The position numbers and the translations under genes are program-made. Of a stretch of DNA of 51,568 bases, positions 1 through 51,568 are shown piece after piece. Each line of letters opens with the position of its first letter. Position 1 is the first letter of the stretch. Source of the stretch: Bacteroidota bacterium (GTDB lineage Bacteria; Bacteroidota; Bacteroidia; Chitinophagales; Chitinophagaceae); assembly GCA_013285855.1 (NCBI GenBank), contig JABDGW010000014.1, forward strand, positions 1 through 51,568, given 5' to 3'. The notes beneath the pieces are model-generated. The model made no database searches. It was not told where the DNA came from and saw only the letters and a list, made by a program, of their open reading frames with translations.

Positions 1-290
1 ATCAATTTTTTTAAGCTTGTTTTCTACTTCATCAAAAACCCAGTAATTATTGTCATAGCTTACCGCAACCGCCTCTGCCTGCAATATTCCATATTTGCGC
101 AGATCAATTGTATTTATATTTTTTAGAAAGCGGTCTAATACAACAATTGTGGTAAAATCTTTATAGTAAACGGCAATTTTTAATGAGTTACTTACATCCA
201 TTGAATAAATATCACCAAATCTTTTTAATGCGTTTGCCACTGCAACAGAATCGCCTTTGTCATTAATTTTTTTTATTTGATTATTATGGT
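1..290 (-). pseudogene. Beta-propeller-like protein, N-terminal/middle fragment, cut at an inversion point and by the window edge
   Basis: Read on the minus strand this stretch is open from about 290 to base 1 and looks like real protein: a run ending KKINDKGDSVAV, then YYKDFTTIVVLDRFL, NTIDLRKYGI, AVAVSYDNNYWVFDE and VENKLKKID at the window edge. The short strand-strand-turn pattern suggests a six-bladed propeller repeat protein. There is no start codon or signal peptide on the right side; instead the reading runs into the plus-strand fragment that begins near 276. From memory of Bacteroidota proteins that join a DRFL...DLRK section to a later FDYYGALK section, I think both fragments are one gene. 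Function unknown. It continues left of the window. Confidence 0.5.
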
Positions 291-518
291 GCTTTAAAAC
301 AAAGCATAGCGCCGCTAAACTGGACAAATGTACAGGTAATTAAAAATTCAATTTTAGGGTTTGAGGATACAGCAATACATATTTATAATATTGACCTTTT
401 TACCGAAAGTACTTACCCGCTAAACCCAATAATGAACGACGCAAAAAAGTTGCAAAAGGCTTTAAATAATTTGTATGTTTTAAAACCTGATGGCTTGCAT
501 ATTTATTCTATCAACTGA
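276..518 (+). pseudogene. C-terminal fragment of the same propeller-like protein, opposite orientation
   Basis: Plus-strand open frame of about 80 codons ending in TGA at 516-518. It starts abruptly at FDYYGALKQ (a stop, TAA, lies in frame at 264-266 and there is no start codon) and then reads through LNWTNVQVIKNSILGFED, a short linker, and LNNLYVLKPDGLHIYSIN. This resembles the last blade and C-terminus of a propeller protein. Because the front of the frame is missing and the matching front half lies on the other strand just to the left, I call it the tail of a gene broken at about 276-290. Ends eight bases before the convergent YccF gene. Confidence 0.5.
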
Positions 519-525
519 ATTAAAT

Positions 526-900
526 CTAAGCATCAACAATTGTTTTTCCAAAAGGCGCTAATGTTAGCTCAACTAATTTTAAATGTTGCCTGCCAAACGG
601 GATTCCGATAATGGTTATAAAAAGTAATATTGCAAAAACCAAATGAACACACGCTGTATATAATCCCCCGGTAACGATCCAGATTAAATTAAACAAAAGT
701 GTAAGACAGCCGCCTGAAGATGAATTGGTAACTACTTTTTTCCCAAAAGGAAATAACACCAGCAATCCAATTTTAAAACACTGAATACCGAACGGAATTC
801 CGATGATGCTTACACAAAAAACAAAACCCATTACAAAATAGCCTATTGCAGAAAAAAAGCCTCCAAAGATTAACCATATTAAATTGCCGATTGCATTCAT
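526..900 (-). CDS. YccF domain-containing inner membrane protein
   Basis: A 124-residue, very hydrophobic protein made of two similar halves. Each half has a membrane segment followed by IIGIPFG (residues 32-38 and 97-103), the repeated motif of the YccF family, and each ends with a PFGK-type turn. Length and the double motif fit the family well. Its function is not established; members are small inner membrane proteins. It is divergent from cdsA, whose ATG lies 50 bases away, so the two probably share an upstream region. It converges on the broken propeller gene to the left. Confidence 0.85.
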   Translation of the reverse strand: MNAIGNLIWLIFGGFFSAIGYFVMGFVFCVSIIGIPFGIQCFKIGLLVLFPFGKKVVTNSSSGGCLTLLFNLIWIVTGGLYTACVHLVFAILLFITIIGIPFGRQHLKLVELTLAPFGKTIVDA

Positions 901-949
901 GCTTTAAAAATAATAACAGTTTCAGTTATCTTCATTTTTAATTATACTT

Positions 950-1822
950 ATGGCATTTAACCTGCAAACATTTAAAACCAGAACGCTTACCTCAATTGTA
1001 TTTGTAATTGTAATGCTTTGCGGTTTATTAATTAATCACTGGTCTTTTCTTTTGCTGTTTTCAATTATTCATTTTGGATGCTGGCACGAGTATCAAAAAC
1101 TTGCAGGCAAAATTGATACGTCATACAAAAATATTCCTGTTGTACATGCTTATAGTATTATGCTTGCGGGTTGGGGATTTATGTTATGGATGACAAATGA
1201 TGCATATACAATCACACAAATAAAGCTCAGCAATGCAGGGTGGTATATTATGCTGGCAGCCGTAGTTGCGCTGCTGCTGATTGAAATTTTATTGATCCGG
1301 AAGTTTAACGTAAAAGCCTTACTTATTTCGCTTGCCGGTTTGTTGTATATATCATTCAGTTGCGGTTGCATGATGGATCTGCGATCAGAAGGAATGATCT
1401 TTGGAAACTTTTTTGGCATTGATCTCGGCTTGATTTTACCATTGCTTGTAATTATCACCATTTGGATAAATGACACGATGGCTTATATCGTTGGATCATT
1501 AATTGGCAGAACGCCTCTTAGTTCCATCTCTCCAAAAAAAACATGGGAAGGAACAATTGGTGGTATGTTGCTTGCAATAACAACCATTACTGTTTGCGGA
1601 TATTTTTTTTTAAATGCAGATGTTTTACAACTTATTATTATTTCAACCATTACATGTATTGCAGGAATACTCGGTGATTTGTTTGAAAGCAAATTAAAGC
1701 GAATGGCTGGTGTAAAAGACAGCGGAAATATTATGCCCGGCCATGGTGGGTTTTTAGACAGGTTTGATTCACTTTTGTTTGCGACAATATTTGTTTGGTT
1801 GTACGTAAAACTATTTTCCTAG
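950..1822 (+). CDS. cdsA: Phosphatidate cytidylyltransferase
   Basis: Makes CDP-diacylglycerol from CTP and phosphatidic acid, the branch-point precursor of phosphatidylethanolamine and other phospholipids, in the inner membrane. The 290-residue protein has about eight hydrophobic segments, and the C-terminal family signature is complete at residues 247-273: S-x-LKR-x4-KDSG-x3-PGHGG-x-LDRFD. An earlier KKTWEGTIGG loop (about residues 197-206) is also typical of CdsA. Starts at ATG 950. The next gene, 100 bases downstream on the same strand, is psd, which acts later in the same pathway; pssA is not in the window. Confidence 0.95.
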   Translation: MAFNLQTFKTRTLTSIVFVIVMLCGLLINHWSFLLLFSIIHFGCWHEYQKLAGKIDTSYKNIPVVHAYSIMLAGWGFMLWMTNDAYTITQIKLSNAGWYIMLAAVVALLLIEILLIRKFNVKALLISLAGLLYISFSCGCMMDLRSEGMIFGNFFGIDLGLILPLLVIITIWINDTMAYIVGSLIGRTPLSSISPKKTWEGTIGGMLLAITTITVCGYFFLNADVLQLIIISTITCIAGILGDLFESKLKRMAGVKDSGNIMPGHGGFLDRFDSLLFATIFVWLYVKLFS

Positions 1823-1922
1823 CCAATTGTATCTATATACATGCGAAGGTAGCCAGTATAAATTTCATCACTTATTATAAATTTCATCGAAAAATTTGTG
1901 TTGGTTTGCAGTAATTTTTGTT

Positions 1923-2588
1923 ATGACAATTCACCGTGAAGGATATAGAATAATTGGAATAGGCGCTTTAATTTTTGTTGTTATTAATATACTTTGCTTT
2001 TATTTTTTTGCCGATAATATGCTGTGGGTTGCTTATTCAATATTCATTATAAGCTTTGCTGCATTTTTATTTATTATACTTTTTTTTCGCATACCTAAGC
2101 GTACGCTTACTTTTTCAGAAGATAAAATTGTTGCCCCTGCTGATGGTAAAGTTGTAGTAATTGAGCAGGTAAAAGATGAAGAATATTTTCATGACCAGCG
2201 TATACAGGTTAGCATATTTATGAGCCCTGTAAATGTGCATGTAAACCGTATACCAGTGGATGGGACTGTTATTTATAATCATTATCATAAAGGAAAATAT
2301 TTTGTAGCATGGCATCCTAAATCTTCGTTACTGAATGAAAGGCACAGTATTGTTTTAGAAAATTTAAACGGGGCTATTCTGGTAAAACAAATTGCCGGCG
2401 CTATGGCAAAACGTATTTGTAATTATGCAATTCCAGGTAAAATTTTTAAACAGGGCGAAGAATTTGGGTTTATAAAATTTGGAAGCCGCGTTGATGTTTT
2501 ATTGCCTTTAAACGCAATTATTGAAGTGCAGCTTGGCCAGGCAGTTAAAAGCGGCGTTACAGTAATTGCATCCTTCAATCAAAATTAA
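1923..2588 (+). CDS. psd: Phosphatidylserine decarboxylase, short form
   Basis: Converts phosphatidylserine to phosphatidylethanolamine using a pyruvoyl group made by self-cleavage. I start it at ATG 1923 (MTIHREGYR), as related short enzymes begin this way; the frame stays open upstream to a TTG at 1896. The 221-residue protein has two N-terminal membrane segments (about residues 8-55), the conserved APADGKVV strand, VHVNR-x-PVDG, and near the C-terminus FGSRVD, where Ser188 is the expected cleavage site and pyruvoyl precursor. Length fits the archaeal/Bacteroidota-type PSD rather than the longer E. coli form. Its 3' end overlaps the convergent fRMsr gene by 14 bases. Confidence 0.93.
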   Translation: MTIHREGYRIIGIGALIFVVINILCFYFFADNMLWVAYSIFIISFAAFLFIILFFRIPKRTLTFSEDKIVAPADGKVVVIEQVKDEEYFHDQRIQVSIFMSPVNVHVNRIPVDGTVIYNHYHKGKYFVAWHPKSSLLNERHSIVLENLNGAILVKQIAGAMAKRICNYAIPGKIFKQGEEFGFIKFGSRVDVLLPLNAIIEVQLGQAVKSGVTVIASFNQN

Positions 2589-3051
2589 TTTCACTTAGTA
2601 TCGCTTCAAGATATTGCTGATCTGTTTTATTAAAATGATTCAGTAATTCACTGTCTGCATCTAACACTGCAACAACTTCATTATTCTTTATAACGGGAAC
2701 AACAATTTCAGATCTGGACAAACTGCTGCAAGCAATATGGCCGGGAAATCTTTCAACGTCATCTACAATAATTGTTTTGAATTCAGCCCAGCTTGTACCG
2801 CAAACACCCCTACCTTTTTTAATCCTGGTACATGCAACCGGTCCCTGAAACGGGCCAACAACCAATTCATTATTTTTTACAAGATAAAAACCAATCCACA
2901 ACCAATTGAATTGTTGCTTTAATGCTGCGGCAACATTGGCAAGGTTTGCTATCAGATATGTTTCTCCTTCAATCAAAGCCTTTATCTGTGGTAATAAAGA
3001 TTTGTATTGTTCTTCTTTTGTTCCTTGTATAACGTTTAAGTCTTCAGCCAT
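2575..3051 (-). CDS. msrC: Free methionine-R-sulfoxide reductase (GAF domain)
   Basis: Reduces free L-methionine-(R)-sulfoxide in the cytoplasm. The 158-residue protein is a single GAF domain with WIGFY (residues 52-56), GPFQGPVACTRI, GRGVCGTSW and SRSEIVVPV. The three cysteines C74, C84 and C108 keep the spacing 10 and 24 of the catalytic cysteines of the E. coli enzyme (84, 94, 118), which is strong evidence for a working enzyme rather than a sensory GAF domain. It lies 4 bases downstream of the DUF5615 gene on the same strand, so it may be co-transcribed with the toxin-antitoxin pair, probably by accident of position. Confidence 0.93.
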   Translation of the reverse strand: MAEDLNVIQGTKEEQYKSLLPQIKALIEGETYLIANLANVAAALKQQFNWLWIGFYLVKNNELVVGPFQGPVACTRIKKGRGVCGTSWAEFKTIIVDDVERFPGHIACSSLSRSEIVVPVIKNNEVVAVLDADSELLNHFNKTDQQYLEAILSEINFD

Positions 3052-3055
3052 AAAA

Positions 3056-3415
3056 TTATTTTCTGATCCTTAGTTTTAGATTATCCAAAACACTAAAATT
3101 ATCAATCATATCATTAAAATGCATCTCAATTACTTTTAAAACTGCATCAGCTTTCTCTGATGATTTAGCTTTAATCATTCTAATCAATAAAATTCCCTTA
3201 TGTTTTAATTGCAAACGAAATACGAGCTCACCAAAATCTTTGTCTTCCGTTATAAGCAATGCGTTATGTGCGTAAGCTATTTCAAGAACCTGTTTATCAG
3301 GTATTGAAGGTGTCTCGTCAGAGATAGAAATTATGGAAAACCTGGTGTGCTTAAGTGTCTGCACTATTGCATAATCAACACTTTCATCAATAACTATTTG
3401 AAAAATTTCCGGCAT
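3056..3415 (-). CDS. DUF5615 family PIN-like protein, probable toxin
   Basis: A 119-residue protein with the features of the DUF5615/Mut7-C PIN-like group: an early acidic pair (IDES, residues 8-11), then LLITEDKDFGELVFR (about residues 53-67) with acidic residues in the positions expected for a metal-binding nuclease centre, and a C-terminal helix-strand tail. Members of this family are usually encoded with a DUF433 protein and are thought to be toxins with RNase activity. Here its ATG overlaps the stop codon of the DUF433 gene by one base (TAATG), a typical arrangement for coupled translation of such a pair. Activity is inferred, not shown by the sequence. Confidence 0.85.
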   Translation of the reverse strand: MPEIFQIVIDESVDYAIVQTLKHTRFSIISISDETPSIPDKQVLEIAYAHNALLITEDKDFGELVFRLQLKHKGILLIRMIKAKSSEKADAVLKVIEMHFNDMIDNFSVLDNLKLRIRK

Positions 3416-3639
3416 TAGATTGCCAATACTTTTTCATGTTTAGCGCTTTCAGCAGCAAATAATAAACATGCTTGTATATCATCCGGAGTTAGTCTTGGAT
3501 ATGCCTGAAGTAATTCATTTTTTGTAACGCCTGCTGCAAGTTTTTCCAACAATAAATCAATTGGTATTCTTGTATTTTTAATTACAGGTTTACCAAACAA
3601 AATTTCAGGATCTGAGATTATATATTGTTTCCAATTCAT
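3415..3639 (-). CDS. DUF433 domain protein, probable antitoxin
   Basis: A 74-residue protein if started at ATG 3639 (MNWKQYIISDPEI), which is how DUF433 proteins usually begin; a 14-residue N-terminal extension to 3681 is open but unlikely. It contains IISDPEILFGKPVIKNTRIPI (a conserved hallmark run, residues 6-26) and then a helix-turn-helix-like part with LLEKLAAGVTKNELLQAYP and LTPDDIQACLLFA. DUF433 is a small DNA-binding-type fold and is the usual partner of DUF5615. As the upstream gene of the pair it is expected to be the antitoxin and autoregulator. Only 44 bases separate it from the start-distal HAD gene on the same strand. Confidence 0.88.
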   Translation of the reverse strand: MNWKQYIISDPEILFGKPVIKNTRIPIDLLLEKLAAGVTKNELLQAYPRLTPDDIQACLLFAAESAKHEKVLAI

Positions 3640-3683
3640 GTTGTAAGCTTTACATAAAGTTACATTCAATTCTAAAAACATCT

Positions 3684-4379
3684 TTAAAATATATCTTCCA
3701 GCTCCTTTAAATGATAAATAATATACGTTGGTTTTACATCAGTTTCGGCGCGTAAATGATTCACAAAAACTGTATCTAAGCCTGCATTCATAGCGCCTTT
3801 AATATCGGCTTCAATATTATCACCAATCATAATGCTGTCTTTAATATTTGCATTGGTTGCATTCAACGCAAATTCAAAAATTTCTTTGTTTGGTTTTAAA
3901 CTGCCGGCCTGTTCAGATGTAATTATTTCTTTAAAATAATTTGTAAGATTACTGTGCTTTAATTTGCTATGCTGAATATTTTCAAACCCGTTTGTAATTA
4001 AATGCAGTACGTAATTTTTGTGTGTTAAATAATCTAATATTTCAATTGTGTAAGGAAATAAGTTTTTACGATTTGGCAATCCTTCTAAAAATCCTGCAGA
4101 CATTTCTTTAGCCAAATTTTCATCCGCAATTTTAAAGTCAAGCAATGTAAGCCAAACACGTTTCCAGCGCAACTCTTCCTGTTTTATAAATCCTTTGGTG
4201 TACTTGTCCCACAATCTTTCATTGTGAAACGAGTAGCGGTTAAAAAATAAATCAAAATCATCTGCGCCTTTCGTTTTCAGGTCATGCAAAGCATACAATT
4301 CCAAAAGTGTTTCTTTTGCATTCGCTTCAAAATCCCATAACGTATGATCAAGATCAAAAAATAAATGTTTATAACTCAT
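3684..4379 (-). CDS. YjjG-family HAD hydrolase (noncanonical pyrimidine nucleotidase)
   Basis: A 231-residue haloacid dehalogenase-type phosphatase. I start it at ATG 4379 (MSYKHLFFDLDHTLWDF), giving the nucleophile Asp9 and acid Asp11; a start 15 bases upstream is possible. Motif II is in LITNGFENIQ, the conserved lysine in SLKPNKEIF and motif III in MIGDNIEADIKGA. The FFDLDHTLWDFEANAKE opening is typical of the YjjG branch, which removes phosphate from unusual pyrimidine monophosphates. The exact substrate cannot be read from the sequence. It is on the same strand as the TA pair and divergent from the SDR gene. Confidence 0.88.
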   Translation of the reverse strand: MSYKHLFFDLDHTLWDFEANAKETLLELYALHDLKTKGADDFDLFFNRYSFHNERLWDKYTKGFIKQEELRWKRVWLTLLDFKIADENLAKEMSAGFLEGLPNRKNLFPYTIEILDYLTHKNYVLHLITNGFENIQHSKLKHSNLTNYFKEIITSEQAGSLKPNKEIFEFALNATNANIKDSIMIGDNIEADIKGAMNAGLDTVFVNHLRAETDVKPTYIIYHLKELEDIF

Positions 4380-4504
4380 TATTGTTGCGCTCAATTTAGA
4401 TTTGTATTATGTAAACAAGCTGCAGTATTGCTATTAAGCACGGTTGTGTCACTCCTTGTACAGTTGATGCACTGCGCAGCAAAACTGCAAAATAAATCTG
4501 AACC

Positions 4505-5203
4505 ATGAATGTTATTATAACGGGCGCATCAAAAGGATTAGGCAAAGCTATTGCTGAAAAATTTGTGGGTACAGCAAATAATCTTTTTTTATGCGCAAGA
4601 AATGAAGAACAGCTAAACGCAACGAAGCAGGAATTATTGCAGCAAAATGCAAACTGTAATATTAAAACAATGGCAACTGATATCAGCAAAAAACAAAATG
4701 CAATTGATTTTGGAAACTTTTGTTTGCAGTATGGAACACCGGATATTTTAATAAACAATACTGGCAGCTTTTTGCCGGGAAATATTCATTCAGAAAAAGA
4801 TGGAACATTTGAAACAATGCTTGAAACAAATTTGTACAGCGCGTATTATTTAACACGCACTGTTTTATCAAAAATGATGGAAGCAAAAAGCGGCCATATA
4901 TTTAATATGTGTTCTGTAGCATCTGTAGCGGCGTATAAAAATGGTGGCAGTTACAGCATCAGCAAATTTGCTTTGCTTGGCTTAGCAAAAAACCTGCGCG
5001 AAGAATTAAAACAATACAATATAAAAGTTACGGCTGTAATACCCGGCGCAGTATATACAGATAGCTGGAGTAAAACAGGTATAGAACCCGATAGAATTAT
5101 GGAAGCAGACGATGTTGCGAAGATGATTTATGCTGCTTCGCTGCTTTCACCACAGGCCTGTGTTGAAGAAATTTTATTACGTCCGCAGTTGGGAGATTTA
5201 TAA
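4505..5203 (+). CDS. SDR family NAD(P)-dependent oxidoreductase
   Basis: Classical short-chain dehydrogenase of 232 residues, FabG-like. The cofactor site TGASKGLG is at residues 6-13, NNTG (variant of NNAG) at 84-87, catalytic Ser137 in NMCSVAS, and Tyr150 with Lys154 in YSISK. The basic Arg32 after the second strand (CARNEEQ) suggests NADPH preference. The substrate is unknown. It is a single plus-strand gene between two minus-strand units; the downstream hairpin at 5227-5253 lies between it and the convergent acyl-CoA dehydrogenase. Confidence 0.9.
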   Translation: MNVIITGASKGLGKAIAEKFVGTANNLFLCARNEEQLNATKQELLQQNANCNIKTMATDISKKQNAIDFGNFCLQYGTPDILINNTGSFLPGNIHSEKDGTFETMLETNLYSAYYLTRTVLSKMMEAKSGHIFNMCSVASVAAYKNGGSYSISKFALLGLAKNLREELKQYNIKVTAVIPGAVYTDSWSKTGIEPDRIMEADDVAKMIYAASLLSPQACVEEILLRPQLGDL

Positions 5204-5226
5204 TACTGCATTTAACAACAAATAAA

Positions 5227-5253
5227 AAAGGCTGAGCATTTATCTCAACCTTT
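5227..5253 (-). terminator. Intrinsic terminator of the acyl-CoA dehydrogenase gene
   Basis: Ten-pair stem with one mismatch (AAAGGCTGAG against CTCAACCTTT, loop of 7). On the minus strand it is followed by TTTTTTATT, so it best serves the minus-strand acyl-CoA dehydrogenase, whose stop is 20 bases away. It could also stop transcripts of the convergent SDR gene. Confidence 0.7.
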
Positions 5254-5272
5254 CTTAAAACTAAAACCCCCA

Positions 5273-6418
5273 TTAGAATTTCATCAGCGTTTCTCTCGCT
5301 ATAACTATTTTTTGTATTTCCGATGTGCCTTCACCAATAGTGCAAAGCTTTGCATCGCGATAAAATTTTTCTACCGGAAATTCTTTTGTATAACCATTGC
5401 CTCCAAAAATTTGTACTGCTTCATTGGCAACTCTTACAGCAACCTCACTTGCATAATATTTTGCCATTGCTGCTTCACGTGTTACAGGCTGGTGATTATT
5501 TTTTAATTCACAGGCACGCAGTGTAAGCAAATCAGCAGCATCAATTTCTGTTGCCATATCTGCCAGCTTAAAACTTATTCCCTGGAAATTTGCAATCGGC
5601 TGGTCAAACTGGTATCGTTCTTTGCTATATTTTGCAGCAGCTTCAAAAGCGCCTTTAGCTATACCAAGAGATAATGACGCTATTGAAATTCTTCCCCCAT
5701 CTAATACTTTCATTGATTGTTTAAAACCATCACCAACTTTGCCCAACCTGTTTTCATCCGGGATAATACAATTGTCAAAAATCATTTCTGCAGTTTCGCT
5801 GGCGCGCATTCCTAATTTGTTTTCTTTTTTTCCGCCTGAAAAACCCGGCGTTCCGCGCTCTACAACAAAAGCAGTTGCATTATTTTTTGTACGTGCTTCA
5901 CCGGTTCTTGCAATTACCACGGCAACATTGCCGCTTTTGCCGTGTGTTATCCATGACTTTGTTCCGTTCAAAATCCAATCACTGCCTTTTTTAGTTGCAG
6001 TGCATTTCATATTGCCGGCATCGCTGCCGGTGTTTGGTTCGGTTAAACCCCAGGCGCCAATCCATTCTCCGCTTGAAAGCTTTGGCAGGTATTTATTCTT
6101 TTGTTCTTCATTTCCAAATGCAAGAATATGACCTGTGCAAAGTGAGTTATGCGCCGCATAACTTAACCCGATTGATCCGCAAACCTTTGATATTTCTTCA
6201 ATGATCGCTTTATATTCTGAATAGCTTAAGCCTGAACCACCATATTCTTCCGGAACTAAAACACCCATCAACCCAAGCTTTCCCATTTCATGTAAAACAT
6301 GCGCTGGAAATTCCTGCGATTCATCCCATTGCATTACATAAGGCTTTATATACTGAGCGGTAAATTGTTTGGCCGTTTCTGTAACCTGTTGTGTTATTTC
6401 TTCGGTTAATATATTCAT
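5273..6418 (-). CDS. Acyl-CoA dehydrogenase
   Basis: FAD enzyme of 381 residues that introduces the alpha-beta double bond into acyl-CoA. All parts of the family are present in order: N-terminal helices ([25 protein letters not shown]), the FAD/substrate strand [30 protein letters not shown], the C-terminal helix bundle with [31 protein letters not shown] and [16 protein letters not shown]. Length is typical of short- and branched-chain members; chain-length choice cannot be read reliably. Monocistronic, with its own promoter box, terminator and a perfect palindrome at the presumed transcript start, which suggests control by a repressor sensing acyl-CoA. Confidence 0.94.
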
Positions 6419-6422
6419 TAAA

Positions 6423-6436
6423 CTAACATTTGTTAG
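6423..6436. promoter_or_regulatory. Palindromic operator candidate at the acyl-CoA dehydrogenase promoter
   Basis: CTAACA TT TGTTAG is a perfect 14-base inverted repeat lying between the -7 box (6441-6448) and the ATG (6418) of the acyl-CoA dehydrogenase, where the transcript should begin (about 6434). The size and position fit the operator of a TetR-type repressor; many fatty-acid degradation genes are controlled that way. No regulator gene is adjacent, so the partner is not identified. Confidence 0.4.
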
Positions 6437-6440
6437 CGTG

Positions 6441-6471
6441 CAAAACTAATGATTAGATTTATTGATGCGAA
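6441..6471 (-). promoter_or_regulatory. Promoter of the acyl-CoA dehydrogenase gene
   Basis: On the minus strand TAGTTTTG (6448-6441) matches the Bacteroidota -7 consensus TAnnTTTG exactly. TTCG at 6471-6468, 19 bases upstream, is one base from the -33 consensus TTTG. The box ends 22 bases before the start codon. Confidence 0.55.
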
Positions 6472-6479
6472 TAAATTTT

Positions 6480-7208
6480 TTAATGTTTTGTTGTAACGGA
6501 ATCTTTCAAATATAAATAGGGCTTTATCAATTGATAAACACTATCGTTTAAGCCATAAGTTTTACCTACCTGCTCAACTGATTTAAATCCGCCAACACTT
6601 GTTCTGAATTTTACGATGCGGTTAGCTATTGCATCACCAATGCCGGGAAATGCTTTCCAGTCTTCAGCAGTTGCAGTATTAATATTTATTTTTCTGTATT
6701 GATGTGCTGTAGTGTTTGCAACAGGCTGCTTATATTCAGTTTCTTCTTTTTGTTTTGTGTTTGATGCAATTTTAATATAAGGAATAAGCCTGTCTGCGTC
6801 AGTTTTTGAAAGTCCGTAAATTTTGCGGATGTCTTCCGGCGTTTTAAAATACCCGCCTTTGCTTCTGTAATTAATTATTGTATGAATTGTTTTTTGCGGC
6901 AGGCCAAGTTTTACAAAGCCTTCTTCGCTTAAAGTATTCGGATCAAAAAAGAACAATGTTGTTTTTGCAGTATCATTAATTACAGTATCGGTTGCAGCAA
7001 TGTAAGATGGATTTTCTCCTGCCGGGTGATTCTGCTGATATTGATCAAGCTGTTGTTGCAGATCTTCATCAATACTTATTTGCAATTTTTTTTCGGGCAG
7101 CAAATAAGGAAGCAGGATAATTAAGCCAATAAGAGTAAGAAGAATAGTGGCAGCATTCCTGTCGCGTTTGGTAAAAACAAACCATTCTTTCCAAGTATTT
7201 TTTTGCAT
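6480..7208 (-). CDS. Helix-hairpin-helix (ComEA-like) membrane-anchored protein
   Basis: A 242-residue protein with a single N-terminal membrane segment (about residues 18-38, LLTLIGLIILLPYLLP) and two tandem helix-hairpin-helix units. The first is FDPNTLSEEGFVKLGLP... IRKIYGL (about 88-148), the second ININTATAEDWKAFPGIGDAIANRIVKF... YGL (about 172-235). FPGIGDAIA is the DNA-contacting hairpin typical of ComEA. Such proteins bind DNA without sequence preference; here the anchor suggests binding at the outer face of the inner membrane, perhaps in DNA uptake, but Bacteroidota homologues are mostly uncharacterised. The MBL hydrolase gene lies 17 bases upstream on the same strand. Confidence 0.85.
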   Translation of the reverse strand: MQKNTWKEWFVFTKRDRNAATILLTLIGLIILLPYLLPEKKLQISIDEDLQQQLDQYQQNHPAGENPSYIAATDTVINDTAKTTLFFFDPNTLSEEGFVKLGLPQKTIHTIINYRSKGGYFKTPEDIRKIYGLSKTDADRLIPYIKIASNTKQKEETEYKQPVANTTAHQYRKININTATAEDWKAFPGIGDAIANRIVKFRTSVGGFKSVEQVGKTYGLNDSVYQLIKPYLYLKDSVTTKH

Positions 7209-7225
7209 GAAGCCGAGTTGAAAAA

Positions 7226-7999
7226 TTAAACATGCAACACCAATCCGTCATAACCAAGATGAATGCCCGGTGGTAAAGTTTTTTCAACATCATCATGTTT
7301 GCCTAACTGGTGGCTGATATGCGTAAAATATGCATTTGGTATTTTTAGTTCATGCACCAGTTCAATTGCTTCGCTTAAAGTAAAATGAGAAATATGTTGT
7401 TCATTTCTCAAAGCATTTAAAACGATAACATCAGAGCCTTTAATTTTTTCTTTTACCGGTTCATCTATTCTGTTTGCATCGGTAATATAAGTAAAGTTTT
7501 TAAACCTGTATCCTAATACCGGCATTTTATGATGCCAAACAGTAAACGGCAGCACGTTTATATCACCGATATTAAAAGGCGTTTCATTAATAGTATGCAG
7601 GTTTATTTGCGGAATACCGGGATACTTTTTTTCTGCAAATACATAAGCAAATTCACGCTTTAATGCTTCAGTAGTTAAAGCATTGGCATAAACATCCATG
7701 GGTTTTTGCTGAAAGAAATTATACGCACGAATATCATCCAGGCCTGCAATATGGTCTTTATGCGGATGTGTAAAAAGAACAGCATCAAGTTTAGTATTAT
7801 GTATGCGCAACATTTGATAACGGAAATCCGGCGTGGTATCTACAACAATTGCCGTGGTTGGCGATTCAACCAAAATACTTGAGCGCAATCTTTTATCTTT
7901 TGGATTGGATGATGTACAAACGGCGCAACTGCAACCGATCATAGGAATACCGGTGCTGGTACCTGAACCAAGAAATGTAATCTTTAAATTAAGAGACAC
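7226..7999 (-). CDS. MBL fold metallo-hydrolase (PhnP/beta-lactamase-like)
   Basis: About 257 residues of the metallo-beta-lactamase superfamily. The opening KITFLGSGTSTGIPMIGC and the metal motif THPHKDHIAGLDD (HxHxDH) are characteristic of the PhnP/RNase Z-like subgroup; two CxxC-type cysteine clusters near the N-terminus (GCSCAVC) resemble the extra zinc site of PhnP. VLNALRNEQHISHFTLSEA and YFTHISHQLGKHDD complete the site. It is probably a cyclic phosphodiesterase or related hydrolase; the substrate is not known. No ATG is in frame at the start: GTG 7999 is my choice, TTG 8005 is the alternative. The HhH gene follows after 17 bases. Confidence 0.87.
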   Translation of the reverse strand: MSLNLKITFLGSGTSTGIPMIGCSCAVCTSSNPKDKRLRSSILVESPTTAIVVDTTPDFRYQMLRIHNTKLDAVLFTHPHKDHIAGLDDIRAYNFFQQKPMDVYANALTTEALKREFAYVFAEKKYPGIPQINLHTINETPFNIGDINVLPFTVWHHKMPVLGYRFKNFTYITDANRIDEPVKEKIKGSDVIVLNALRNEQHISHFTLSEAIELVHELKIPNAYFTHISHQLGKHDDVEKTLPPGIHLGYDGLVLHV

Positions 8000-8030
8000 A
8001 AGCAAATCTAATTCATCATGCTGAGTTAGC

Positions 8031-8312
8031 TTAAAATTGCATGGTTGTTTGACGTTCTTTACTCGTTATTTCTGTATAAAGTTTTTGGCTTTCTAGTGTA
8101 AGTTTATCAAAATCTATTTGTACCTGGGGAATAAGATCAAGTAGTGTATTGATTTTCCCTTCTGTATCAAGAAATTTGTTGAGCACTACAATTCTTTTTT
8201 GTTCAAGCAGGCACCAGCCGCTTTGAAAAGTTCCGCGTTCATAGCGGATGCTGTATTCGCTTTCAGAAAGTATTTGCTGTAATTTATCAAGATGAGGCTG
8301 CGTAAATTTCAT
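8031..8312 (-). CDS. Conserved hypothetical protein of Bacteroidota
   Basis: A 93-residue soluble protein from ATG 8312 (MKFTQPHLDKLQ); an upstream ATG at 8324 adds four residues. It reads as a real gene: SESEYSIRYERGTFQSGWCLLEQKRIVVLNKF is a compact alpha-beta pattern that I recognise as recurring in small Bacteroidota proteins, with a helical acidic C-terminus. No function is known to me and no catalytic motif stands out. It is on the same strand as the MBL and HhH genes, about 25 bases upstream of the MBL gene, so the three may form one transcript. Confidence 0.75.
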   Translation of the reverse strand: MKFTQPHLDKLQQILSESEYSIRYERGTFQSGWCLLEQKRIVVLNKFLDTEGKINTLLDLIPQVQIDFDKLTLESQKLYTEITSKERQTTMQF

Positions 8313-8393
8313 AATCCAATTCAAAGTTAAAATTAAGAAAGATGCTGTTAAAAATCGTTTTCCACAATAGATGCATAAGTTGATTTTAAAGCA

Positions 8394-8424
8394 GAAAGCA
8401 AACTGAAAAATTCAATTTGCTTTC
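8394..8424 (-). terminator. Hairpin downstream of the lipoprotein gene
   Basis: Perfect 9-base inverted repeat (GAAAGCAAA / TTTGCTTTC) with a 13-base loop, about 40 bases after the stop of the minus-strand lipoprotein gene. There is only a weak T-rich tail, so termination is plausible but not certain. Confidence 0.4.
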
Positions 8425-8462
8425 AAAAACAAATGCCCCTTAAAAAAGTTGTTGTTTTTTGA

Positions 8463-9359
8463 TTATAAACTTAATGGCCAAAAACGCAAAGGAAGTGTTA
8501 CCTGTTGCGGTGTGCCACCGTTAATTGTTAAGGTGGCGTTGTTATCGCAGGCGCCATCACCATAATTAAGATATTCATTAAATACTGAGCTTCCCTCTAA
8601 AGTTAATTGAATCATAAGACTACCCTTTGAACGATACATGCAATCACCCATTTTAATAACAGGATTTGAAGGATCAATTTGGGATGTCCAGCTTACTGCC
8701 AGTGAACCATCTAATACTTCGGTGCCTGATGCACTTCCGGTTACCTGGTAAACATTATCTGCTTTTGTAGTAGTAGAATTACCGGCTGTTTGTAAGCAAT
8801 AATCAGTTGAAATAAAAGTTGAAGTATTACCTTTTGAATCGGTAAATGTTTTATTGGCTACAATTTTTAAAGCCAGCGGACCCGGTGATGCAGCTGTATC
8901 TATATAAATTTTTACATTACCTGAAACATTGATGCTGTCAACATAAAAATTACTAAAAGTTTCTTCGCTTATCAATGTACCTGCAGGCGCAATTTGCCAA
9001 TCTGCATAAACGGTAATTAATTTTTTACCGCTTCGCATAATTCCATCAGGACTTAAACAACCACTTCCAAAATCAATGGTTTTAAGATGAGGATAAACTG
9101 TTCGTGAAGGGTTAAATGTAGCTATCCGACAATCAGATGAATCACCCGACATTATTACACTGCTTCCCATTACATCTGATATTGCCTCATTCTGTTGATT
9201 GCCACCGTTTGTAATAGTGTTGCTGGCGGTGAGTAGCAGTGATTCAATTGTTGCCTGTGACGGAGATGCAGGAGTTAACTGATCGTTTTTTTTACAGGAA
9301 GCTAAAACAATACACAAAAACGCAGCAGCGGGCAAAACCTTGTTAAGTTTACATTTCAT
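8463..9359 (-). CDS. Lipoprotein of unknown function
   Basis: A 298-residue protein with an SPII signal: a basic start, a hydrophobic core and lipobox LASC with Cys22, followed by KKND, so it should be lipid-anchored in the outer membrane facing the periplasm or the cell surface. The mature part is rich in Ser, Thr and Gly with repeated short beta strands and no recognised enzyme motif. It contains a few cysteines (for example DSSDCRIATF, GSGCLSPDG, MGDCMY, GDGACDNN) that could form disulfides. Single gene with a possible terminator. Function unknown. Confidence 0.8.
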   Translation of the reverse strand: MKCKLNKVLPAAAFLCIVLASCKKNDQLTPASPSQATIESLLLTASNTITNGGNQQNEAISDVMGSSVIMSGDSSDCRIATFNPSRTVYPHLKTIDFGSGCLSPDGIMRSGKKLITVYADWQIAPAGTLISEETFSNFYVDSINVSGNVKIYIDTAASPGPLALKIVANKTFTDSKGNTSTFISTDYCLQTAGNSTTTKADNVYQVTGSASGTEVLDGSLAVSWTSQIDPSNPVIKMGDCMYRSKGSLMIQLTLEGSSVFNEYLNYGDGACDNNATLTINGGTPQQVTLPLRFWPLSL

Positions 9360-9571
9360 ATTTTTTACTTTTAATTATAGGAAAAAAGTACAGGTGCTTC
9401 ATGTGGTTATGTGTTAGTGAAGTAACAGGAGCAGCGATTAAACCACAGCAGAAGGACGGAGGGCAGACGACGATTTATAAAGATGGTTTAACGATAACAA
9501 AAGATTTTAAAAAAATTTCAGATTGCACTTTTATTGCATGGAAATAAGGACCATTTCTAAAAAGAAAAAAC

Positions 9572-9602
9572 TTTGAGCAGAAATATTCAGCACATATATT
9601 TG
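9572..9602 (+). promoter_or_regulatory. Promoter of tRNA-Val
   Basis: TTTG at 9572-9575, 19 bases, then TATATTTG at 9595-9602. Both boxes and the spacing match the Bacteroidota vegetative promoter (TTTG - 19 - TAnnTTTG) exactly. Transcription would start at about 9609, 8 bases before the mature tRNA. The 9360-9571 stretch to its left holds no gene that I can see. Confidence 0.8.
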
Positions 9603-9616
9603 CAGCCCGATAAAAA

Positions 9617-9691
9617 GGGAGTTTAGCTCAGCTGGTTTAGAGCATCTGCCTTACAAGCAGAGGGTCGGCGGTTCGATCCCGTCAACTCCCA
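9617..9691 (+). tRNA. tRNA-Val (anticodon TAC)
   Basis: Complete cloverleaf: acceptor GGGAGTT (9617-9623) pairs with AACTCCC (9684-9690), discriminator A at 9691, D-arm with AGCTCAGCTGGTTTAGAGC, anticodon stem TCTGC/GCAGA (9645-9649 and 9657-9661) with loop CTTACAA giving anticodon TAC at 9652-9654, and T-arm GGCGGTTCGATCCCGTC. CCA is not encoded (CTA follows the discriminator). It reads GUA-type valine codons. A partial, decayed copy of its 3' half lies at 10479-10522. Confidence 0.96.
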
Positions 9692-9702
9692 CTATGAAAA
9701 TA

Positions 9703-9729
9703 AAAGAGTTACAAATGATGTAGCTCTTT
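9703..9729 (+). terminator. Terminator of tRNA-Val
   Basis: Eleven-pair stem with one G-T pair (AAAGAGTTACA / TGTAGCTCTTT) and a 5-base loop, followed by ATTATTTT, starting 12 bases after the tRNA. Placement and T-rich tail fit an intrinsic terminator. Confidence 0.65.
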
Positions 9730-9848
9730 ATTATTTTAAGACTTCGACAGAATTCCGATACAATCTTTTAGAAAAGTAGTCTTATTTATGCCGCGATGGC
9801 TTAGTGTGTTTTATTACTGGAGGTGAAATAAAGTTTATTGATAACAGC

Positions 9849-10034
9849 TTACTTCAATGCTAACAGGTTCACAAACTCCTGCCATGTAAGGTTTGTAGCA
9901 ATACCTGTTTTCTGAGTCGCGGAACTTACATAAATTATGCACCCATTGCTCGCATGTTCAATATGTGTAATATGCTTTGTAAAGATTGTAATTGTTACCT
10001 TGTCTGCTGTGCTAACTGTTATAACTTCTTTCAT
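9849..10034 (-). CDS. Small hypothetical protein
   Basis: A 61-residue protein from ATG 10034. The sequence (MKEVITVSTADKVTITIFTKHITHIE, then CIIYVSSATQKTG and NLTWQEFVNLLALK) has alternating strands followed by a helix and looks like a genuine small folded protein; KHITHIE... GCIIY loosely recalls a LytTR-type beta pattern, but it is too short for that domain and I do not assign it. It is on the same strand as the next small gene, 33 bases away. Both sit between tRNA-Val and the decayed tRNA copy, so they may be leftovers of a mobile insertion. Confidence 0.5.
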   Translation of the reverse strand: MKEVITVSTADKVTITIFTKHITHIEHASNGCIIYVSSATQKTGIATNLTWQEFVNLLALK

Positions 10035-10067
10035 AAATTAATAAGTGAAGCTGTAATGCTAATCGTT

Positions 10068-10274
10068 TTACTGCTTTGCAGGAAAATCTACAATTGGATA
10101 TGATTTTACCCTGAATTCACCCGCCTTGTTTTCGTGTTCTTTACTTACTGTATTTTCTTTTTCTGCATACTCTTCCGCTTTTTTCTTATCCCAAAACACA
10201 CGATCTATTTTTGTGTGTATATAATTTCCTTCGCCTTTAAAAATGTTTTCAACTATGTGAACTTGTTTTTTCAT
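10068..10274 (-). CDS. Small charged hypothetical protein
   Basis: A 68-residue protein from ATG 10274. It is highly charged, with a strand-strand-helix start (KKQVHIVENIFKGEGNYIHT, then IDRVFWDKKKAEEYAEKEN) and a C-terminal strand ending YPIVDFPAKQ. The pattern FWDKKKAEEYAE is common in small proteins of phages and mobile elements that have no known function. No homologue name is claimed. It probably shares a transcript with the 61-residue gene downstream and lies inside the tRNA-flanked interval. Confidence 0.5.
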   Translation of the reverse strand: MKKQVHIVENIFKGEGNYIHTKIDRVFWDKKKAEEYAEKENTVSKEHENKAGEFRVKSYPIVDFPAKQ

Positions 10275-10478
10275 AAGCAGGGGTTGAAATTAAAATGTAA
10301 AATAAAAATAGGCAAAATTTACTGCAAATAAATGTTTCTTCTTGCGTTTGAATTACAATAAACATTTACTTTTAAAAGGTAAGTATAAACATGCGACTCC
10401 ATATCCAAATGATTGCCGTTATCAAGTGTGAAAACTGTGCTATTATGCATTGCGAATAGAAATACTCCGAACTCATAT

Positions 10479-10522
10479 CTTACATGCAAAGGGTCAACGG
10501 TTCGGCCCCGTCAACTTCGACT
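10479..10522 (+). pseudogene. Decayed copy of the tRNA-Val 3' half
   Basis: Over 44 bases this stretch aligns without gaps to tRNA-Val from the anticodon loop to just past the discriminator (9650-9693), with about eight mismatches, retaining CTTACA, AGGGTC, CGGTTCG and CCCGTCAACT. The 5' half of the tRNA is absent, so it cannot be functional. Such a 3'-half copy is what remains beside a tRNA used as an integration site. The rest of 10275-10655 holds no gene I can support. Confidence 0.7.
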
Positions 10523-10655
10523 TAAAAATTAAGCAGTTATGAATTTAAATCTATAGCTTCTTTTTTGTTGCATAGGGATTGCACAAATTTATTTTCTATC
10601 AGCTTGCTAACTGCATTTGTGCATTCTATGCGGCCAGGCTTTTGTTATTTAGTCT

Positions 10656-12710
10656 TTACAGCTTAGCGAGTTTCAAGATTATATTTGTTTCGGAATTTTT
10701 TATAGTGACAAGATATGTACCGGATGGATAAGTGCTTACATCAAGGCTAATAGTATTTGAACCTAGTTTTGTTGTAATTTCTTTTTGCAACAATTTTCTG
10801 CCATTCATATCCTGCAATTCAATAACAGAATTTGTTTGTTTTACCGCAGTAAATTTTATTGAAGCGTTGTTTTTTACAGGATTTGGAAAAACGAACGCAC
10901 CAGCCAAACTGTTGCTTATAGCCTGTTCATTAATTTCAGCAAACCCTCTCTTTATTGATACCTGGGCTTCCCGGCGCTGATTAGATTCACCGCACTCATT
11001 ATATGAATTGACAGAAATGATACCTGGAACTGAGCCCCAGTTTACGGATATAGAGGCGGTGCCCTGACCAGATTGTATAACCGCACCTTCTGGTACTATC
11101 CAATTATGATAACTGTCTAAGTCGGCAACGCTATAAGGGATGCCTGCCTGATTTGCATATACGCTTTTTGGCCCTTTTATACTGCCCGGCATCACCGGCT
11201 TTCCTAAGATGCGGAGTGTATCAGGCTGGCTTATTCCGCAAAGATTACTTCCCTTAACTGTTAATTTCCCTGAAGAAAATCCGGCTGGCACAGATATAAT
11301 AATGGAATCGTTATAGTTTGATAACAGGCTGCAGGGTGGTGGAATTGTCCAGGTGTAATTAGTAATGTCATCAGACGCATACACAAAAAAAGTATCAGTG
11401 CCGCCACCGCAAAGATTACCTCTTCCTCTTGGTTGTGTTGTATATATAGTGGGTGTTTGCGGAATAGCGCGTACAATTAAAGTATTACTGGTGGTGGTAC
11501 ACCCGTTTTTTAATACAGCCTGAACACTATATGAACCTGCATGCGAAGGAATATAAGTGCTATCAACGATGCCACTAGTAGGAACATATTTTTGTACTTT
11601 TGGACTATAGGGCCCGTCAAACACATAGATAAGCCCATTCTTATCAACCACAATGCCTGTTGGATAACTTAGCACATCCCAGCCGCTATTATGGCCTCCG
11701 GCCACGGTTATTCCGCTGTTTGCACCAGGTAGCCATTTTTGCACGCGGCTTACAGGAGCCCCACTCACTCCATTATCAGTTGTATAAAGAGTACCTGCAG
11801 GATCCACATAAATTGAAAGCAAATAACCAAACTGGTTTGCATTAGCTCCTTCTCCATTTCCACCAGCAACGGTTACCCCACTTGTTGCACCCGGAGCCCA
11901 TTTTTGCACCCGGTGATAATTTGCATCCTCAGTAAATGCATCTGCCACATAAATATTTTTGGCAGCATCAAGATATACGTCAATAGGATAATAAAACTGA
12001 TTTGCACCGTTTCCAACGCCATTTCCGCCAGCTACTGTTACACCTTTATTTGCACCCGCCTTCCATCTTTGAATACGGTAATTATAGGTGTCTGCAATAT
12101 ACATATTTCCATTGGCGTCCACATACACCGCTCGTGGTCCCCTGAGTTGATTGGCTGACGAACCTGAACCATTCCCACCTGCAACTGTAATACCGTTTGT
12201 GGCTCCCGGAGCCCATTTTTGAATGCGGGCATTTCCGGCATCGGCTACATACACATTTCCGGTTGCATCAACAAACACATTGGTTGGGCTTGACAGTTGA
12301 TTAGCAGCGCTGCCTGCACCATTACCACCGGCAACTGTAATACCGCTTACGGCTCCCGGAGCCCATTTTTGAATACGATTATTTCCAACATCCGCTACAT
12401 AAATATTGCCTGCCTTATCTATAGCAATTCCACCTCCCGGAAAATCAAACTGGTTAGAGGATGATCCGGTTCCATGATTACCGGCCACAACGGAAATACT
12501 TGCCTGTGAACTTATGGTATCTGCGCCAAACACATTATTTGTATAATCGAACCAGGTAAGTTTTGCCAATGGGCCGCCGTTGATATCAGCAGTTAATTCA
12601 GTGCCTGTGCAACTGCCGCCGCTGATAACAGCACTGCAACTCTGAGCATGTAAAGCAGTATTTGAGATCACTAAAATTGTTACACACGCGAGAAGTAAAT
12701 ATTTTTTCAT
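10656..12710 (-). CDS. Secreted NHL-repeat beta-propeller protein with T9SS sorting domain
   Basis: A 684-residue protein with a signal peptide ending ALHAQ (about residue 23). About residues 75-385 hold six NHL units of about 50 residues, each reading TVAGGNGxGxxANQ, a Pro-containing link, VDxxGNxYVAD, then RIQKWAPGA: a six-bladed propeller. A region of Ig/PKD-like strands with several Cys-containing segments follows (about 400-590). The last 80 residues (FVFPNPVKNNASIKF... LQDMNGRKLLQKE... YPSGTYLVTI) are a type A sorting domain, directing export through the outer membrane by the type IX system and attachment to the cell surface. The ligand is unknown. It is a single gene. Confidence 0.9.
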   Translation of the reverse strand: MKKYLLLACVTILVISNTALHAQSCSAVISGGSCTGTELTADINGGPLAKLTWFDYTNNVFGADTISSQASISVVAGNHGTGSSSNQFDFPGGGIAIDKAGNIYVADVGNNRIQKWAPGAVSGITVAGGNGAGSAANQLSSPTNVFVDATGNVYVADAGNARIQKWAPGATNGITVAGGNGSGSSANQLRGPRAVYVDANGNMYIADTYNYRIQRWKAGANKGVTVAGGNGVGNGANQFYYPIDVYLDAAKNIYVADAFTEDANYHRVQKWAPGATSGVTVAGGNGEGANANQFGYLLSIYVDPAGTLYTTDNGVSGAPVSRVQKWLPGANSGITVAGGHNSGWDVLSYPTGIVVDKNGLIYVFDGPYSPKVQKYVPTSGIVDSTYIPSHAGSYSVQAVLKNGCTTTSNTLIVRAIPQTPTIYTTQPRGRGNLCGGGTDTFFVYASDDITNYTWTIPPPCSLLSNYNDSIIISVPAGFSSGKLTVKGSNLCGISQPDTLRILGKPVMPGSIKGPKSVYANQAGIPYSVADLDSYHNWIVPEGAVIQSGQGTASISVNWGSVPGIISVNSYNECGESNQRREAQVSIKRGFAEINEQAISNSLAGAFVFPNPVKNNASIKFTAVKQTNSVIELQDMNGRKLLQKEITTKLGSNTISLDVSTYPSGTYLVTIKNSETNIILKLAKL

Positions 12711-12855
12711 ATAGCAGATTTAATCGTTAGCAGGTTTCAAATTACAGTTAGATTTTTAAAATACAAGTTAAGTATTGGTTACCAATTTTCTCTGTATTAT
12801 TTATGAAACTATGTTCAAATACTTAAGCCTGTTAACAGAAAATGAAAGGAATGAT

Positions 12856-12954
12856 ATGCCCAAAACAGCTAAACAAAAAAAAAATAATATCGTGAATAAA
12901 ACTTTTGAATCTGAAGAGCGTGAACAAGTCTTTAGTTACCCAGTAAAAATTTAA
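12856..12954 (+). CDS. Possible very small protein or truncated gene start
   Basis: A 32-codon frame (ATG 12856, TAA 12952-12954) in the 290-base gap between the T9SS gene and the VIT transporter. It encodes a hydrophilic peptide, MPKTAKQKKNNIVNKTFES followed by EEREQVFSYPVKI. The composition looks more like a protein N-terminus than noise, so it could be the cut-off start of a longer gene. Without comparison I cannot decide; it is kept at low confidence. Nothing else is visible in this gap. Confidence 0.2.
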   Translation: MPKTAKQKKNNIVNKTFESEEREQVFSYPVKI

Positions 12955-13000
12955 AGAGAATATGCTTTTAAGAATGGCATCATAGCAATAATTTTATATC

Positions 13001-13690
13001 ATGGAACTTGAGAAACATTATATAAACCGAAGTGGTTGGTTAAGAGCAGCAGTATTGGGTGCAAATGATGGAATACTTTCAACAACAAGTTTGGCGATTG
13101 GGGTAGCTGCAGCCAGCACAACAAGAAATCCTGTTATACTGGCAACTCTTGCGGGCCTGGTAGCAGGAGCATTGTCAATGGCGGCAGGTGAATATGTTTC
13201 AGTAAGCTCACAATCTGATGTAGAAGCAGCCGATTTAAAAAGAGAAAAAAAAGAACTGGAAGCAATGCCTGAAGTTGAATTAAAAGAGTTGGCTAAGCTT
13301 TATGAGAAAAGAGGTCTTACGCATCAGCTTGCCATGGAAGTAGCTGTTCAACTTACCAATCATGATGCATTAGCAGCACACGCAAGAGATGAATTAGGTA
13401 TTAATGAAATTACGCAGGCAAAACCTTTCCAGGCAGCTTTGGCATCGGCTTGTTCATTTATTGCGGGCGGTTTATTGCCGTTACTTGTGTCTTTTGTTGC
13501 ACCACTTAAACAAATGATATATTTTCAATACACTTGTTCTATAATTTTTCTCGCGTTTTCCGGTGCAATTGCAGCAAGAGCAGGTGGTTCAATAATCAGC
13601 AAGTCAATAATAAGAATTTGTTTCTGGGGAACATTTGCCATGCTTATGTCAGCATTGGTTGGTTATTTATTTGGAGCAAAAGCAGGATGA
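13001..13690 (+). CDS. VIT1/CCC1 family iron/manganese transporter
   Basis: A 229-residue membrane protein of the VIT1/CCC1 family. The opening HYINRSGWLRAAVLGANDGILSTTSLAIGVAAA is the first membrane segment with the conserved Asn-Asp pair, followed by AGLVAGALSMAAGEYVSVSSQSDVE (second segment and the conserved SMAxGEYVSV run), a charged cytoplasmic helix rich in Glu (about residues 75-110) that in the plant relatives binds metal, and three C-terminal membrane segments. Relatives move ferrous iron or manganese out of the cytoplasm; direction and metal here are inferred. Starts at ATG 13001; it is a single gene. Confidence 0.9.
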   Translation: MELEKHYINRSGWLRAAVLGANDGILSTTSLAIGVAAASTTRNPVILATLAGLVAGALSMAAGEYVSVSSQSDVEAADLKREKKELEAMPEVELKELAKLYEKRGLTHQLAMEVAVQLTNHDALAAHARDELGINEITQAKPFQAALASACSFIAGGLLPLLVSFVAPLKQMIYFQYTCSIIFLAFSGAIAARAGGSIISKSIIRICFWGTFAMLMSALVGYLFGAKAG

Positions 13691-13772
13691 ATTTAAACAA
13701 AAAATTGCAGGAGCTGTAATTACAGGCTTTAAGTAATTTTTTTAACCGCATTCTCAAGCCATGATAAGCATA

Positions 13773-13845
13773 AAAAAAATCCCGTCGGGGAACCGATGGG
13801 ATTTGTTATGAGCAAGCAACCGATTGACTTTTAAAAACGTCAATA
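13773..13845 (-). ncRNA. Candidate small RNA with its own promoter and terminator
   Basis: On the minus strand between two plus-strand genes there is a complete small transcription unit: TTTG at 13882-13879 and TATATTTTG at 13860-13852 form a promoter with the usual TTTG-to-TTTG distance of 23 bases (18 plus a 5-base TATAT), and a strong intrinsic terminator (13804-13777) follows. The predicted RNA is about 73 bases: a 6-pair hairpin (ATTGAC/GTCAAT at 13844-13839 and 13828-13823), a single-stranded stretch reading GGTTGCTTGCTCATAAC, and the terminator hairpin. No open frame fits it. I do not recognise a named family. Confidence 0.45.
13777..13804 (-). terminator. Strong intrinsic terminator reading leftward
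   Basis: Twelve-pair stem (AAATCCC G TCGG against CCGA T GGGATTT, one G-T pair) with a GGAA-type tetraloop. The long T tract is on the minus strand (GGGATTTTTTTT), so it terminates leftward transcripts, although no protein gene on that strand precedes it. It can also form in transcripts of the VIT gene but without a good T tail. Confidence 0.8.
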
Positions 13846-13921
13846 GACGTGCAAAATATAGATTTTTTATAAACCGAACAAATGTTAGTTATTTTTTTAA
13901 AAAATTTCTTCCTCTTCGTTT

Positions 13922-13954
13922 TTTGATATTTTCAAATTCCAATACATAGTTTTG
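13922..13954 (+). promoter_or_regulatory. Promoter of the kdsC cluster
   Basis: TTTG at 13922-13925 and TAGTTTTG at 13947-13954 (exact TAnnTTTG), spaced by 21 bases, end 14 bases before the ATG of the KdsC-like gene. The mRNA leader would be only a few bases, so translation probably relies on little or no Shine-Dalgarno pairing. Confidence 0.6.
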
Positions 13955-13968
13955 GCTAAACACAATAC

Positions 13969-14484
13969 ATGCTTGAAAGTTTTAAAACCATCAATGCTTT
14001 TGTTTTTGATATTGATGGAGTACTTACTGACGGCAGCCTGCTAATTATGGACGGAGGCCTGATGATAAGAAAAATGCATGTAAAAGATGGCTATGCCTTG
14101 CAGCTTGCCATTAAAAAAGGTTATTTAATTTTTATCATTTCAGGAGGCAATTCCCCGCAGGTAAAAGAAAGGCTTTTAAAATTAGGACTATCCAATGTGT
14201 TTATGAATATTGAAAATAAGCTTAAGAAATTACAGGAATTATCAGCTCAATTCAATTTAAAAAAAGAAGATATCTTATGTATGGGTGATGATATTCCTGA
14301 TCTTGAAGTAATGAAATACTGTGGTTTGGCCTGCTGCCCTGCAGATGCTGTTGCTGAAATTAAAAATATTTCAAAATATATTTCACCCGTTAAAGGGGGT
14401 GATGGATGCGTAAGAGATGTAATTGAAAAAGTAATGAAATTACAAAGCAGGTGGATGGCAGATACACATATTCCCTCTGTATAA
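13969..14484 (+). CDS. KdsC-like HAD phosphatase (3-deoxy-D-manno-octulosonate 8-phosphate phosphatase type)
   Basis: A 171-residue HAD-IIIA phosphatase without a cap domain, the size of KdsC. The nucleophile Asp14 and acid Asp16 are in FVFDIDGVLTDG, motif II Ser is in IISGGNSPQV, and motif III is CMGDDIPDLEVMKYCGLACCPADA, which is typical of KdsC. KdsC releases phosphate from KDO-8-phosphate in lipopolysaccharide core synthesis; related enzymes act on N-acylneuraminate 9-phosphate, so the substrate is inferred. It leads a four-gene plus-strand cluster (prenyltransferase, Maf, DUF2490) under the promoter at 13922-13954. Confidence 0.87.
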   Translation: MLESFKTINAFVFDIDGVLTDGSLLIMDGGLMIRKMHVKDGYALQLAIKKGYLIFIISGGNSPQVKERLLKLGLSNVFMNIENKLKKLQELSAQFNLKKEDILCMGDDIPDLEVMKYCGLACCPADAVAEIKNISKYISPVKGGDGCVRDVIEKVMKLQSRWMADTHIPSV

Positions 14485-14535
14485 TCTCCATCGTTTACAC
14501 TCTTTCTTTAGTTATTTTGCAGCCAAAATTTTCTT

Positions 14536-15468
14536 CTGAAATTAATAACCGCATTTTTTCGCTTAATAAGATGGCCTAATTTATTTTTTATTGCCATAAC
14601 ACAATTACTGTTTATGTATTGCGTATTGCAACCGCTGTTGGCTGCAAGCAATAAAAAACCAAGCCTTAACCCATTCCATTTTTTTTTACTCATACTGTCT
14701 TCGGTATTTATTGCTGCAGCAGGATATATTATCAATGATTATTTTGATTTGAATATTGACCGCATTAATAAGCCGCAACGTTTGATCGTTCAAAAAATAA
14801 TAAGCAGAAGATGGACAATTTTATGGCACTTTTTTTTAAGCATGTTTGGTGTTGCTATTGGCTTTTATCTTGATCTTACAACACGTGTAACGCTGCTCGG
14901 GTTTTCAAATCTTATTTGCGCCTGCCTTCTGTTTATTTATTCCATCTCATTAAAGAAAAAATTATTAGCCGGTAATATTCTTATTTCTCTTTTAACTGCA
15001 TGGACGGTGCTTGTAGTAAGCTGGTGCGAAGCACGTTTCTTTTTTAATCCGGCTGATGTAAATATTCATAAAATTATACGCATCACTTTTTTATATACGG
15101 GCTTTGCATTTGTAATTTCTCTTATCCGTGAAGCGGTTAAAGACATGGAAGATATTGAAGGAGACAGGAAATTTGATTGCAAAACTATGCCTATAGTCTG
15201 GGGCTTTAATGCGTCTAAAATTTATGTGGCAATATGGCTTGTTACTTTAATTTTATCATTGGTGTTGCTGTTGTTATATATGCTGCAGATACATTGGTGG
15301 TTTAGTGTAATATATTGTTTGATTCTAATTATTATCCCGGTGCTTAAAATATTTCAAACATTATTTAAAGCAAAAACACCTGAAGATTTTCATAAGCTAA
15401 GCACTCTTTTAAAATTTGTAATGTTTACGGGCATTCTTTCAATGATTTTTTTTCGCATTTACAGTTAA
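14536..15468 (+). CDS. UbiA-family prenyltransferase (geranylgeranylglycerol-phosphate synthase-like), probable CTG start
   Basis: Intramembrane aromatic/lipid prenyltransferase with about eight hydrophobic segments. The first metal-diphosphate motif is NDYFDLNIDRINKPQR (N67, D68, D71, D75 in the long form) and the second is DMEDIEGDRKFDCKTMP. Related Bacteroidota genes beside kdsC and maf are annotated as geranylgeranylglycerol-phosphate geranylgeranyltransferases; the true acceptor is uncertain. The only ATG (14614) would cut off the first membrane helix: upstream the same frame encodes KLITAFFRLIRWPNLFF, the normal family start, beginning after CTG 14536. I therefore propose CTG as start, giving 310 residues. 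The gap to maf is 4 bases. Confidence 0.8.
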   Translation: MKLITAFFRLIRWPNLFFIAITQLLFMYCVLQPLLAASNKKPSLNPFHFFLLILSSVFIAAAGYIINDYFDLNIDRINKPQRLIVQKIISRRWTILWHFFLSMFGVAIGFYLDLTTRVTLLGFSNLICACLLFIYSISLKKKLLAGNILISLLTAWTVLVVSWCEARFFFNPADVNIHKIIRITFLYTGFAFVISLIREAVKDMEDIEGDRKFDCKTMPIVWGFNASKIYVAIWLVTLILSLVLLLLYMLQIHWWFSVIYCLILIIIPVLKIFQTLFKAKTPEDFHKLSTLLKFVMFTGILSMIFFRIYS

Positions 15469-15472
15469 TCAC

Positions 15473-16036
15473 ATGCAAAAAATAATTCTTGCTTCACAAT
15501 CTCCAAGAAGAAAACAATTGTTGGAATGGGCTGAAATAAATTTTGATGTTGAAGTAAGCGAGGCAGATGAAAGCTATCCCGAACATTTAATAATTGAAGA
15601 AATCCCGGTTTTTATTGCACGCAATAAGGCAAAAGCAGTTCAGCAAAAACTGAATAATAATTCACTTATTTTAGCTGCAGATACTATTGTTGTTTTAAAT
15701 AATGAAGTAATTACAAAACCATCTAACCGGCAGCATGCTATAAAAATCCTGCAATTTTTATCAGGCAAAAAGCATGAAGTAATAACAGGAGTTGTTTTAT
15801 TGCAAAATAAAAAAGAAATAAGTTTTGCTGATGTAACACAAGTTGAATTTAACAACTTAACGGAAGAGCAGATAATTTTTTACATTGACAAATACAGACC
15901 TTATGATAAAGCCGGCGCTTACGCTATACAGGAATGGATTGGTGTAGTGGGTATTAAATCAATCAATGGCGATTTTTATAATGTGATGGGGTTGCCTGTA
16001 AGCCGCGTTATGCAGGCATTAAATAAATTTCATTAA
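15473..16036 (+). CDS. maf: Maf family nucleotide pyrophosphatase
   Basis: A 187-residue Maf/YhdE-type enzyme that hydrolyses modified or canonical nucleoside triphosphates to monophosphates, as house-cleaning. The start KIILASQSPRRKQLLEWA carries the SxSPRR phosphate-binding motif, ILAADTIVVL the catalytic Asp, then GKKHEVITGVVL and YDKAGAYAIQEWIG, the last being the conserved C-terminal signature. The usual family length is about 190. It follows the prenyltransferase after 4 bases, so the two are co-transcribed, and precedes the DUF2490 gene. Confidence 0.93.
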   Translation: MQKIILASQSPRRKQLLEWAEINFDVEVSEADESYPEHLIIEEIPVFIARNKAKAVQQKLNNNSLILAADTIVVLNNEVITKPSNRQHAIKILQFLSGKKHEVITGVVLLQNKKEISFADVTQVEFNNLTEEQIIFYIDKYRPYDKAGAYAIQEWIGVVGIKSINGDFYNVMGLPVSRVMQALNKFH

Positions 16037-16090
16037 TAAGTTTGCAAATACAATTTGTTCAAAATATTTTCACGCCTAAATCTCTAACAA

Positions 16091-16801
16091 TTGCGCAAAC
16101 TATCGGCGTTTATTATTGCATTGGTTATATATGTATCATCATCAGCACAAAACAATGTATTAGGTGGATGGTATTTGGTGAATTTAAATTATCACTTCAA
16201 CCAAAAGCTGTCTTTGTACAGTGAAGTGCAGACCCGCAGCCAGCATGTGGCAGATGATTTTTATTACCGGGAATTAAAAGGAGGTATAAGTTATACTTTC
16301 CCGGCAAAACAATCTGTACTGGTTGGATTCGGCAATTACAAAACATATACTTTCCCGGGAAATTTTGAAAAGCCGATTGCAGCAAATGAAAACCGGATCT
16401 GGGAACAATTTATTATGAATAACAATATTGGCCGTGTAAAGTTTGAGCATCGTTACCGCATTGAACAACGCTGGATAAATGGAGATTATTTTAATCGTTT
16501 TCGTTATCGTCTTGCAGCATCCATTCCCGTAAACCATCCTTCCATAACTGATAATACTATTTATATTTCTGTTTTTGATGAGCTTTTTTTTACTAATAAG
16601 ATTCCTTATTTTTTACGCAACCGCATATTTTTAGGTGCAGGATACCAGATAAATAAATTACTCACTATACAAACTGGTTTTTTACGGCAATTTGATTACA
16701 GAACAACTGATAATGGCAGCGGAAAAAATTATATAACCACCTCACTGCTTTTTAATGCCGGCAATACAAAAAGAACAGTGCATCATGGAGATGTGGATTG
16801 A
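16091..16801 (+). CDS. DUF2490 outer membrane-type protein
   Basis: A 236-residue protein starting at TTG 16091 (no ATG in frame at the right place) with a clear signal peptide, RKLSAFIIALVIYVSSSAQ, cleaved after about residue 20. The rest alternates aromatic and polar residues in strands of 8-12 residues (GGWYLVNLNYHF, KLSLYSEVQTRSQ, FKHEHRYRIEQRW-like segments, NRFRYRLAASIPVN), as expected for a small beta-barrel. DUF2490 proteins of this length are common in Bacteroidota; function unknown. It is the last gene of the kdsC cluster. The 280 bases after it hold no gene or strong hairpin that I can see. Confidence 0.82.
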   Translation: MRKLSAFIIALVIYVSSSAQNNVLGGWYLVNLNYHFNQKLSLYSEVQTRSQHVADDFYYRELKGGISYTFPAKQSVLVGFGNYKTYTFPGNFEKPIAANENRIWEQFIMNNNIGRVKFEHRYRIEQRWINGDYFNRFRYRLAASIPVNHPSITDNTIYISVFDELFFTNKIPYFLRNRIFLGAGYQINKLLTIQTGFLRQFDYRTTDNGSGKNYITTSLLFNAGNTKRTVHHGDVD

Positions 16802-17081
16802 TTTTACCGTATAATAAGAGCTGTATATAACGAACATAGCCTGTTTATATTTATCTTGTGTGTTAAAAAATGCTGACTGAAGTTTATGTTTAGTACCGCT
16901 TGATGTAATTGTGCTTTGTGGTTGAAGCATTCGAAAAAATAATCATACTGTAAAACGCTAATCTATTTTATTATTCAAAATTTAACTACATAAAAAAGCC
17001 TGCTTTAGTACACGAAAAGTTGTGCTGCACACTTAAACGTAAATTACTAAAACTGTCATCCTAATTTTAAAAAAAACACTT

Positions 17082-18005
17082 ATGAAAAAATTTTTATTTA
17101 TTATTTCGTTACTGTCTTATCATATAGTTTTTTCACAGGATGCAACTACGCAAAATCTTAAAACCGAAGCAAGTAAAACCATTACAAAAGACCCTAATGA
17201 TACTATTCCAAAAATATGGAAGACAGGCGGCATTTTCAGTTTGAATATTGCGCAAGGTTCTTTGAGCAACTGGTCAGCAGGCGGAGAAAAATTTTCGATT
17301 GCAGTTAATTCTCTTCTTAATGTGTATGCTTATTATAAAAAAGACAAACATAGCTGGGACAATGTTCTTACCTGGAATCTTGGTTATGTAAAAACAACCA
17401 GCCTTGGTACCCGTAAGAATGATGACCGTTTTGAATTTATTTCTAAATATGGTTATGCGCTTACGCCCAAGTTAAACTTAAGCGGTTTGTTTAATATAAG
17501 AACACAGTTCTTTAAAGGTTATAATTATCCTGATGCGAATACAAAAATTTATACATCCGATTTTTTTGCGCCGGCTTATATTTTATTAAGTCCCGGGTTT
17601 GATTATCATCCTGTAAAAAATCTATCCATATTTATTTCGCCGGCAACAGCAAGATGGATCATTGTAAAAGACACTATTCTTTCCACTTTATACGGTGTAG
17701 CTCCTAATAAAAAAAGTGATTTCCAGTTTGGCGCGTATGCATCAATAAGCTACCTGGCAAATCTTGGTAAAGTAGTTACATACACAGGCAAGCTCGATCT
17801 TTTTTCAAACTATAAACATAATCCGCAGAACGTAGATTTATATATGACTAATTTCTTTGCAGCAAAAATTTCAAATTGGTTATCGGCAACTTATAGCCTT
17901 ACATTAATTTATGATGATGATGTAAGGCAATTCGGACCAGGCTTAAATGAGCCTGCTTTGCAATTGCAATCTTTGTTTGGCGCCGGTTTATTGGTGAAGT
18001 TTTAA
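17082..18005 (+). CDS. DUF3078 domain protein, probable outer membrane barrel
   Basis: A 307-residue secreted protein with signal peptide MKKFLFIISLLSYHIVFSQ. The mature part begins with a polar stretch, then IWKTGGIFSLNIAQGSLSNWSAGGEKFS, the characteristic DUF3078 opening, followed by repeated amphipathic strands (YKKDKHSWDNVLTWNLGYV, LNLSGLFNIRTQFF, ending LQSLFGAGLLVKF with a terminal aromatic residue). This suggests an outer membrane beta-barrel. Function unknown. The aquaporin gene follows after 28 bases on the same strand, so they may be co-transcribed. Confidence 0.85.
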   Translation: MKKFLFIISLLSYHIVFSQDATTQNLKTEASKTITKDPNDTIPKIWKTGGIFSLNIAQGSLSNWSAGGEKFSIAVNSLLNVYAYYKKDKHSWDNVLTWNLGYVKTTSLGTRKNDDRFEFISKYGYALTPKLNLSGLFNIRTQFFKGYNYPDANTKIYTSDFFAPAYILLSPGFDYHPVKNLSIFISPATARWIIVKDTILSTLYGVAPNKKSDFQFGAYASISYLANLGKVVTYTGKLDLFSNYKHNPQNVDLYMTNFFAAKISNWLSATYSLTLIYDDDVRQFGPGLNEPALQLQSLFGAGLLVKF

Positions 18006-18033
18006 ATTAAATAACAATAAAAAAATCTTTTTT

Positions 18034-18663
18034 ATGAGAAAGTTAATTACTGAATTCATCGGTACTTTTTTTCTTGTTCTTGTAATTGGCATGGTAGTTA
18101 CCACCGGCAAAGGAGATTTTGCGCCTGTTGCTATTGGTTCGGTTTTAATGTGTATGATTTTTGCGGGCGCACATATTTCCGGTGCACATTATAACCCTGC
18201 AGTTACGTTAGCTGTTTTATTAAGAGGAAGAATTAGCATAAAAGAAGGAATTCCTTACATGATCGTACAGATTATTGGGGCTGCTGCAGCTGCTTATGTA
18301 GTTAAGTTTTTATCACCTGATAAAATACCATTAGTTGCCAGTGAAATGACGAGCGATCTAAAAAGTGTAATTGCAGAAGGCCTGGGCACATTTGCTTTGG
18401 CTTATGTAGTATTAAATGTTGCCACTGCAAAAAGCACTACAGGCAATATGTTTTATGGTTTAAGTATTGGCTTTACTGTTTTAAGTATGGCTTATGCATT
18501 TGGAGGAATATCTGGCGGCGCATTTAACCCTGCCGTAGCTGTTGGTATAAGCATTATGCATCTTGCTTTATGGAGTGACTACTGGATTTATTTTATCGGA
18601 TGTTTTGGTGGTGCAGCAATTGCGGCTCTTGTTTTTAGAATAAATAATCCGCTAGATAAATAA
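18034..18663 (+). CDS. MIP/aquaporin family channel
   Basis: A 209-residue channel of the major intrinsic protein family. Both half-helices are present: HYNPAVT (NPA at residues 54-56) and GGAFNPAVAVG (second NPA near residue 170), and the TEFIGTFFLVLVIG opening holds the conserved Glu of helix 1. Six membrane segments are visible. The second NPA loop lacks the Arg found in aquaporins right after NPAV/R (it reads NPAVAVG), so the selectivity filter is unusual and transport of water, glycerol or another small solute cannot be decided from sequence. It lies downstream of the DUF3078 gene. Confidence 0.88.
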   Translation: MRKLITEFIGTFFLVLVIGMVVTTGKGDFAPVAIGSVLMCMIFAGAHISGAHYNPAVTLAVLLRGRISIKEGIPYMIVQIIGAAAAAYVVKFLSPDKIPLVASEMTSDLKSVIAEGLGTFALAYVVLNVATAKSTTGNMFYGLSIGFTVLSMAYAFGGISGGAFNPAVAVGISIMHLALWSDYWIYFIGCFGGAAIAALVFRINNPLDK

Positions 18664-18688
18664 GCAAACTTACCTGGTTTATCAGAAA

Positions 18689-19294
18689 TCATTTTATAAA
18701 GCCCTGGTCTCTCATATTCTGTTTTACGGCCGCAATAACCTTGTCGATCATTATTTTTTTGTCTGAAATATTAACTGTGGTAGTTACACCTGTCCACAAA
18801 AGTTTATTCTCTTTTAAAGAATATACATTCGTTTGTATGTTATACAGATCATTGGGCGAATAATTGCCCGGAACATTATATAATGGAAATGTACTGCTGT
18901 AATATCCATACCACGAATTATAATTGGAAGAATTATCACCAGGGCTATTTACAGAATTTTTATTCATTGTTATTAAGCGCATAATAACTATACCATCAAA
19001 TCCATCTTGTATTAATTTTTGTGAGATCATTCCTGTATCAGCATTTGCTGTATAGTTTGGTAAATAATTGTATGAAGCAACGCCCCGTGGTCTCACTTCG
19101 TTAACCAGTTTATCTTCTGCAACTTTCCTGGTGTAATCATCTTTTAATAAAGCCACGAATAATATTTTTTGAAAACGCTTGGTGCTATCGGTTTTTTGTT
19201 GGGGATTACTCCAGCTTTTTTGTATTCCTGCAGGTGATTCACAGGCCATCCAAAATAAAACAATGCCTGACAGCAAAATATAATTCTGCTTCAT
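18689..19294 (-). CDS. Conserved lipoprotein of unknown function
   Basis: A 201-residue lipoprotein: SPII signal with WMAC and lipid-bearing Cys18. After a Gln/Ser linker, the fold starts with FQKILFVALLKDDYTRKVAEDKLVNEV, then DGFDGIVIMRLITMNK, a Tyr/Asn/Ser-rich insertion of about 35 residues, and a C-terminal strand pair with helix (YSLKENKLLWTGVTTTVNIS... VIAAVKQNMRDQGFIK). The alpha-beta pattern resembles small outer membrane lipoproteins of the DUF4136-like type, but I do not claim the family. It is a single gene, convergent with the aquaporin gene. Confidence 0.75.
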   Translation of the reverse strand: MKQNYILLSGIVLFWMACESPAGIQKSWSNPQQKTDSTKRFQKILFVALLKDDYTRKVAEDKLVNEVRPRGVASYNYLPNYTANADTGMISQKLIQDGFDGIVIMRLITMNKNSVNSPGDNSSNYNSWYGYYSSTFPLYNVPGNYSPNDLYNIQTNVYSLKENKLLWTGVTTTVNISDKKIMIDKVIAAVKQNMRDQGFIK

Positions 19295-19483
19295 TGGAAA
19301 GTTTTTGTTGTAATAATTAATTGAAGTTAATACCAGAAAGTTAGCAATTCCAATTTATACATTGACTGATTTTTATGCTTCTTTATCCTTTGCTGATTTT
19401 GTTAAATCCCACTACAAACTTAGCATACATATACAACCAAGGTGTCTTATTGATATCCCAATCAAAAACTTCACCTAATAAAA

Positions 19484-19511
19484 AACCGCCTCGTGCAATA
19501 GAGAGGCGGTT
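19484..19511 (-). terminator. Intrinsic terminator of the ileS-dksA-like operon
   Basis: Perfect 9-pair GC-rich stem (AACCGCCTC / GAGGCGGTT) with a 10-base loop, followed on the minus strand by TTTTTTATT. It begins 22 bases after the stop of the DksA-like gene. The remaining 19295-19483 stretch shows no gene. Confidence 0.88.
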
Positions 19512-19532
19512 CTCAAATATATGCAGTAAAAT

Positions 19533-20384
19533 TTACTCTCCGGCTTTCACCAAACCAAGTTTGGCTTCCAAACTTAAGGTGGCATGCGGCACAGCACGTA
19601 ATCTTGCTTTATCAATCAGTCTGCCTGTAACACGGCAAATACCGTAAGTTTTGTTTTCAATTCTTATCAATGCTTTTTCAAGATGATCAATGTATGTAAT
19701 TTGGCGGCTTGCCATTTGGCTAAGCTGTTCTCTTTCCATGCTTATGCTGCCATCTTCCATCGTCATGTAGCGGTTCTCGCTCTCATCACCACCCATATCA
19801 TCTTTACGGGTAATTAAACCTTGCAGGTACGCCAGTTCTTTTTTTGCAGAATCAAGCTTTCTTTGAATTAATTCCCTGAATTCAGTCAGCTCCGTATCAC
19901 TATAACGCACCAACGGAACATTAGGCCTTGGTACATCCTGCCTTTGCTCAAGTGATTTGTATGCAGGTTGATAAGGCACACTTGCCTTAGCTGTTATTTT
20001 AGGTAACTTAATTTCTTTTAGTGGTTCCTGCTTTTGAGCGGATTTTTTAGTCTTACTCACTGGTTTCTCTTCTTGTTTTTTTTGTTTTGACATAGGTTCT
20101 GTTTGGTTATTATGCTTATGCACAACGGGTTTATGTTGTTGTTTTACAGGAGCCTTTGCGGGCACCGCAGCTTTTTTAATTGTTTTTGCAGGCTTAGCAA
20201 CATTTTTGGGCGCAGCCTTTTTAGGAGCAACAGCTTTACTTTTAACTTTTGCTACAGGCTTAGCTGCTTTTACAACAGGCTTTTTAGCAGGTTTTTTTAT
20301 TGATTTAGACGCTGCCTTTTTTGCCTGAACAGCTTTTTTTACTACAGGTTTAGCAGTTTTCTTTATTGATTTTTTCTGCGGCAT
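19533..20384 (-). CDS. TraR/DksA-like regulator with a long histone H1-like tail
   Basis: A 283-residue fusion-type protein. Residues 1 to about 130 are a Lys/Ala/Pro-rich disordered region with KKPAKKP-type repeats like H1-like bacterial proteins. Residues about 160-283 are DksA-like: a coiled coil (ELTEFRELIQRKLDSAKKELAYL... MASRQITYIDHLEKAL) and a degenerate zinc-finger region YGICRVTGRLIDKARLRAVPHATLS with only one of the four zinc cysteines, as is usual in Bacteroidota members. DksA-like proteins enter the secondary channel of RNA polymerase; the basic tail probably adds DNA or RNA binding. It starts 6 bases after ileS on the same strand. Confidence 0.87.
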   Translation of the reverse strand: MPQKKSIKKTAKPVVKKAVQAKKAASKSIKKPAKKPVVKAAKPVAKVKSKAVAPKKAAPKNVAKPAKTIKKAAVPAKAPVKQQHKPVVHKHNNQTEPMSKQKKQEEKPVSKTKKSAQKQEPLKEIKLPKITAKASVPYQPAYKSLEQRQDVPRPNVPLVRYSDTELTEFRELIQRKLDSAKKELAYLQGLITRKDDMGGDESENRYMTMEDGSISMEREQLSQMASRQITYIDHLEKALIRIENKTYGICRVTGRLIDKARLRAVPHATLSLEAKLGLVKAGE

Positions 20385-20390
20385 AATTCG

Positions 20391-23300
20391 TTATCCTTTT
20401 TTATTTACGTTCACCTTCAGCAGGTTATCATTAACTTCAATCTCGATGCCACCTTCTATTTCAGGCACCCAATTTAAGTCATCTGCCAAAATTTCGGCGC
20501 AAATATAGTTTTTAAATGTATTTATAGAAGGTTTGAGTGCAGTATTGTCAAGAACATTTACAATTATTCTGTCGGTGAGGTTAAAGGCTTTATCTTTTCT
20601 TATGCTTTGAATTCGGTTTATAAACTCCCGTGCGTCTCCTTCCATTTTCAGATTCTCAGATATCGTAATATCCAATGCCACAGTAAGATTACCTTTTGAG
20701 GCAACACTCCAGCCGGGAATGTCTTCGGCCGTAATTTCAACTTCGGTAACCGAAATATTAAACTTTCCGGTTTTAAGCTCAATTTCAAGCGATTCTGTTT
20801 TTTCCAAATCGCCAATTTGTTCTTGGGAAAGGTTGCCGATAATTCCTGCCGCTTCCTTCATTGCTTGCCCAAGCTTAGAGCCAAGCAATTTAAAATTTGG
20901 CTTTACTTTTTTGTGAATAATATTATCTGCTTCTGCTGCAAATTCTATGTCTTTAATATTTACTTCAGCCTTTATAATATCTTCTACCTTTTGTAACTGA
21001 AGTTTCATTTCAGGGTTTAGCACCAGAATTAATACTCTTTGCAAAGGCTGGCGTACTTTAATATTTGTTTTTTTACGAAGCGATAATATTAAAGAACATG
21101 CATCCTGCGCTAATTGCATTCTTTCTTCCAGCGCTTCATCAATCAGAGTTTCATCCGTCACCGGAAAATCAGTATGATGAACCGAATCAACATTAAACCT
21201 TTTTGTAATTGCATTCAGGTTTTTAAATATTGCATCACTAAAAAACGGTGACACCGGTGCCATTAAACGCGTTATTGTTTCAAGGCATTCATATAAAGTT
21301 TGATACGCTGAAATTTTGTCCTGCTCATATTCACCTTTCCAAAATCTTCTGCGGCAAAGACGTACATACCAGTTACTAAGGTGCTCATCTAAAAACTCTT
21401 CTATCAGTCTTCCGGCAATAGTAGGTTCATAATCATCCATTGCTTCGGTCGCTTTCTTAATAAGCGTGTTTAACGAAGAAATAACCCAACGGTCAATTTC
21501 AGGTCTTTGCTCAACAGGAATATAATTTTCTGAAAAAGAAAATCCATCCACATTGGCGTATAAAACAAAAAACTGGTAAGTATTATATAATGTACCGAAA
21601 AATTTACGCTGCACTTCTTTAATGCCATCTAGGTCAAACTTCAAATTATCCCATGGGGAAGCATTTGTAATAAGGTACCAACGTGTGGCATCAGCACCAA
21701 AATCATTGATCGTTTTAAAGGGATCGATAATATTTCCAAGGCGTTTGCTCATTTTTACGCCATTTTTATCCAGAACCAACCCGTTGGAAACACAGGTTTT
21801 ATAAGCTAAACCAGGTACATTTTCATCATTTGACTTAATTCCGTTTTTATTAAGTTCCTCCTGAACAGATTCTTTAACCAAAGCTGCAATGGCATGTAAT
21901 GTATAAAACCAGCCGCGTGTCTGGTCAACGCCTTCGGCAATAAAATCGGCAGGGTAATTTTCAGCAAAGATTTTAATATTTTCAAATGGGAAATGCCATT
22001 GTGCATAAGGCATAGCACCGCTGTCAAACCAAACATCAATAAGGTCAGGCACGCGCTTCATTGGTTTACCAGACGAAGAAACCAGCACAATTTCATCAAC
22101 CAAAGGCTTATGCAAATCAAGATTATCTTCTGTCAAAAACCTTTCATTCATTGTACCAAGTTCATCATCTGCCTTCTTTCCTTTCGTTTTTAATTCTTCA
22201 ATTGAGCCAATACAAATTTCCTCATCACCATCTTTTGTTCTCCAAACCGGCAGTGGTGTTCCCCAAAAACGGCTGCGACTTAAATTCCAGTCAACCATAT
22301 TTTCCAACCAGTTACCAAACCTGCCTTCACCGGTACTTTTTGGTTTCCAGTTGATGGTTTTGTTTAGTTCAACCATTCTATCTTTCAAAGCCGTAGTTTT
22401 AATAAACCAGGCATCTAAAGGATAATAAAGAATAGGTTTATCTGTGCGCCAGCAATGTGGGTAGCTGTGCTCATATTTTTCAACTTTAAAAGCGCGATTT
22501 TCTTTTTTTAGCTTTACGCAGATATCAACGTTTACATCTTCATACGTCGGATCATCTTTATAATTCTTTACATAGCGGTTGCTGAATTCACCTAATCCTT
22601 CCACAAACTTTCCTTCACGATCAACCATTATTAATATTCCGATGTCATACTTCTTCCCAACTCTGAAATCATCCGCACCAAAAGCGGGGGCTGTATGTAC
22701 AATGCCGGTTCCATCTTCGGTTGTAACAAAATCTCCCAATAAAATTTTAAAAGCATTTGGATTATCAGTCGTATTTGCTTCGAAAGGGAGCAGTTGTTCA
22801 TAAGAAATGCCTTCAAGCCCTTTGCCTTTGAATTCTGCAAGAATTTCCCACGGAAGATTTTTTGATGCAGGGGAAAATTTTTCAAAATCTCCGTTTTCAG
22901 CATCTTCTTTAAAATATTTTCCCAATAAAGCTTTTGCAAGAATTACATTAACGGGCAAATGCGTATATGGATTGAAGGTTTTTACCAAAACGTAATCAAT
23001 GCTTAACCCAACTGTTAATCCGAGATTGGAAGGTAAAGTCCATGGTGTTGTAGTCCATGCAAGAAAAAATACTTCAGCATCTTTAGCATCTTTAAATAAA
23101 AATTTACTTTTCTCATTTTCAACTGCTTTAAACATTGCCACGCAGCTTGTATCTTTTACATCTTTATACGTTCCAGGTTGATTCAATTCATGTGAACTTA
23201 GCCCTGTTCCTGCCGCCGGTGAATACGGCTGAATGCTTACATCTTCATACAAAAGATTTTTATTGTATAACTGTTTTAAAAGCCACCAAAGTGATTCGAT

Positions 23301-23771
23301 GTAATCATTCTTAAATGTGATATACGGATTATTTAAATCAACCCAGTAACCGATACGTTTGGTTAGTTCGTCCCATTTGTCTTTATAACGAAGCACAGCT
23401 TCGCGGCATTTTTTATTATAATCTTCAACAGATATTTTTTTGCCGATGTCTTCTTTCGTAATTCCCAATTCTTTTTCAACGCCTAATTCAACGGGCAAAC
23501 CATGCGTATCCCAGCCGCCTTTGCGTTTTACCTGGAAACCTTTCATCGTTTTATAACGACAAACCAAATCCTTCAATGTACGGGAAATAACATGATGAAT
23601 ACCGGGCATGCCGTTAGCGCTCGGCGGTCCTTCATAAAAAACAAAAGGTTGTTTATCTTGTCTTAATGAAATACTTTTTTCAAACGCCTGTTCTTCATCC
23701 CACTTATTTAAAATCTCTTTTTCAATTGCGGGAAGGTTTAAACCTGAAAATTCCTTGTATTTAGCTGCCAT
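20391..23771 (-). CDS. ileS: Isoleucyl-tRNA synthetase
   Basis: Class I aminoacyl-tRNA synthetase of 1126 residues that charges tRNA-Ile. The HIGH-type site is PPSANGMPGIHH (about residues 49-60) and the KMSKS-type site is KMSKRLGN near residue 670; WTTTPWTLPSN marks the editing domain, and GVDQTRGWFYTLHA precedes KMSKR. The long, cysteine-poor C-terminus and overall length suggest the eukaryote-like type 2 enzyme, often less sensitive to mupirocin; that is inference. The DksA-like gene follows after 6 bases. A consensus promoter box lies 37 bases upstream of the ATG. Confidence 0.97.
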   Translation of the reverse strand: MAAKYKEFSGLNLPAIEKEILNKWDEEQAFEKSISLRQDKQPFVFYEGPPSANGMPGIHHVISRTLKDLVCRYKTMKGFQVKRKGGWDTHGLPVELGVEKELGITKEDIGKKISVEDYNKKCREAVLRYKDKWDELTKRIGYWVDLNNPYITFKNDYIESLWWLLKQLYNKNLLYEDVSIQPYSPAAGTGLSSHELNQPGTYKDVKDTSCVAMFKAVENEKSKFLFKDAKDAEVFFLAWTTTPWTLPSNLGLTVGLSIDYVLVKTFNPYTHLPVNVILAKALLGKYFKEDAENGDFEKFSPASKNLPWEILAEFKGKGLEGISYEQLLPFEANTTDNPNAFKILLGDFVTTEDGTGIVHTAPAFGADDFRVGKKYDIGILIMVDREGKFVEGLGEFSNRYVKNYKDDPTYEDVNVDICVKLKKENRAFKVEKYEHSYPHCWRTDKPILYYPLDAWFIKTTALKDRMVELNKTINWKPKSTGEGRFGNWLENMVDWNLSRSRFWGTPLPVWRTKDGDEEICIGSIEELKTKGKKADDELGTMNERFLTEDNLDLHKPLVDEIVLVSSSGKPMKRVPDLIDVWFDSGAMPYAQWHFPFENIKIFAENYPADFIAEGVDQTRGWFYTLHAIAALVKESVQEELNKNGIKSNDENVPGLAYKTCVSNGLVLDKNGVKMSKRLGNIIDPFKTINDFGADATRWYLITNASPWDNLKFDLDGIKEVQRKFFGTLYNTYQFFVLYANVDGFSFSENYIPVEQRPEIDRWVISSLNTLIKKATEAMDDYEPTIAGRLIEEFLDEHLSNWYVRLCRRRFWKGEYEQDKISAYQTLYECLETITRLMAPVSPFFSDAIFKNLNAITKRFNVDSVHHTDFPVTDETLIDEALEERMQLAQDACSLILSLRKKTNIKVRQPLQRVLILVLNPEMKLQLQKVEDIIKAEVNIKDIEFAAEADNIIHKKVKPNFKLLGSKLGQAMKEAAGIIGNLSQEQIGDLEKTESLEIELKTGKFNISVTEVEITAEDIPGWSVASKGNLTVALDITISENLKMEGDAREFINRIQSIRKDKAFNLTDRIIVNVLDNTALKPSINTFKNYICAEILADDLNWVPEIEGGIEIEVNDNLLKVNVNKKG

Positions 23772-23807
23772 TACCCAAAAACACTGTCTTTAAATTATAA
23801 AAGTGTG

Positions 23808-23815
23808 CAAAGGTA
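23808..23815 (-). promoter_or_regulatory. -7 promoter box of ileS
   Basis: TACCTTTG on the minus strand matches TAnnTTTG exactly and lies 37 bases upstream of the ileS ATG. No good TTTG is seen 19 bases further upstream, so the assignment rests on the -7 box alone. Confidence 0.45.
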
Positions 23816-23863
23816 GGAATATACACTTAAAATATTATTGATATTGAAGCACTTTAAAAACAA

Positions 23864-23883
23864 AGCCGGTTTAAATCCCGGCT
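23864..23883 (-). terminator. Terminator of the cytochrome c gene
   Basis: Six-pair GC-rich stem (AGCCGG / CCGGCT, loop of 8) with TTTGTTTTT following on the minus strand, 18 bases after the stop of the cytochrome c gene. Confidence 0.65.
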
Positions 23884-23900
23884 AAATAAAACACTAATAA

Positions 23901-24512
23901 TTATTTTGGAGTGCCTGCTGGCGGCCTGTACTCAGGAACGACATTATTAACGGCTTTAACTGTTTTTAAATACGAAAACAAAGCTTTTAATTCATTGTCT
24001 GTCATATTGCGGAAACTGCTTATTGGCATTGGGGGCATAATCGGGCGTGAACCTGCAATACCTTTATATAATCCCTGCCGGATGCAGGTTATAAATTGTT
24101 CTTCAGACCAGCTTCCAATTCCGGTTGAATCAGAAGTAATATTGGCAGCATAGGAATTCCCCCATGGGCCAATCCATGCAGTAAGATCATTAGTTGCAGC
24201 CAATCCTTTTGCAAGTTGATCAGGCATAAGCGAAGGTCCAGGCATTTGTGCAGGATGGCCGGAAAACATAAGGCTTGAATCATCAACCGGGCCACGGTCA
24301 GTCATTTTTTTTGGAGTATGACAATCTCCGCAGCCTGTAACAGTGGCTATATGCTTACCCCATTCTGTTTGGCTGGCATACCCTGCATACATATTGTTAT
24401 TGGCGGATGCGGAATCACTCGTTACAACAGCAGTGTCTGTAGCATTTGTACAACAGTAAAACAAAAAGCATACAATGCATACTGTCATAAAAATTGCGGC
24501 TTGATTTTTCAT
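23901..24512 (-). CDS. Cytochrome c family lipoprotein
   Basis: A 203-residue protein from ATG 24512 (MKNQAAIFMTVCIVCFLFYCC), the start that gives a clean SPII-type signal; the frame is open further upstream to 24608 but that extension is not signal-like. One haem c site, TGCGDCHTPK, lies in the middle with PMPISSF supplying a probable Met ligand near the C-terminus, followed by MTDNELKALFSYLKTVK, the usual last helix of mono-haem cytochromes. It is similar in layout to cytochromes that accompany dehydrogenases, so it probably carries electrons at the periplasmic face. It is a single gene with its own terminator; the partner is unknown. Confidence 0.87.
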   Translation of the reverse strand: MKNQAAIFMTVCIVCFLFYCCTNATDTAVVTSDSASANNNMYAGYASQTEWGKHIATVTGCGDCHTPKKMTDRGPVDDSSLMFSGHPAQMPGPSLMPDQLAKGLAATNDLTAWIGPWGNSYAANITSDSTGIGSWSEEQFITCIRQGLYKGIAGSRPIMPPMPISSFRNMTDNELKALFSYLKTVKAVNNVVPEYRPPAGTPK

Positions 24513-24632
24513 TACAATTAATTTTGATTGGTTTATTAATTTACTGCCGTAAGATGCAGCTTGTTTGAAAAAAGAAGTTAAGATAAAAAGCTTATTTTTT
24601 ATAAACAAAAAAATATAAATTAAACGCTTTAA

Positions 24633-25502
24633 TCAATATCGTTTAATTACATCCATCACACTGCCGTAGTAATGTCTGCCAAATAAAATAAGGTGTACAA
24701 GCAAGGGATAAAGCTGGCAAAGCTTAACCCGCTCTTTCCATTGTGGCTGAAGCAGAAATGCTTCGTTGTAATGATCATAAAAACTTTTATCAAAACCTCC
24801 AAATAATAAGCTCATTGCAATATCCATTTCGCGGTTACCATAGTAAACAGCAGGATCATAAATTACCGGCTGGCCATTTTCTGTACACATAAAATTTCCG
24901 CTCCACAGGTCACCATGAATTAAAGCTGGATATTCTTGCGGGAAAAGAATTTCAAAACGGCCGCGCAATTTTTCCGCAAGTTGCACATCTTGTTTGCTGC
25001 ATTTATCCTGGTTGAAAGCAAGCTGAATCAGCGGCATAATGCGTTGTGTTGCATAAAATTCGCTCCATGTTTTACAAAAATTATTTTGCTGATGAACAGA
25101 CCCAATATAATTATCAATTGATAATCCGAATTGATCATTGGAATGTTTATGCAAAGCAGCAAGCTGATACGCAAATATTTGCCAGAAGTTTTTTGGTTGA
25201 TTTCCTTCTTTAATAAATTCTGTTATCAGAAAGATTTTATTTTCAAACCTGCCATATAAAACTGGTTCAGGAATTTGTATTGTTTTGGTTTGAAGAAGCA
25301 ATTGCAAGCCAGTAAATTCTTTTTCAAAGATGTCATTTAAAGTGCCGTTATTGAGCTTTAAAAAAAATGAACCCATGTTTGTTTGAAGATGAAAAGTTTT
25401 ATTTATGTCACCGCCAAAAACTTCTTTACAGTTTATTATTTTTATTGATTGATTAAAATATGCTGAAAGTTGTTGGGCGATATGATCAAGCAAGTGGTTC
25501 AT
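24633..25502 (-). CDS. Fructosamine kinase family protein
   Basis: A 289-residue kinase of the aminoglycoside-phosphotransferase/choline kinase fold, fructosamine-3-kinase branch. GGDINKTFHLQT is the nucleotide loop, FFLKLN the conserved Lys, ALIHGDLWSGNF the catalytic loop with Asp, and VIYDPAVYYGNREMDIAMS the metal-binding Asp; HGDLWSGN and DPAVYYGxREMDxAM are typical of this branch. Relatives phosphorylate ketosamines and thereby remove sugar damage from proteins. The in vivo substrate here is not known. It is downstream of typA, separated by a strong terminator, so it probably has its own promoter. Confidence 0.9.
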   Translation of the reverse strand: MNHLLDHIAQQLSAYFNQSIKIINCKEVFGGDINKTFHLQTNMGSFFLKLNNGTLNDIFEKEFTGLQLLLQTKTIQIPEPVLYGRFENKIFLITEFIKEGNQPKNFWQIFAYQLAALHKHSNDQFGLSIDNYIGSVHQQNNFCKTWSEFYATQRIMPLIQLAFNQDKCSKQDVQLAEKLRGRFEILFPQEYPALIHGDLWSGNFMCTENGQPVIYDPAVYYGNREMDIAMSLLFGGFDKSFYDHYNEAFLLQPQWKERVKLCQLYPLLVHLILFGRHYYGSVMDVIKRY

Positions 25503-25510
25503 AAAATAAA

Positions 25511-25543
25511 AAACCTGTTAAGATTGACAATCTTAACAGGTTT
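25511..25543 (-). terminator. Strong intrinsic terminator of typA
   Basis: Perfect 15-pair stem (AAACCTGTTAAGATT / AATCTTAACAGGTTT) with a 3-base loop, followed on the minus strand by TTTTTTATTTTAT, 18 bases after the typA stop. The ends share AACCTG/CAGGTT with other palindromes in the window (31562-31576, 47291-47301). Confidence 0.88.
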
Positions 25544-25561
25544 AAAAATAAAATTTATAGT

Positions 25562-27373
25562 TTATACTTCTTCTGCCTGTAATCTTTTTTGCTGGCGTTT
25601 TCGTTCTTCTTCTTCCAATATCACTTTACGCATACGAATAAAGTTGGGTGTAACTTCTATGCATTCATCCTGCTGAATATATTCCATGCATTCTTCCAGC
25701 GTCATTAAGGTTTTAGGTGCAATGCGTGAAGCATCATCACTGCCGCTTGCACGGTGATTGGTCAGCTTTTTTAATTCAGTTGCGTTTACAACAAGATCAC
25801 CCGGTTTTATATGTTCTGCAATAATTTGCCCTGTATACACTTCCTCTCCTGGGTCAACAAAAAATCTTCCGCGATCCTGTAATTTATCAATAGAATAGGC
25901 AGTTGTTTTTTCCTGGTTCTTGCTAAGCAAAACACCATTGTTTCTGCCGGGAATATTTCCTTTCCATGGTTTGTATTCGATAAACCTGTGCGACATTACG
26001 GCTTCACCGGCTGTATTGGTAAGCATATTAGAACGCAAACCTATCAAACCTCTTGAAGGAATTTCAAATTCAAGATGCTGCATCTCGCCTTTGGTTTCCA
26101 TAACATGCATTTCGCCTTTGCGCTGGGTAACAAGATCAATTACTTTACCGCTGTATTCCATTGGAACATCAACAACCAGGGTTTCAAATGGCTCGCATTT
26201 TTTATCATCAATGTATTTTACCAGCACCTGTGGTTGACCAACAGTAAGTTCATAACCTTCACGGCGCATGGTTTCAACCAAAATACCCAAATGCAAAATG
26301 CCGCGGCCAAATACCAAAAAACTATCTGCTCCGCCGGTATCTTCTACACGTAAAGCAAGATTTTTTTCTGTTTCTTTAAAAAGCCTATCGCGCAGGTGGC
26401 GTGATGTAACAAATTTTCCATCCCTGCCGTAAAACGGAGAATTATTAATGCTGAATAACATACTCATGGTAGGCTCATCAACACTGATAACCGGTAAAGC
26501 TTCGGGGTTTTCGCCATCAGCAATTGTATCTCCGATAGTAAAATTTTCTAATCCTACTACGGCGCACAGGTCACCGGCAATTACTTCACTCACTTTCTTT
26601 TTGCCCATCCCTTCAAAAACATATAATTCTTTTATGCGTAGTTTTTTTACAGTACCATCTGTTTGCATCAAAGAAATAGCCTGATTTTCTTTTATAACGC
26701 CGCGGGCAACTTTACCAATAGCAATTCTTCCAAGAAAAGATGAATAATCCAAAGAAGTGATCTGCATTTGTAAACTTCCTTCATTCACTTTTGGTTCAGG
26801 AACATATTTTAAAATACCATCGAGTAAAGGTGTAATATCTTCTGAAGGCGTTAAAGAATCATTGAACCAACCATGTTTTCCGCTGCCATAAAATGTGGGA
26901 AAGTTCAGCTGCTCTTCAGTTGCATCGAGATTAAAAAATAATTCAAAAACCGCATCATGCACTTCATCAGGACGGCAATTTGGCTTATCTACTTTGTTGA
27001 TTACAACAATCGGATGCAAGTTTAATTGCAAAGCTTTTTGCAAAACAAAACGGGTTTGCGGCATTGGCCCTTCAAAAGCATCAACTAATAGCAACACACC
27101 GTCCGCCATTTTAAGAACACGTTCTACTTCGCCGCCAAAATCAGAGTGACCCGGTGTATCAATTACATTTATCTTAACGCCCTTATAAACTACTGCAGCA
27201 TTTTTAGAAAAAATGGTAATGCCGCGTTCACGCTCAAGATCATTACTGTCCATTATCAGTTCGCCTGTTTCCTGATTATCTCTAAAAACCTTTGTAGCAT
27301 GTAATATTTTATCAACAAGTGTTGTTTTTCCGTGGTCTACGTGAGCAATAATAGCAATATTCCTTATCTCCAT
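25562..27373 (-). CDS. typA: Translational GTPase TypA/BipA
   Basis: A 603-residue ribosome-binding GTPase from ATG 27373 (MEIRNIAIIAHVDHGKTT); a longer frame to 27460 is open but lies upstream of the promoter-like sequence. G1 is AHVDHGKTTLVDKIL, G2 includes ERERGITI, G3 is DTPGHSDFGGEVERVL and G4 is INKVDKPN. EF-G-like domains III and V follow and the C-terminal domain specific to BipA ends in a basic, Glu-rich tail (RKVILEEEERKRQQKRLQ). It helps late 50S assembly and growth in the cold or under stress in other bacteria. It is a single gene with strong terminator. Confidence 0.96.
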   Translation of the reverse strand: MEIRNIAIIAHVDHGKTTLVDKILHATKVFRDNQETGELIMDSNDLERERGITIFSKNAAVVYKGVKINVIDTPGHSDFGGEVERVLKMADGVLLLVDAFEGPMPQTRFVLQKALQLNLHPIVVINKVDKPNCRPDEVHDAVFELFFNLDATEEQLNFPTFYGSGKHGWFNDSLTPSEDITPLLDGILKYVPEPKVNEGSLQMQITSLDYSSFLGRIAIGKVARGVIKENQAISLMQTDGTVKKLRIKELYVFEGMGKKKVSEVIAGDLCAVVGLENFTIGDTIADGENPEALPVISVDEPTMSMLFSINNSPFYGRDGKFVTSRHLRDRLFKETEKNLALRVEDTGGADSFLVFGRGILHLGILVETMRREGYELTVGQPQVLVKYIDDKKCEPFETLVVDVPMEYSGKVIDLVTQRKGEMHVMETKGEMQHLEFEIPSRGLIGLRSNMLTNTAGEAVMSHRFIEYKPWKGNIPGRNNGVLLSKNQEKTTAYSIDKLQDRGRFFVDPGEEVYTGQIIAEHIKPGDLVVNATELKKLTNHRASGSDDASRIAPKTLMTLEECMEYIQQDECIEVTPNFIRMRKVILEEEERKRQQKRLQAEEV

Positions 27374-27539
27374 TTTCAAAAATTGAGGCGCGAAGGTACG
27401 CAATTGCAACGGGGTGGCAAAGGGTTTAACGTTTACAAATTGTTGTATCTGTATATGCAATACTTAAGTTTTTTACAGTCTACTGCTATTTGCATTTTTT
27501 GAACTATATCACTAATCGGCAACGCTTTATCCACTTAAC

Positions 27540-29072
27540 TTATCTTATCCAACCTTCACTTTTCAAAAATTCTATAAGACGCGGATCATTCACAGACAAA
27601 GGTGGAAGCCAATCACTTACTTTCTCACAGTTCCACCAAAGCCCTTTTGCACTGCCTGGCTTTGCAAATGAATAGCGATAAAGCACTGCGCGTATATATC
27701 GGGGCGGCTTACCCGGAAAAGGATTTGATGCAAATAAGCTCACTGCACCCGGATCATTGTGAAGTAGTTTCCATTCTAAATTTAATGTCCATGGATATTC
27801 ATCGGGCGTTGACATTGAAGCAAACCACATCTGCCAGTCTAAACGCAATTGGTAAGGTGCTATTTGCGGCGGCATTTTATCAAGTGCAACAGGCAATCCT
27901 TTATATATATAAGGTTTCCAGTTAGCTTTATCAGTAGAGTCATCATCCATCGTTCCTTCAAATATTACATTCAAACGTTCCTGCCCCACTGTGCCAAATG
28001 CACCATAAGTATTTACAAGATCTAACGGATCGAAGGAAGTATTCATGATCTGTTTTGAAGAAAATAAGTTAACCGCAGGCTGAATGCTTAAAATTGCAAT
28101 CACGCCAGTAACAACCCAGGCAGTAGTAACCATAGGTTTTGACAGTTCAGCATTGGCTGCAGCAGCTTCTGCTTTTTTTACAAGCCTGCGTGGCAGTAGT
28201 TTACGCAAGAAGCCATCATCAAAGCAAGCTAAAGCAGGAATGATAGTGAGCCAATTTAAAAATGAAAGGTTACCACTTAAAATAATGTTTAGTTGAAATA
28301 ATACAATCACAACTCCTGCAATATGCCGTGCCAACCGGGGCCAGAATACAAACCATGGCGCTGCAAGCTCTGCAAGAAAATTAAACCATACACCAATCTT
28401 TAACACCAAGCGCGGCAAAAAATGAAACCAACGGCTCAAAGGTCCTGGAATGGGTTGTGTCTCGAAGTGATAATAAAGCGCAGTGCCGTTGCGCCAGTTA
28501 ACGTCCCATCTTATTTTAATCAAGCCGGAACCCAGCATAATGCGAAAGATGAGCCACCGGAATAAAACGATTATTTGAAAAGGTGGCGCCTGTTTTGGAA
28601 ATGGGCGCATGTTAAGCAAAGGGCAAAGAAAAATTGCGAGAAACCCGGTTTCGTTAAGCTGAATTTCCCATCCGTATGCATACCAGTCTTGTCCTAAGTG
28701 AACGAAGGACATATAAAGAAACCAAATAACAGTAAGTAATAGTGCATTTGCATAGCCTGCCATTACAACACAGGAAAGCAAAAAACCAATCCATGCAGTT
28801 ATAAGAAGCATGGTATCAGAATGTGCAAACCAAAATATAGACGGCAGCCGGATAAAGCCTTCAGTCGGTCCTATTGCATCACTTATTAATTTAATGGAAT
28901 TACCTATAGGCAACAATCCATCTGAACCTATTAAAGGAACAATTTCATTGATCGCAACAAGAAACCCTACAGCATAAATAAGCCCAAGCAGGCGAAGAAT
29001 AATATAACGGGTTAGCCAATAGGTTTGATGTTTAACGGCTTCAGCAGGAATTCTTTTGAATTCGCTATTCAT
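27540..29072 (-). CDS. Lipase maturation factor family membrane protein
   Basis: A 510-residue protein with about eight to ten hydrophobic segments in the first 400 residues and a soluble C-terminal part rich in Trp and Pro (DWQMWFASM, YPWTLNLEWKLLHNDPGAVSLF, RYIRAVLYRYSFAKPG). This is the layout of the lipase maturation factor 1 family, and signature-like stretches LYHFETQPIPGPLSRWFHFLP and WQMWFAS are present. In animals LMF1 helps lipases fold in the ER; in bacteria the role is unknown and may concern membrane assembly or lipid metabolism. It is a single gene; the tail of a dead receptor gene lies behind its start. Confidence 0.87.
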   Translation of the reverse strand: MNSEFKRIPAEAVKHQTYWLTRYIILRLLGLIYAVGFLVAINEIVPLIGSDGLLPIGNSIKLISDAIGPTEGFIRLPSIFWFAHSDTMLLITAWIGFLLSCVVMAGYANALLLTVIWFLYMSFVHLGQDWYAYGWEIQLNETGFLAIFLCPLLNMRPFPKQAPPFQIIVLFRWLIFRIMLGSGLIKIRWDVNWRNGTALYYHFETQPIPGPLSRWFHFLPRLVLKIGVWFNFLAELAAPWFVFWPRLARHIAGVVIVLFQLNIILSGNLSFLNWLTIIPALACFDDGFLRKLLPRRLVKKAEAAAANAELSKPMVTTAWVVTGVIAILSIQPAVNLFSSKQIMNTSFDPLDLVNTYGAFGTVGQERLNVIFEGTMDDDSTDKANWKPYIYKGLPVALDKMPPQIAPYQLRLDWQMWFASMSTPDEYPWTLNLEWKLLHNDPGAVSLFASNPFPGKPPRYIRAVLYRYSFAKPGSAKGLWWNCEKVSDWLPPLSVNDPRLIEFLKSEGWIR

Positions 29073-29144
29073 TTTCTAAAATTAATAAATTGCTATTTTT
29101 TCACTTCATATATAATACCTTTTCGTTGCTTTCATTAATTATAT

Positions 29145-29359
29145 GCAGCGGTGTTAGAAATACCTTGCAGGAAAATTTAAAGCTTCCATCTTATATTATT
29201 CTTAATGCCGGTATTCAGTATTCAACCAGGCATTTCAACACAGCCGTAAATCTTTATAATATCACGAACAAAACTTATTGGCTTAGCGCTTACAATAATG
29301 TAAGTAAATGGGCTGGCGACCCAATCAATTTTATGATTACTGCAGGATATAGTTTTTAA
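29145..29359 (+). pseudogene. C-terminal remnant of a TonB-dependent siderophore receptor
   Basis: The 64-codon frame ending at 29359 reads NLKLPSYIILNAGIQYSTRHFNTAVNL followed by YNITNKTYWLSAYN and ends in GDPINFMITAGYSF. This is the last part of a TonB-dependent outer membrane receptor: the LPSY strand, the xNLxNKxYW motif and the terminal aromatic GYSF signal. Nothing upstream in any frame resembles the remaining 600-700 residues, and the region to its left is only the divergent gene's leader. It is therefore a truncated dead gene, not a short protein. Confidence 0.75.
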
Positions 29360-29452
29360 ATACTTTTTTATTTAGCGATGTATTGCACGCATCACCAGGA
29401 AAACTCAGCGGCAGCAATTGGTATTAATATAACTTCTGCTTAATTTTAAATT

Positions 29453-30025
29453 ATGCGAAAATTAATTTTAGAAGAATGGATATCTCTTGATGGATATATA
29501 GCAGACAAAAATGGCGGCTTGGATTTTTTCACACACCTCACGCCCGATCAGAATACCTATTCCGATAATGACCAGTTGAAATTTCTTGAGGAGATTGATA
29601 CTATTTTACTTGGCAGAAAAACCTATGAATTGTTTGCAGCGTTTTGGCCTGATGCCACTACCGACAAAGAGGTTATTGCAGATAAGTTAAACACCCTTAA
29701 GAAAATTGTATTCTCCAATACTTTAACCCATGCGCCGTGGGGCAAATGGCTAGATGCGGAAATAATGAGCGGAGAAGCAACCCATGCCATTCGTGAACTA
29801 AAAAAATTGCCGGGAAAAAACATGGTTATGTGGGGCAGCATTTCGCTGGCGCAAACATTAATGAAAGAAAATTTGATTGATGAATATCATTTACAATTAT
29901 GCCCGGTGCTTACCGGCGGCGGCAGAACACTTTTCCTGCAATTCAGCGAGCAGCAAAATCTGCAATTTATAGAAACGAGAATGTATAATACAGGAACTGT
30001 TTTTTTACATTATGAGCCGAAATAG
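29453..30025 (+). CDS. Dihydrofolate reductase family protein (RibD C-terminal domain)
   Basis: A 190-residue protein of the RibD C-terminal/DHFR-like fold. The start MRKLILEEWISLDGYIADKNGG, the strand FLEEIDTILLGRKTYELFAAFWP (NADPH-site region), and NMVMWGSISLAQTLMKENLIDEYHLQLCPVLTGGGRTLF are the characteristic run in this family. Such proteins are stand-alone reductases of unknown substrate; a role in folate synthesis is not implied. It is a single plus-strand gene. An 8-base inverted repeat at 30088-30111 separates it from the convergent aldehyde dehydrogenase. Confidence 0.9.
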   Translation: MRKLILEEWISLDGYIADKNGGLDFFTHLTPDQNTYSDNDQLKFLEEIDTILLGRKTYELFAAFWPDATTDKEVIADKLNTLKKIVFSNTLTHAPWGKWLDAEIMSGEATHAIRELKKLPGKNMVMWGSISLAQTLMKENLIDEYHLQLCPVLTGGGRTLFLQFSEQQNLQFIETRMYNTGTVFLHYEPK

Positions 30026-30087
30026 TAAACGGTGTACTTTAAAGCAATGCGTTAGTTCATAAACCTAAAAGAAGAACTATAATGCAT

Positions 30088-30111
30088 CATGTTCTCCCGG
30101 GAAAGAACATG
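30088..30111. terminator. Inverted repeat between two convergent genes
   Basis: CATGTTCT and AGAACATG form an 8-pair stem with an 8-base loop in the 97-base gap between the DHFR-like gene and the aldehyde dehydrogenase. There is no T tract on either side, so termination is possible but weakly supported. Confidence 0.35.
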
Positions 30112-30122
30112 TTCGCAATAAA

Positions 30123-31499
30123 TCATTTAATCACCCATTTAAAAATTTTCAGTTTGCCTTTCATAGGCGGGTATTTAATGGAAGGATCAAACCAGTTGGG
30201 CGTTTTCATTACGGGCTTAAGCCGCGTAAATGTTTCAAAACTATATTTACCATGATAAGCTCCAATACCACTGTTGCCAACACCACCAAAAGGCAAATGA
30301 TGATTAGCGAATTGCCAGTCAGCATTGTTGATGCAGCCGCCGCCAAACGGAGTTTTTTCAATCCACTCATTTTGTGAATTTTTATTATTAGTGAATAAAT
30401 AAAAAGCTAGTGGCGTTGCATTTTGCTCCACAATATTCATCGCTTCAGCGGTTGTATTAAAAGTAATAACAGGCAATAAAGGGCCAAAAATTTCTTCCTT
30501 CATCACAGGTGCATTTAATGGAACTTCAGTTAATATAGTTGGTGCAATAAATAATTTTGATCTGTCATGTTCACCACCAATAATAATTTTTCCATTGCTT
30601 AAATAAGTGAGCAGTTTATCAAATCTTTTTTCGTTAATGATCTTTCCATAATCATAACTGGATGAAGCATCGCTGCTGTAAAATTGTATAACAGCTTCTT
30701 TAAGCTTTTCAATAAATTTTTCCTGTACATCAGCATGCACCAGCACATAATCTGGCGCTATACAAGTTTGCCCGGTGTTGAGAAATTTACCAAAAGCGAT
30801 CCGTTTTGCAGCGACATCAATATTGGCATCAGCATCAACAATGGCAGGGCTTTTTCCTCCAAGTTCCAATGTAACCGGGATTAATTTCTCTGCGGCCATC
30901 TGATAAATTAATTTGCCGATTGCGGTGCTGCCCGTATAAAAAACGTGATCAAAACGAAAATTCTTCATCATCGCTGGAACAACTTCAGCGCCATCACCAC
31001 CAACTACTTTTACATAAGGCTCCGGGAAAACTGCTGTCATCATTTTTTCTATAACAGCCGTTGTTGCCGGTGAAAATTCAGAAGGTTTTAATACAACACA
31101 ATTGCCGCCTGCAATAGCGCCAACCAATGGTATCAATAATAACTGAATGGGATAATTCCACGGAGCAATGATCAACACAACACCTAAAGGGTCTCTGTAA
31201 ATTTTACTGGTTGAAGGAAGATTGACAAGATTGGTACGGGCATGCTTTGGCTTCATCCATCGTTTAAGATTTTTTAAGGTTGCATTAATTTCAGCAAGCA
31301 CCAGCCCGGTTTCAGTTGCGTAGGCTTCTTCTGAATTTTTTTTAAGATCTGCAAACAATGCTTTTTCAATTTCAGCTTCATATTCAATCAATGCATGTTT
31401 TAATTTTTTTAACTGGCTGTATCGAAAATCATAAGGCTTTGTAGCACCGCTGTTATAATAATTGCGCATGTTTGCAAGTGAAGCAGCAAGATCAGTCAT
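30123..31499 (-). CDS. Aldehyde dehydrogenase, class 3-like
   Basis: A 458-residue NAD(P)-dependent aldehyde dehydrogenase that oxidises aldehydes to acids. The cofactor strand IIAPWNYPIQLLLIPLVGAI, the general base Glu in VTLELGGKSP and the nucleophile Cys in LNTGQTCIAPDYVLV are all intact; FYTGSTAIGK and KEEIFGPLLPV follow. The PFGGVGNSGIGAYHGKYSFETFT ending and the short length point to the class 3/fatty aldehyde type. A hydrophobic C-terminal tail is not seen. The substrate is not known. It is immediately followed on the same strand by the fatty-acid-hydroxylase-type gene, with 123 bases between. Confidence 0.93.
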   Translation of the reverse strand: MTDLAASLANMRNYYNSGATKPYDFRYSQLKKLKHALIEYEAEIEKALFADLKKNSEEAYATETGLVLAEINATLKNLKRWMKPKHARTNLVNLPSTSKIYRDPLGVVLIIAPWNYPIQLLLIPLVGAIAGGNCVVLKPSEFSPATTAVIEKMMTAVFPEPYVKVVGGDGAEVVPAMMKNFRFDHVFYTGSTAIGKLIYQMAAEKLIPVTLELGGKSPAIVDADANIDVAAKRIAFGKFLNTGQTCIAPDYVLVHADVQEKFIEKLKEAVIQFYSSDASSSYDYGKIINEKRFDKLLTYLSNGKIIIGGEHDRSKLFIAPTILTEVPLNAPVMKEEIFGPLLPVITFNTTAEAMNIVEQNATPLAFYLFTNNKNSQNEWIEKTPFGGGCINNADWQFANHHLPFGGVGNSGIGAYHGKYSFETFTRLKPVMKTPNWFDPSIKYPPMKGKLKIFKWVIK

Positions 31500-31561
31500 C
31501 TTTCATTAATTTGTTCTGAAAGATAATGAAACAAATATGGTTGGGATAGGTGAACAAAACC

Positions 31562-31576
31562 TGTCAGGTTTATACA
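31562..31576. repeat. Short palindrome AAACCTG T CAGGTTT
   Basis: Perfect 7-plus-7 inverted repeat in the gap between the sterol desaturase gene's start-distal end and the aldehyde dehydrogenase. A near-identical core (ACCTG A CAGGT) occurs at 47291-47301 and AACCTGTTA/TAACAGGTT forms the outer part of the typA terminator. It could be a weak terminator or a dispersed element. Confidence 0.35.
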
Positions 31577-31622
31577 AAACAATCACTCTTCTATCAGTAT
31601 CGGAAAGTGCCGCACAATCAGA

Positions 31623-32912
31623 CTATACATTTTGCAGTGCAGTAGTTTTAACAACATCAGCATCTACCTTCTTGAAATCATATAAAACAAACCAGGCTGT
31701 GATAAGAAAAGCAGTAATAAAATAAATAATCAATACAGTATTTATCCGGTTAAAATATTTGTCTGCACCAAACCAATTACCATAATAATAAATAATACCG
31801 ACACCAAAAATGCTTTTAAAAAACTCCCAAAGCAAAGCCTGTTTATTTCTGTTCATTAACTCAGTGAAAGCATATACATACACAAATACAAACGCGCCAT
31901 ATACAAACATGGCAGGGCTGCCGATTGCAGTAATGTTTCCAAATAGCCAACTGATAAGCAGCAACAAAACTATTACCTGCAACCAGCTCCATGTATATAA
32001 TAATGATGATGTTTGAGGATCATACTTTTCGAAATTATACACATCATCAATTTTATAAAGCGGGTATTTTTCAGCAACATCTTCCGGTCTCCAGCCGGTA
32101 GGCATAAACCAAATGCGCAATTTATCTTTTAAGCTTTTAGCACGTGCTGCATCTTTTATCAATAACCATAAATGCTGAAAATTTATTTTGATAGGATTCC
32201 AGGTTTTCACCGGTCTTGTAATGCCATACACAGGTTGTACGTCCGGCAACTCTTCCTGGAATGTTCCAAATAGTTTATCCCATACAATAAATATTTGCGA
32301 AAGATTCTTATCAATGTATTCAAGATTGATGGCGTGATGCACCCTGTGATGAGATGGCGTTACAATAATTTTTTCAAGGATGCCCATCTTTTTTATATGT
32401 CTTGTATGATACCAGAATTGTGCAAACAACTGGATCGGCGCCACAACAGCAATCACTTCTACAGGTACGCCCAATAAAGCCGCGGGAATAAGCAGGAAAG
32501 CAAACAGGCGCAGAAATACAGATATGCTTTGCCGCAGTGCACAGGCAAGATTAAATTCTTCACTGCTGTGATGAACAATATGGCTGTTCCAGAATATATT
32601 TATTTTATGATCAATTCTATGCACCCAATAACCTGCAAAATCTATTACTATAAAAGCAATGATATATGCCCACACTGTAGGTTGTATATGATAAATGGCA
32701 ATCCTGTTTACAAACCATTCGTATGAAAGAATTGAAATACTTATACCCAACACATCTTTGGTAACATTGGTAATGCCACTGCTAAGGCTGCTGATCATAT
32801 CCATGCCACGAACCGTATCATTGCCTTTATGCCAGCCATACCATTTTTCAAATAATACAAGCAATAAAAAAGCAGGCATTGCAATCAAAAGAATTTTGCC
32901 ATAAGCTTCCAT
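31623..32912 (-). CDS. Sterol desaturase/fatty acid hydroxylase family membrane enzyme
   Basis: A 429-residue di-iron membrane oxygenase. The histidine boxes are in order: HRIDH (about residues 98-102), HIVHH a few residues later, and HHRVHH (about residues 188-193), with HTRHIKK between, and several membrane segments at both ends. A C-terminal region of about 130 residues with four further hydrophobic segments is longer than usual for the family. Family members hydroxylate or desaturate lipids such as sphingolipid bases, sterols or fatty acids; the lipid here is unknown. It is on the same strand as, and upstream of, the aldehyde dehydrogenase, which could act on a product; that link is only positional. 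Confidence 0.9.
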   Translation of the reverse strand: MEAYGKILLIAMPAFLLLVLFEKWYGWHKGNDTVRGMDMISSLSSGITNVTKDVLGISISILSYEWFVNRIAIYHIQPTVWAYIIAFIVIDFAGYWVHRIDHKINIFWNSHIVHHSSEEFNLACALRQSISVFLRLFAFLLIPAALLGVPVEVIAVVAPIQLFAQFWYHTRHIKKMGILEKIIVTPSHHRVHHAINLEYIDKNLSQIFIVWDKLFGTFQEELPDVQPVYGITRPVKTWNPIKINFQHLWLLIKDAARAKSLKDKLRIWFMPTGWRPEDVAEKYPLYKIDDVYNFEKYDPQTSSLLYTWSWLQVIVLLLLISWLFGNITAIGSPAMFVYGAFVFVYVYAFTELMNRNKQALLWEFFKSIFGVGIIYYYGNWFGADKYFNRINTVLIIYFITAFLITAWFVLYDFKKVDADVVKTTALQNV

Positions 32913-33031
32913 ACAAAAAAATATAATTAAAGGTAAAGAAGTTTACAGTTTTGGGTAAGCGGTTATAGATTATTGAACAACCCCGTAACATGATTAAACT
33001 GCGTCATTCTCTTTCTCATTATTTTTATTTA

Positions 33032-33502
33032 ATGAAAGCAGTAAGCCTTAATGAAATAAAACAGGAGTTGCAGCATCTTTCATCAAAAGAAATTACAGAA
33101 CTCTGTTTACGGCTGGCGCGGTATAAAAAAGAAAATAAAGAACTGCTGGCGTATCTTCTTTTTAATGCACATGATTTGGAAGGTTACACCAACGAATTGA
33201 AAGAAAATATTAATGAAGGTTTTAAAGAAGTAAACAGGTCTAATCTTTACCTCGCTAAAAAAACATTGCGCAAAATTTTAAGACAGATCAATAAGCAGGC
33301 GCGATTTACATTAAACAAACAAACAGAAGCTGAACTGAGAATACATTTTTGTTTAACATTGAAAGCTTCGGGAATAGCCATTCATAAAAACAAAGCGCTT
33401 GCAAATATGTATGCGCAACAGGTGAAAAAAATAAGAACAGCGCTTGCAGGCGTGCATGAAGATATTCAGTATGATCTTATGAAACAGGCAGAGGGATTAT
33501 AA
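33032..33502 (+). CDS. Conserved hypothetical, helical and basic protein
   Basis: A 156-residue protein from ATG 33032 (MKAVSLNEIKQELQHLSSKEITELCLRLARYKKENKELLAYLLF); an ATG at 32990 would add 14 residues. It is almost entirely helical and rich in Lys, Glu and Leu, with a central LYLAKKTLRKILRQINKQARF and a C-terminal HKNKALANMYAQQVKKIRTAL. I recognise it as a type conserved in Bacteroidota without known function. It has no signal or membrane segment. Single plus-strand gene between divergent and convergent neighbours. Confidence 0.75.
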   Translation: MKAVSLNEIKQELQHLSSKEITELCLRLARYKKENKELLAYLLFNAHDLEGYTNELKENINEGFKEVNRSNLYLAKKTLRKILRQINKQARFTLNKQTEAELRIHFCLTLKASGIAIHKNKALANMYAQQVKKIRTALAGVHEDIQYDLMKQAEGL

Positions 33503-33705
33503 TGAATTTACACTCGCTATATTCACCATCAACCTGGAAATGATTTTTACTTTTAGATGTAATAACTACCTTGTTTCACGCGAATAGTTTTAATGCAATC
33601 GGGATTAAAGGTTTATGCGAATCAGTTTAACGATGCATCTGTTGTTTATTGTTTTTTAAGCAGAGTGGTTATTACGGATTACCACGTAATTATTTTTTAA
33701 ATATT

Positions 33706-36102
33706 TCAGTGCTTTATAAACTTTTCTTTCACCTCTTCGTTTTTCATATGCACAGAAGCAAAATAAATTCCGGCTCGCAGTTCGCTTGTAGCAATCTTAA
33801 TAATTGATCCGTTTCCAATGCTTGTTATTTGTTCCTTAATCTTTTTTCCATCCATGCTATAAATTGAAATGTCTGCATCACCAATGTAATTAATAACTTT
33901 AATATTCAGCACATCATTCACAGGATTAGGCCAGAACGTCAACGATATATCGCTTGTAAATAATTTTACGAAAACAATCTTGCTGTAAGAAAAGTGTCCG
34001 TCTTTATCCACTATTTGTAGTCGGTAATATATTGTTGATGTATTTAAGTCAGATATAATGTTCGAATCAGTAAAATTATAATTCTTAAGAACATTACTAT
34101 TTACTGAAGCCGCAATCTTTCCGATGTTAATGAAGTGCAGTCCGTCTACACTGCGTTGCACGTTGAAGAAAGAAGTATTTAATTCAGTTGTTGTTTGCCA
34201 GTTAACTAATACGTTTTGTTTTTGCAGATTGGCAGTAAGATTTATCAGCGTTATCGGTAATACAAATTCATAATGCATTACTGTTGCCCTATTTCCCTTT
34301 GTTTTATCGGCAAAGGCAATGTAAGGAATGTTGCTGCTGTTTATAGCAAGCGCATTTTGAGTAAGATAATTTGTTGGAGCAAAACCTCTTGCTCCCACAA
34401 GTTCCCAATTATCACCGGAAGAATTATAGCGCATAACCGTTCCCTGCTGGTTATAAGAAATATCTAAGAAAGAAACAATAGGGGTATTGTTTTTGTCAAC
34501 CGCCAATGATGGGCCTAAAGCATGACCTTGCGAAAAGAATTTCGGTCCAACAGGCATCCAATCAATACCATTAAACTTATATACACTTGTTCTTTCCCTT
34601 CCATTATCCTCCTGTACGCAAACTAAAGGTGCACCTACAGAATCAATTATGATATCCGGGAAATAGGCACCAAGTGTACCACTGGTAAAATAAGGGCTTC
34701 CTACAGTAATCCATGAACCACCGGTATATGCTTTCACTATGAGTTGAGGAACTCCTCCTCCCGCTGACAGATCAACATCATCAGAAACAACATACGGTAC
34801 ATTTGTTTTTTTATTTATAGCAAGGCAGCCATGACCATTTGGTGAACCAGCGCCAATATCTGAATTACCTAGTTGTACCCAACTGTTGCCATCAAATCGA
34901 TAAACGCTTATCTTATAATCAGCTGTTACAAAATCAAATACTGCAGAAACAACAAAAGGATTACCATTTCCATCTACTGCAATTGAGACCTTATCCCGTG
35001 AATAAATATTATCACAAGGCGCAAATCCAGCTATTCCCACTGTTTTCCATACGGAACCTGTCAATTTTTTTACCGTTATATTATTTCCATTTGCTGAATC
35101 TATAAAGGCAACGTAAATCCGGTTGTTATTATCGAGTACAATGTTTGTAAAGGATGATGCTCCATCTGAAACAAAATCACCAACATTTACCCAAGCCTCA
35201 GAATTATCTAATTTCATTACCCTTGTTTTATATCCGTTCAAGCTGTCACTAAACACAACAAAAGGACGGTCGCTATTATCCATCGCAATGCTTACAGTTT
35301 TTACAGCACCTTGTGAAAAACCAGCGTTGCCTGCGCTTACCCATTGAGTATCCGTAACCACAGGAGGTATATAAGTAAAGCCGGGGATAGATGCTGTGCC
35401 CGAAAATGTCTCAACACTTACATCACCTGTGGCACCTCCTCCTACAATAGCTGTTACTACTGAATCTGACACAGCCCATGCTGTATCCGCTGGTTGACCT
35501 CCAAAACTCACGCTATAAAAATTACTGAAATATTTTCCTTTGATTGTAACTACTGTTCCTGAAGTACCAGTACTTGGACTGAAGGATGATACCACTACTG
35601 AGGGATGGACAAAAACCAATTTTTCATACACCTGGCGCGTATAACTGCCTACGCCTGTGTCTCCCTCTATTACGCTGTATCCGCAGTGCACATAAACGGT
35701 ATGTGTTATTGAGTCGTACTTATTATTATAAATAGAGCTTACCCAGGGACTATCACCAGGTTGCTTAGAAGAAGAATAGACATAACCACCGGGATTGTCT
35801 GTCGTCATAAAACCACTGGGCTGACTTTGAGCCAATCCAAAACATTCCCAATCTACCAGGTTATTGGCAGAATCAAGGCTAAATTCGAATTCAAGAGAAC
35901 CATCACCCAATTGCGCTACATACCTGTTATTACCGATTTTAGATAGAGGCTTTGATAGAGAAAAATCTCTCGGAATAGATGGATGAAAAAAATAACCACT
36001 TGCGTTATATACACCTGAAATATCGGGTTGTGCTTGCAAGCAGTTAGTATAAAAAGCAAGTGTAACTAATAAAAGAAAGGATTGAACGTAAAATTTTCTC
36101 AT
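33706..36102 (-). CDS. Secreted T9SS protein with IPT/TIG domain and repeat region
   Basis: A 798-residue protein with a signal peptide (MRKFYVQSFLLLVTLAFYTNCLQAQ). An N-terminal beta part is followed by one IPT/TIG domain (about residues 165-245: VVVSSFSPSTGTSGTVVTIKG, VSFGGQPADT, VVTAIVGGGATGDVSV), then about seven repeats of roughly 50 residues built around AIDxxNxPFV and VMKLDNSEAWVNVGD-type strands, suggesting a propeller. The end (LTFWPNPVNDVLNIKVI... IYSMDGKKIKEQI... LRAGIYFASVHMKNEE) is a type A sorting domain for the type IX system. It should be exported to the cell surface; the ligand is unknown. It is divergent from the next gene. Confidence 0.9.
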   Translation of the reverse strand: MRKFYVQSFLLLVTLAFYTNCLQAQPDISGVYNASGYFFHPSIPRDFSLSKPLSKIGNNRYVAQLGDGSLEFEFSLDSANNLVDWECFGLAQSQPSGFMTTDNPGGYVYSSSKQPGDSPWVSSIYNNKYDSITHTVYVHCGYSVIEGDTGVGSYTRQVYEKLVFVHPSVVVSSFSPSTGTSGTVVTIKGKYFSNFYSVSFGGQPADTAWAVSDSVVTAIVGGGATGDVSVETFSGTASIPGFTYIPPVVTDTQWVSAGNAGFSQGAVKTVSIAMDNSDRPFVVFSDSLNGYKTRVMKLDNSEAWVNVGDFVSDGASSFTNIVLDNNNRIYVAFIDSANGNNITVKKLTGSVWKTVGIAGFAPCDNIYSRDKVSIAVDGNGNPFVVSAVFDFVTADYKISVYRFDGNSWVQLGNSDIGAGSPNGHGCLAINKKTNVPYVVSDDVDLSAGGGVPQLIVKAYTGGSWITVGSPYFTSGTLGAYFPDIIIDSVGAPLVCVQEDNGRERTSVYKFNGIDWMPVGPKFFSQGHALGPSLAVDKNNTPIVSFLDISYNQQGTVMRYNSSGDNWELVGARGFAPTNYLTQNALAINSSNIPYIAFADKTKGNRATVMHYEFVLPITLINLTANLQKQNVLVNWQTTTELNTSFFNVQRSVDGLHFINIGKIAASVNSNVLKNYNFTDSNIISDLNTSTIYYRLQIVDKDGHFSYSKIVFVKLFTSDISLTFWPNPVNDVLNIKVINYIGDADISIYSMDGKKIKEQITSIGNGSIIKIATSELRAGIYFASVHMKNEEVKEKFIKH

Positions 36103-36291
36103 TGTTTGGTTTGAGCGATAAATGTAAAAAGAATTTAAACATTGCTCTTAGGAACGTTTAAATTCAAACTACATTTTTGCTTTTTTCACGAATTGAAAGC
36201 ATATAAAGAGCCTGCAGATACTGCAATTTTATTATTCACATTATCTCATTCTTCAAAAACTTTTGCCCGGCTAAGTTCTATCTTAGCTTTT

Positions 36292-37563
36292 ATGAAGCGA
36301 TTTCTTTTTATAATTGTGTTGTTGATTATTGCTGCTCCGCTGTTTTGCCAACAGCTTGTAAGCGATACTGTATTTAGTAAGGTTACTACCACACAGGCAA
36401 AGGAAGCGCGCTATCGTTACCTGCTTGATACCACGATAAAACAATACCTGCAAGACACATTGAATGATGATAACGAAGGTGAATGGAACGAAGCTTTATG
36501 GGCGATGGAGTTGCTGCAGTATAAAGATGATTTCACTAAAAAAAAATTAGCCGTTGCGTGGAGCAAGGCAGCGCAGTTATCAGATTATTTTCAAAAGAAT
36601 TTATTGGAAACAACGTATTCATTGTATGCAAAAGAATTTAAATCACAGGTATTGCAGCTGATGCAGCAAACAACATCAGTAAGCATTTTTATACGCTGTG
36701 CTGAATATGTTTTACGGGCAGACCCGGCAAATGATAAGGCTGTTGTTGCGACGTTGATACAACATAAATTTCCAAAAGATACCAGTGTTGGGATGCAGAT
36801 ATTGCAAAGCCGCATTGCGGCAAAAAAGCAGCAATCATTACCTCCGCTGCATGATATTTTTGACAGCAGTTTTTTACCCGGAGAAACTGTTATTTATAGT
36901 TTACAAAGAAGCAACCGCGGTTATGCAGGGCTTGTTATCATCCGTAAACCGGATGGCAGTTTTTTAAAAGATTCATCAGGGAATTATTTTCATACATCGC
37001 AACTGGCAAGAGCAATAACAAACTACCCGTATTATATTACTAACGGGAACACACCGCAGGGCATACTGCGCTTTAGTGGTTTTGATAAGTCGCGGCTTTT
37101 ATATATCGGGCCAACACAAAACCTGCAGCTTCAATTACCTTATGAAGATTCGCCCGATATTTTTTTTGCTGACAGCAGCTATGCAGATACAACATGGAGT
37201 TCCGAATTATATGCATCTTTATTACCACCTGCATGGAAAAATTATACAGGCATTTATGAAAGTTTTTATGCAGGTAAAACAGGAAGAACTGCGGTTATTA
37301 TGCATGGCACCACAATAGATCCTGAATTTTATAAAGCAGAAACTTATTATCCGCAAACACCATCACTTGGCTGCCTGTGCAGTTATGAAGAATGGGATAG
37401 TTCAGGACACCGTACCAGCAGTAATCAACAAAAGATTGTTGATGCATTGAACAGCATTGGCAGCAGCAGTGGTTATATTGTTGTGATTGATATTGATGAT
37501 AAAAAAAAGAATGTTGAGATTGATGATGTGAAAGCGTTCCTGGATAGTTTGAATAATCAATAA
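36292..37563 (+). CDS. Secreted protein with a divergent L,D-transpeptidase-like C-terminal domain
   Basis: A 423-residue protein from ATG 36292 (MKRFLFIIVLLIIAAPLFCQQ, a clear signal peptide); an open extension to 36142 lacks a signal. Residues 30-200 are helical without a recognised fold. From about 210 there are short strands, GNTPQGILRFSGF near 290, and then AVIMHGTTIDPEFYKAETYYPQTPSLGCLCSYEEW, giving His338, Ser358 and Cys361 in the H-x(n)-SxGC order of YkuD-type L,D-transpeptidases. I infer a peptidoglycan-type cysteine transferase or hydrolase, but the motif HG-...-SLGC is not identical to the usual HGT-...-SHGC and the family is not confirmed. Confidence 0.55.
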   Translation: MKRFLFIIVLLIIAAPLFCQQLVSDTVFSKVTTTQAKEARYRYLLDTTIKQYLQDTLNDDNEGEWNEALWAMELLQYKDDFTKKKLAVAWSKAAQLSDYFQKNLLETTYSLYAKEFKSQVLQLMQQTTSVSIFIRCAEYVLRADPANDKAVVATLIQHKFPKDTSVGMQILQSRIAAKKQQSLPPLHDIFDSSFLPGETVIYSLQRSNRGYAGLVIIRKPDGSFLKDSSGNYFHTSQLARAITNYPYYITNGNTPQGILRFSGFDKSRLLYIGPTQNLQLQLPYEDSPDIFFADSSYADTTWSSELYASLLPPAWKNYTGIYESFYAGKTGRTAVIMHGTTIDPEFYKAETYYPQTPSLGCLCSYEEWDSSGHRTSSNQQKIVDALNSIGSSSGYIVVIDIDDKKKNVEIDDVKAFLDSLNNQ

Positions 37564-37625
37564 TATGTTTGTATGGGTTTCATTACAACGCTGCCTTTCT
37601 TTCCATAGCCTATAATTTATAAAAA

Positions 37626-37653
37626 AACAGCAAGCTTTTACTTACTTGCTGTT
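37626..37653 (-). terminator. Terminator of the small lipoprotein gene
   Basis: Perfect 9-pair stem (AACAGCAAG / CTTGCTGTT, loop of 10), followed by TTTTTTTAT on the minus strand, 33 bases after the stop of the lipoprotein gene. It also sits downstream of the convergent L,D-transpeptidase-like gene. Confidence 0.8.
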
Positions 37654-37685
37654 GTGGAAAATAACCTTAAATAAATAATTAACTG

Positions 37686-38213
37686 CTACATCCTGGGTAA
37701 GTGAAATTGCCCTTCAGTAACAGTCTGCGTTGTAGTTAAATCTGTTGTACTAACTATAGTTCCCGAAAAAGTTCCGGTAACAGAACTGGCATCCATCTGG
37801 GTAATAACAACCTTAACGTTAGGCGAAGTTGCAGTTGCTGAACTGGCTTGCGCACCAGTAGCATCAGTATATAAAAGAATTGCCTGTGGCGTTCCTAAAC
37901 TTGCAACTAAAGCATCTGTATAAGTTACATTAGCAGCAATAGCAGCGTCATTGTAAATATTTATTCCCATTCCTTCATACACAGTTCCACTTACCTGCTT
38001 TTCACCAATCAAGGCGCATTGATAAAGAGGAAGCGCGGTAGTAAATAGTGCAGTTGTAATGCCAGAATACTGCTTGTCTGTTCCATCAAGTTTAAACTTT
38101 ACATAAAACCCTGCTGTTGAAGGGTTATCATTATTTTTTTTACATGAGCTTAGAGCAACCAAGCCGAAAACGATAGAACTTAAAAGGACTTTTGTGAAAA
38201 TTGTTTTTTTCAT
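37686..38213 (-). CDS. Small lipoprotein, DUF6252-like
   Basis: A 175-residue lipoprotein with signal MKKTIFTKVLLSSIVFGLVALSSC; Cys24 carries the lipid and KKN follows. The mature part is all strands: FKLDGTDKQYSG at the start and GTFSGTI ... TEGQFHLPRM at the end. The combination of a FxxDG start and a GTFSGT...ITEGxFxxPR end is the pattern I know from short Bacteroidota lipoproteins (DUF6252 type). Function unknown. Single minus-strand gene with its own terminator. Confidence 0.75.
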   Translation of the reverse strand: MKKTIFTKVLLSSIVFGLVALSSCKKNNDNPSTAGFYVKFKLDGTDKQYSGITTALFTTALPLYQCALIGEKQVSGTVYEGMGINIYNDAAIAANVTYTDALVASLGTPQAILLYTDATGAQASSATATSPNVKVVITQMDASSVTGTFSGTIVSTTDLTTTQTVTEGQFHLPRM

Positions 38214-38377
38214 TTAAGAGTTTTTTTATTTTAAAAAACTGCAATGATAGTGCATTACCTTAAATGATATTACGGTTTGTCTAAAACTTATTTACTTATG
38301 TCTTTCTCTTTTTAGGAAGAAGTAAACATTAAAGCGCATGATATAAATAAAGGCATTTATTGTTGATTATAATTATC

Positions 38378-39034
38378 TCAACCTGCATCTGCATGATTAT
38401 AATGAAACACATTCGTAAACTCCCCGGCAATAGCTTTATTATTTTGGAATTGCAGGCGCTCTAATTTTAATAGCACAATATCTTCTGCAAATACTTTCCT
38501 GTACATAGGATGCATGGTACCGCCGGTAACACCTGCCGGTTTTAAAGGATCATATTGAAACTGCGCATCTACCAATGTGCCTCTTGGATACATAATTCGG
38601 GGAACACCTTTTCCTCTGTAATCAAGATTGGCCGGATGATGAAGACCAAGCGTGTGCCCGTATTCATGCGCAGCCGTTGTAGAACCGGCATATAAATTCT
38701 CCACCATAAAATAACCACTGTTGCAACCGATATCATCAACAAAAGAAATATTACCATGGGCATATTCTTCAATCCTGAAATAATTATTACGCGGGTTAGT
38801 GTTGCTGTATATTTCAGTCATACTAATGTTAGGCTGTAGGGTTGCCGTAATGCGAAATACAACAGTAAGCGGAATTTTTTTGATGCTGACCCTTGCCTGA
38901 GGCGCATTCCACATCGTTTCAATTTCGGCTCTTATGTGTTCTGTAAGTTTTGCATCGGCTGCGTTTCCATACGTAATAATATGCGAGTGAATTGTGAGGA
39001 TGCGGTGAAAGAAATCTGTTTCAACTTCGCCCAT
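38378..39034 (-). CDS. Metzincin-like zinc metallopeptidase without a visible signal peptide
   Basis: A 218-residue protein. The zinc site HEYGHTLGLHH (residues 123-133) is the metzincin consensus HExxHxxGxxH with Glu124 as base, and RIMYPRG (Met148) provides the Met-turn. An N-terminal strand-helix part and a 60-residue C-terminal part flank it. The layout is close to matrixin-type (M10) catalytic domains. Unusually, the start MGEVETDFFHRILTIHS is not a signal peptide and no membrane segment is present, so the enzyme appears cytoplasmic or is exported in another way. Substrate unknown. Confidence 0.75.
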   Translation of the reverse strand: MGEVETDFFHRILTIHSHIITYGNAADAKLTEHIRAEIETMWNAPQARVSIKKIPLTVVFRITATLQPNISMTEIYSNTNPRNNYFRIEEYAHGNISFVDDIGCNSGYFMVENLYAGSTTAAHEYGHTLGLHHPANLDYRGKGVPRIMYPRGTLVDAQFQYDPLKPAGVTGGTMHPMYRKVFAEDIVLLKLERLQFQNNKAIAGEFTNVFHYNHADAG

Positions 39035-39126
39035 TATAATTTATCTTTTAATTGTAAGATATTTCTGCAGGATTTTTTTTAAATAAACATTCCTGACTTT
39101 TATTCACGCAAATAACGATGAACTAA

Positions 39127-39441
39127 TTATTTTTTCTTTCTCAAATTATACGCTTCCTGCAGCGCAGACTTTACTAACTTTTTATTGGCTTTATTTAAAT
39201 CAATTGTTGTCCAGCCTTGTTTACCCCAGCCATTTGGTATAGCAAAAATTACATTGCTTTCAGGCGGGCAGAATATAAATTGCACCTGCGGATTAAATTT
39301 TACGTTGAGTGTTTTATCTTCAAAAGAAAGCGTAGCAAAAATTTTTTTCTTAATCGTAAATGCAGTGCGGTTAAAATGCGGCTGTTCTCCTGTTGCTTCA
39401 AAAGATAACGCTATTGATCTTACTTCGCTCGCTGTTATCAT
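39127..39441 (-). CDS. MmcQ/YjbR family protein
   Basis: A 104-residue protein with the MmcQ/YjbR fold: an N-terminal helix (VRSIALSFEATGEQPHF), a strand pair KKIFATLSFEDKTLNVKF, the conserved NGWGKQGWTTIDLNKA, and a final helix LVKSALQEAYNLRKKK. Family members are small DNA-binding-like proteins, sometimes called cyanide or stress related, with no agreed function. Its start lies 3 bases after the stop of the LLM-class enzyme gene's frame, in a tail-to-head arrangement: LLM, then this gene upstream of the metallopeptidase on the same strand. Confidence 0.85.
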   Translation of the reverse strand: MITASEVRSIALSFEATGEQPHFNRTAFTIKKKIFATLSFEDKTLNVKFNPQVQFIFCPPESNVIFAIPNGWGKQGWTTIDLNKANKKLVKSALQEAYNLRKKK

Positions 39442-39444
39442 AAC

Positions 39445-40491
39445 TTAAACACTTATGGGCATTTTAATTCCTGCTTTTACTGCCGGCATTACTTCTCTGC
39501 CAAACAATTCAATAGAATGCATAATTTTTTCATGCGCAATATCACCGGAAATTATCTGTGCAAGAAAACGGGTATTGTTAAACAATTTATGTTGATAGAT
39601 CAATTTCTCTGTTACTTCTTTTACACTTCCAACAAGTAATGGTCCATCGGGTTCACACAAATCATCAAAATGCTGTTTTGACATTTTACTCCAACCTCTT
39701 TCTTTTCCAATCTTATTCATGATCTTTTCATAAATGATCCAGAACTCATTTCTTGCCTGTTCAGCTGAATCAGCTAAATATAAATGCTCATTAATACATA
39801 GCTGAAGCTTCTCAACATCATGCCCGGCTTTCTTTGCAGCATTCCTGTATAAATTAGTTAGCGAAGTAAATTGCATTGGGCTTCCTCCAAGTATGGCAAT
39901 GGTTAAAGGTAAATTCAAACTGCCTGCCCGCACAACGGAAGCTGGTGTTCCGCCAACTGCAATCCATATTGGTAATTGTTGTTGATAAGGCCTCGGGTAA
40001 ACGCCCAGGTTATTTATTGATGCACGATGCGTTCCTTTCCAGGAAACCATTTCATGCTGATTAATGTTAAGCAACAAATCAAGCTTTTCTATAAACAGTT
40101 CATCATAATCATTCAAATCATAACCAAACAAAGGAAATGATTCAATGAATGAACCTCTACCCGCCATAATTTCTGCGCGTCCGTTTGATATAAGATCAAG
40201 CGTGGCAAAGTTCTGAAATACACGTACCGGATCCGCAGAACTTAAAACAGTAACTGCACTTATAAATTTTATATTCTTTGTTATTGCTGCTGCTGCAGCC
40301 AAAATCATTTCCGGTGCTGATATAACATAATCTGCACGATGATGTTCGCCTAAGGCAAAAACATCCAGGCCAATTTCATCAGCAAGCTTTGCTTCCTGTA
40401 ATAATTCCTGTACGCGTTTATGCGCATTGAATGCTTTGCCCGAAACTTTGTCTGGTACAATTTCGCCAAATGTGCTTATTCCAAATTCCAT
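39445..40491 (-). CDS. LLM class flavin-dependent oxidoreductase
   Basis: A 348-residue bacterial luciferase-like enzyme with a TIM barrel. MEFGISTFGEIVPD, LDVFALGEHHRADYVISAPEMILAAAAAIT, KFISAVTVLSSADPVRVFQNFATLDLISNGRAEIMAGRGSF and PIWIAVGGTPASVVRAG are the usual landmarks of the FMN-dependent LLM group. It uses reduced flavin to oxidise an organic substrate; the substrate is not known. It sits directly upstream of the MmcQ gene on the same strand (gap 3 bases), a likely operon. Confidence 0.92.
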   Translation of the reverse strand: MEFGISTFGEIVPDKVSGKAFNAHKRVQELLQEAKLADEIGLDVFALGEHHRADYVISAPEMILAAAAAITKNIKFISAVTVLSSADPVRVFQNFATLDLISNGRAEIMAGRGSFIESFPLFGYDLNDYDELFIEKLDLLLNINQHEMVSWKGTHRASINNLGVYPRPYQQQLPIWIAVGGTPASVVRAGSLNLPLTIAILGGSPMQFTSLTNLYRNAAKKAGHDVEKLQLCINEHLYLADSAEQARNEFWIIYEKIMNKIGKERGWSKMSKQHFDDLCEPDGPLLVGSVKEVTEKLIYQHKLFNNTRFLAQIISGDIAHEKIMHSIELFGREVMPAVKAGIKMPISV

Positions 40492-40565
40492 GAAGTAAAA
40501 TTAGACTGATTATAAAAATGTTTATTAATTATAGAACACTTGTGTTGTCATTTTAGTTTAAAAAA

Positions 40566-40718
40566 TTACTTCTCCAAAATCTTTACCCATACATAATCAT
40601 CAAGCAGCATATTATTTTTTACAGTGCTTTTGCGGCGAATGCCTTCAAGATAAAAACCATTATTATGCAGCACCCGCATAGATGCTTTGTTGTGCGCATA
40701 TACTTCTGCATACAGGTA
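40566..40718 (-). pseudogene. C-terminal remnant of a GNAT acetyltransferase
   Basis: The frame 40566-40826 ends with YLYAEVYAHNKASMRVLHNNGFYLEGIRRKSTVKNN, the typical last third of RimJ/RimL-type GNAT enzymes (NKASMRVLxxNGF is the acetyl-CoA-binding helix). The first 35 codons are junk-like and overlap the DUF2007 gene, and the N-terminal two thirds of the domain are missing. I therefore treat it as a gene shortened by a deletion that joined it to the end of the DUF2007 gene. Confidence 0.65.
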
Positions 40719-40788
40719 GCTGCAATGCATCTTCTTTTTTCCAGGGGCGCAGCAGAACGTCATGTGTGATTGGTTTTCCTTAAAACAT

Positions 40789-40995
40789 TTAATTGGATAA
40801 AGCATTCTCCAGTAAACGCAATGCAATATCTTTTAAATATACAGGCACATATAGCTCTATTTCCCCAAAGGCAAGATAGCTGCTATCCTGCCTGTTTAAA
40901 ATTACAGCAGTGATATTATTTTCCTGAAGCAAGCCTTTAATAATATTTGCTTCAAGATAATTTTTTGTGCTGTATAATTTAAACCAGCCTTGCAT
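40789..40995 (-). CDS. DUF2007 domain protein
   Basis: A 68-residue single-domain protein. GWFKLYSTKNYLEANIIKGLLQENNITAVILNRQD followed by GEIELYVPVYLKDIALRLLEN is the standard DUF2007 pattern, resembling PII-like small signalling folds. Function unknown. The remnant of a GNAT gene overlaps its 3' end by 38 bases, which suggests a deletion just downstream; the protein itself appears complete. Confidence 0.85.
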   Translation of the reverse strand: MQGWFKLYSTKNYLEANIIKGLLQENNITAVILNRQDSSYLAFGEIELYVPVYLKDIALRLLENALSN

Positions 40996-41007
40996 ACATG
41001 CGAAATT

Positions 41008-41265
41008 TTATGCAAGATGTGCTATTAAAAGGAAGCTCAGATCAATTATGGTAAAAATTAAAATAATAACACTTAAAGTGTTTTGCGACCGCTTCACTTT
41101 TGCCTCCCTGTTATTTACAGAAGTATAAATATTATACTTGCTGAAGCAAAGCCAGTCTTTGTATCGGTGAAAATGACTGCGCGAGAAAAAAAGATACGTC
41201 TTCAAAATTATTATTGCAACCAGCAGAGCAGAAGTGATGTAAAAAGGTACGTAATAAGATTCCAT
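41008..41265 (-). CDS. Small membrane protein of unknown function
   Basis: An 85-residue protein from ATG 41265 (MESYYVPFYITSALLVAIIILKTYLFF); an open extension to 41331 is not convincing. It has two membrane segments, residues about 8-27 and 66-84, separated by a basic loop of about 35 residues, so both ends face the same side. No known family. It is 12 bases upstream of the DUF2007 gene and probably co-transcribed. Confidence 0.6.
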   Translation of the reverse strand: MESYYVPFYITSALLVAIIILKTYLFFSRSHFHRYKDWLCFSKYNIYTSVNNREAKVKRSQNTLSVIILIFTIIDLSFLLIAHLA

Positions 41266-41490
41266 TGCAAATATTTTAGTTTGGCCGCAGGAAAAAATCT
41301 CTGCAAATCTATTTGTTTGCTGAAAAAGCAAATACTAAAGTTTTGAAAATAATTTACCCTGCACTTATGCTTATTGGATGAGAAGCATATTTAAATTGCA
41401 GGTAAGAAACATGATGATGGCGCAAGTACGCTTCGCTGCAAACGCTTATCTGCATACCTGAGCCAATGACTGTAATGAAATGTATAACTT

Positions 41491-42075
41491 CTATAATTTT
41501 TTTATTTTATTGATATAGATTACGGGATCAAATTCGCCATCAGTTTCAGGTGCATTGTAAATGCTTCTTACCACATTCATTCCTTTTACTACCTTACCGA
41601 AAGCTGCATAACCTTGCCCATCGGGATTATTAGCGCCACCATAATTAAAGCCAGGTTGATCACCCACGCAAATAAAAAATTCTGTATTGCCTGTTCCTGG
41701 TGCGGCTCTTGCCAATGATATAGTTCCATCTGTATGTAAGATCTTTGTTTGATTGGTTGGTTCGTGTGGAATGCCCGGAATAGTTGCAGCAAGCTTATAA
41801 TTTGTTTTCCAGATGCCGCCTTGTATTAATTCAGCTTTTGGCGCGTCGCTGGGTTGCTCATCATCTCTTAATACGCGATAGAACGCCGCCTTTTCATAAT
41901 AACCTGAATCAATATAAGATAAAAATGCAGCTACGGTTTTAGGTGCCTGGTCAGGATAAAGTTCCACTTCAATATCACCAAAATTTGTTTCAATAACAAC
42001 ATGCGGATTTTTATATTTTGGAGAAGAACATGCAGTGATTAAACAAATAAAAGCAATGAACAATCTGCGATACAT
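41491..42075 (-). CDS. Cyclophilin-type peptidyl-prolyl isomerase, lipoprotein
   Basis: A 194-residue lipoprotein with lipobox ITAC (Cys16), so it is anchored in the periplasm or outer membrane. The cyclophilin fold begins with VVIETNFGDIEVELYPDQAPKTVAAFLSY; FYRVLRDDE supplies the catalytic-Arg region, ELIQGGIW the next strand, then GTISLARAAPGTGNTEFFICVG and YAAFGKVVKGMNVV. It speeds proline isomerisation in folding of exported proteins. A TAnnTTTG box is 13 bases upstream of the ATG on its strand. Single gene, divergent from the HNH-type gene. Confidence 0.93.
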   Translation of the reverse strand: MYRRLFIAFICLITACSSPKYKNPHVVIETNFGDIEVELYPDQAPKTVAAFLSYIDSGYYEKAAFYRVLRDDEQPSDAPKAELIQGGIWKTNYKLAATIPGIPHEPTNQTKILHTDGTISLARAAPGTGNTEFFICVGDQPGFNYGGANNPDGQGYAAFGKVVKGMNVVRSIYNAPETDGEFDPVIYINKIKKL

Positions 42076-42088
42076 TTTTTGTTTTTTA

Positions 42089-42096
42089 CAAAGCTA
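42089..42096 (-). promoter_or_regulatory. -7 box of the cyclophilin gene
   Basis: TAGCTTTG on the minus strand matches TAnnTTTG exactly and ends 13 bases before the start codon. No clear -33 TTTG is found at the usual distance. Confidence 0.45.
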
Positions 42097-42116
42097 TTGT
42101 AACATATCTTAGATTG

Positions 42117-42881
42117 ATGGCAATTATTCCTGAACTATCATTATTAAGAAAAGTTATTAAGACTAATCAATCAGTAATAATTAAGGAAATAAAAAATGAG
42201 TATTACAATTTGAATGGAACTAGACAACCATTTTGTATGTTTTGTAGTTCAAAAACTAATTTGACAAAGGAGCATGTATTACCAAGATGGACTTTTGAAA
42301 AAGACACAAAAGAAGACTTCATTACCTCAATTAATGGAAGTCGAAAAACTTATAATACAACTACAATTCCTGCTTGCGTTAATTGCAATGGATTGCTTTT
42401 AAATTCTCTTGAAAAAACAATTATTAAATCATTATCAGGAATTGATTTAAAGAACTCCTTTTTTATTAATGAAGAGTTACAGAATATTATACGATGGCTT
42501 GAAATAATTGATTATAAGTTTCAGGTCACAGGCTTTACAAGAAAATTTATTAAATCTGATCAAATTCCTTATAGTAATTACTTATCTAAAATTCCTCTTT
42601 CTTTATATAGAACTGACTTAGACTCTGACAAAAAAATACTTGCAGAATTAAGATATACTTTGAAACGAATAGGTATAAAATCTAAACTTCGAAACATAAA
42701 CTCTCTTGTTATATTCAAATCAAAAAATAAAAGTTTTCATTTTTTCCATAGCTTCAATAAGTTTATTTTTCTTGAACTTCCAAAGTATAATATTGCAATG
42801 CTTTATTTCTATGATAAGATATTTAATAGCAATAAAGAAGCTTATAATGAGGCAATGAAATTAATTAAAGAAGTTTATTAG
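42117..42881 (+). CDS. HNH endonuclease-like protein, AT-rich orphan
   Basis: A 254-residue protein from ATG 42117 (an in-frame TTG at 42114 lies next to it). It has a zinc-ribbon HNH centre: CMFC (Cys40, Cys43), KEHVLPRW (His53), and CVNCN (Cys87, Cys90, Asn91), in the order C-x2-C, EHV, C-x2-C-N of HNH_5-type nucleases. The remaining 160 residues are Lys/Ile/Asn-rich with many Phe and Tyr and no known domain. The gene is clearly richer in A and T than its neighbours, with AAA/ATT-type codons, as expected for a recent transfer. It is a lone gene with no modification enzyme nearby, so a restriction or anti-phage role is a guess. Confidence 0.65.
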   Translation: MAIIPELSLLRKVIKTNQSVIIKEIKNEYYNLNGTRQPFCMFCSSKTNLTKEHVLPRWTFEKDTKEDFITSINGSRKTYNTTTIPACVNCNGLLLNSLEKTIIKSLSGIDLKNSFFINEELQNIIRWLEIIDYKFQVTGFTRKFIKSDQIPYSNYLSKIPLSLYRTDLDSDKKILAELRYTLKRIGIKSKLRNINSLVIFKSKNKSFHFFHSFNKFIFLELPKYNIAMLYFYDKIFNSNKEAYNEAMKLIKEVY

Positions 42882-42911
42882 ATTGAGTTGGTGGCAATTG
42901 AATTGTAAATA

Positions 42912-43805
42912 TTAAAACTTCAACTCACTTGGTAAATATTTAGCAACAAGGTCTTCGTAGTAAGGACGCAATACTTTCCAATCCGGTGGTGTTGGGTTTT
43001 TTGAATACAGATCATAAGGATTAAACAGCTTCACCCATTTCAACATGTTACGGTCATGTTCATCTAACAAATAATCATAAGCACCTTCTTTATGCCAGGG
43101 ATAAAATGAATGATAACGCAACATGTATAAACCTTCTTCAGGCAAACTATCTTTAGCTATGTTGTAAACATATTCATCATGTCCCCAACTCATGGTTACA
43201 TTGCGCAAACCGCAATTGGGTTTATACACACCAAGCTTTGTGTTATAACGTTCATTACTGTAATCAGGATTATTTTTAAAGAATTCTGGGTAAACAATTT
43301 TATCTGAATAGCTGCAGCCAACAGGAAACGTGTCGCCTACAACAGCCCATTGTGGTTCACCAAATAAACACAACACTTTGCCCATATCATGTAACAAACC
43401 AACACACACCATCCAGTCAGGATGGCCATCTCTGCGTATCGCTTCTGCTGTTTGTAATAAGTGCTGAAACTGGTCAAGATCAGTATCCGGATCTGAATCA
43501 TCCACCAATTGATTTAAGAACTGAAATGCATCCCACACGGGCATTTTCTTTTTATCAAATTGTAAATAATCTGCACGTTTTTGTTGTACAAAGTCATAGG
43601 TTTGATATGTGTGATTCAATCTATAAAATTCACGCACAGTATCACGTGCCGGTTCTTCATAATTCCTGTATTCATCTGTTGATTTTGAAGCAGCAATTTG
43701 TTCAGGATCAGGATAGCGTTTCAGCAGATCGTCTTCCCATTCATCAAGGCTTGCTAATGGATTAACTTCTTTTGCTGTGAAATGATTTTGTGATGTTGCG
43801 CTCAT
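42912..43805 (-). CDS. Myo-inositol oxygenase
   Basis: A 297-residue MIOX, which cleaves myo-inositol with oxygen to D-glucuronate using a mixed-valent di-iron site. All six ligands align with the mouse enzyme: H115, H139, D140, H209, H232 and D265, in TAEAIR, GLLHDMGK, SWGHDEYVY, RYHSFYPWH and FNPYDLYSK contexts. PDWMVCVGLLHD and the GDTFPVGC loop are standard. The gene is divergent from a sodium:solute symporter over a 530-base gap, so uptake and oxidation of inositol are probably linked. Bacterial MIOX is uncommon compared with the iol dehydrogenase route. Confidence 0.95.
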   Translation of the reverse strand: MSATSQNHFTAKEVNPLASLDEWEDDLLKRYPDPEQIAASKSTDEYRNYEEPARDTVREFYRLNHTYQTYDFVQQKRADYLQFDKKKMPVWDAFQFLNQLVDDSDPDTDLDQFQHLLQTAEAIRRDGHPDWMVCVGLLHDMGKVLCLFGEPQWAVVGDTFPVGCSYSDKIVYPEFFKNNPDYSNERYNTKLGVYKPNCGLRNVTMSWGHDEYVYNIAKDSLPEEGLYMLRYHSFYPWHKEGAYDYLLDEHDRNMLKWVKLFNPYDLYSKNPTPPDWKVLRPYYEDLVAKYLPSELKF

Positions 43806-43961
43806 GGCAAAAATTTTTAGAGGTTTAAAGTTATTGAATATGGTTCTGAAAACAATATCGATTCTTAAATCAACTTCCTGTTATAAGAAAACAACATTGC
43901 GATTGAACGAGTTACTCAGAATGTTGAACGATAATGTTGATTGAAATAGTTACACTTCTGC

Positions 43962-44046
43962 ACGTCTTTCCCGCGGAAGCGGGAATCTCATAATCAAAAT
44001 GCATAGAACTTAATTATGAGATGCCCAATCAAGTTGGGCAAGACGT
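43962..44046. repeat. Palindromic repeat, copy A (about 85 bases)
   Basis: The two ends are inverted copies of each other: the left end reads ACGTCTT, a hairpin CCCGC/GCGGG, then ATCTCATAAT; the right end is the reverse complement, with a hairpin GCCCAA/TTGGGC and AAGACGT. Inside there is no frame. Such small paired-hairpin elements are MITE- or REP-like. A second, diverged copy lies about 60 bases downstream. Confidence 0.65.
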
Positions 44047-44102
44047 TCGGAGTGGTTGTGCTTTTCTCTTACTTGTTTAATTTTTTTAGAAACCTGTCCT
44101 AC

Positions 44103-44201
44103 TACCGGCGGAAAGCGGGAATCTGAATTACAGCTTAAAGAATTACTGATAAACCTGTTATAATTTCAACGGCAGATTGCCAATCAGGTTGGCAATGACG
44201 T
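44103..44201. repeat. Palindromic repeat, copy B (diverged)
   Basis: The left end shares GGAAAGCGGGAATCT-type sequence with copy A, and the right end reads CAGATTGCCAATCAGGTTGGCAATGACGT, the same layout as the right end of copy A (inner hairpin TTGCCAA/TTGGCAA). The inner region differs. Together the copies occupy most of the gap between the inositol oxygenase and the symporter; the rest of 43806-44338 shows no gene. Confidence 0.55.
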
Positions 44202-44338
44202 GCATGTGGTTGTTTGTTTTCGTACATCAAAATATTTAAACAATAATGCAGTTTCGTTTCTCGCAGTGGCGTCTCTAAAAACCGCGAACTATAAACTAAA
44301 AACTTATATTGTGCTGGTAACGAAACTTGCTTCCATAC

Positions 44339-46000
44339 ATGAAACTGCATATTGCCGATTATCTCATCATCATTGTTTATTTCGCTTTTGTAATAACCGT
44401 TGGCTTTGTTATTAAAAGAAAAATAAAAAGCAGTAACGACTTTCTTTCAAGCGGAAGAAATATTCCTTTATGGATAACCAGCCTTGCATTTATCTCTGCA
44501 AATCTTGGTGCACAGGAAGTATTGGGCATGGTTGCATCCGGAGCAAAGTATGGTATTATGACCGTACACTTTTATTGGGTGGGCGCCATCTTCGCAATGG
44601 TTTTTTTAGCAGTGTTTATGATGCCGTTTTATTATGGTAGTAAAGCACGAAGTGTACCTGAATATTTATTCATGCGCTTTGATGAAAAGACAAGAGCATT
44701 GAATGCGGTAACGTTTGCGGTGATGACGGTGTTCTCATCAGGCATCTCATTATTCGCACTGGCAAAATTGCTTGAAGTGATCCTGCATTGGGATTTTGAT
44801 GTATCAATATGGCTTGCTGCAGGTATTGTTATGATCTATACTTTTTTAGGTGGGTTGACCAGCGCTGTTTATAACGAAGTGTTGCAATTCTTTTTAATTG
44901 TGCTTGGTTTGTCGCCATTGGTTGTTGTGGCATTACATGATGCCGGCGGATGGAGCAACATCAAAGCACAACTTGAACCACAACTTACACATGCATGGAA
45001 ATATATGGGCAAAGCAGACGACAACCCAATGGGCATAAACTTTATGTCATTGATTTTTGGATTAGGTTTCGTGATGTCATTCGGTTATTGGTGCACAGAT
45101 TTTTTAGTAGTGCAGCGCGCTATGATCGCCCGTAACATGAATGATGCGCAACGCACACCCGTAGTAGCCGCGATACCAAAAATGCTGATGCCATTGATTG
45201 TTGTGTTGCCTGGTGTTGTTGCCATAGCACTAATGCAGCCTGCATTACAATCAAAAGGTTTTGCGATACCCACTGCTGCCAATGGACAATTAGATTATAC
45301 GATGACTTTGCCTTCACTTATCGCACATTATTATCCAAGCGGTTTATTGGGTGTTGGCATTACGGCATTGATCGCATCCTTCATGAGTGGTATGGCAGGT
45401 AATGTAACTGCATTTAATTCTGTATTTACATACGACATTTATCAATCTTATTTTGTAAAGAACAGATCAGATAAACATTATTTATGGGTTGGAAAATTTA
45501 TAACGATAGCCGGTGTATTATTATCTATTATTACAGCTTATGTTGCCAAAAGCTTTAATAACATTAATGACTTTCTGCAGCTTGTATTCAGCTTTGTGAA
45601 CGGGCCTTTGTTCGCTACATTTTTATTAGGCATGTTCTGGAAACGTACAACAGGTCATGGTGCTTTTTGTGGATTGCTTGCAGGAACTGCCGCTGCGGCA
45701 CTTACACATGGATTAACTATAGCAGAAGGTAAAGGTGGTTGGATTGCACCAATGTTTGAAATTAAAAGCGGCATGGGCCAGGCATTTATTGTTGCATCTG
45801 TTTCATGGATTGCAAATTTTTTTACAACTATTATTGTAAGCCTGTTTACAAAACCAAAACCTGAAGCAGCATTAAAAGGACTTGTGTATTCACTCACCGT
45901 AAAGTCAACATACAAAGAAGAGAAATGGTATAAACGAGTTGCACCCATTGGCATTATATTACTCATCATAACTATTCTGCTTAATCTTATATTTTTTTAA
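44339..46000 (+). CDS. Sodium:solute symporter family transporter, probable inositol transporter
   Basis: A 553-residue membrane transporter of the SSS family from ATG 44339 (MKLHIADYLIIIVYFAFVI); TTG 44327 is open too. About 13 hydrophobic segments are visible. SSNDFLSSGRNIPLWITSLAFISANLGAQEVLGM is the conserved first-loop pattern, and GLTSAVYNEVLQFFLIV and GYWCTDFLVVQRAMIARN are typical of sugar/inositol-type members. Such proteins couple sodium entry to uptake. The divergent myo-inositol oxygenase suggests inositol as substrate, but galactose-like or other sugars are possible. A small membrane protein follows after 9 bases. Confidence 0.88.
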   Translation: MKLHIADYLIIIVYFAFVITVGFVIKRKIKSSNDFLSSGRNIPLWITSLAFISANLGAQEVLGMVASGAKYGIMTVHFYWVGAIFAMVFLAVFMMPFYYGSKARSVPEYLFMRFDEKTRALNAVTFAVMTVFSSGISLFALAKLLEVILHWDFDVSIWLAAGIVMIYTFLGGLTSAVYNEVLQFFLIVLGLSPLVVVALHDAGGWSNIKAQLEPQLTHAWKYMGKADDNPMGINFMSLIFGLGFVMSFGYWCTDFLVVQRAMIARNMNDAQRTPVVAAIPKMLMPLIVVLPGVVAIALMQPALQSKGFAIPTAANGQLDYTMTLPSLIAHYYPSGLLGVGITALIASFMSGMAGNVTAFNSVFTYDIYQSYFVKNRSDKHYLWVGKFITIAGVLLSIITAYVAKSFNNINDFLQLVFSFVNGPLFATFLLGMFWKRTTGHGAFCGLLAGTAAAALTHGLTIAEGKGGWIAPMFEIKSGMGQAFIVASVSWIANFFTTIIVSLFTKPKPEAALKGLVYSLTVKSTYKEEKWYKRVAPIGIILLIITILLNLIFF

Positions 46001-46009
46001 ACAGACATT

Positions 46010-46198
46010 ATGCTTAACCGTTTAACACAACTCAGTTTTACCATCGGATTATTCTTTACAATTGTATCAGTGATATTATTAACCGGATATTTTATAAGTG
46101 ATGCGCTTTCTTCTTTATTAAATCTTTATGCTGGTATTACATTTTTATTATTTGGGTTGTTAATGATGTTGATTAAAGGAAAAGCGCAGATAAAGTAA
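46010..46198 (+). CDS. Small two-helix membrane protein downstream of the symporter
   Basis: A 62-residue protein with two membrane helices (about residues 8-29 and 38-58) and a basic C-terminus (KGKAQIK). It starts 9 bases after the symporter stop on the same strand, so it is probably translated from the same message and may be a small accessory subunit. No family recognised. Confidence 0.6.
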   Translation: MLNRLTQLSFTIGLFFTIVSVILLTGYFISDALSSLLNLYAGITFLLFGLLMMLIKGKAQIK

Positions 46199-46275
46199 GC
46201 ATTTTACCAGCGTAATATTTGATATTAAAGCCAGAAATATTTATATGCAATAAATAAATAAACTTCTTTCAAAAC

Positions 46276-47187
46276 TTAAGAAAATAAACCTGGTTGTTTA
46301 TTATCAACAAATTTTGGCTTTATCAAATTCAACCCGCATGCTGCATTCATTTTATCAACCAAATAAACAGTAAGTTCAGGCGATGTTGCTTCGTTGTGCA
46401 TGTGCATAAAAAAATAAATATCGTCAATGCCTTTATTCAGCCAGTATTTCATGCGTTCAATCCATGCATCAATGCGTGTATAATCTGTAGGATGTAAACT
46501 ATTGCCAACATAACGTATAAAAGTTTTTGGAAGAGTTAAATGCATATGCGCACAATCTCTTCTGCCGGCTGTATCTGTAATAACTGCGCCGATGTTTAAC
46601 TCATGTAATGCTTCAAATAATTCTTTGCTCGTATCTTCTTTAAACCAATCAGGATGCCGCACTTCTAAAAAGAATTGCATATCTGTTGGCAATGATCTTA
46701 AAAATTCAAACAACTCATCTTTACGTTTTGAAGAATATGCATCACTAACCTGGATGAACATAGGGCCAAGATGTTCTTCAAATGCAAGAATGCCTCTTAA
46801 AAATTCTGTCGTGATAAAATATTTACCGGTAAGTTTTCCAAAATGTGTTATGCCTTTATACATTTTCGGGCAAAACAAAAAATCTTTATCACCGGCTTTT
46901 TCTTTCCATTTCTCAATAGCTTTTGGGCCGTAAATTTTATAGTGCGTAGCATTTAATTCAATGCTGTTGTAGTGCTGCACATAATATTGCAGAAAATCTT
47001 TTTCTTTAGTTTTTTCAGGATATATTTTGCCAACCCATTCTGTTCTTCCCCATTTTGCGCAACCAATATACATCCTGGCATTTTTGTTTTTTTTGCCGGA
47101 TAATATTTGTTTGTTAAACACAGGTTCTTTTGGCAAGCTGAAATCAACGGTGTTTAATTCGTCTTCGGGAACGCGTCCAAATTCCAT
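46276..47187 (-). CDS. DUF72 (YecE-like) protein
   Basis: A 303-residue TIM-barrel-type protein of the DUF72 family. MYIGCAKWGRTEWVGKIYPEKTKEKDFLQYYVQHYNSIELNATHY is the family start, with the conserved YxSxExN-type HYNSIELNATHY, and FLFCPKMYKGITHF, LGPMFIQVSDAYSS, FLEVRHPDWF and GIDDIYFFMHMHNEA follow. About 45 N-terminal residues before MYIGC are extra and polar. Function is not established, although several members have been linked with carbohydrate or iron-sulfur chemistry. Single minus-strand gene convergent with the small membrane protein. Confidence 0.92.
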   Translation of the reverse strand: MEFGRVPEDELNTVDFSLPKEPVFNKQILSGKKNKNARMYIGCAKWGRTEWVGKIYPEKTKEKDFLQYYVQHYNSIELNATHYKIYGPKAIEKWKEKAGDKDFLFCPKMYKGITHFGKLTGKYFITTEFLRGILAFEEHLGPMFIQVSDAYSSKRKDELFEFLRSLPTDMQFFLEVRHPDWFKEDTSKELFEALHELNIGAVITDTAGRRDCAHMHLTLPKTFIRYVGNSLHPTDYTRIDAWIERMKYWLNKGIDDIYFFMHMHNEATSPELTVYLVDKMNAACGLNLIKPKFVDNKQPGLFS

Positions 47188-47290
47188 GAATAAATTTTTA
47201 TTAAAGATAGAAGCGAATTGTTGAAAAGAAATAGTGGGAAACTTGTGATTTTGAATTGAAGGATTTATAATTTATTTGCAATGAATTTGC

Positions 47291-47301
47291 TACAGACCTG
47301 A
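47291..47301. repeat. Short palindrome ACCTG A CAGGT
   Basis: An 11-base inverted repeat upstream of dcd; the same core as 31562-31576. In the gap between two divergent genes it cannot be a normal terminator, so it is more likely a dispersed motif or regulatory site. Confidence 0.3.
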
Positions 47302-47327
47302 CAGGTTTTGAATAAAATAATTACACA

Positions 47328-47864
47328 ATGATTCTTTCCGACACACGCATACTTGAAGAGATTGAAAAAGGTACAATTAAAATTGAACCTTATAATCGTG
47401 AAGATCTTGGCAGCAACAGTTATGATGTGCACTTGGGTAAATGGCTGGCTACTTACCGTGAACATATTTTAGACGCGAAGAAACATAACGAGATAGAGTA
47501 TTTTGAAATTCCGGAAGAAGGGTTTGTGTTGTACCCGCATATTTTTTATTTGGGTACAACAGCTGAATATACAGAAACCCATGCGCATGTACCCTTTTTG
47601 GAAGGCAAGAGTTCTACAGGTAGATTGGGTATAGACATTCATGCAACCGCAGGTAAAGGAGATGTGGGTTTTTGCGGGCACTGGACGCTGGAAATTTCTG
47701 TGAAACAACCGGTGAAAGTATATAAAAACATGCCTGTTGGCCAGTTAATTTATTTTCCTGTTGATGGTGAGATTGAAGTGAAATACAATCAAAAGAAAAA
47801 TGCCAAATACAGCCAGCAGCCTGAGAAGCCGGTTGAAAGCATGATGTGGAAGAATAAATTTTAA
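47328..47864 (+). CDS. dcd: dCTP deaminase
   Basis: A 178-residue trimeric dUTPase-fold enzyme that deaminates dCTP to dUTP for thymidylate synthesis. MILSDTRILEEIEKGTIKIEPY, NSYDVHLG, LEGKSSTGRLGIDIHATAG and CGHWTLEISVKQPV are the characteristic runs, with the catalytic Glu in HWTLEI. Its usual length is about 190. ATG 47328. It overlaps the convergent iron permease-like gene by 4 bases. Confidence 0.95.
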   Translation: MILSDTRILEEIEKGTIKIEPYNREDLGSNSYDVHLGKWLATYREHILDAKKHNEIEYFEIPEEGFVLYPHIFYLGTTAEYTETHAHVPFLEGKSSTGRLGIDIHATAGKGDVGFCGHWTLEISVKQPVKVYKNMPVGQLIYFPVDGEIEVKYNQKKNAKYSQQPEKPVESMMWKNKF

Positions 47865-48352
47865 GAAGCCGGAGGTGAGGCTGCAATTTTTTTTCTGCTT
47901 TTAAGTTTATGAATGCCTTCTGCTTCCTCAATAGTATGTGTACAGCTTATATCATCTTCTTTCTCGGCAAGTTCAGATAGTTTAATATAGAAATTTTTAA
48001 GTATGTCTAATTCCTCCGGGGTAAGATCTTCTACATCAATTAAGCGGTTGCTGGCACCCTTGGTAACAGCAATAAGCTCATTTAATTTTAGATGAACCGC
48101 AATTGTATCTTTATTCTGCGACTGTTGAATAATAAACACCATTAAAAATGTGATTATTGTAGTGCCGGTATTGATAACCAATTGCCATGTATCTGAAAAT
48201 TTAAATATCGGACCTGTGATTGCCCATGTTATAATAATGATGGAAGCAAGAATGAAAGCAATAGGCTTACCGGTAACTCTGGTTACAACACCGGAAAGGT
48301 GATCAAAGAATCTTCCAATGCCCTTTTTGTGCGTATGTTTTTTAGAATTCAT
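47861..48352 (-). CDS. Low affinity iron permease family protein
   Basis: A 163-residue membrane protein. GIGRFFDHLSGVVTRVTGKPIAFILASIIIITWAITGP is the characteristic first half with the first membrane segment, then DTWQLVINTGTTIITFLMVFIIQQSQNKDTIAVHLKLNELI, the typical second half. The charged Glu/Asp-rich C-terminus (DLTPEELDILKNF, AEKEDD) is cytoplasmic. The family was named for yeast Fet4, but bacterial members are not proven transporters. Its C-terminal codons overlap dcd by 4 bases. Confidence 0.9.
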   Translation of the reverse strand: MNSKKHTHKKGIGRFFDHLSGVVTRVTGKPIAFILASIIIITWAITGPIFKFSDTWQLVINTGTTIITFLMVFIIQQSQNKDTIAVHLKLNELIAVTKGASNRLIDVEDLTPEELDILKNFYIKLSELAEKEDDISCTHTIEEAEGIHKLKSRKKIAASPPAS

Positions 48353-48420
48353 ATTTTTTATTTAAGGATTTTTTAAAAGTAAATAAAGCAAATAATATGC
48401 GGTTAATTTAGCGGTTTATT

Positions 48421-49020
48421 ATGAAACGATTTTTGTTTGTTTTAAATTTTGTCCTGATAAGCATTATTGCTTTTACACAAAATGATACTGCTGTTATAAA
48501 CGATACCAAGCGTTTTCAAAATGAATTGAAAACAGAATATGACGATCCTTATCACACGCCGCTTAGTGCAAAAGCAAAAAAAAGTTTTAAAGGCATTCAT
48601 TTTTTCCCATTTGAGGCAAAGTATGCGGTGAATGCACATTTTGTAAAAACACCAAATGAAAAGCCTTTTCAAATGAGCACTTCAAGCGGTATGCGTAAAA
48701 CATATGTAAAGTATGCCGAAGTATTTTTTGTGATTGATAAAAAAGAATATAAACTAAATGTTTATCAATCGCAGGAATTAATAAAGTCTGCTGACTATAA
48801 AGATTATTTATTTATTCCCTTTACAGATGTAACCAGCGGTAATGAAACATACGAAGGAGGACGTTATATTGATTTAAATATACCCAAAAGCGATACTATA
48901 TTAATCAATTTTAATAAAGCATATCATCCTTATTGTGCCTATACTGATGGCTATAATTGCCCGGTACCGCCGCAGGAAAATACTTTGCCAATTAAGATTG
49001 AAGCGGGAGTGCGGTTTTAA
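48421..49020 (+). CDS. DUF1684 domain protein, secreted
   Basis: A 199-residue protein with a signal peptide (MKRFLFVLNFVLISIIAFTQ, cleaved about residue 20). The mature part contains FKGIHFFPFEAKYAVNAHFV, the typical DUF1684 opening, then KYAEVFFVIDKKEYKLNVYQ, LFIPFTDVTSGNETYEGGRY and NKAYHPYCAYTDGYNCPVPP, the conserved Asn/Pro-rich end. Function unknown. It overlaps the 3' end of argH by 4 bases (convergent). Confidence 0.9.
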   Translation: MKRFLFVLNFVLISIIAFTQNDTAVINDTKRFQNELKTEYDDPYHTPLSAKAKKSFKGIHFFPFEAKYAVNAHFVKTPNEKPFQMSTSSGMRKTYVKYAEVFFVIDKKEYKLNVYQSQELIKSADYKDYLFIPFTDVTSGNETYEGGRYIDLNIPKSDTILINFNKAYHPYCAYTDGYNCPVPPQENTLPIKIEAGVRF

Positions 49021-50351
49021 TTTGATAACAACTTTTCAATTACCGCATGATATTTTTCAAAATGAAAACTTTCAAGAATAGTTTTCATGTTCGCTGCAAT
49101 TTTATCGTTCATCAAATTGCCAATGCTGCCTTCATGTGTATGATGAATGTTTGTTGAATACTTGAATTGATAGGCTTCGATATCTAACCCGATTTTTTTA
49201 TATGCATCACGAAAAGCTATTCCTTCGTTAACAAGTTTATTTACTTCTTCTACACTAAATAGATACTTATATTTTTCGTCTGCAAGAATATCTTTCTTCA
49301 CTTCAATATTGCTTAACATTAATGATGCAATACTCATGCAATCTTTCAACATTGTAAATGCGGGAAACAAATGCTCTTTCAACAATTGAAGATCGCGGTG
49401 ATAACCTGAGGGGAGATTTGTTGTCATCATCATGATCTCGTTCGGCAACGCCTTTATTTGATTACAATGTGAACGGATCAATTCAAACACATCAGGATTC
49501 TTTTTATGCGGCATGATGCTGCTGCCGGTCGTAAATTCTCCAGGAAAAGAAATGAATCCAAAATTTTGATTGATATATAAACAAACATCCATTGAAAGTT
49601 TGGCTAATGTATCTGCAACGTTTGCTAATGCTGATGCCACAATACGTTCTGTTTTACCACGACTCATTTGTGCATACACAACGTTGTAATGCAAATCATC
49701 AAAACCTAATAGTTCGGTTGTAAGTTTTCTGTTGATTGGAAATGAAGAGCCATAACCCGCGGCAGAACCCAAAGGATTTTTATTGAGGATTTTATAAGCT
49801 GCTTTTACAGTAATTAAATCATCAACTAAACTTTCTGCATAGGCTCCAAACCATAATCCAAATGATGAAGGCATTGCTAATTGCAAATGCGTATAACCAG
49901 GCAATAAATCATCTTTATGTTTTTCACTTTGTTCAACCAGCAGTTCAAAAAATGATTGCACTGTCAAAACAAGTTGTTCAATTTCACTTCTTAAAAATAA
50001 TTTCAAATCAACTAAAACCTGGTCGTTGCGACTTCTTGCAGAATGAATCTTCTTACCAACATCACCCAACTTTTCAGTTAGTAAAAATTCTATTTGTGAA
50101 TGCACATCTTCAACATCGTTTTGAATTTTGAATTTTGAATTTTGAATTGATGAGTAGATTGACCTCAACTCCCTTACCAACACTTCAGCTTCATCATTTG
50201 TTAATAAACCAATTGTAGCTAACATTTTTGCGTGTGCAATATTTCCAAGCACATCAAATGGTGCAAGTTGTATATCAAAATCACGATCATTACCAACCGT
50301 AAATTTTTCAACTTCTTTTAATGATGCTGTATTTTTTTGCCAAAGCTTCAT
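49017..50351 (-). CDS. argH: Argininosuccinate lyase
   Basis: A 444-residue aspartase/fumarase superfamily enzyme that splits argininosuccinate into arginine and fumarate, the last step of arginine synthesis. DVEDVHSQIE, SARSRNDQVLVDLKLF, LLPGYTHLQLAMP and the mobile loop GSSIMPHKKNPDVFELIR with the catalytic Ser are all present. Near residues 70-80 the stretch IQNSKFKIQN is encoded by a short 9-base tandem repeat that looks inserted. ATG 50351 lies 1 base after the stop of the M20 gene on the same strand. Confidence 0.94.
   Translation of the reverse strand: MKLWQKNTASLKEVEKFTVGNDRDFDIQLAPFDVLGNIAHAKMLATIGLLTNDEAEVLVRELRSIYSSIQNSKFKIQNDVEDVHSQIEFLLTEKLGDVGKKIHSARSRNDQVLVDLKLFLRSEIEQLVLTVQSFFELLVEQSEKHKDDLLPGYTHLQLAMPSSFGLWFGAYAESLVDDLITVKAAYKILNKNPLGSAAGYGSSFPINRKLTTELLGFDDLHYNVVYAQMSRGKTERIVASALANVADTLAKLSMDVCLYINQNFGFISFPGEFTTGSSIMPHKKNPDVFELIRSHCNQIKALPNEIMMMTTNLPSGYHRDLQLLKEHLFPAFTMLKDCMSIASLMLSNIEVKKDILADEKYKYLFSVEEVNKLVNEGIAFRDAYKKIGLDIEAYQFKYSTNIHHTHEGSIGNLMNDKIAANMKTILESFHFEKYHAVIEKLLSN
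50119..50149. repeat. Tandem repeat TTTTGAATT inside argH
   Basis: About three and a half copies of a 9-base unit (TTTTGAATT, on the other strand AATTCAAAA) lie within argH and encode the residues NSKFKIQN. Nine bases is three codons, so the frame is kept. Such AATTCAAAA arrays are usually intergenic in Bacteroidota. Confidence 0.7.
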
Positions 50352-50352
50352 T

Positions 50353-51418
50353 CTATAAAATTACTTTGTTCAACAACTGAATATACAATTCAATTCCGTG
50401 CCTTATTTCATCAACATAAATAAACTCATCTGCACTGTGACTTCTTGCGCTATCTCCAGGTCCCATTTTTAATGCAGGAAAATTCATTAAAGCTTTATCG
50501 CTGGTTGTTGGCGAACCATAATATGTTCGGTTCAAATCAAGTCCCGCTATTATCAAAGGATGACTTAACTCAATGTTGGTTGATCTTAATCGCAAACTTC
50601 TTGGTGCAACCTCCGCCTGAATATTTTGTTTGATGATATTGACCACTTCATCAAAATCGTACAACTCATTTACACGAATATCAACCGTGAATTTACACTC
50701 ACCCGGAACAACATTATGTTGCGAACCTGCATTAATAATGGTTACGCTCATCTTGTTTGGTCCAAGCAAATCAGACACTTTATCAAACTTAAATGTGCGA
50801 AACCATTCAATATCTTTTATTGCTTTATAAATAGCGTTATCACCTTCTTCTCTCGCTGCATGACCAGCTTTGCCATGTGCTGTACAATCCAATACCAGTA
50901 AGCCTTTCTCCGCAACAGCCATGTTCATTAACGTTGGTTCACCAACTATTGCACAATCAATTTTTGGCAATTGTGATAACAGCAATTCTATTCCATTTTT
51001 TCCGCTTATTTCTTCTTCCGCAGTAACCGCTAAAACAAGATTGTATTTTAAATTTTGTTGAGTATAAAAATGTATAAACGTTACTATCAACGAAACCAAA
51101 CAACCACCCGCATCATTACTACCTAAACCAAATAATTTTTTCGTCTTCAATATCAGCTTTAAAAGGATCTCTTGTATATTGTTTGTTTGGCTTTACTGTA
51201 TCGTGATGTGAGTTTAATAAGATGGTTGGCTTGTCGGCATCAAAATATTTGCTGGTTACCCAAATATTATTCAGCAACCTGTTTGTTTCAATATTTTTTG
51301 ATTGAAGAAAACTTTCAATAAGATTAGCGGTTTTATTCTCTTCTTTTGAAAAAGAGGGAGTTGAAATCAATAACTGCAGCAATAGTAAAGCATCATTATA
51401 TAATTCTTCAATCTGCAT
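50353..51418 (-). pseudogene. M20 family amidohydrolase of the arginine pathway (ArgE-like), frameshifted
   Basis: Two frames make one M20 peptidase-like gene: from ATG 51418, LLISTPSFSKEENKTANLIE, SHHDTVKP (His and Asp metal ligands) up to DPFKADIEDEK; then, in the other frame, KLFGLGSNDAGG (bridging Asp), TAEEEISG, IVGEPT, and HGKAGHAAREEGDNAIY to the stop at 50353. Together about 354 residues. In argB-argE-argH order this should be N-acetylornithine deacetylase or, in Bacteroidota with the succinyl/acetylcitrulline route, the N-acyl-citrulline deacetylase. The join is at a run of six A's; deleting one A restores the frame. It is a real break or a sequencing error. Confidence 0.85.
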
Positions 51419-51568
51419 TATTGCGTTATTAACGTTCCAATAGTATTACCAGTTGTGTTTTGAATTAAATCATTCGCATCACCAATTAATACCTCTTTTA
51501 CTCCGGCATCAATTGCGGCAAAAGCATTATCAATTTTAGGCAGAATGCCTGCAAACAATTTTTGTTCA
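51418..51568 (-). CDS. argB: Acetylglutamate kinase, C-terminal part (cut by the window edge)
   Basis: Minus-strand frame entering at the right edge and ending in TAA at 51420-51418. It reads EQKLFAGILPKIDNAFAAIDAGVKEVLIGDANDLIQ, then TGNTIGTLITQ, the typical end of ArgB (MLPKVDNAFxAIxxGVxxVxIG... GT). ArgB phosphorylates N-acetylglutamate (or N-succinylglutamate in Bacteroidota) in arginine synthesis. Its stop codon overlaps the ATG of the M20 gene by one base (TAATG). Confidence 0.9.
   Translation of the reverse strand, partial: EQKLFAGILPKIDNAFAAIDAGVKEVLIGDANDLIQNTTGNTIGTLITQ

Follow-up and report, generated by a model that had tools for sequence, protein, structure and literature searches.

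The window analysed here (the whole stretch of 51,568 nucleotides), which belongs to a Parafilimonas genome of the Chitinophagaceae, almost certainly contains a gene for a small RNA (sRNA) between the genes for a VIT-family transporter and kdsC. The sequence evidence supports a free-standing gene on the minus strand with a promoter, an exposed box and an intrinsic terminator, and the sRNA family that it represents is almost certainly real and is not listed in Rfam. We consider it probable that this is a trans-acting sRNA of the Chitinophagaceae under a TetR-type acyl-CoA repressor, with a seed that would lower translation at mRNA starts. This reading draws on computed gene structure, conservation, a covarying terminator, a shared palindrome and complementarity to tolC. 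To our knowledge, few sRNA families have been described in Bacteroidota outside Bacteroides.

Structure and conservation of the predicted sRNA gene

The features of the locus, and of a second site in the window discussed below, are as follows. The 5' end of the sRNA (13846 +/- 3) is placed by promoter spacing.

13772..13846, minus strand: predicted sRNA, ~75 nt, from promoter, fold and conservation (covariance-model match 13827-13770)
13805..13823, minus strand: conserved single-stranded box (seed) TCGGTTGCTTGCTCATAAC, from cross-genus comparison
13777..13804, minus strand: intrinsic terminator hairpin AAATCCCATCGG-TTCC-CCGACGGGATTT, with one A-C mismatch in the stem
13772..13779, minus strand: terminator T tract (T8)
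13824..13843, minus strand: 5' hairpin TTGACGTTTTTAAAAGTCAA, Parafilimonas only
13852..13860, minus strand: -7 promoter element TATATTTTG
13879..13882, minus strand: -33 promoter element TTTG, within the palindrome
13873..13890, minus strand: TetR-type operator-like palindrome AACTAACATTTGTTCGGT, which includes the -33 box
13001-13690, plus strand: VIT-family transporter gene (Pfam PF01988)
13969-14484, plus strand: kdsC, HAD-type hydrolase
6421..6438: palindrome AACTAACATTTGTTAGCG before the acyl-CoA dehydrogenase gene
5273..6418, minus strand: acyl-CoA dehydrogenase gene, presumed to be in the same regulon as the sRNA

An earlier note on this DNA, made from its letters alone, had described a minus-strand terminator with a T tract and a promoter at the right distance, transcribed opposite to both neighbours. 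All of these elements were recovered: the hairpin (13804-13777) ends in T8 at 13779-13772, TTTG (13882-13879) is separated from TATATTTTG (13860-13852) by an 18-nt spacer in a region kept in members of the genus, and VIT and kdsC lie on the plus strand with the sRNA gene on the minus. The terminator was not called by a terminator scan, probably because of the A-C mismatch in its stem. The promoter string by itself is poor proof of an sRNA gene; it was found once against 0.28 expected, and a looser form was not enriched (5 found, 7.5 expected). Such strings are common by chance, as would fit a locus that makes no separate RNA and has nothing beyond promoter-like noise and a conserved terminator, but that explanation is highly unlikely, given that the box ahead of the hairpin is better conserved than the hairpin itself, that no minus-strand protein gene runs into the terminator, and that the palindrome and promoter are retained upstream. 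The locus is judged real because conservation settles the question, the promoter string being weak evidence.

The predicted sRNA fold has a z-score of -2.6 (one of 200 shuffles was equally stable) and leaves segment GGUUGCUUGCUCAUAA of the box unpaired; the exposed segment proposed in the earlier note is in fact the most conserved part of the sRNA. The internal hairpin proposed with it was found as TTGAC/GTCAA in five of the six Parafilimonas copies, where this extra 5' hairpin precedes the core, and is not a feature across the Chitinophagaceae. In g58, g70 and similar genera a -7 box lies ~17-24 nt before the core, so that the core would start almost at the 5' end of the RNA. No second copy of the box was found within the window.

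The sRNA and its promoter DNA show 82-92% identity in four other Parafilimonas members, a fifth is matched in part, and BLAST against 394 Chitinophagaceae genomes found the box and terminator in further genera as well. A covariance model built from 21 sequences matched 46 of the 394 genomes with at least 50 bits, in 22 genera (counted from the table), and gave scattered weaker matches. The parts that the earlier note expected to be conserved in relatives therefore divide, with box and terminator kept across the 22 genera and the internal hairpin confined to Parafilimonas. In a class-wide search the best matches outside the Chitinophagaceae reached at most 41 bits and lacked the core; copies outside the family were rejected as plain terminators, as were matches of 36-41 bits in genus g83, which resemble a gene's ordinary terminator. 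The alignment shows no variation in the core GGTTGCTTGCTCA; single changes occur in some genera. An exact search for the 18-nt core in 84,980 species genomes gave 41 stretches, against ~7.5 expected by chance by our own arithmetic. Approximately 32 of these lie in Chitinophagaceae or Bacteroidota-labelled records and have a hairpin and T tract behind the core; the remaining nine (Legionella, Rhizobium, Rhodoferax and others) have no terminator behind it.

Within the terminator stem, six of the ten pairs are changed on both sides, giving a covariation score of 0.409 (0.221 when shuffled) that was reached by none of 500 shuffles. Among 48 copies compared, the ten bases at the stem end include six or more T on the RNA strand in 45 and on the opposite strand in three. 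The complement of the box carries an ATG in most copies, from which a plus-strand leader peptide or small ORF starting ATGAGCAAGCAACC (MSKQP...) might be translated. This is scarcely credible, as length and sequence after MSKQP vary (6-49 codons in Parafilimonas), the ATG is gone in g24, g10 and g15, and the T tract lies on the opposite strand.

Across copies the sRNA is recurrently transcribed away from kdsC, iscX or ferredoxin genes and usually converges with a gene for an NADP-binding oxidoreductase-like protein; VIT is its neighbour in this genome only, among the copies examined. A tRNA gene lies at 9617-9691 of the window, and in two other loci (L126, L131) a tRNA is found ~55-60 nt behind the sRNA terminator; the latter arrangement suggests that the window has gained or moved genes here, VIT included. 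A cis-acting leader or attenuator for a downstream gene could be formed by the box and terminator, the next gene is codirectional in some genera, and the best sub-threshold Rfam match is PyrR-like (32.9 bits, threshold 54). We regard it as very unlikely nevertheless: no alternative structure is conserved, and in the window, as in most copies, the following gene converges on the sRNA, which leaves nothing downstream to regulate. The Rfam near-matches at the locus were rejected as lying far below the gathering score, and with Rfam 15 neither the window nor 19 homologous loci gave an sRNA match at or above that score, in keeping with the earlier note, which knew of no named family. Nothing relevant to the seed sequence or to Chitinophagaceae sRNAs was present among the literature matches listed. 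In genome G028, which has no model match, the same palindrome as over the -33 box, a promoter-like box and a short stretch ending in a strong terminator directly follow a metallo-hydrolase gene (L167:3984-4165), and TCAATTGTTTGC there resembles a drifted core (TCGGTTGCTTGC).

A shared palindrome and a putative acyl-CoA regulon

The TetR-type palindrome over the -33 box was absent from the earlier description. An 18-bp palindrome, AACTAACA-NN-TGTTAGTT, was found in 26 of 45 sRNA upstream regions with at least 13 of its 16 positions matched, where shuffles gave a mean best of 10.0 positions; roughly a third of sRNA copies lack it or have it in weak form. The size and symmetry of the palindrome are typical of TetR-family operators. 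The palindrome also lies directly before the acyl-CoA dehydrogenase gene in the window and in three other Parafilimonas members, and within the genus it precedes genes that we take, from their sequence and general knowledge, to encode thiolase (three), PaaZ (paaZ; two) and glutamate synthase (gltB; four). This distribution points to an undescribed TetR-type regulon with a putative repressor, and since the palindrome is common to catabolic genes the sRNA seems to belong to an acyl-CoA regulon of the TetR type.

An acyl-CoA dehydrogenase gene in g61 (three genomes) and g87 has the core and a terminator closely behind its stop codon, and the g61 gene has the palindrome. This linkage is independent evidence and the best support for the putative regulon. 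That the sRNA belongs to an acyl-CoA regulon for fatty-acid and aromatic breakdown, under a putative repressor, seems reasonably likely. LacI-like palindromes (TGCAAACGTTTGCA and variants) were seen upstream of the sRNA at L319, L309, L300 and L133, and such sequences occur in some genera whose TetR-type palindrome is poor or absent.

Candidate targets of the seed

In Parafilimonas terrae (G007) the seed can pair over ~20 nt spanning the tolC start codon; this tolC belongs to an RND efflux operon of the tolC-acrA-acrB type. In a scan of 592 genes on 0.79 Mb, this pairing (-35.7 kcal/mol) ranked first, whereas the runner-up gene reached -23.2 and twelve shuffled seeds no better than -24.4 kcal/mol; the top rank is partly selected, since tolC was first noticed as a BLAST match, and conserved MSK protein starts could add to the pairing in relatives. 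All seven readable Parafilimonas orthologues pair (-18.9 to -35.7 kcal/mol), with 0-1 of 200 shuffled seeds equally good; two of the seven genomes have no clear sRNA match, but are just 63-66% complete. The check for complementary mRNA leaders that the earlier note proposed gave strong predicted pairing for tolC in Parafilimonas, with pairing weak or absent in nearly all other genera. A family-wide role for tolC was rejected, as its orthologues in 18 sRNA-bearing genomes outside Parafilimonas mostly show no pairing, that of the two g10 copies being moderate. Because the pairing is confined almost wholly to Parafilimonas, tolC would be a target in that genus only, and judged by complementarity its chances of being one appear evenly balanced. 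A different palindrome, TTTAAACAGTTGTTTAAA, lies ahead of the P. terrae tolC operon (L054:7535-7555) and shares its ACANNTGT centre with the palindrome at the sRNA.

The metY genes of three genera (L262, L263, L266) start ATGAGCAAGCAAC, a perfect match to the seed over 13-16 nt at the start codon; most orthologues are without it, and metY was rejected as a conserved target. A comparison of seed pairing at the starts of neighbouring genes singled out no group. Genome-wide, near-complementary start sites are not in excess in genomes with the sRNA (~1.9) compared with those without (~2.2). This, together with a box that is invariant across genera yet has its target pairing kept in one genus at most, would suit a real, conserved sRNA whose box binds a protein or another RNA as a sponge or decoy. 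We think such a role unlikely, as tolC in Parafilimonas stands far apart from other genes in its pairing, and similarly built sRNAs already known from Bacteroidota do pair with mRNAs (PMC11697453). Action by seed pairing is, on the complementarity found, quite probable.

Known systems and proposed mechanism

GibS and FopS of Bacteroides thetaiotaomicron have an unstructured 5' seed that pairs at mRNA start codons; FopS, of ~65-70 nt, consists of a seed and a terminator and targets outer-membrane protein mRNAs, and one FopS member is derived from a 3' end (PMC7366714, PMC11697453). The Parafilimonas sRNA, as predicted from sequence, is likewise an unstructured seed followed by a terminator, and by analogy its mechanism is most likely trans-acting, with start-codon pairing as in GibS and FopS. 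It differs from them in having usually one clear copy per genome (14 for GibS/FopS), in its host (Chitinophagaceae, not Bacteroidaceae) and in being tied to an acyl-CoA type operator. A search for GibS/FopS homology gave no Rfam match at the locus up to E = 10, the presence of the FopS model in the Rfam copy being unchecked.

FarS of Vibrio cholerae is derived from fabB, employs Hfq and RNase E, and represses fadE (PMC9438474). The present sRNA resembles FarS in its ties to a fatty-acid regulon, here a putative one, and to the 3' UTR of a gene for fatty-acid metabolism; it differs in being driven mostly from a promoter of its own, and in that the gene linked to it is itself an acyl-CoA dehydrogenase gene. 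The TetR-family FadR of Thermus thermophilus has a palindromic operator before fatty-acid catabolism genes (PMC5597230), and here too a TetR-type palindrome precedes such genes; the FadR consensus is TTRNACYNRGTNYAA, compared with AACTAACANNTGTTAGTT here, where the Chitinophagaceae repressor is putative.

The model below is inferred as regards transcription of the gene, the repressor with its ligand, seed pairing in vivo and the direction of regulation. A putative TetR-type repressor of acyl-CoA catabolism would occupy the palindrome over the -33 box and keep the sRNA gene silent. Upon a build-up of acyl-CoAs derived from fatty acids or phenylacetate, the repressor would leave, and the sRNA would then be made alongside acyl-CoA dehydrogenase, thiolase and PaaZ. 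Its predicted unstructured 5' part, which carries the invariant seed ahead of the intrinsic terminator, would pair with translation start regions and reduce translation; the best candidate target in Parafilimonas is tolC, first in the RND efflux operon, whose start region AUGAGCAAGCAACC would pair with the seed. Rather doubtfully, we suggest that the seed may be frozen and its control exchangeable, with an acyl-CoA TetR operator in most genera, LacI-like operator sequences in others and, in a few, the sRNA forming the 3' UTR of acyl-CoA dehydrogenase, and that it couples carbon source to envelope functions such as efflux.

The family offers an input, a seed and one target that are all predicted and testable, the input being the acyl-CoA repressor, and its hosts include the culturable Parafilimonas terrae DSM 28286. 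It would show one seed retained while promoter, operator and position change.
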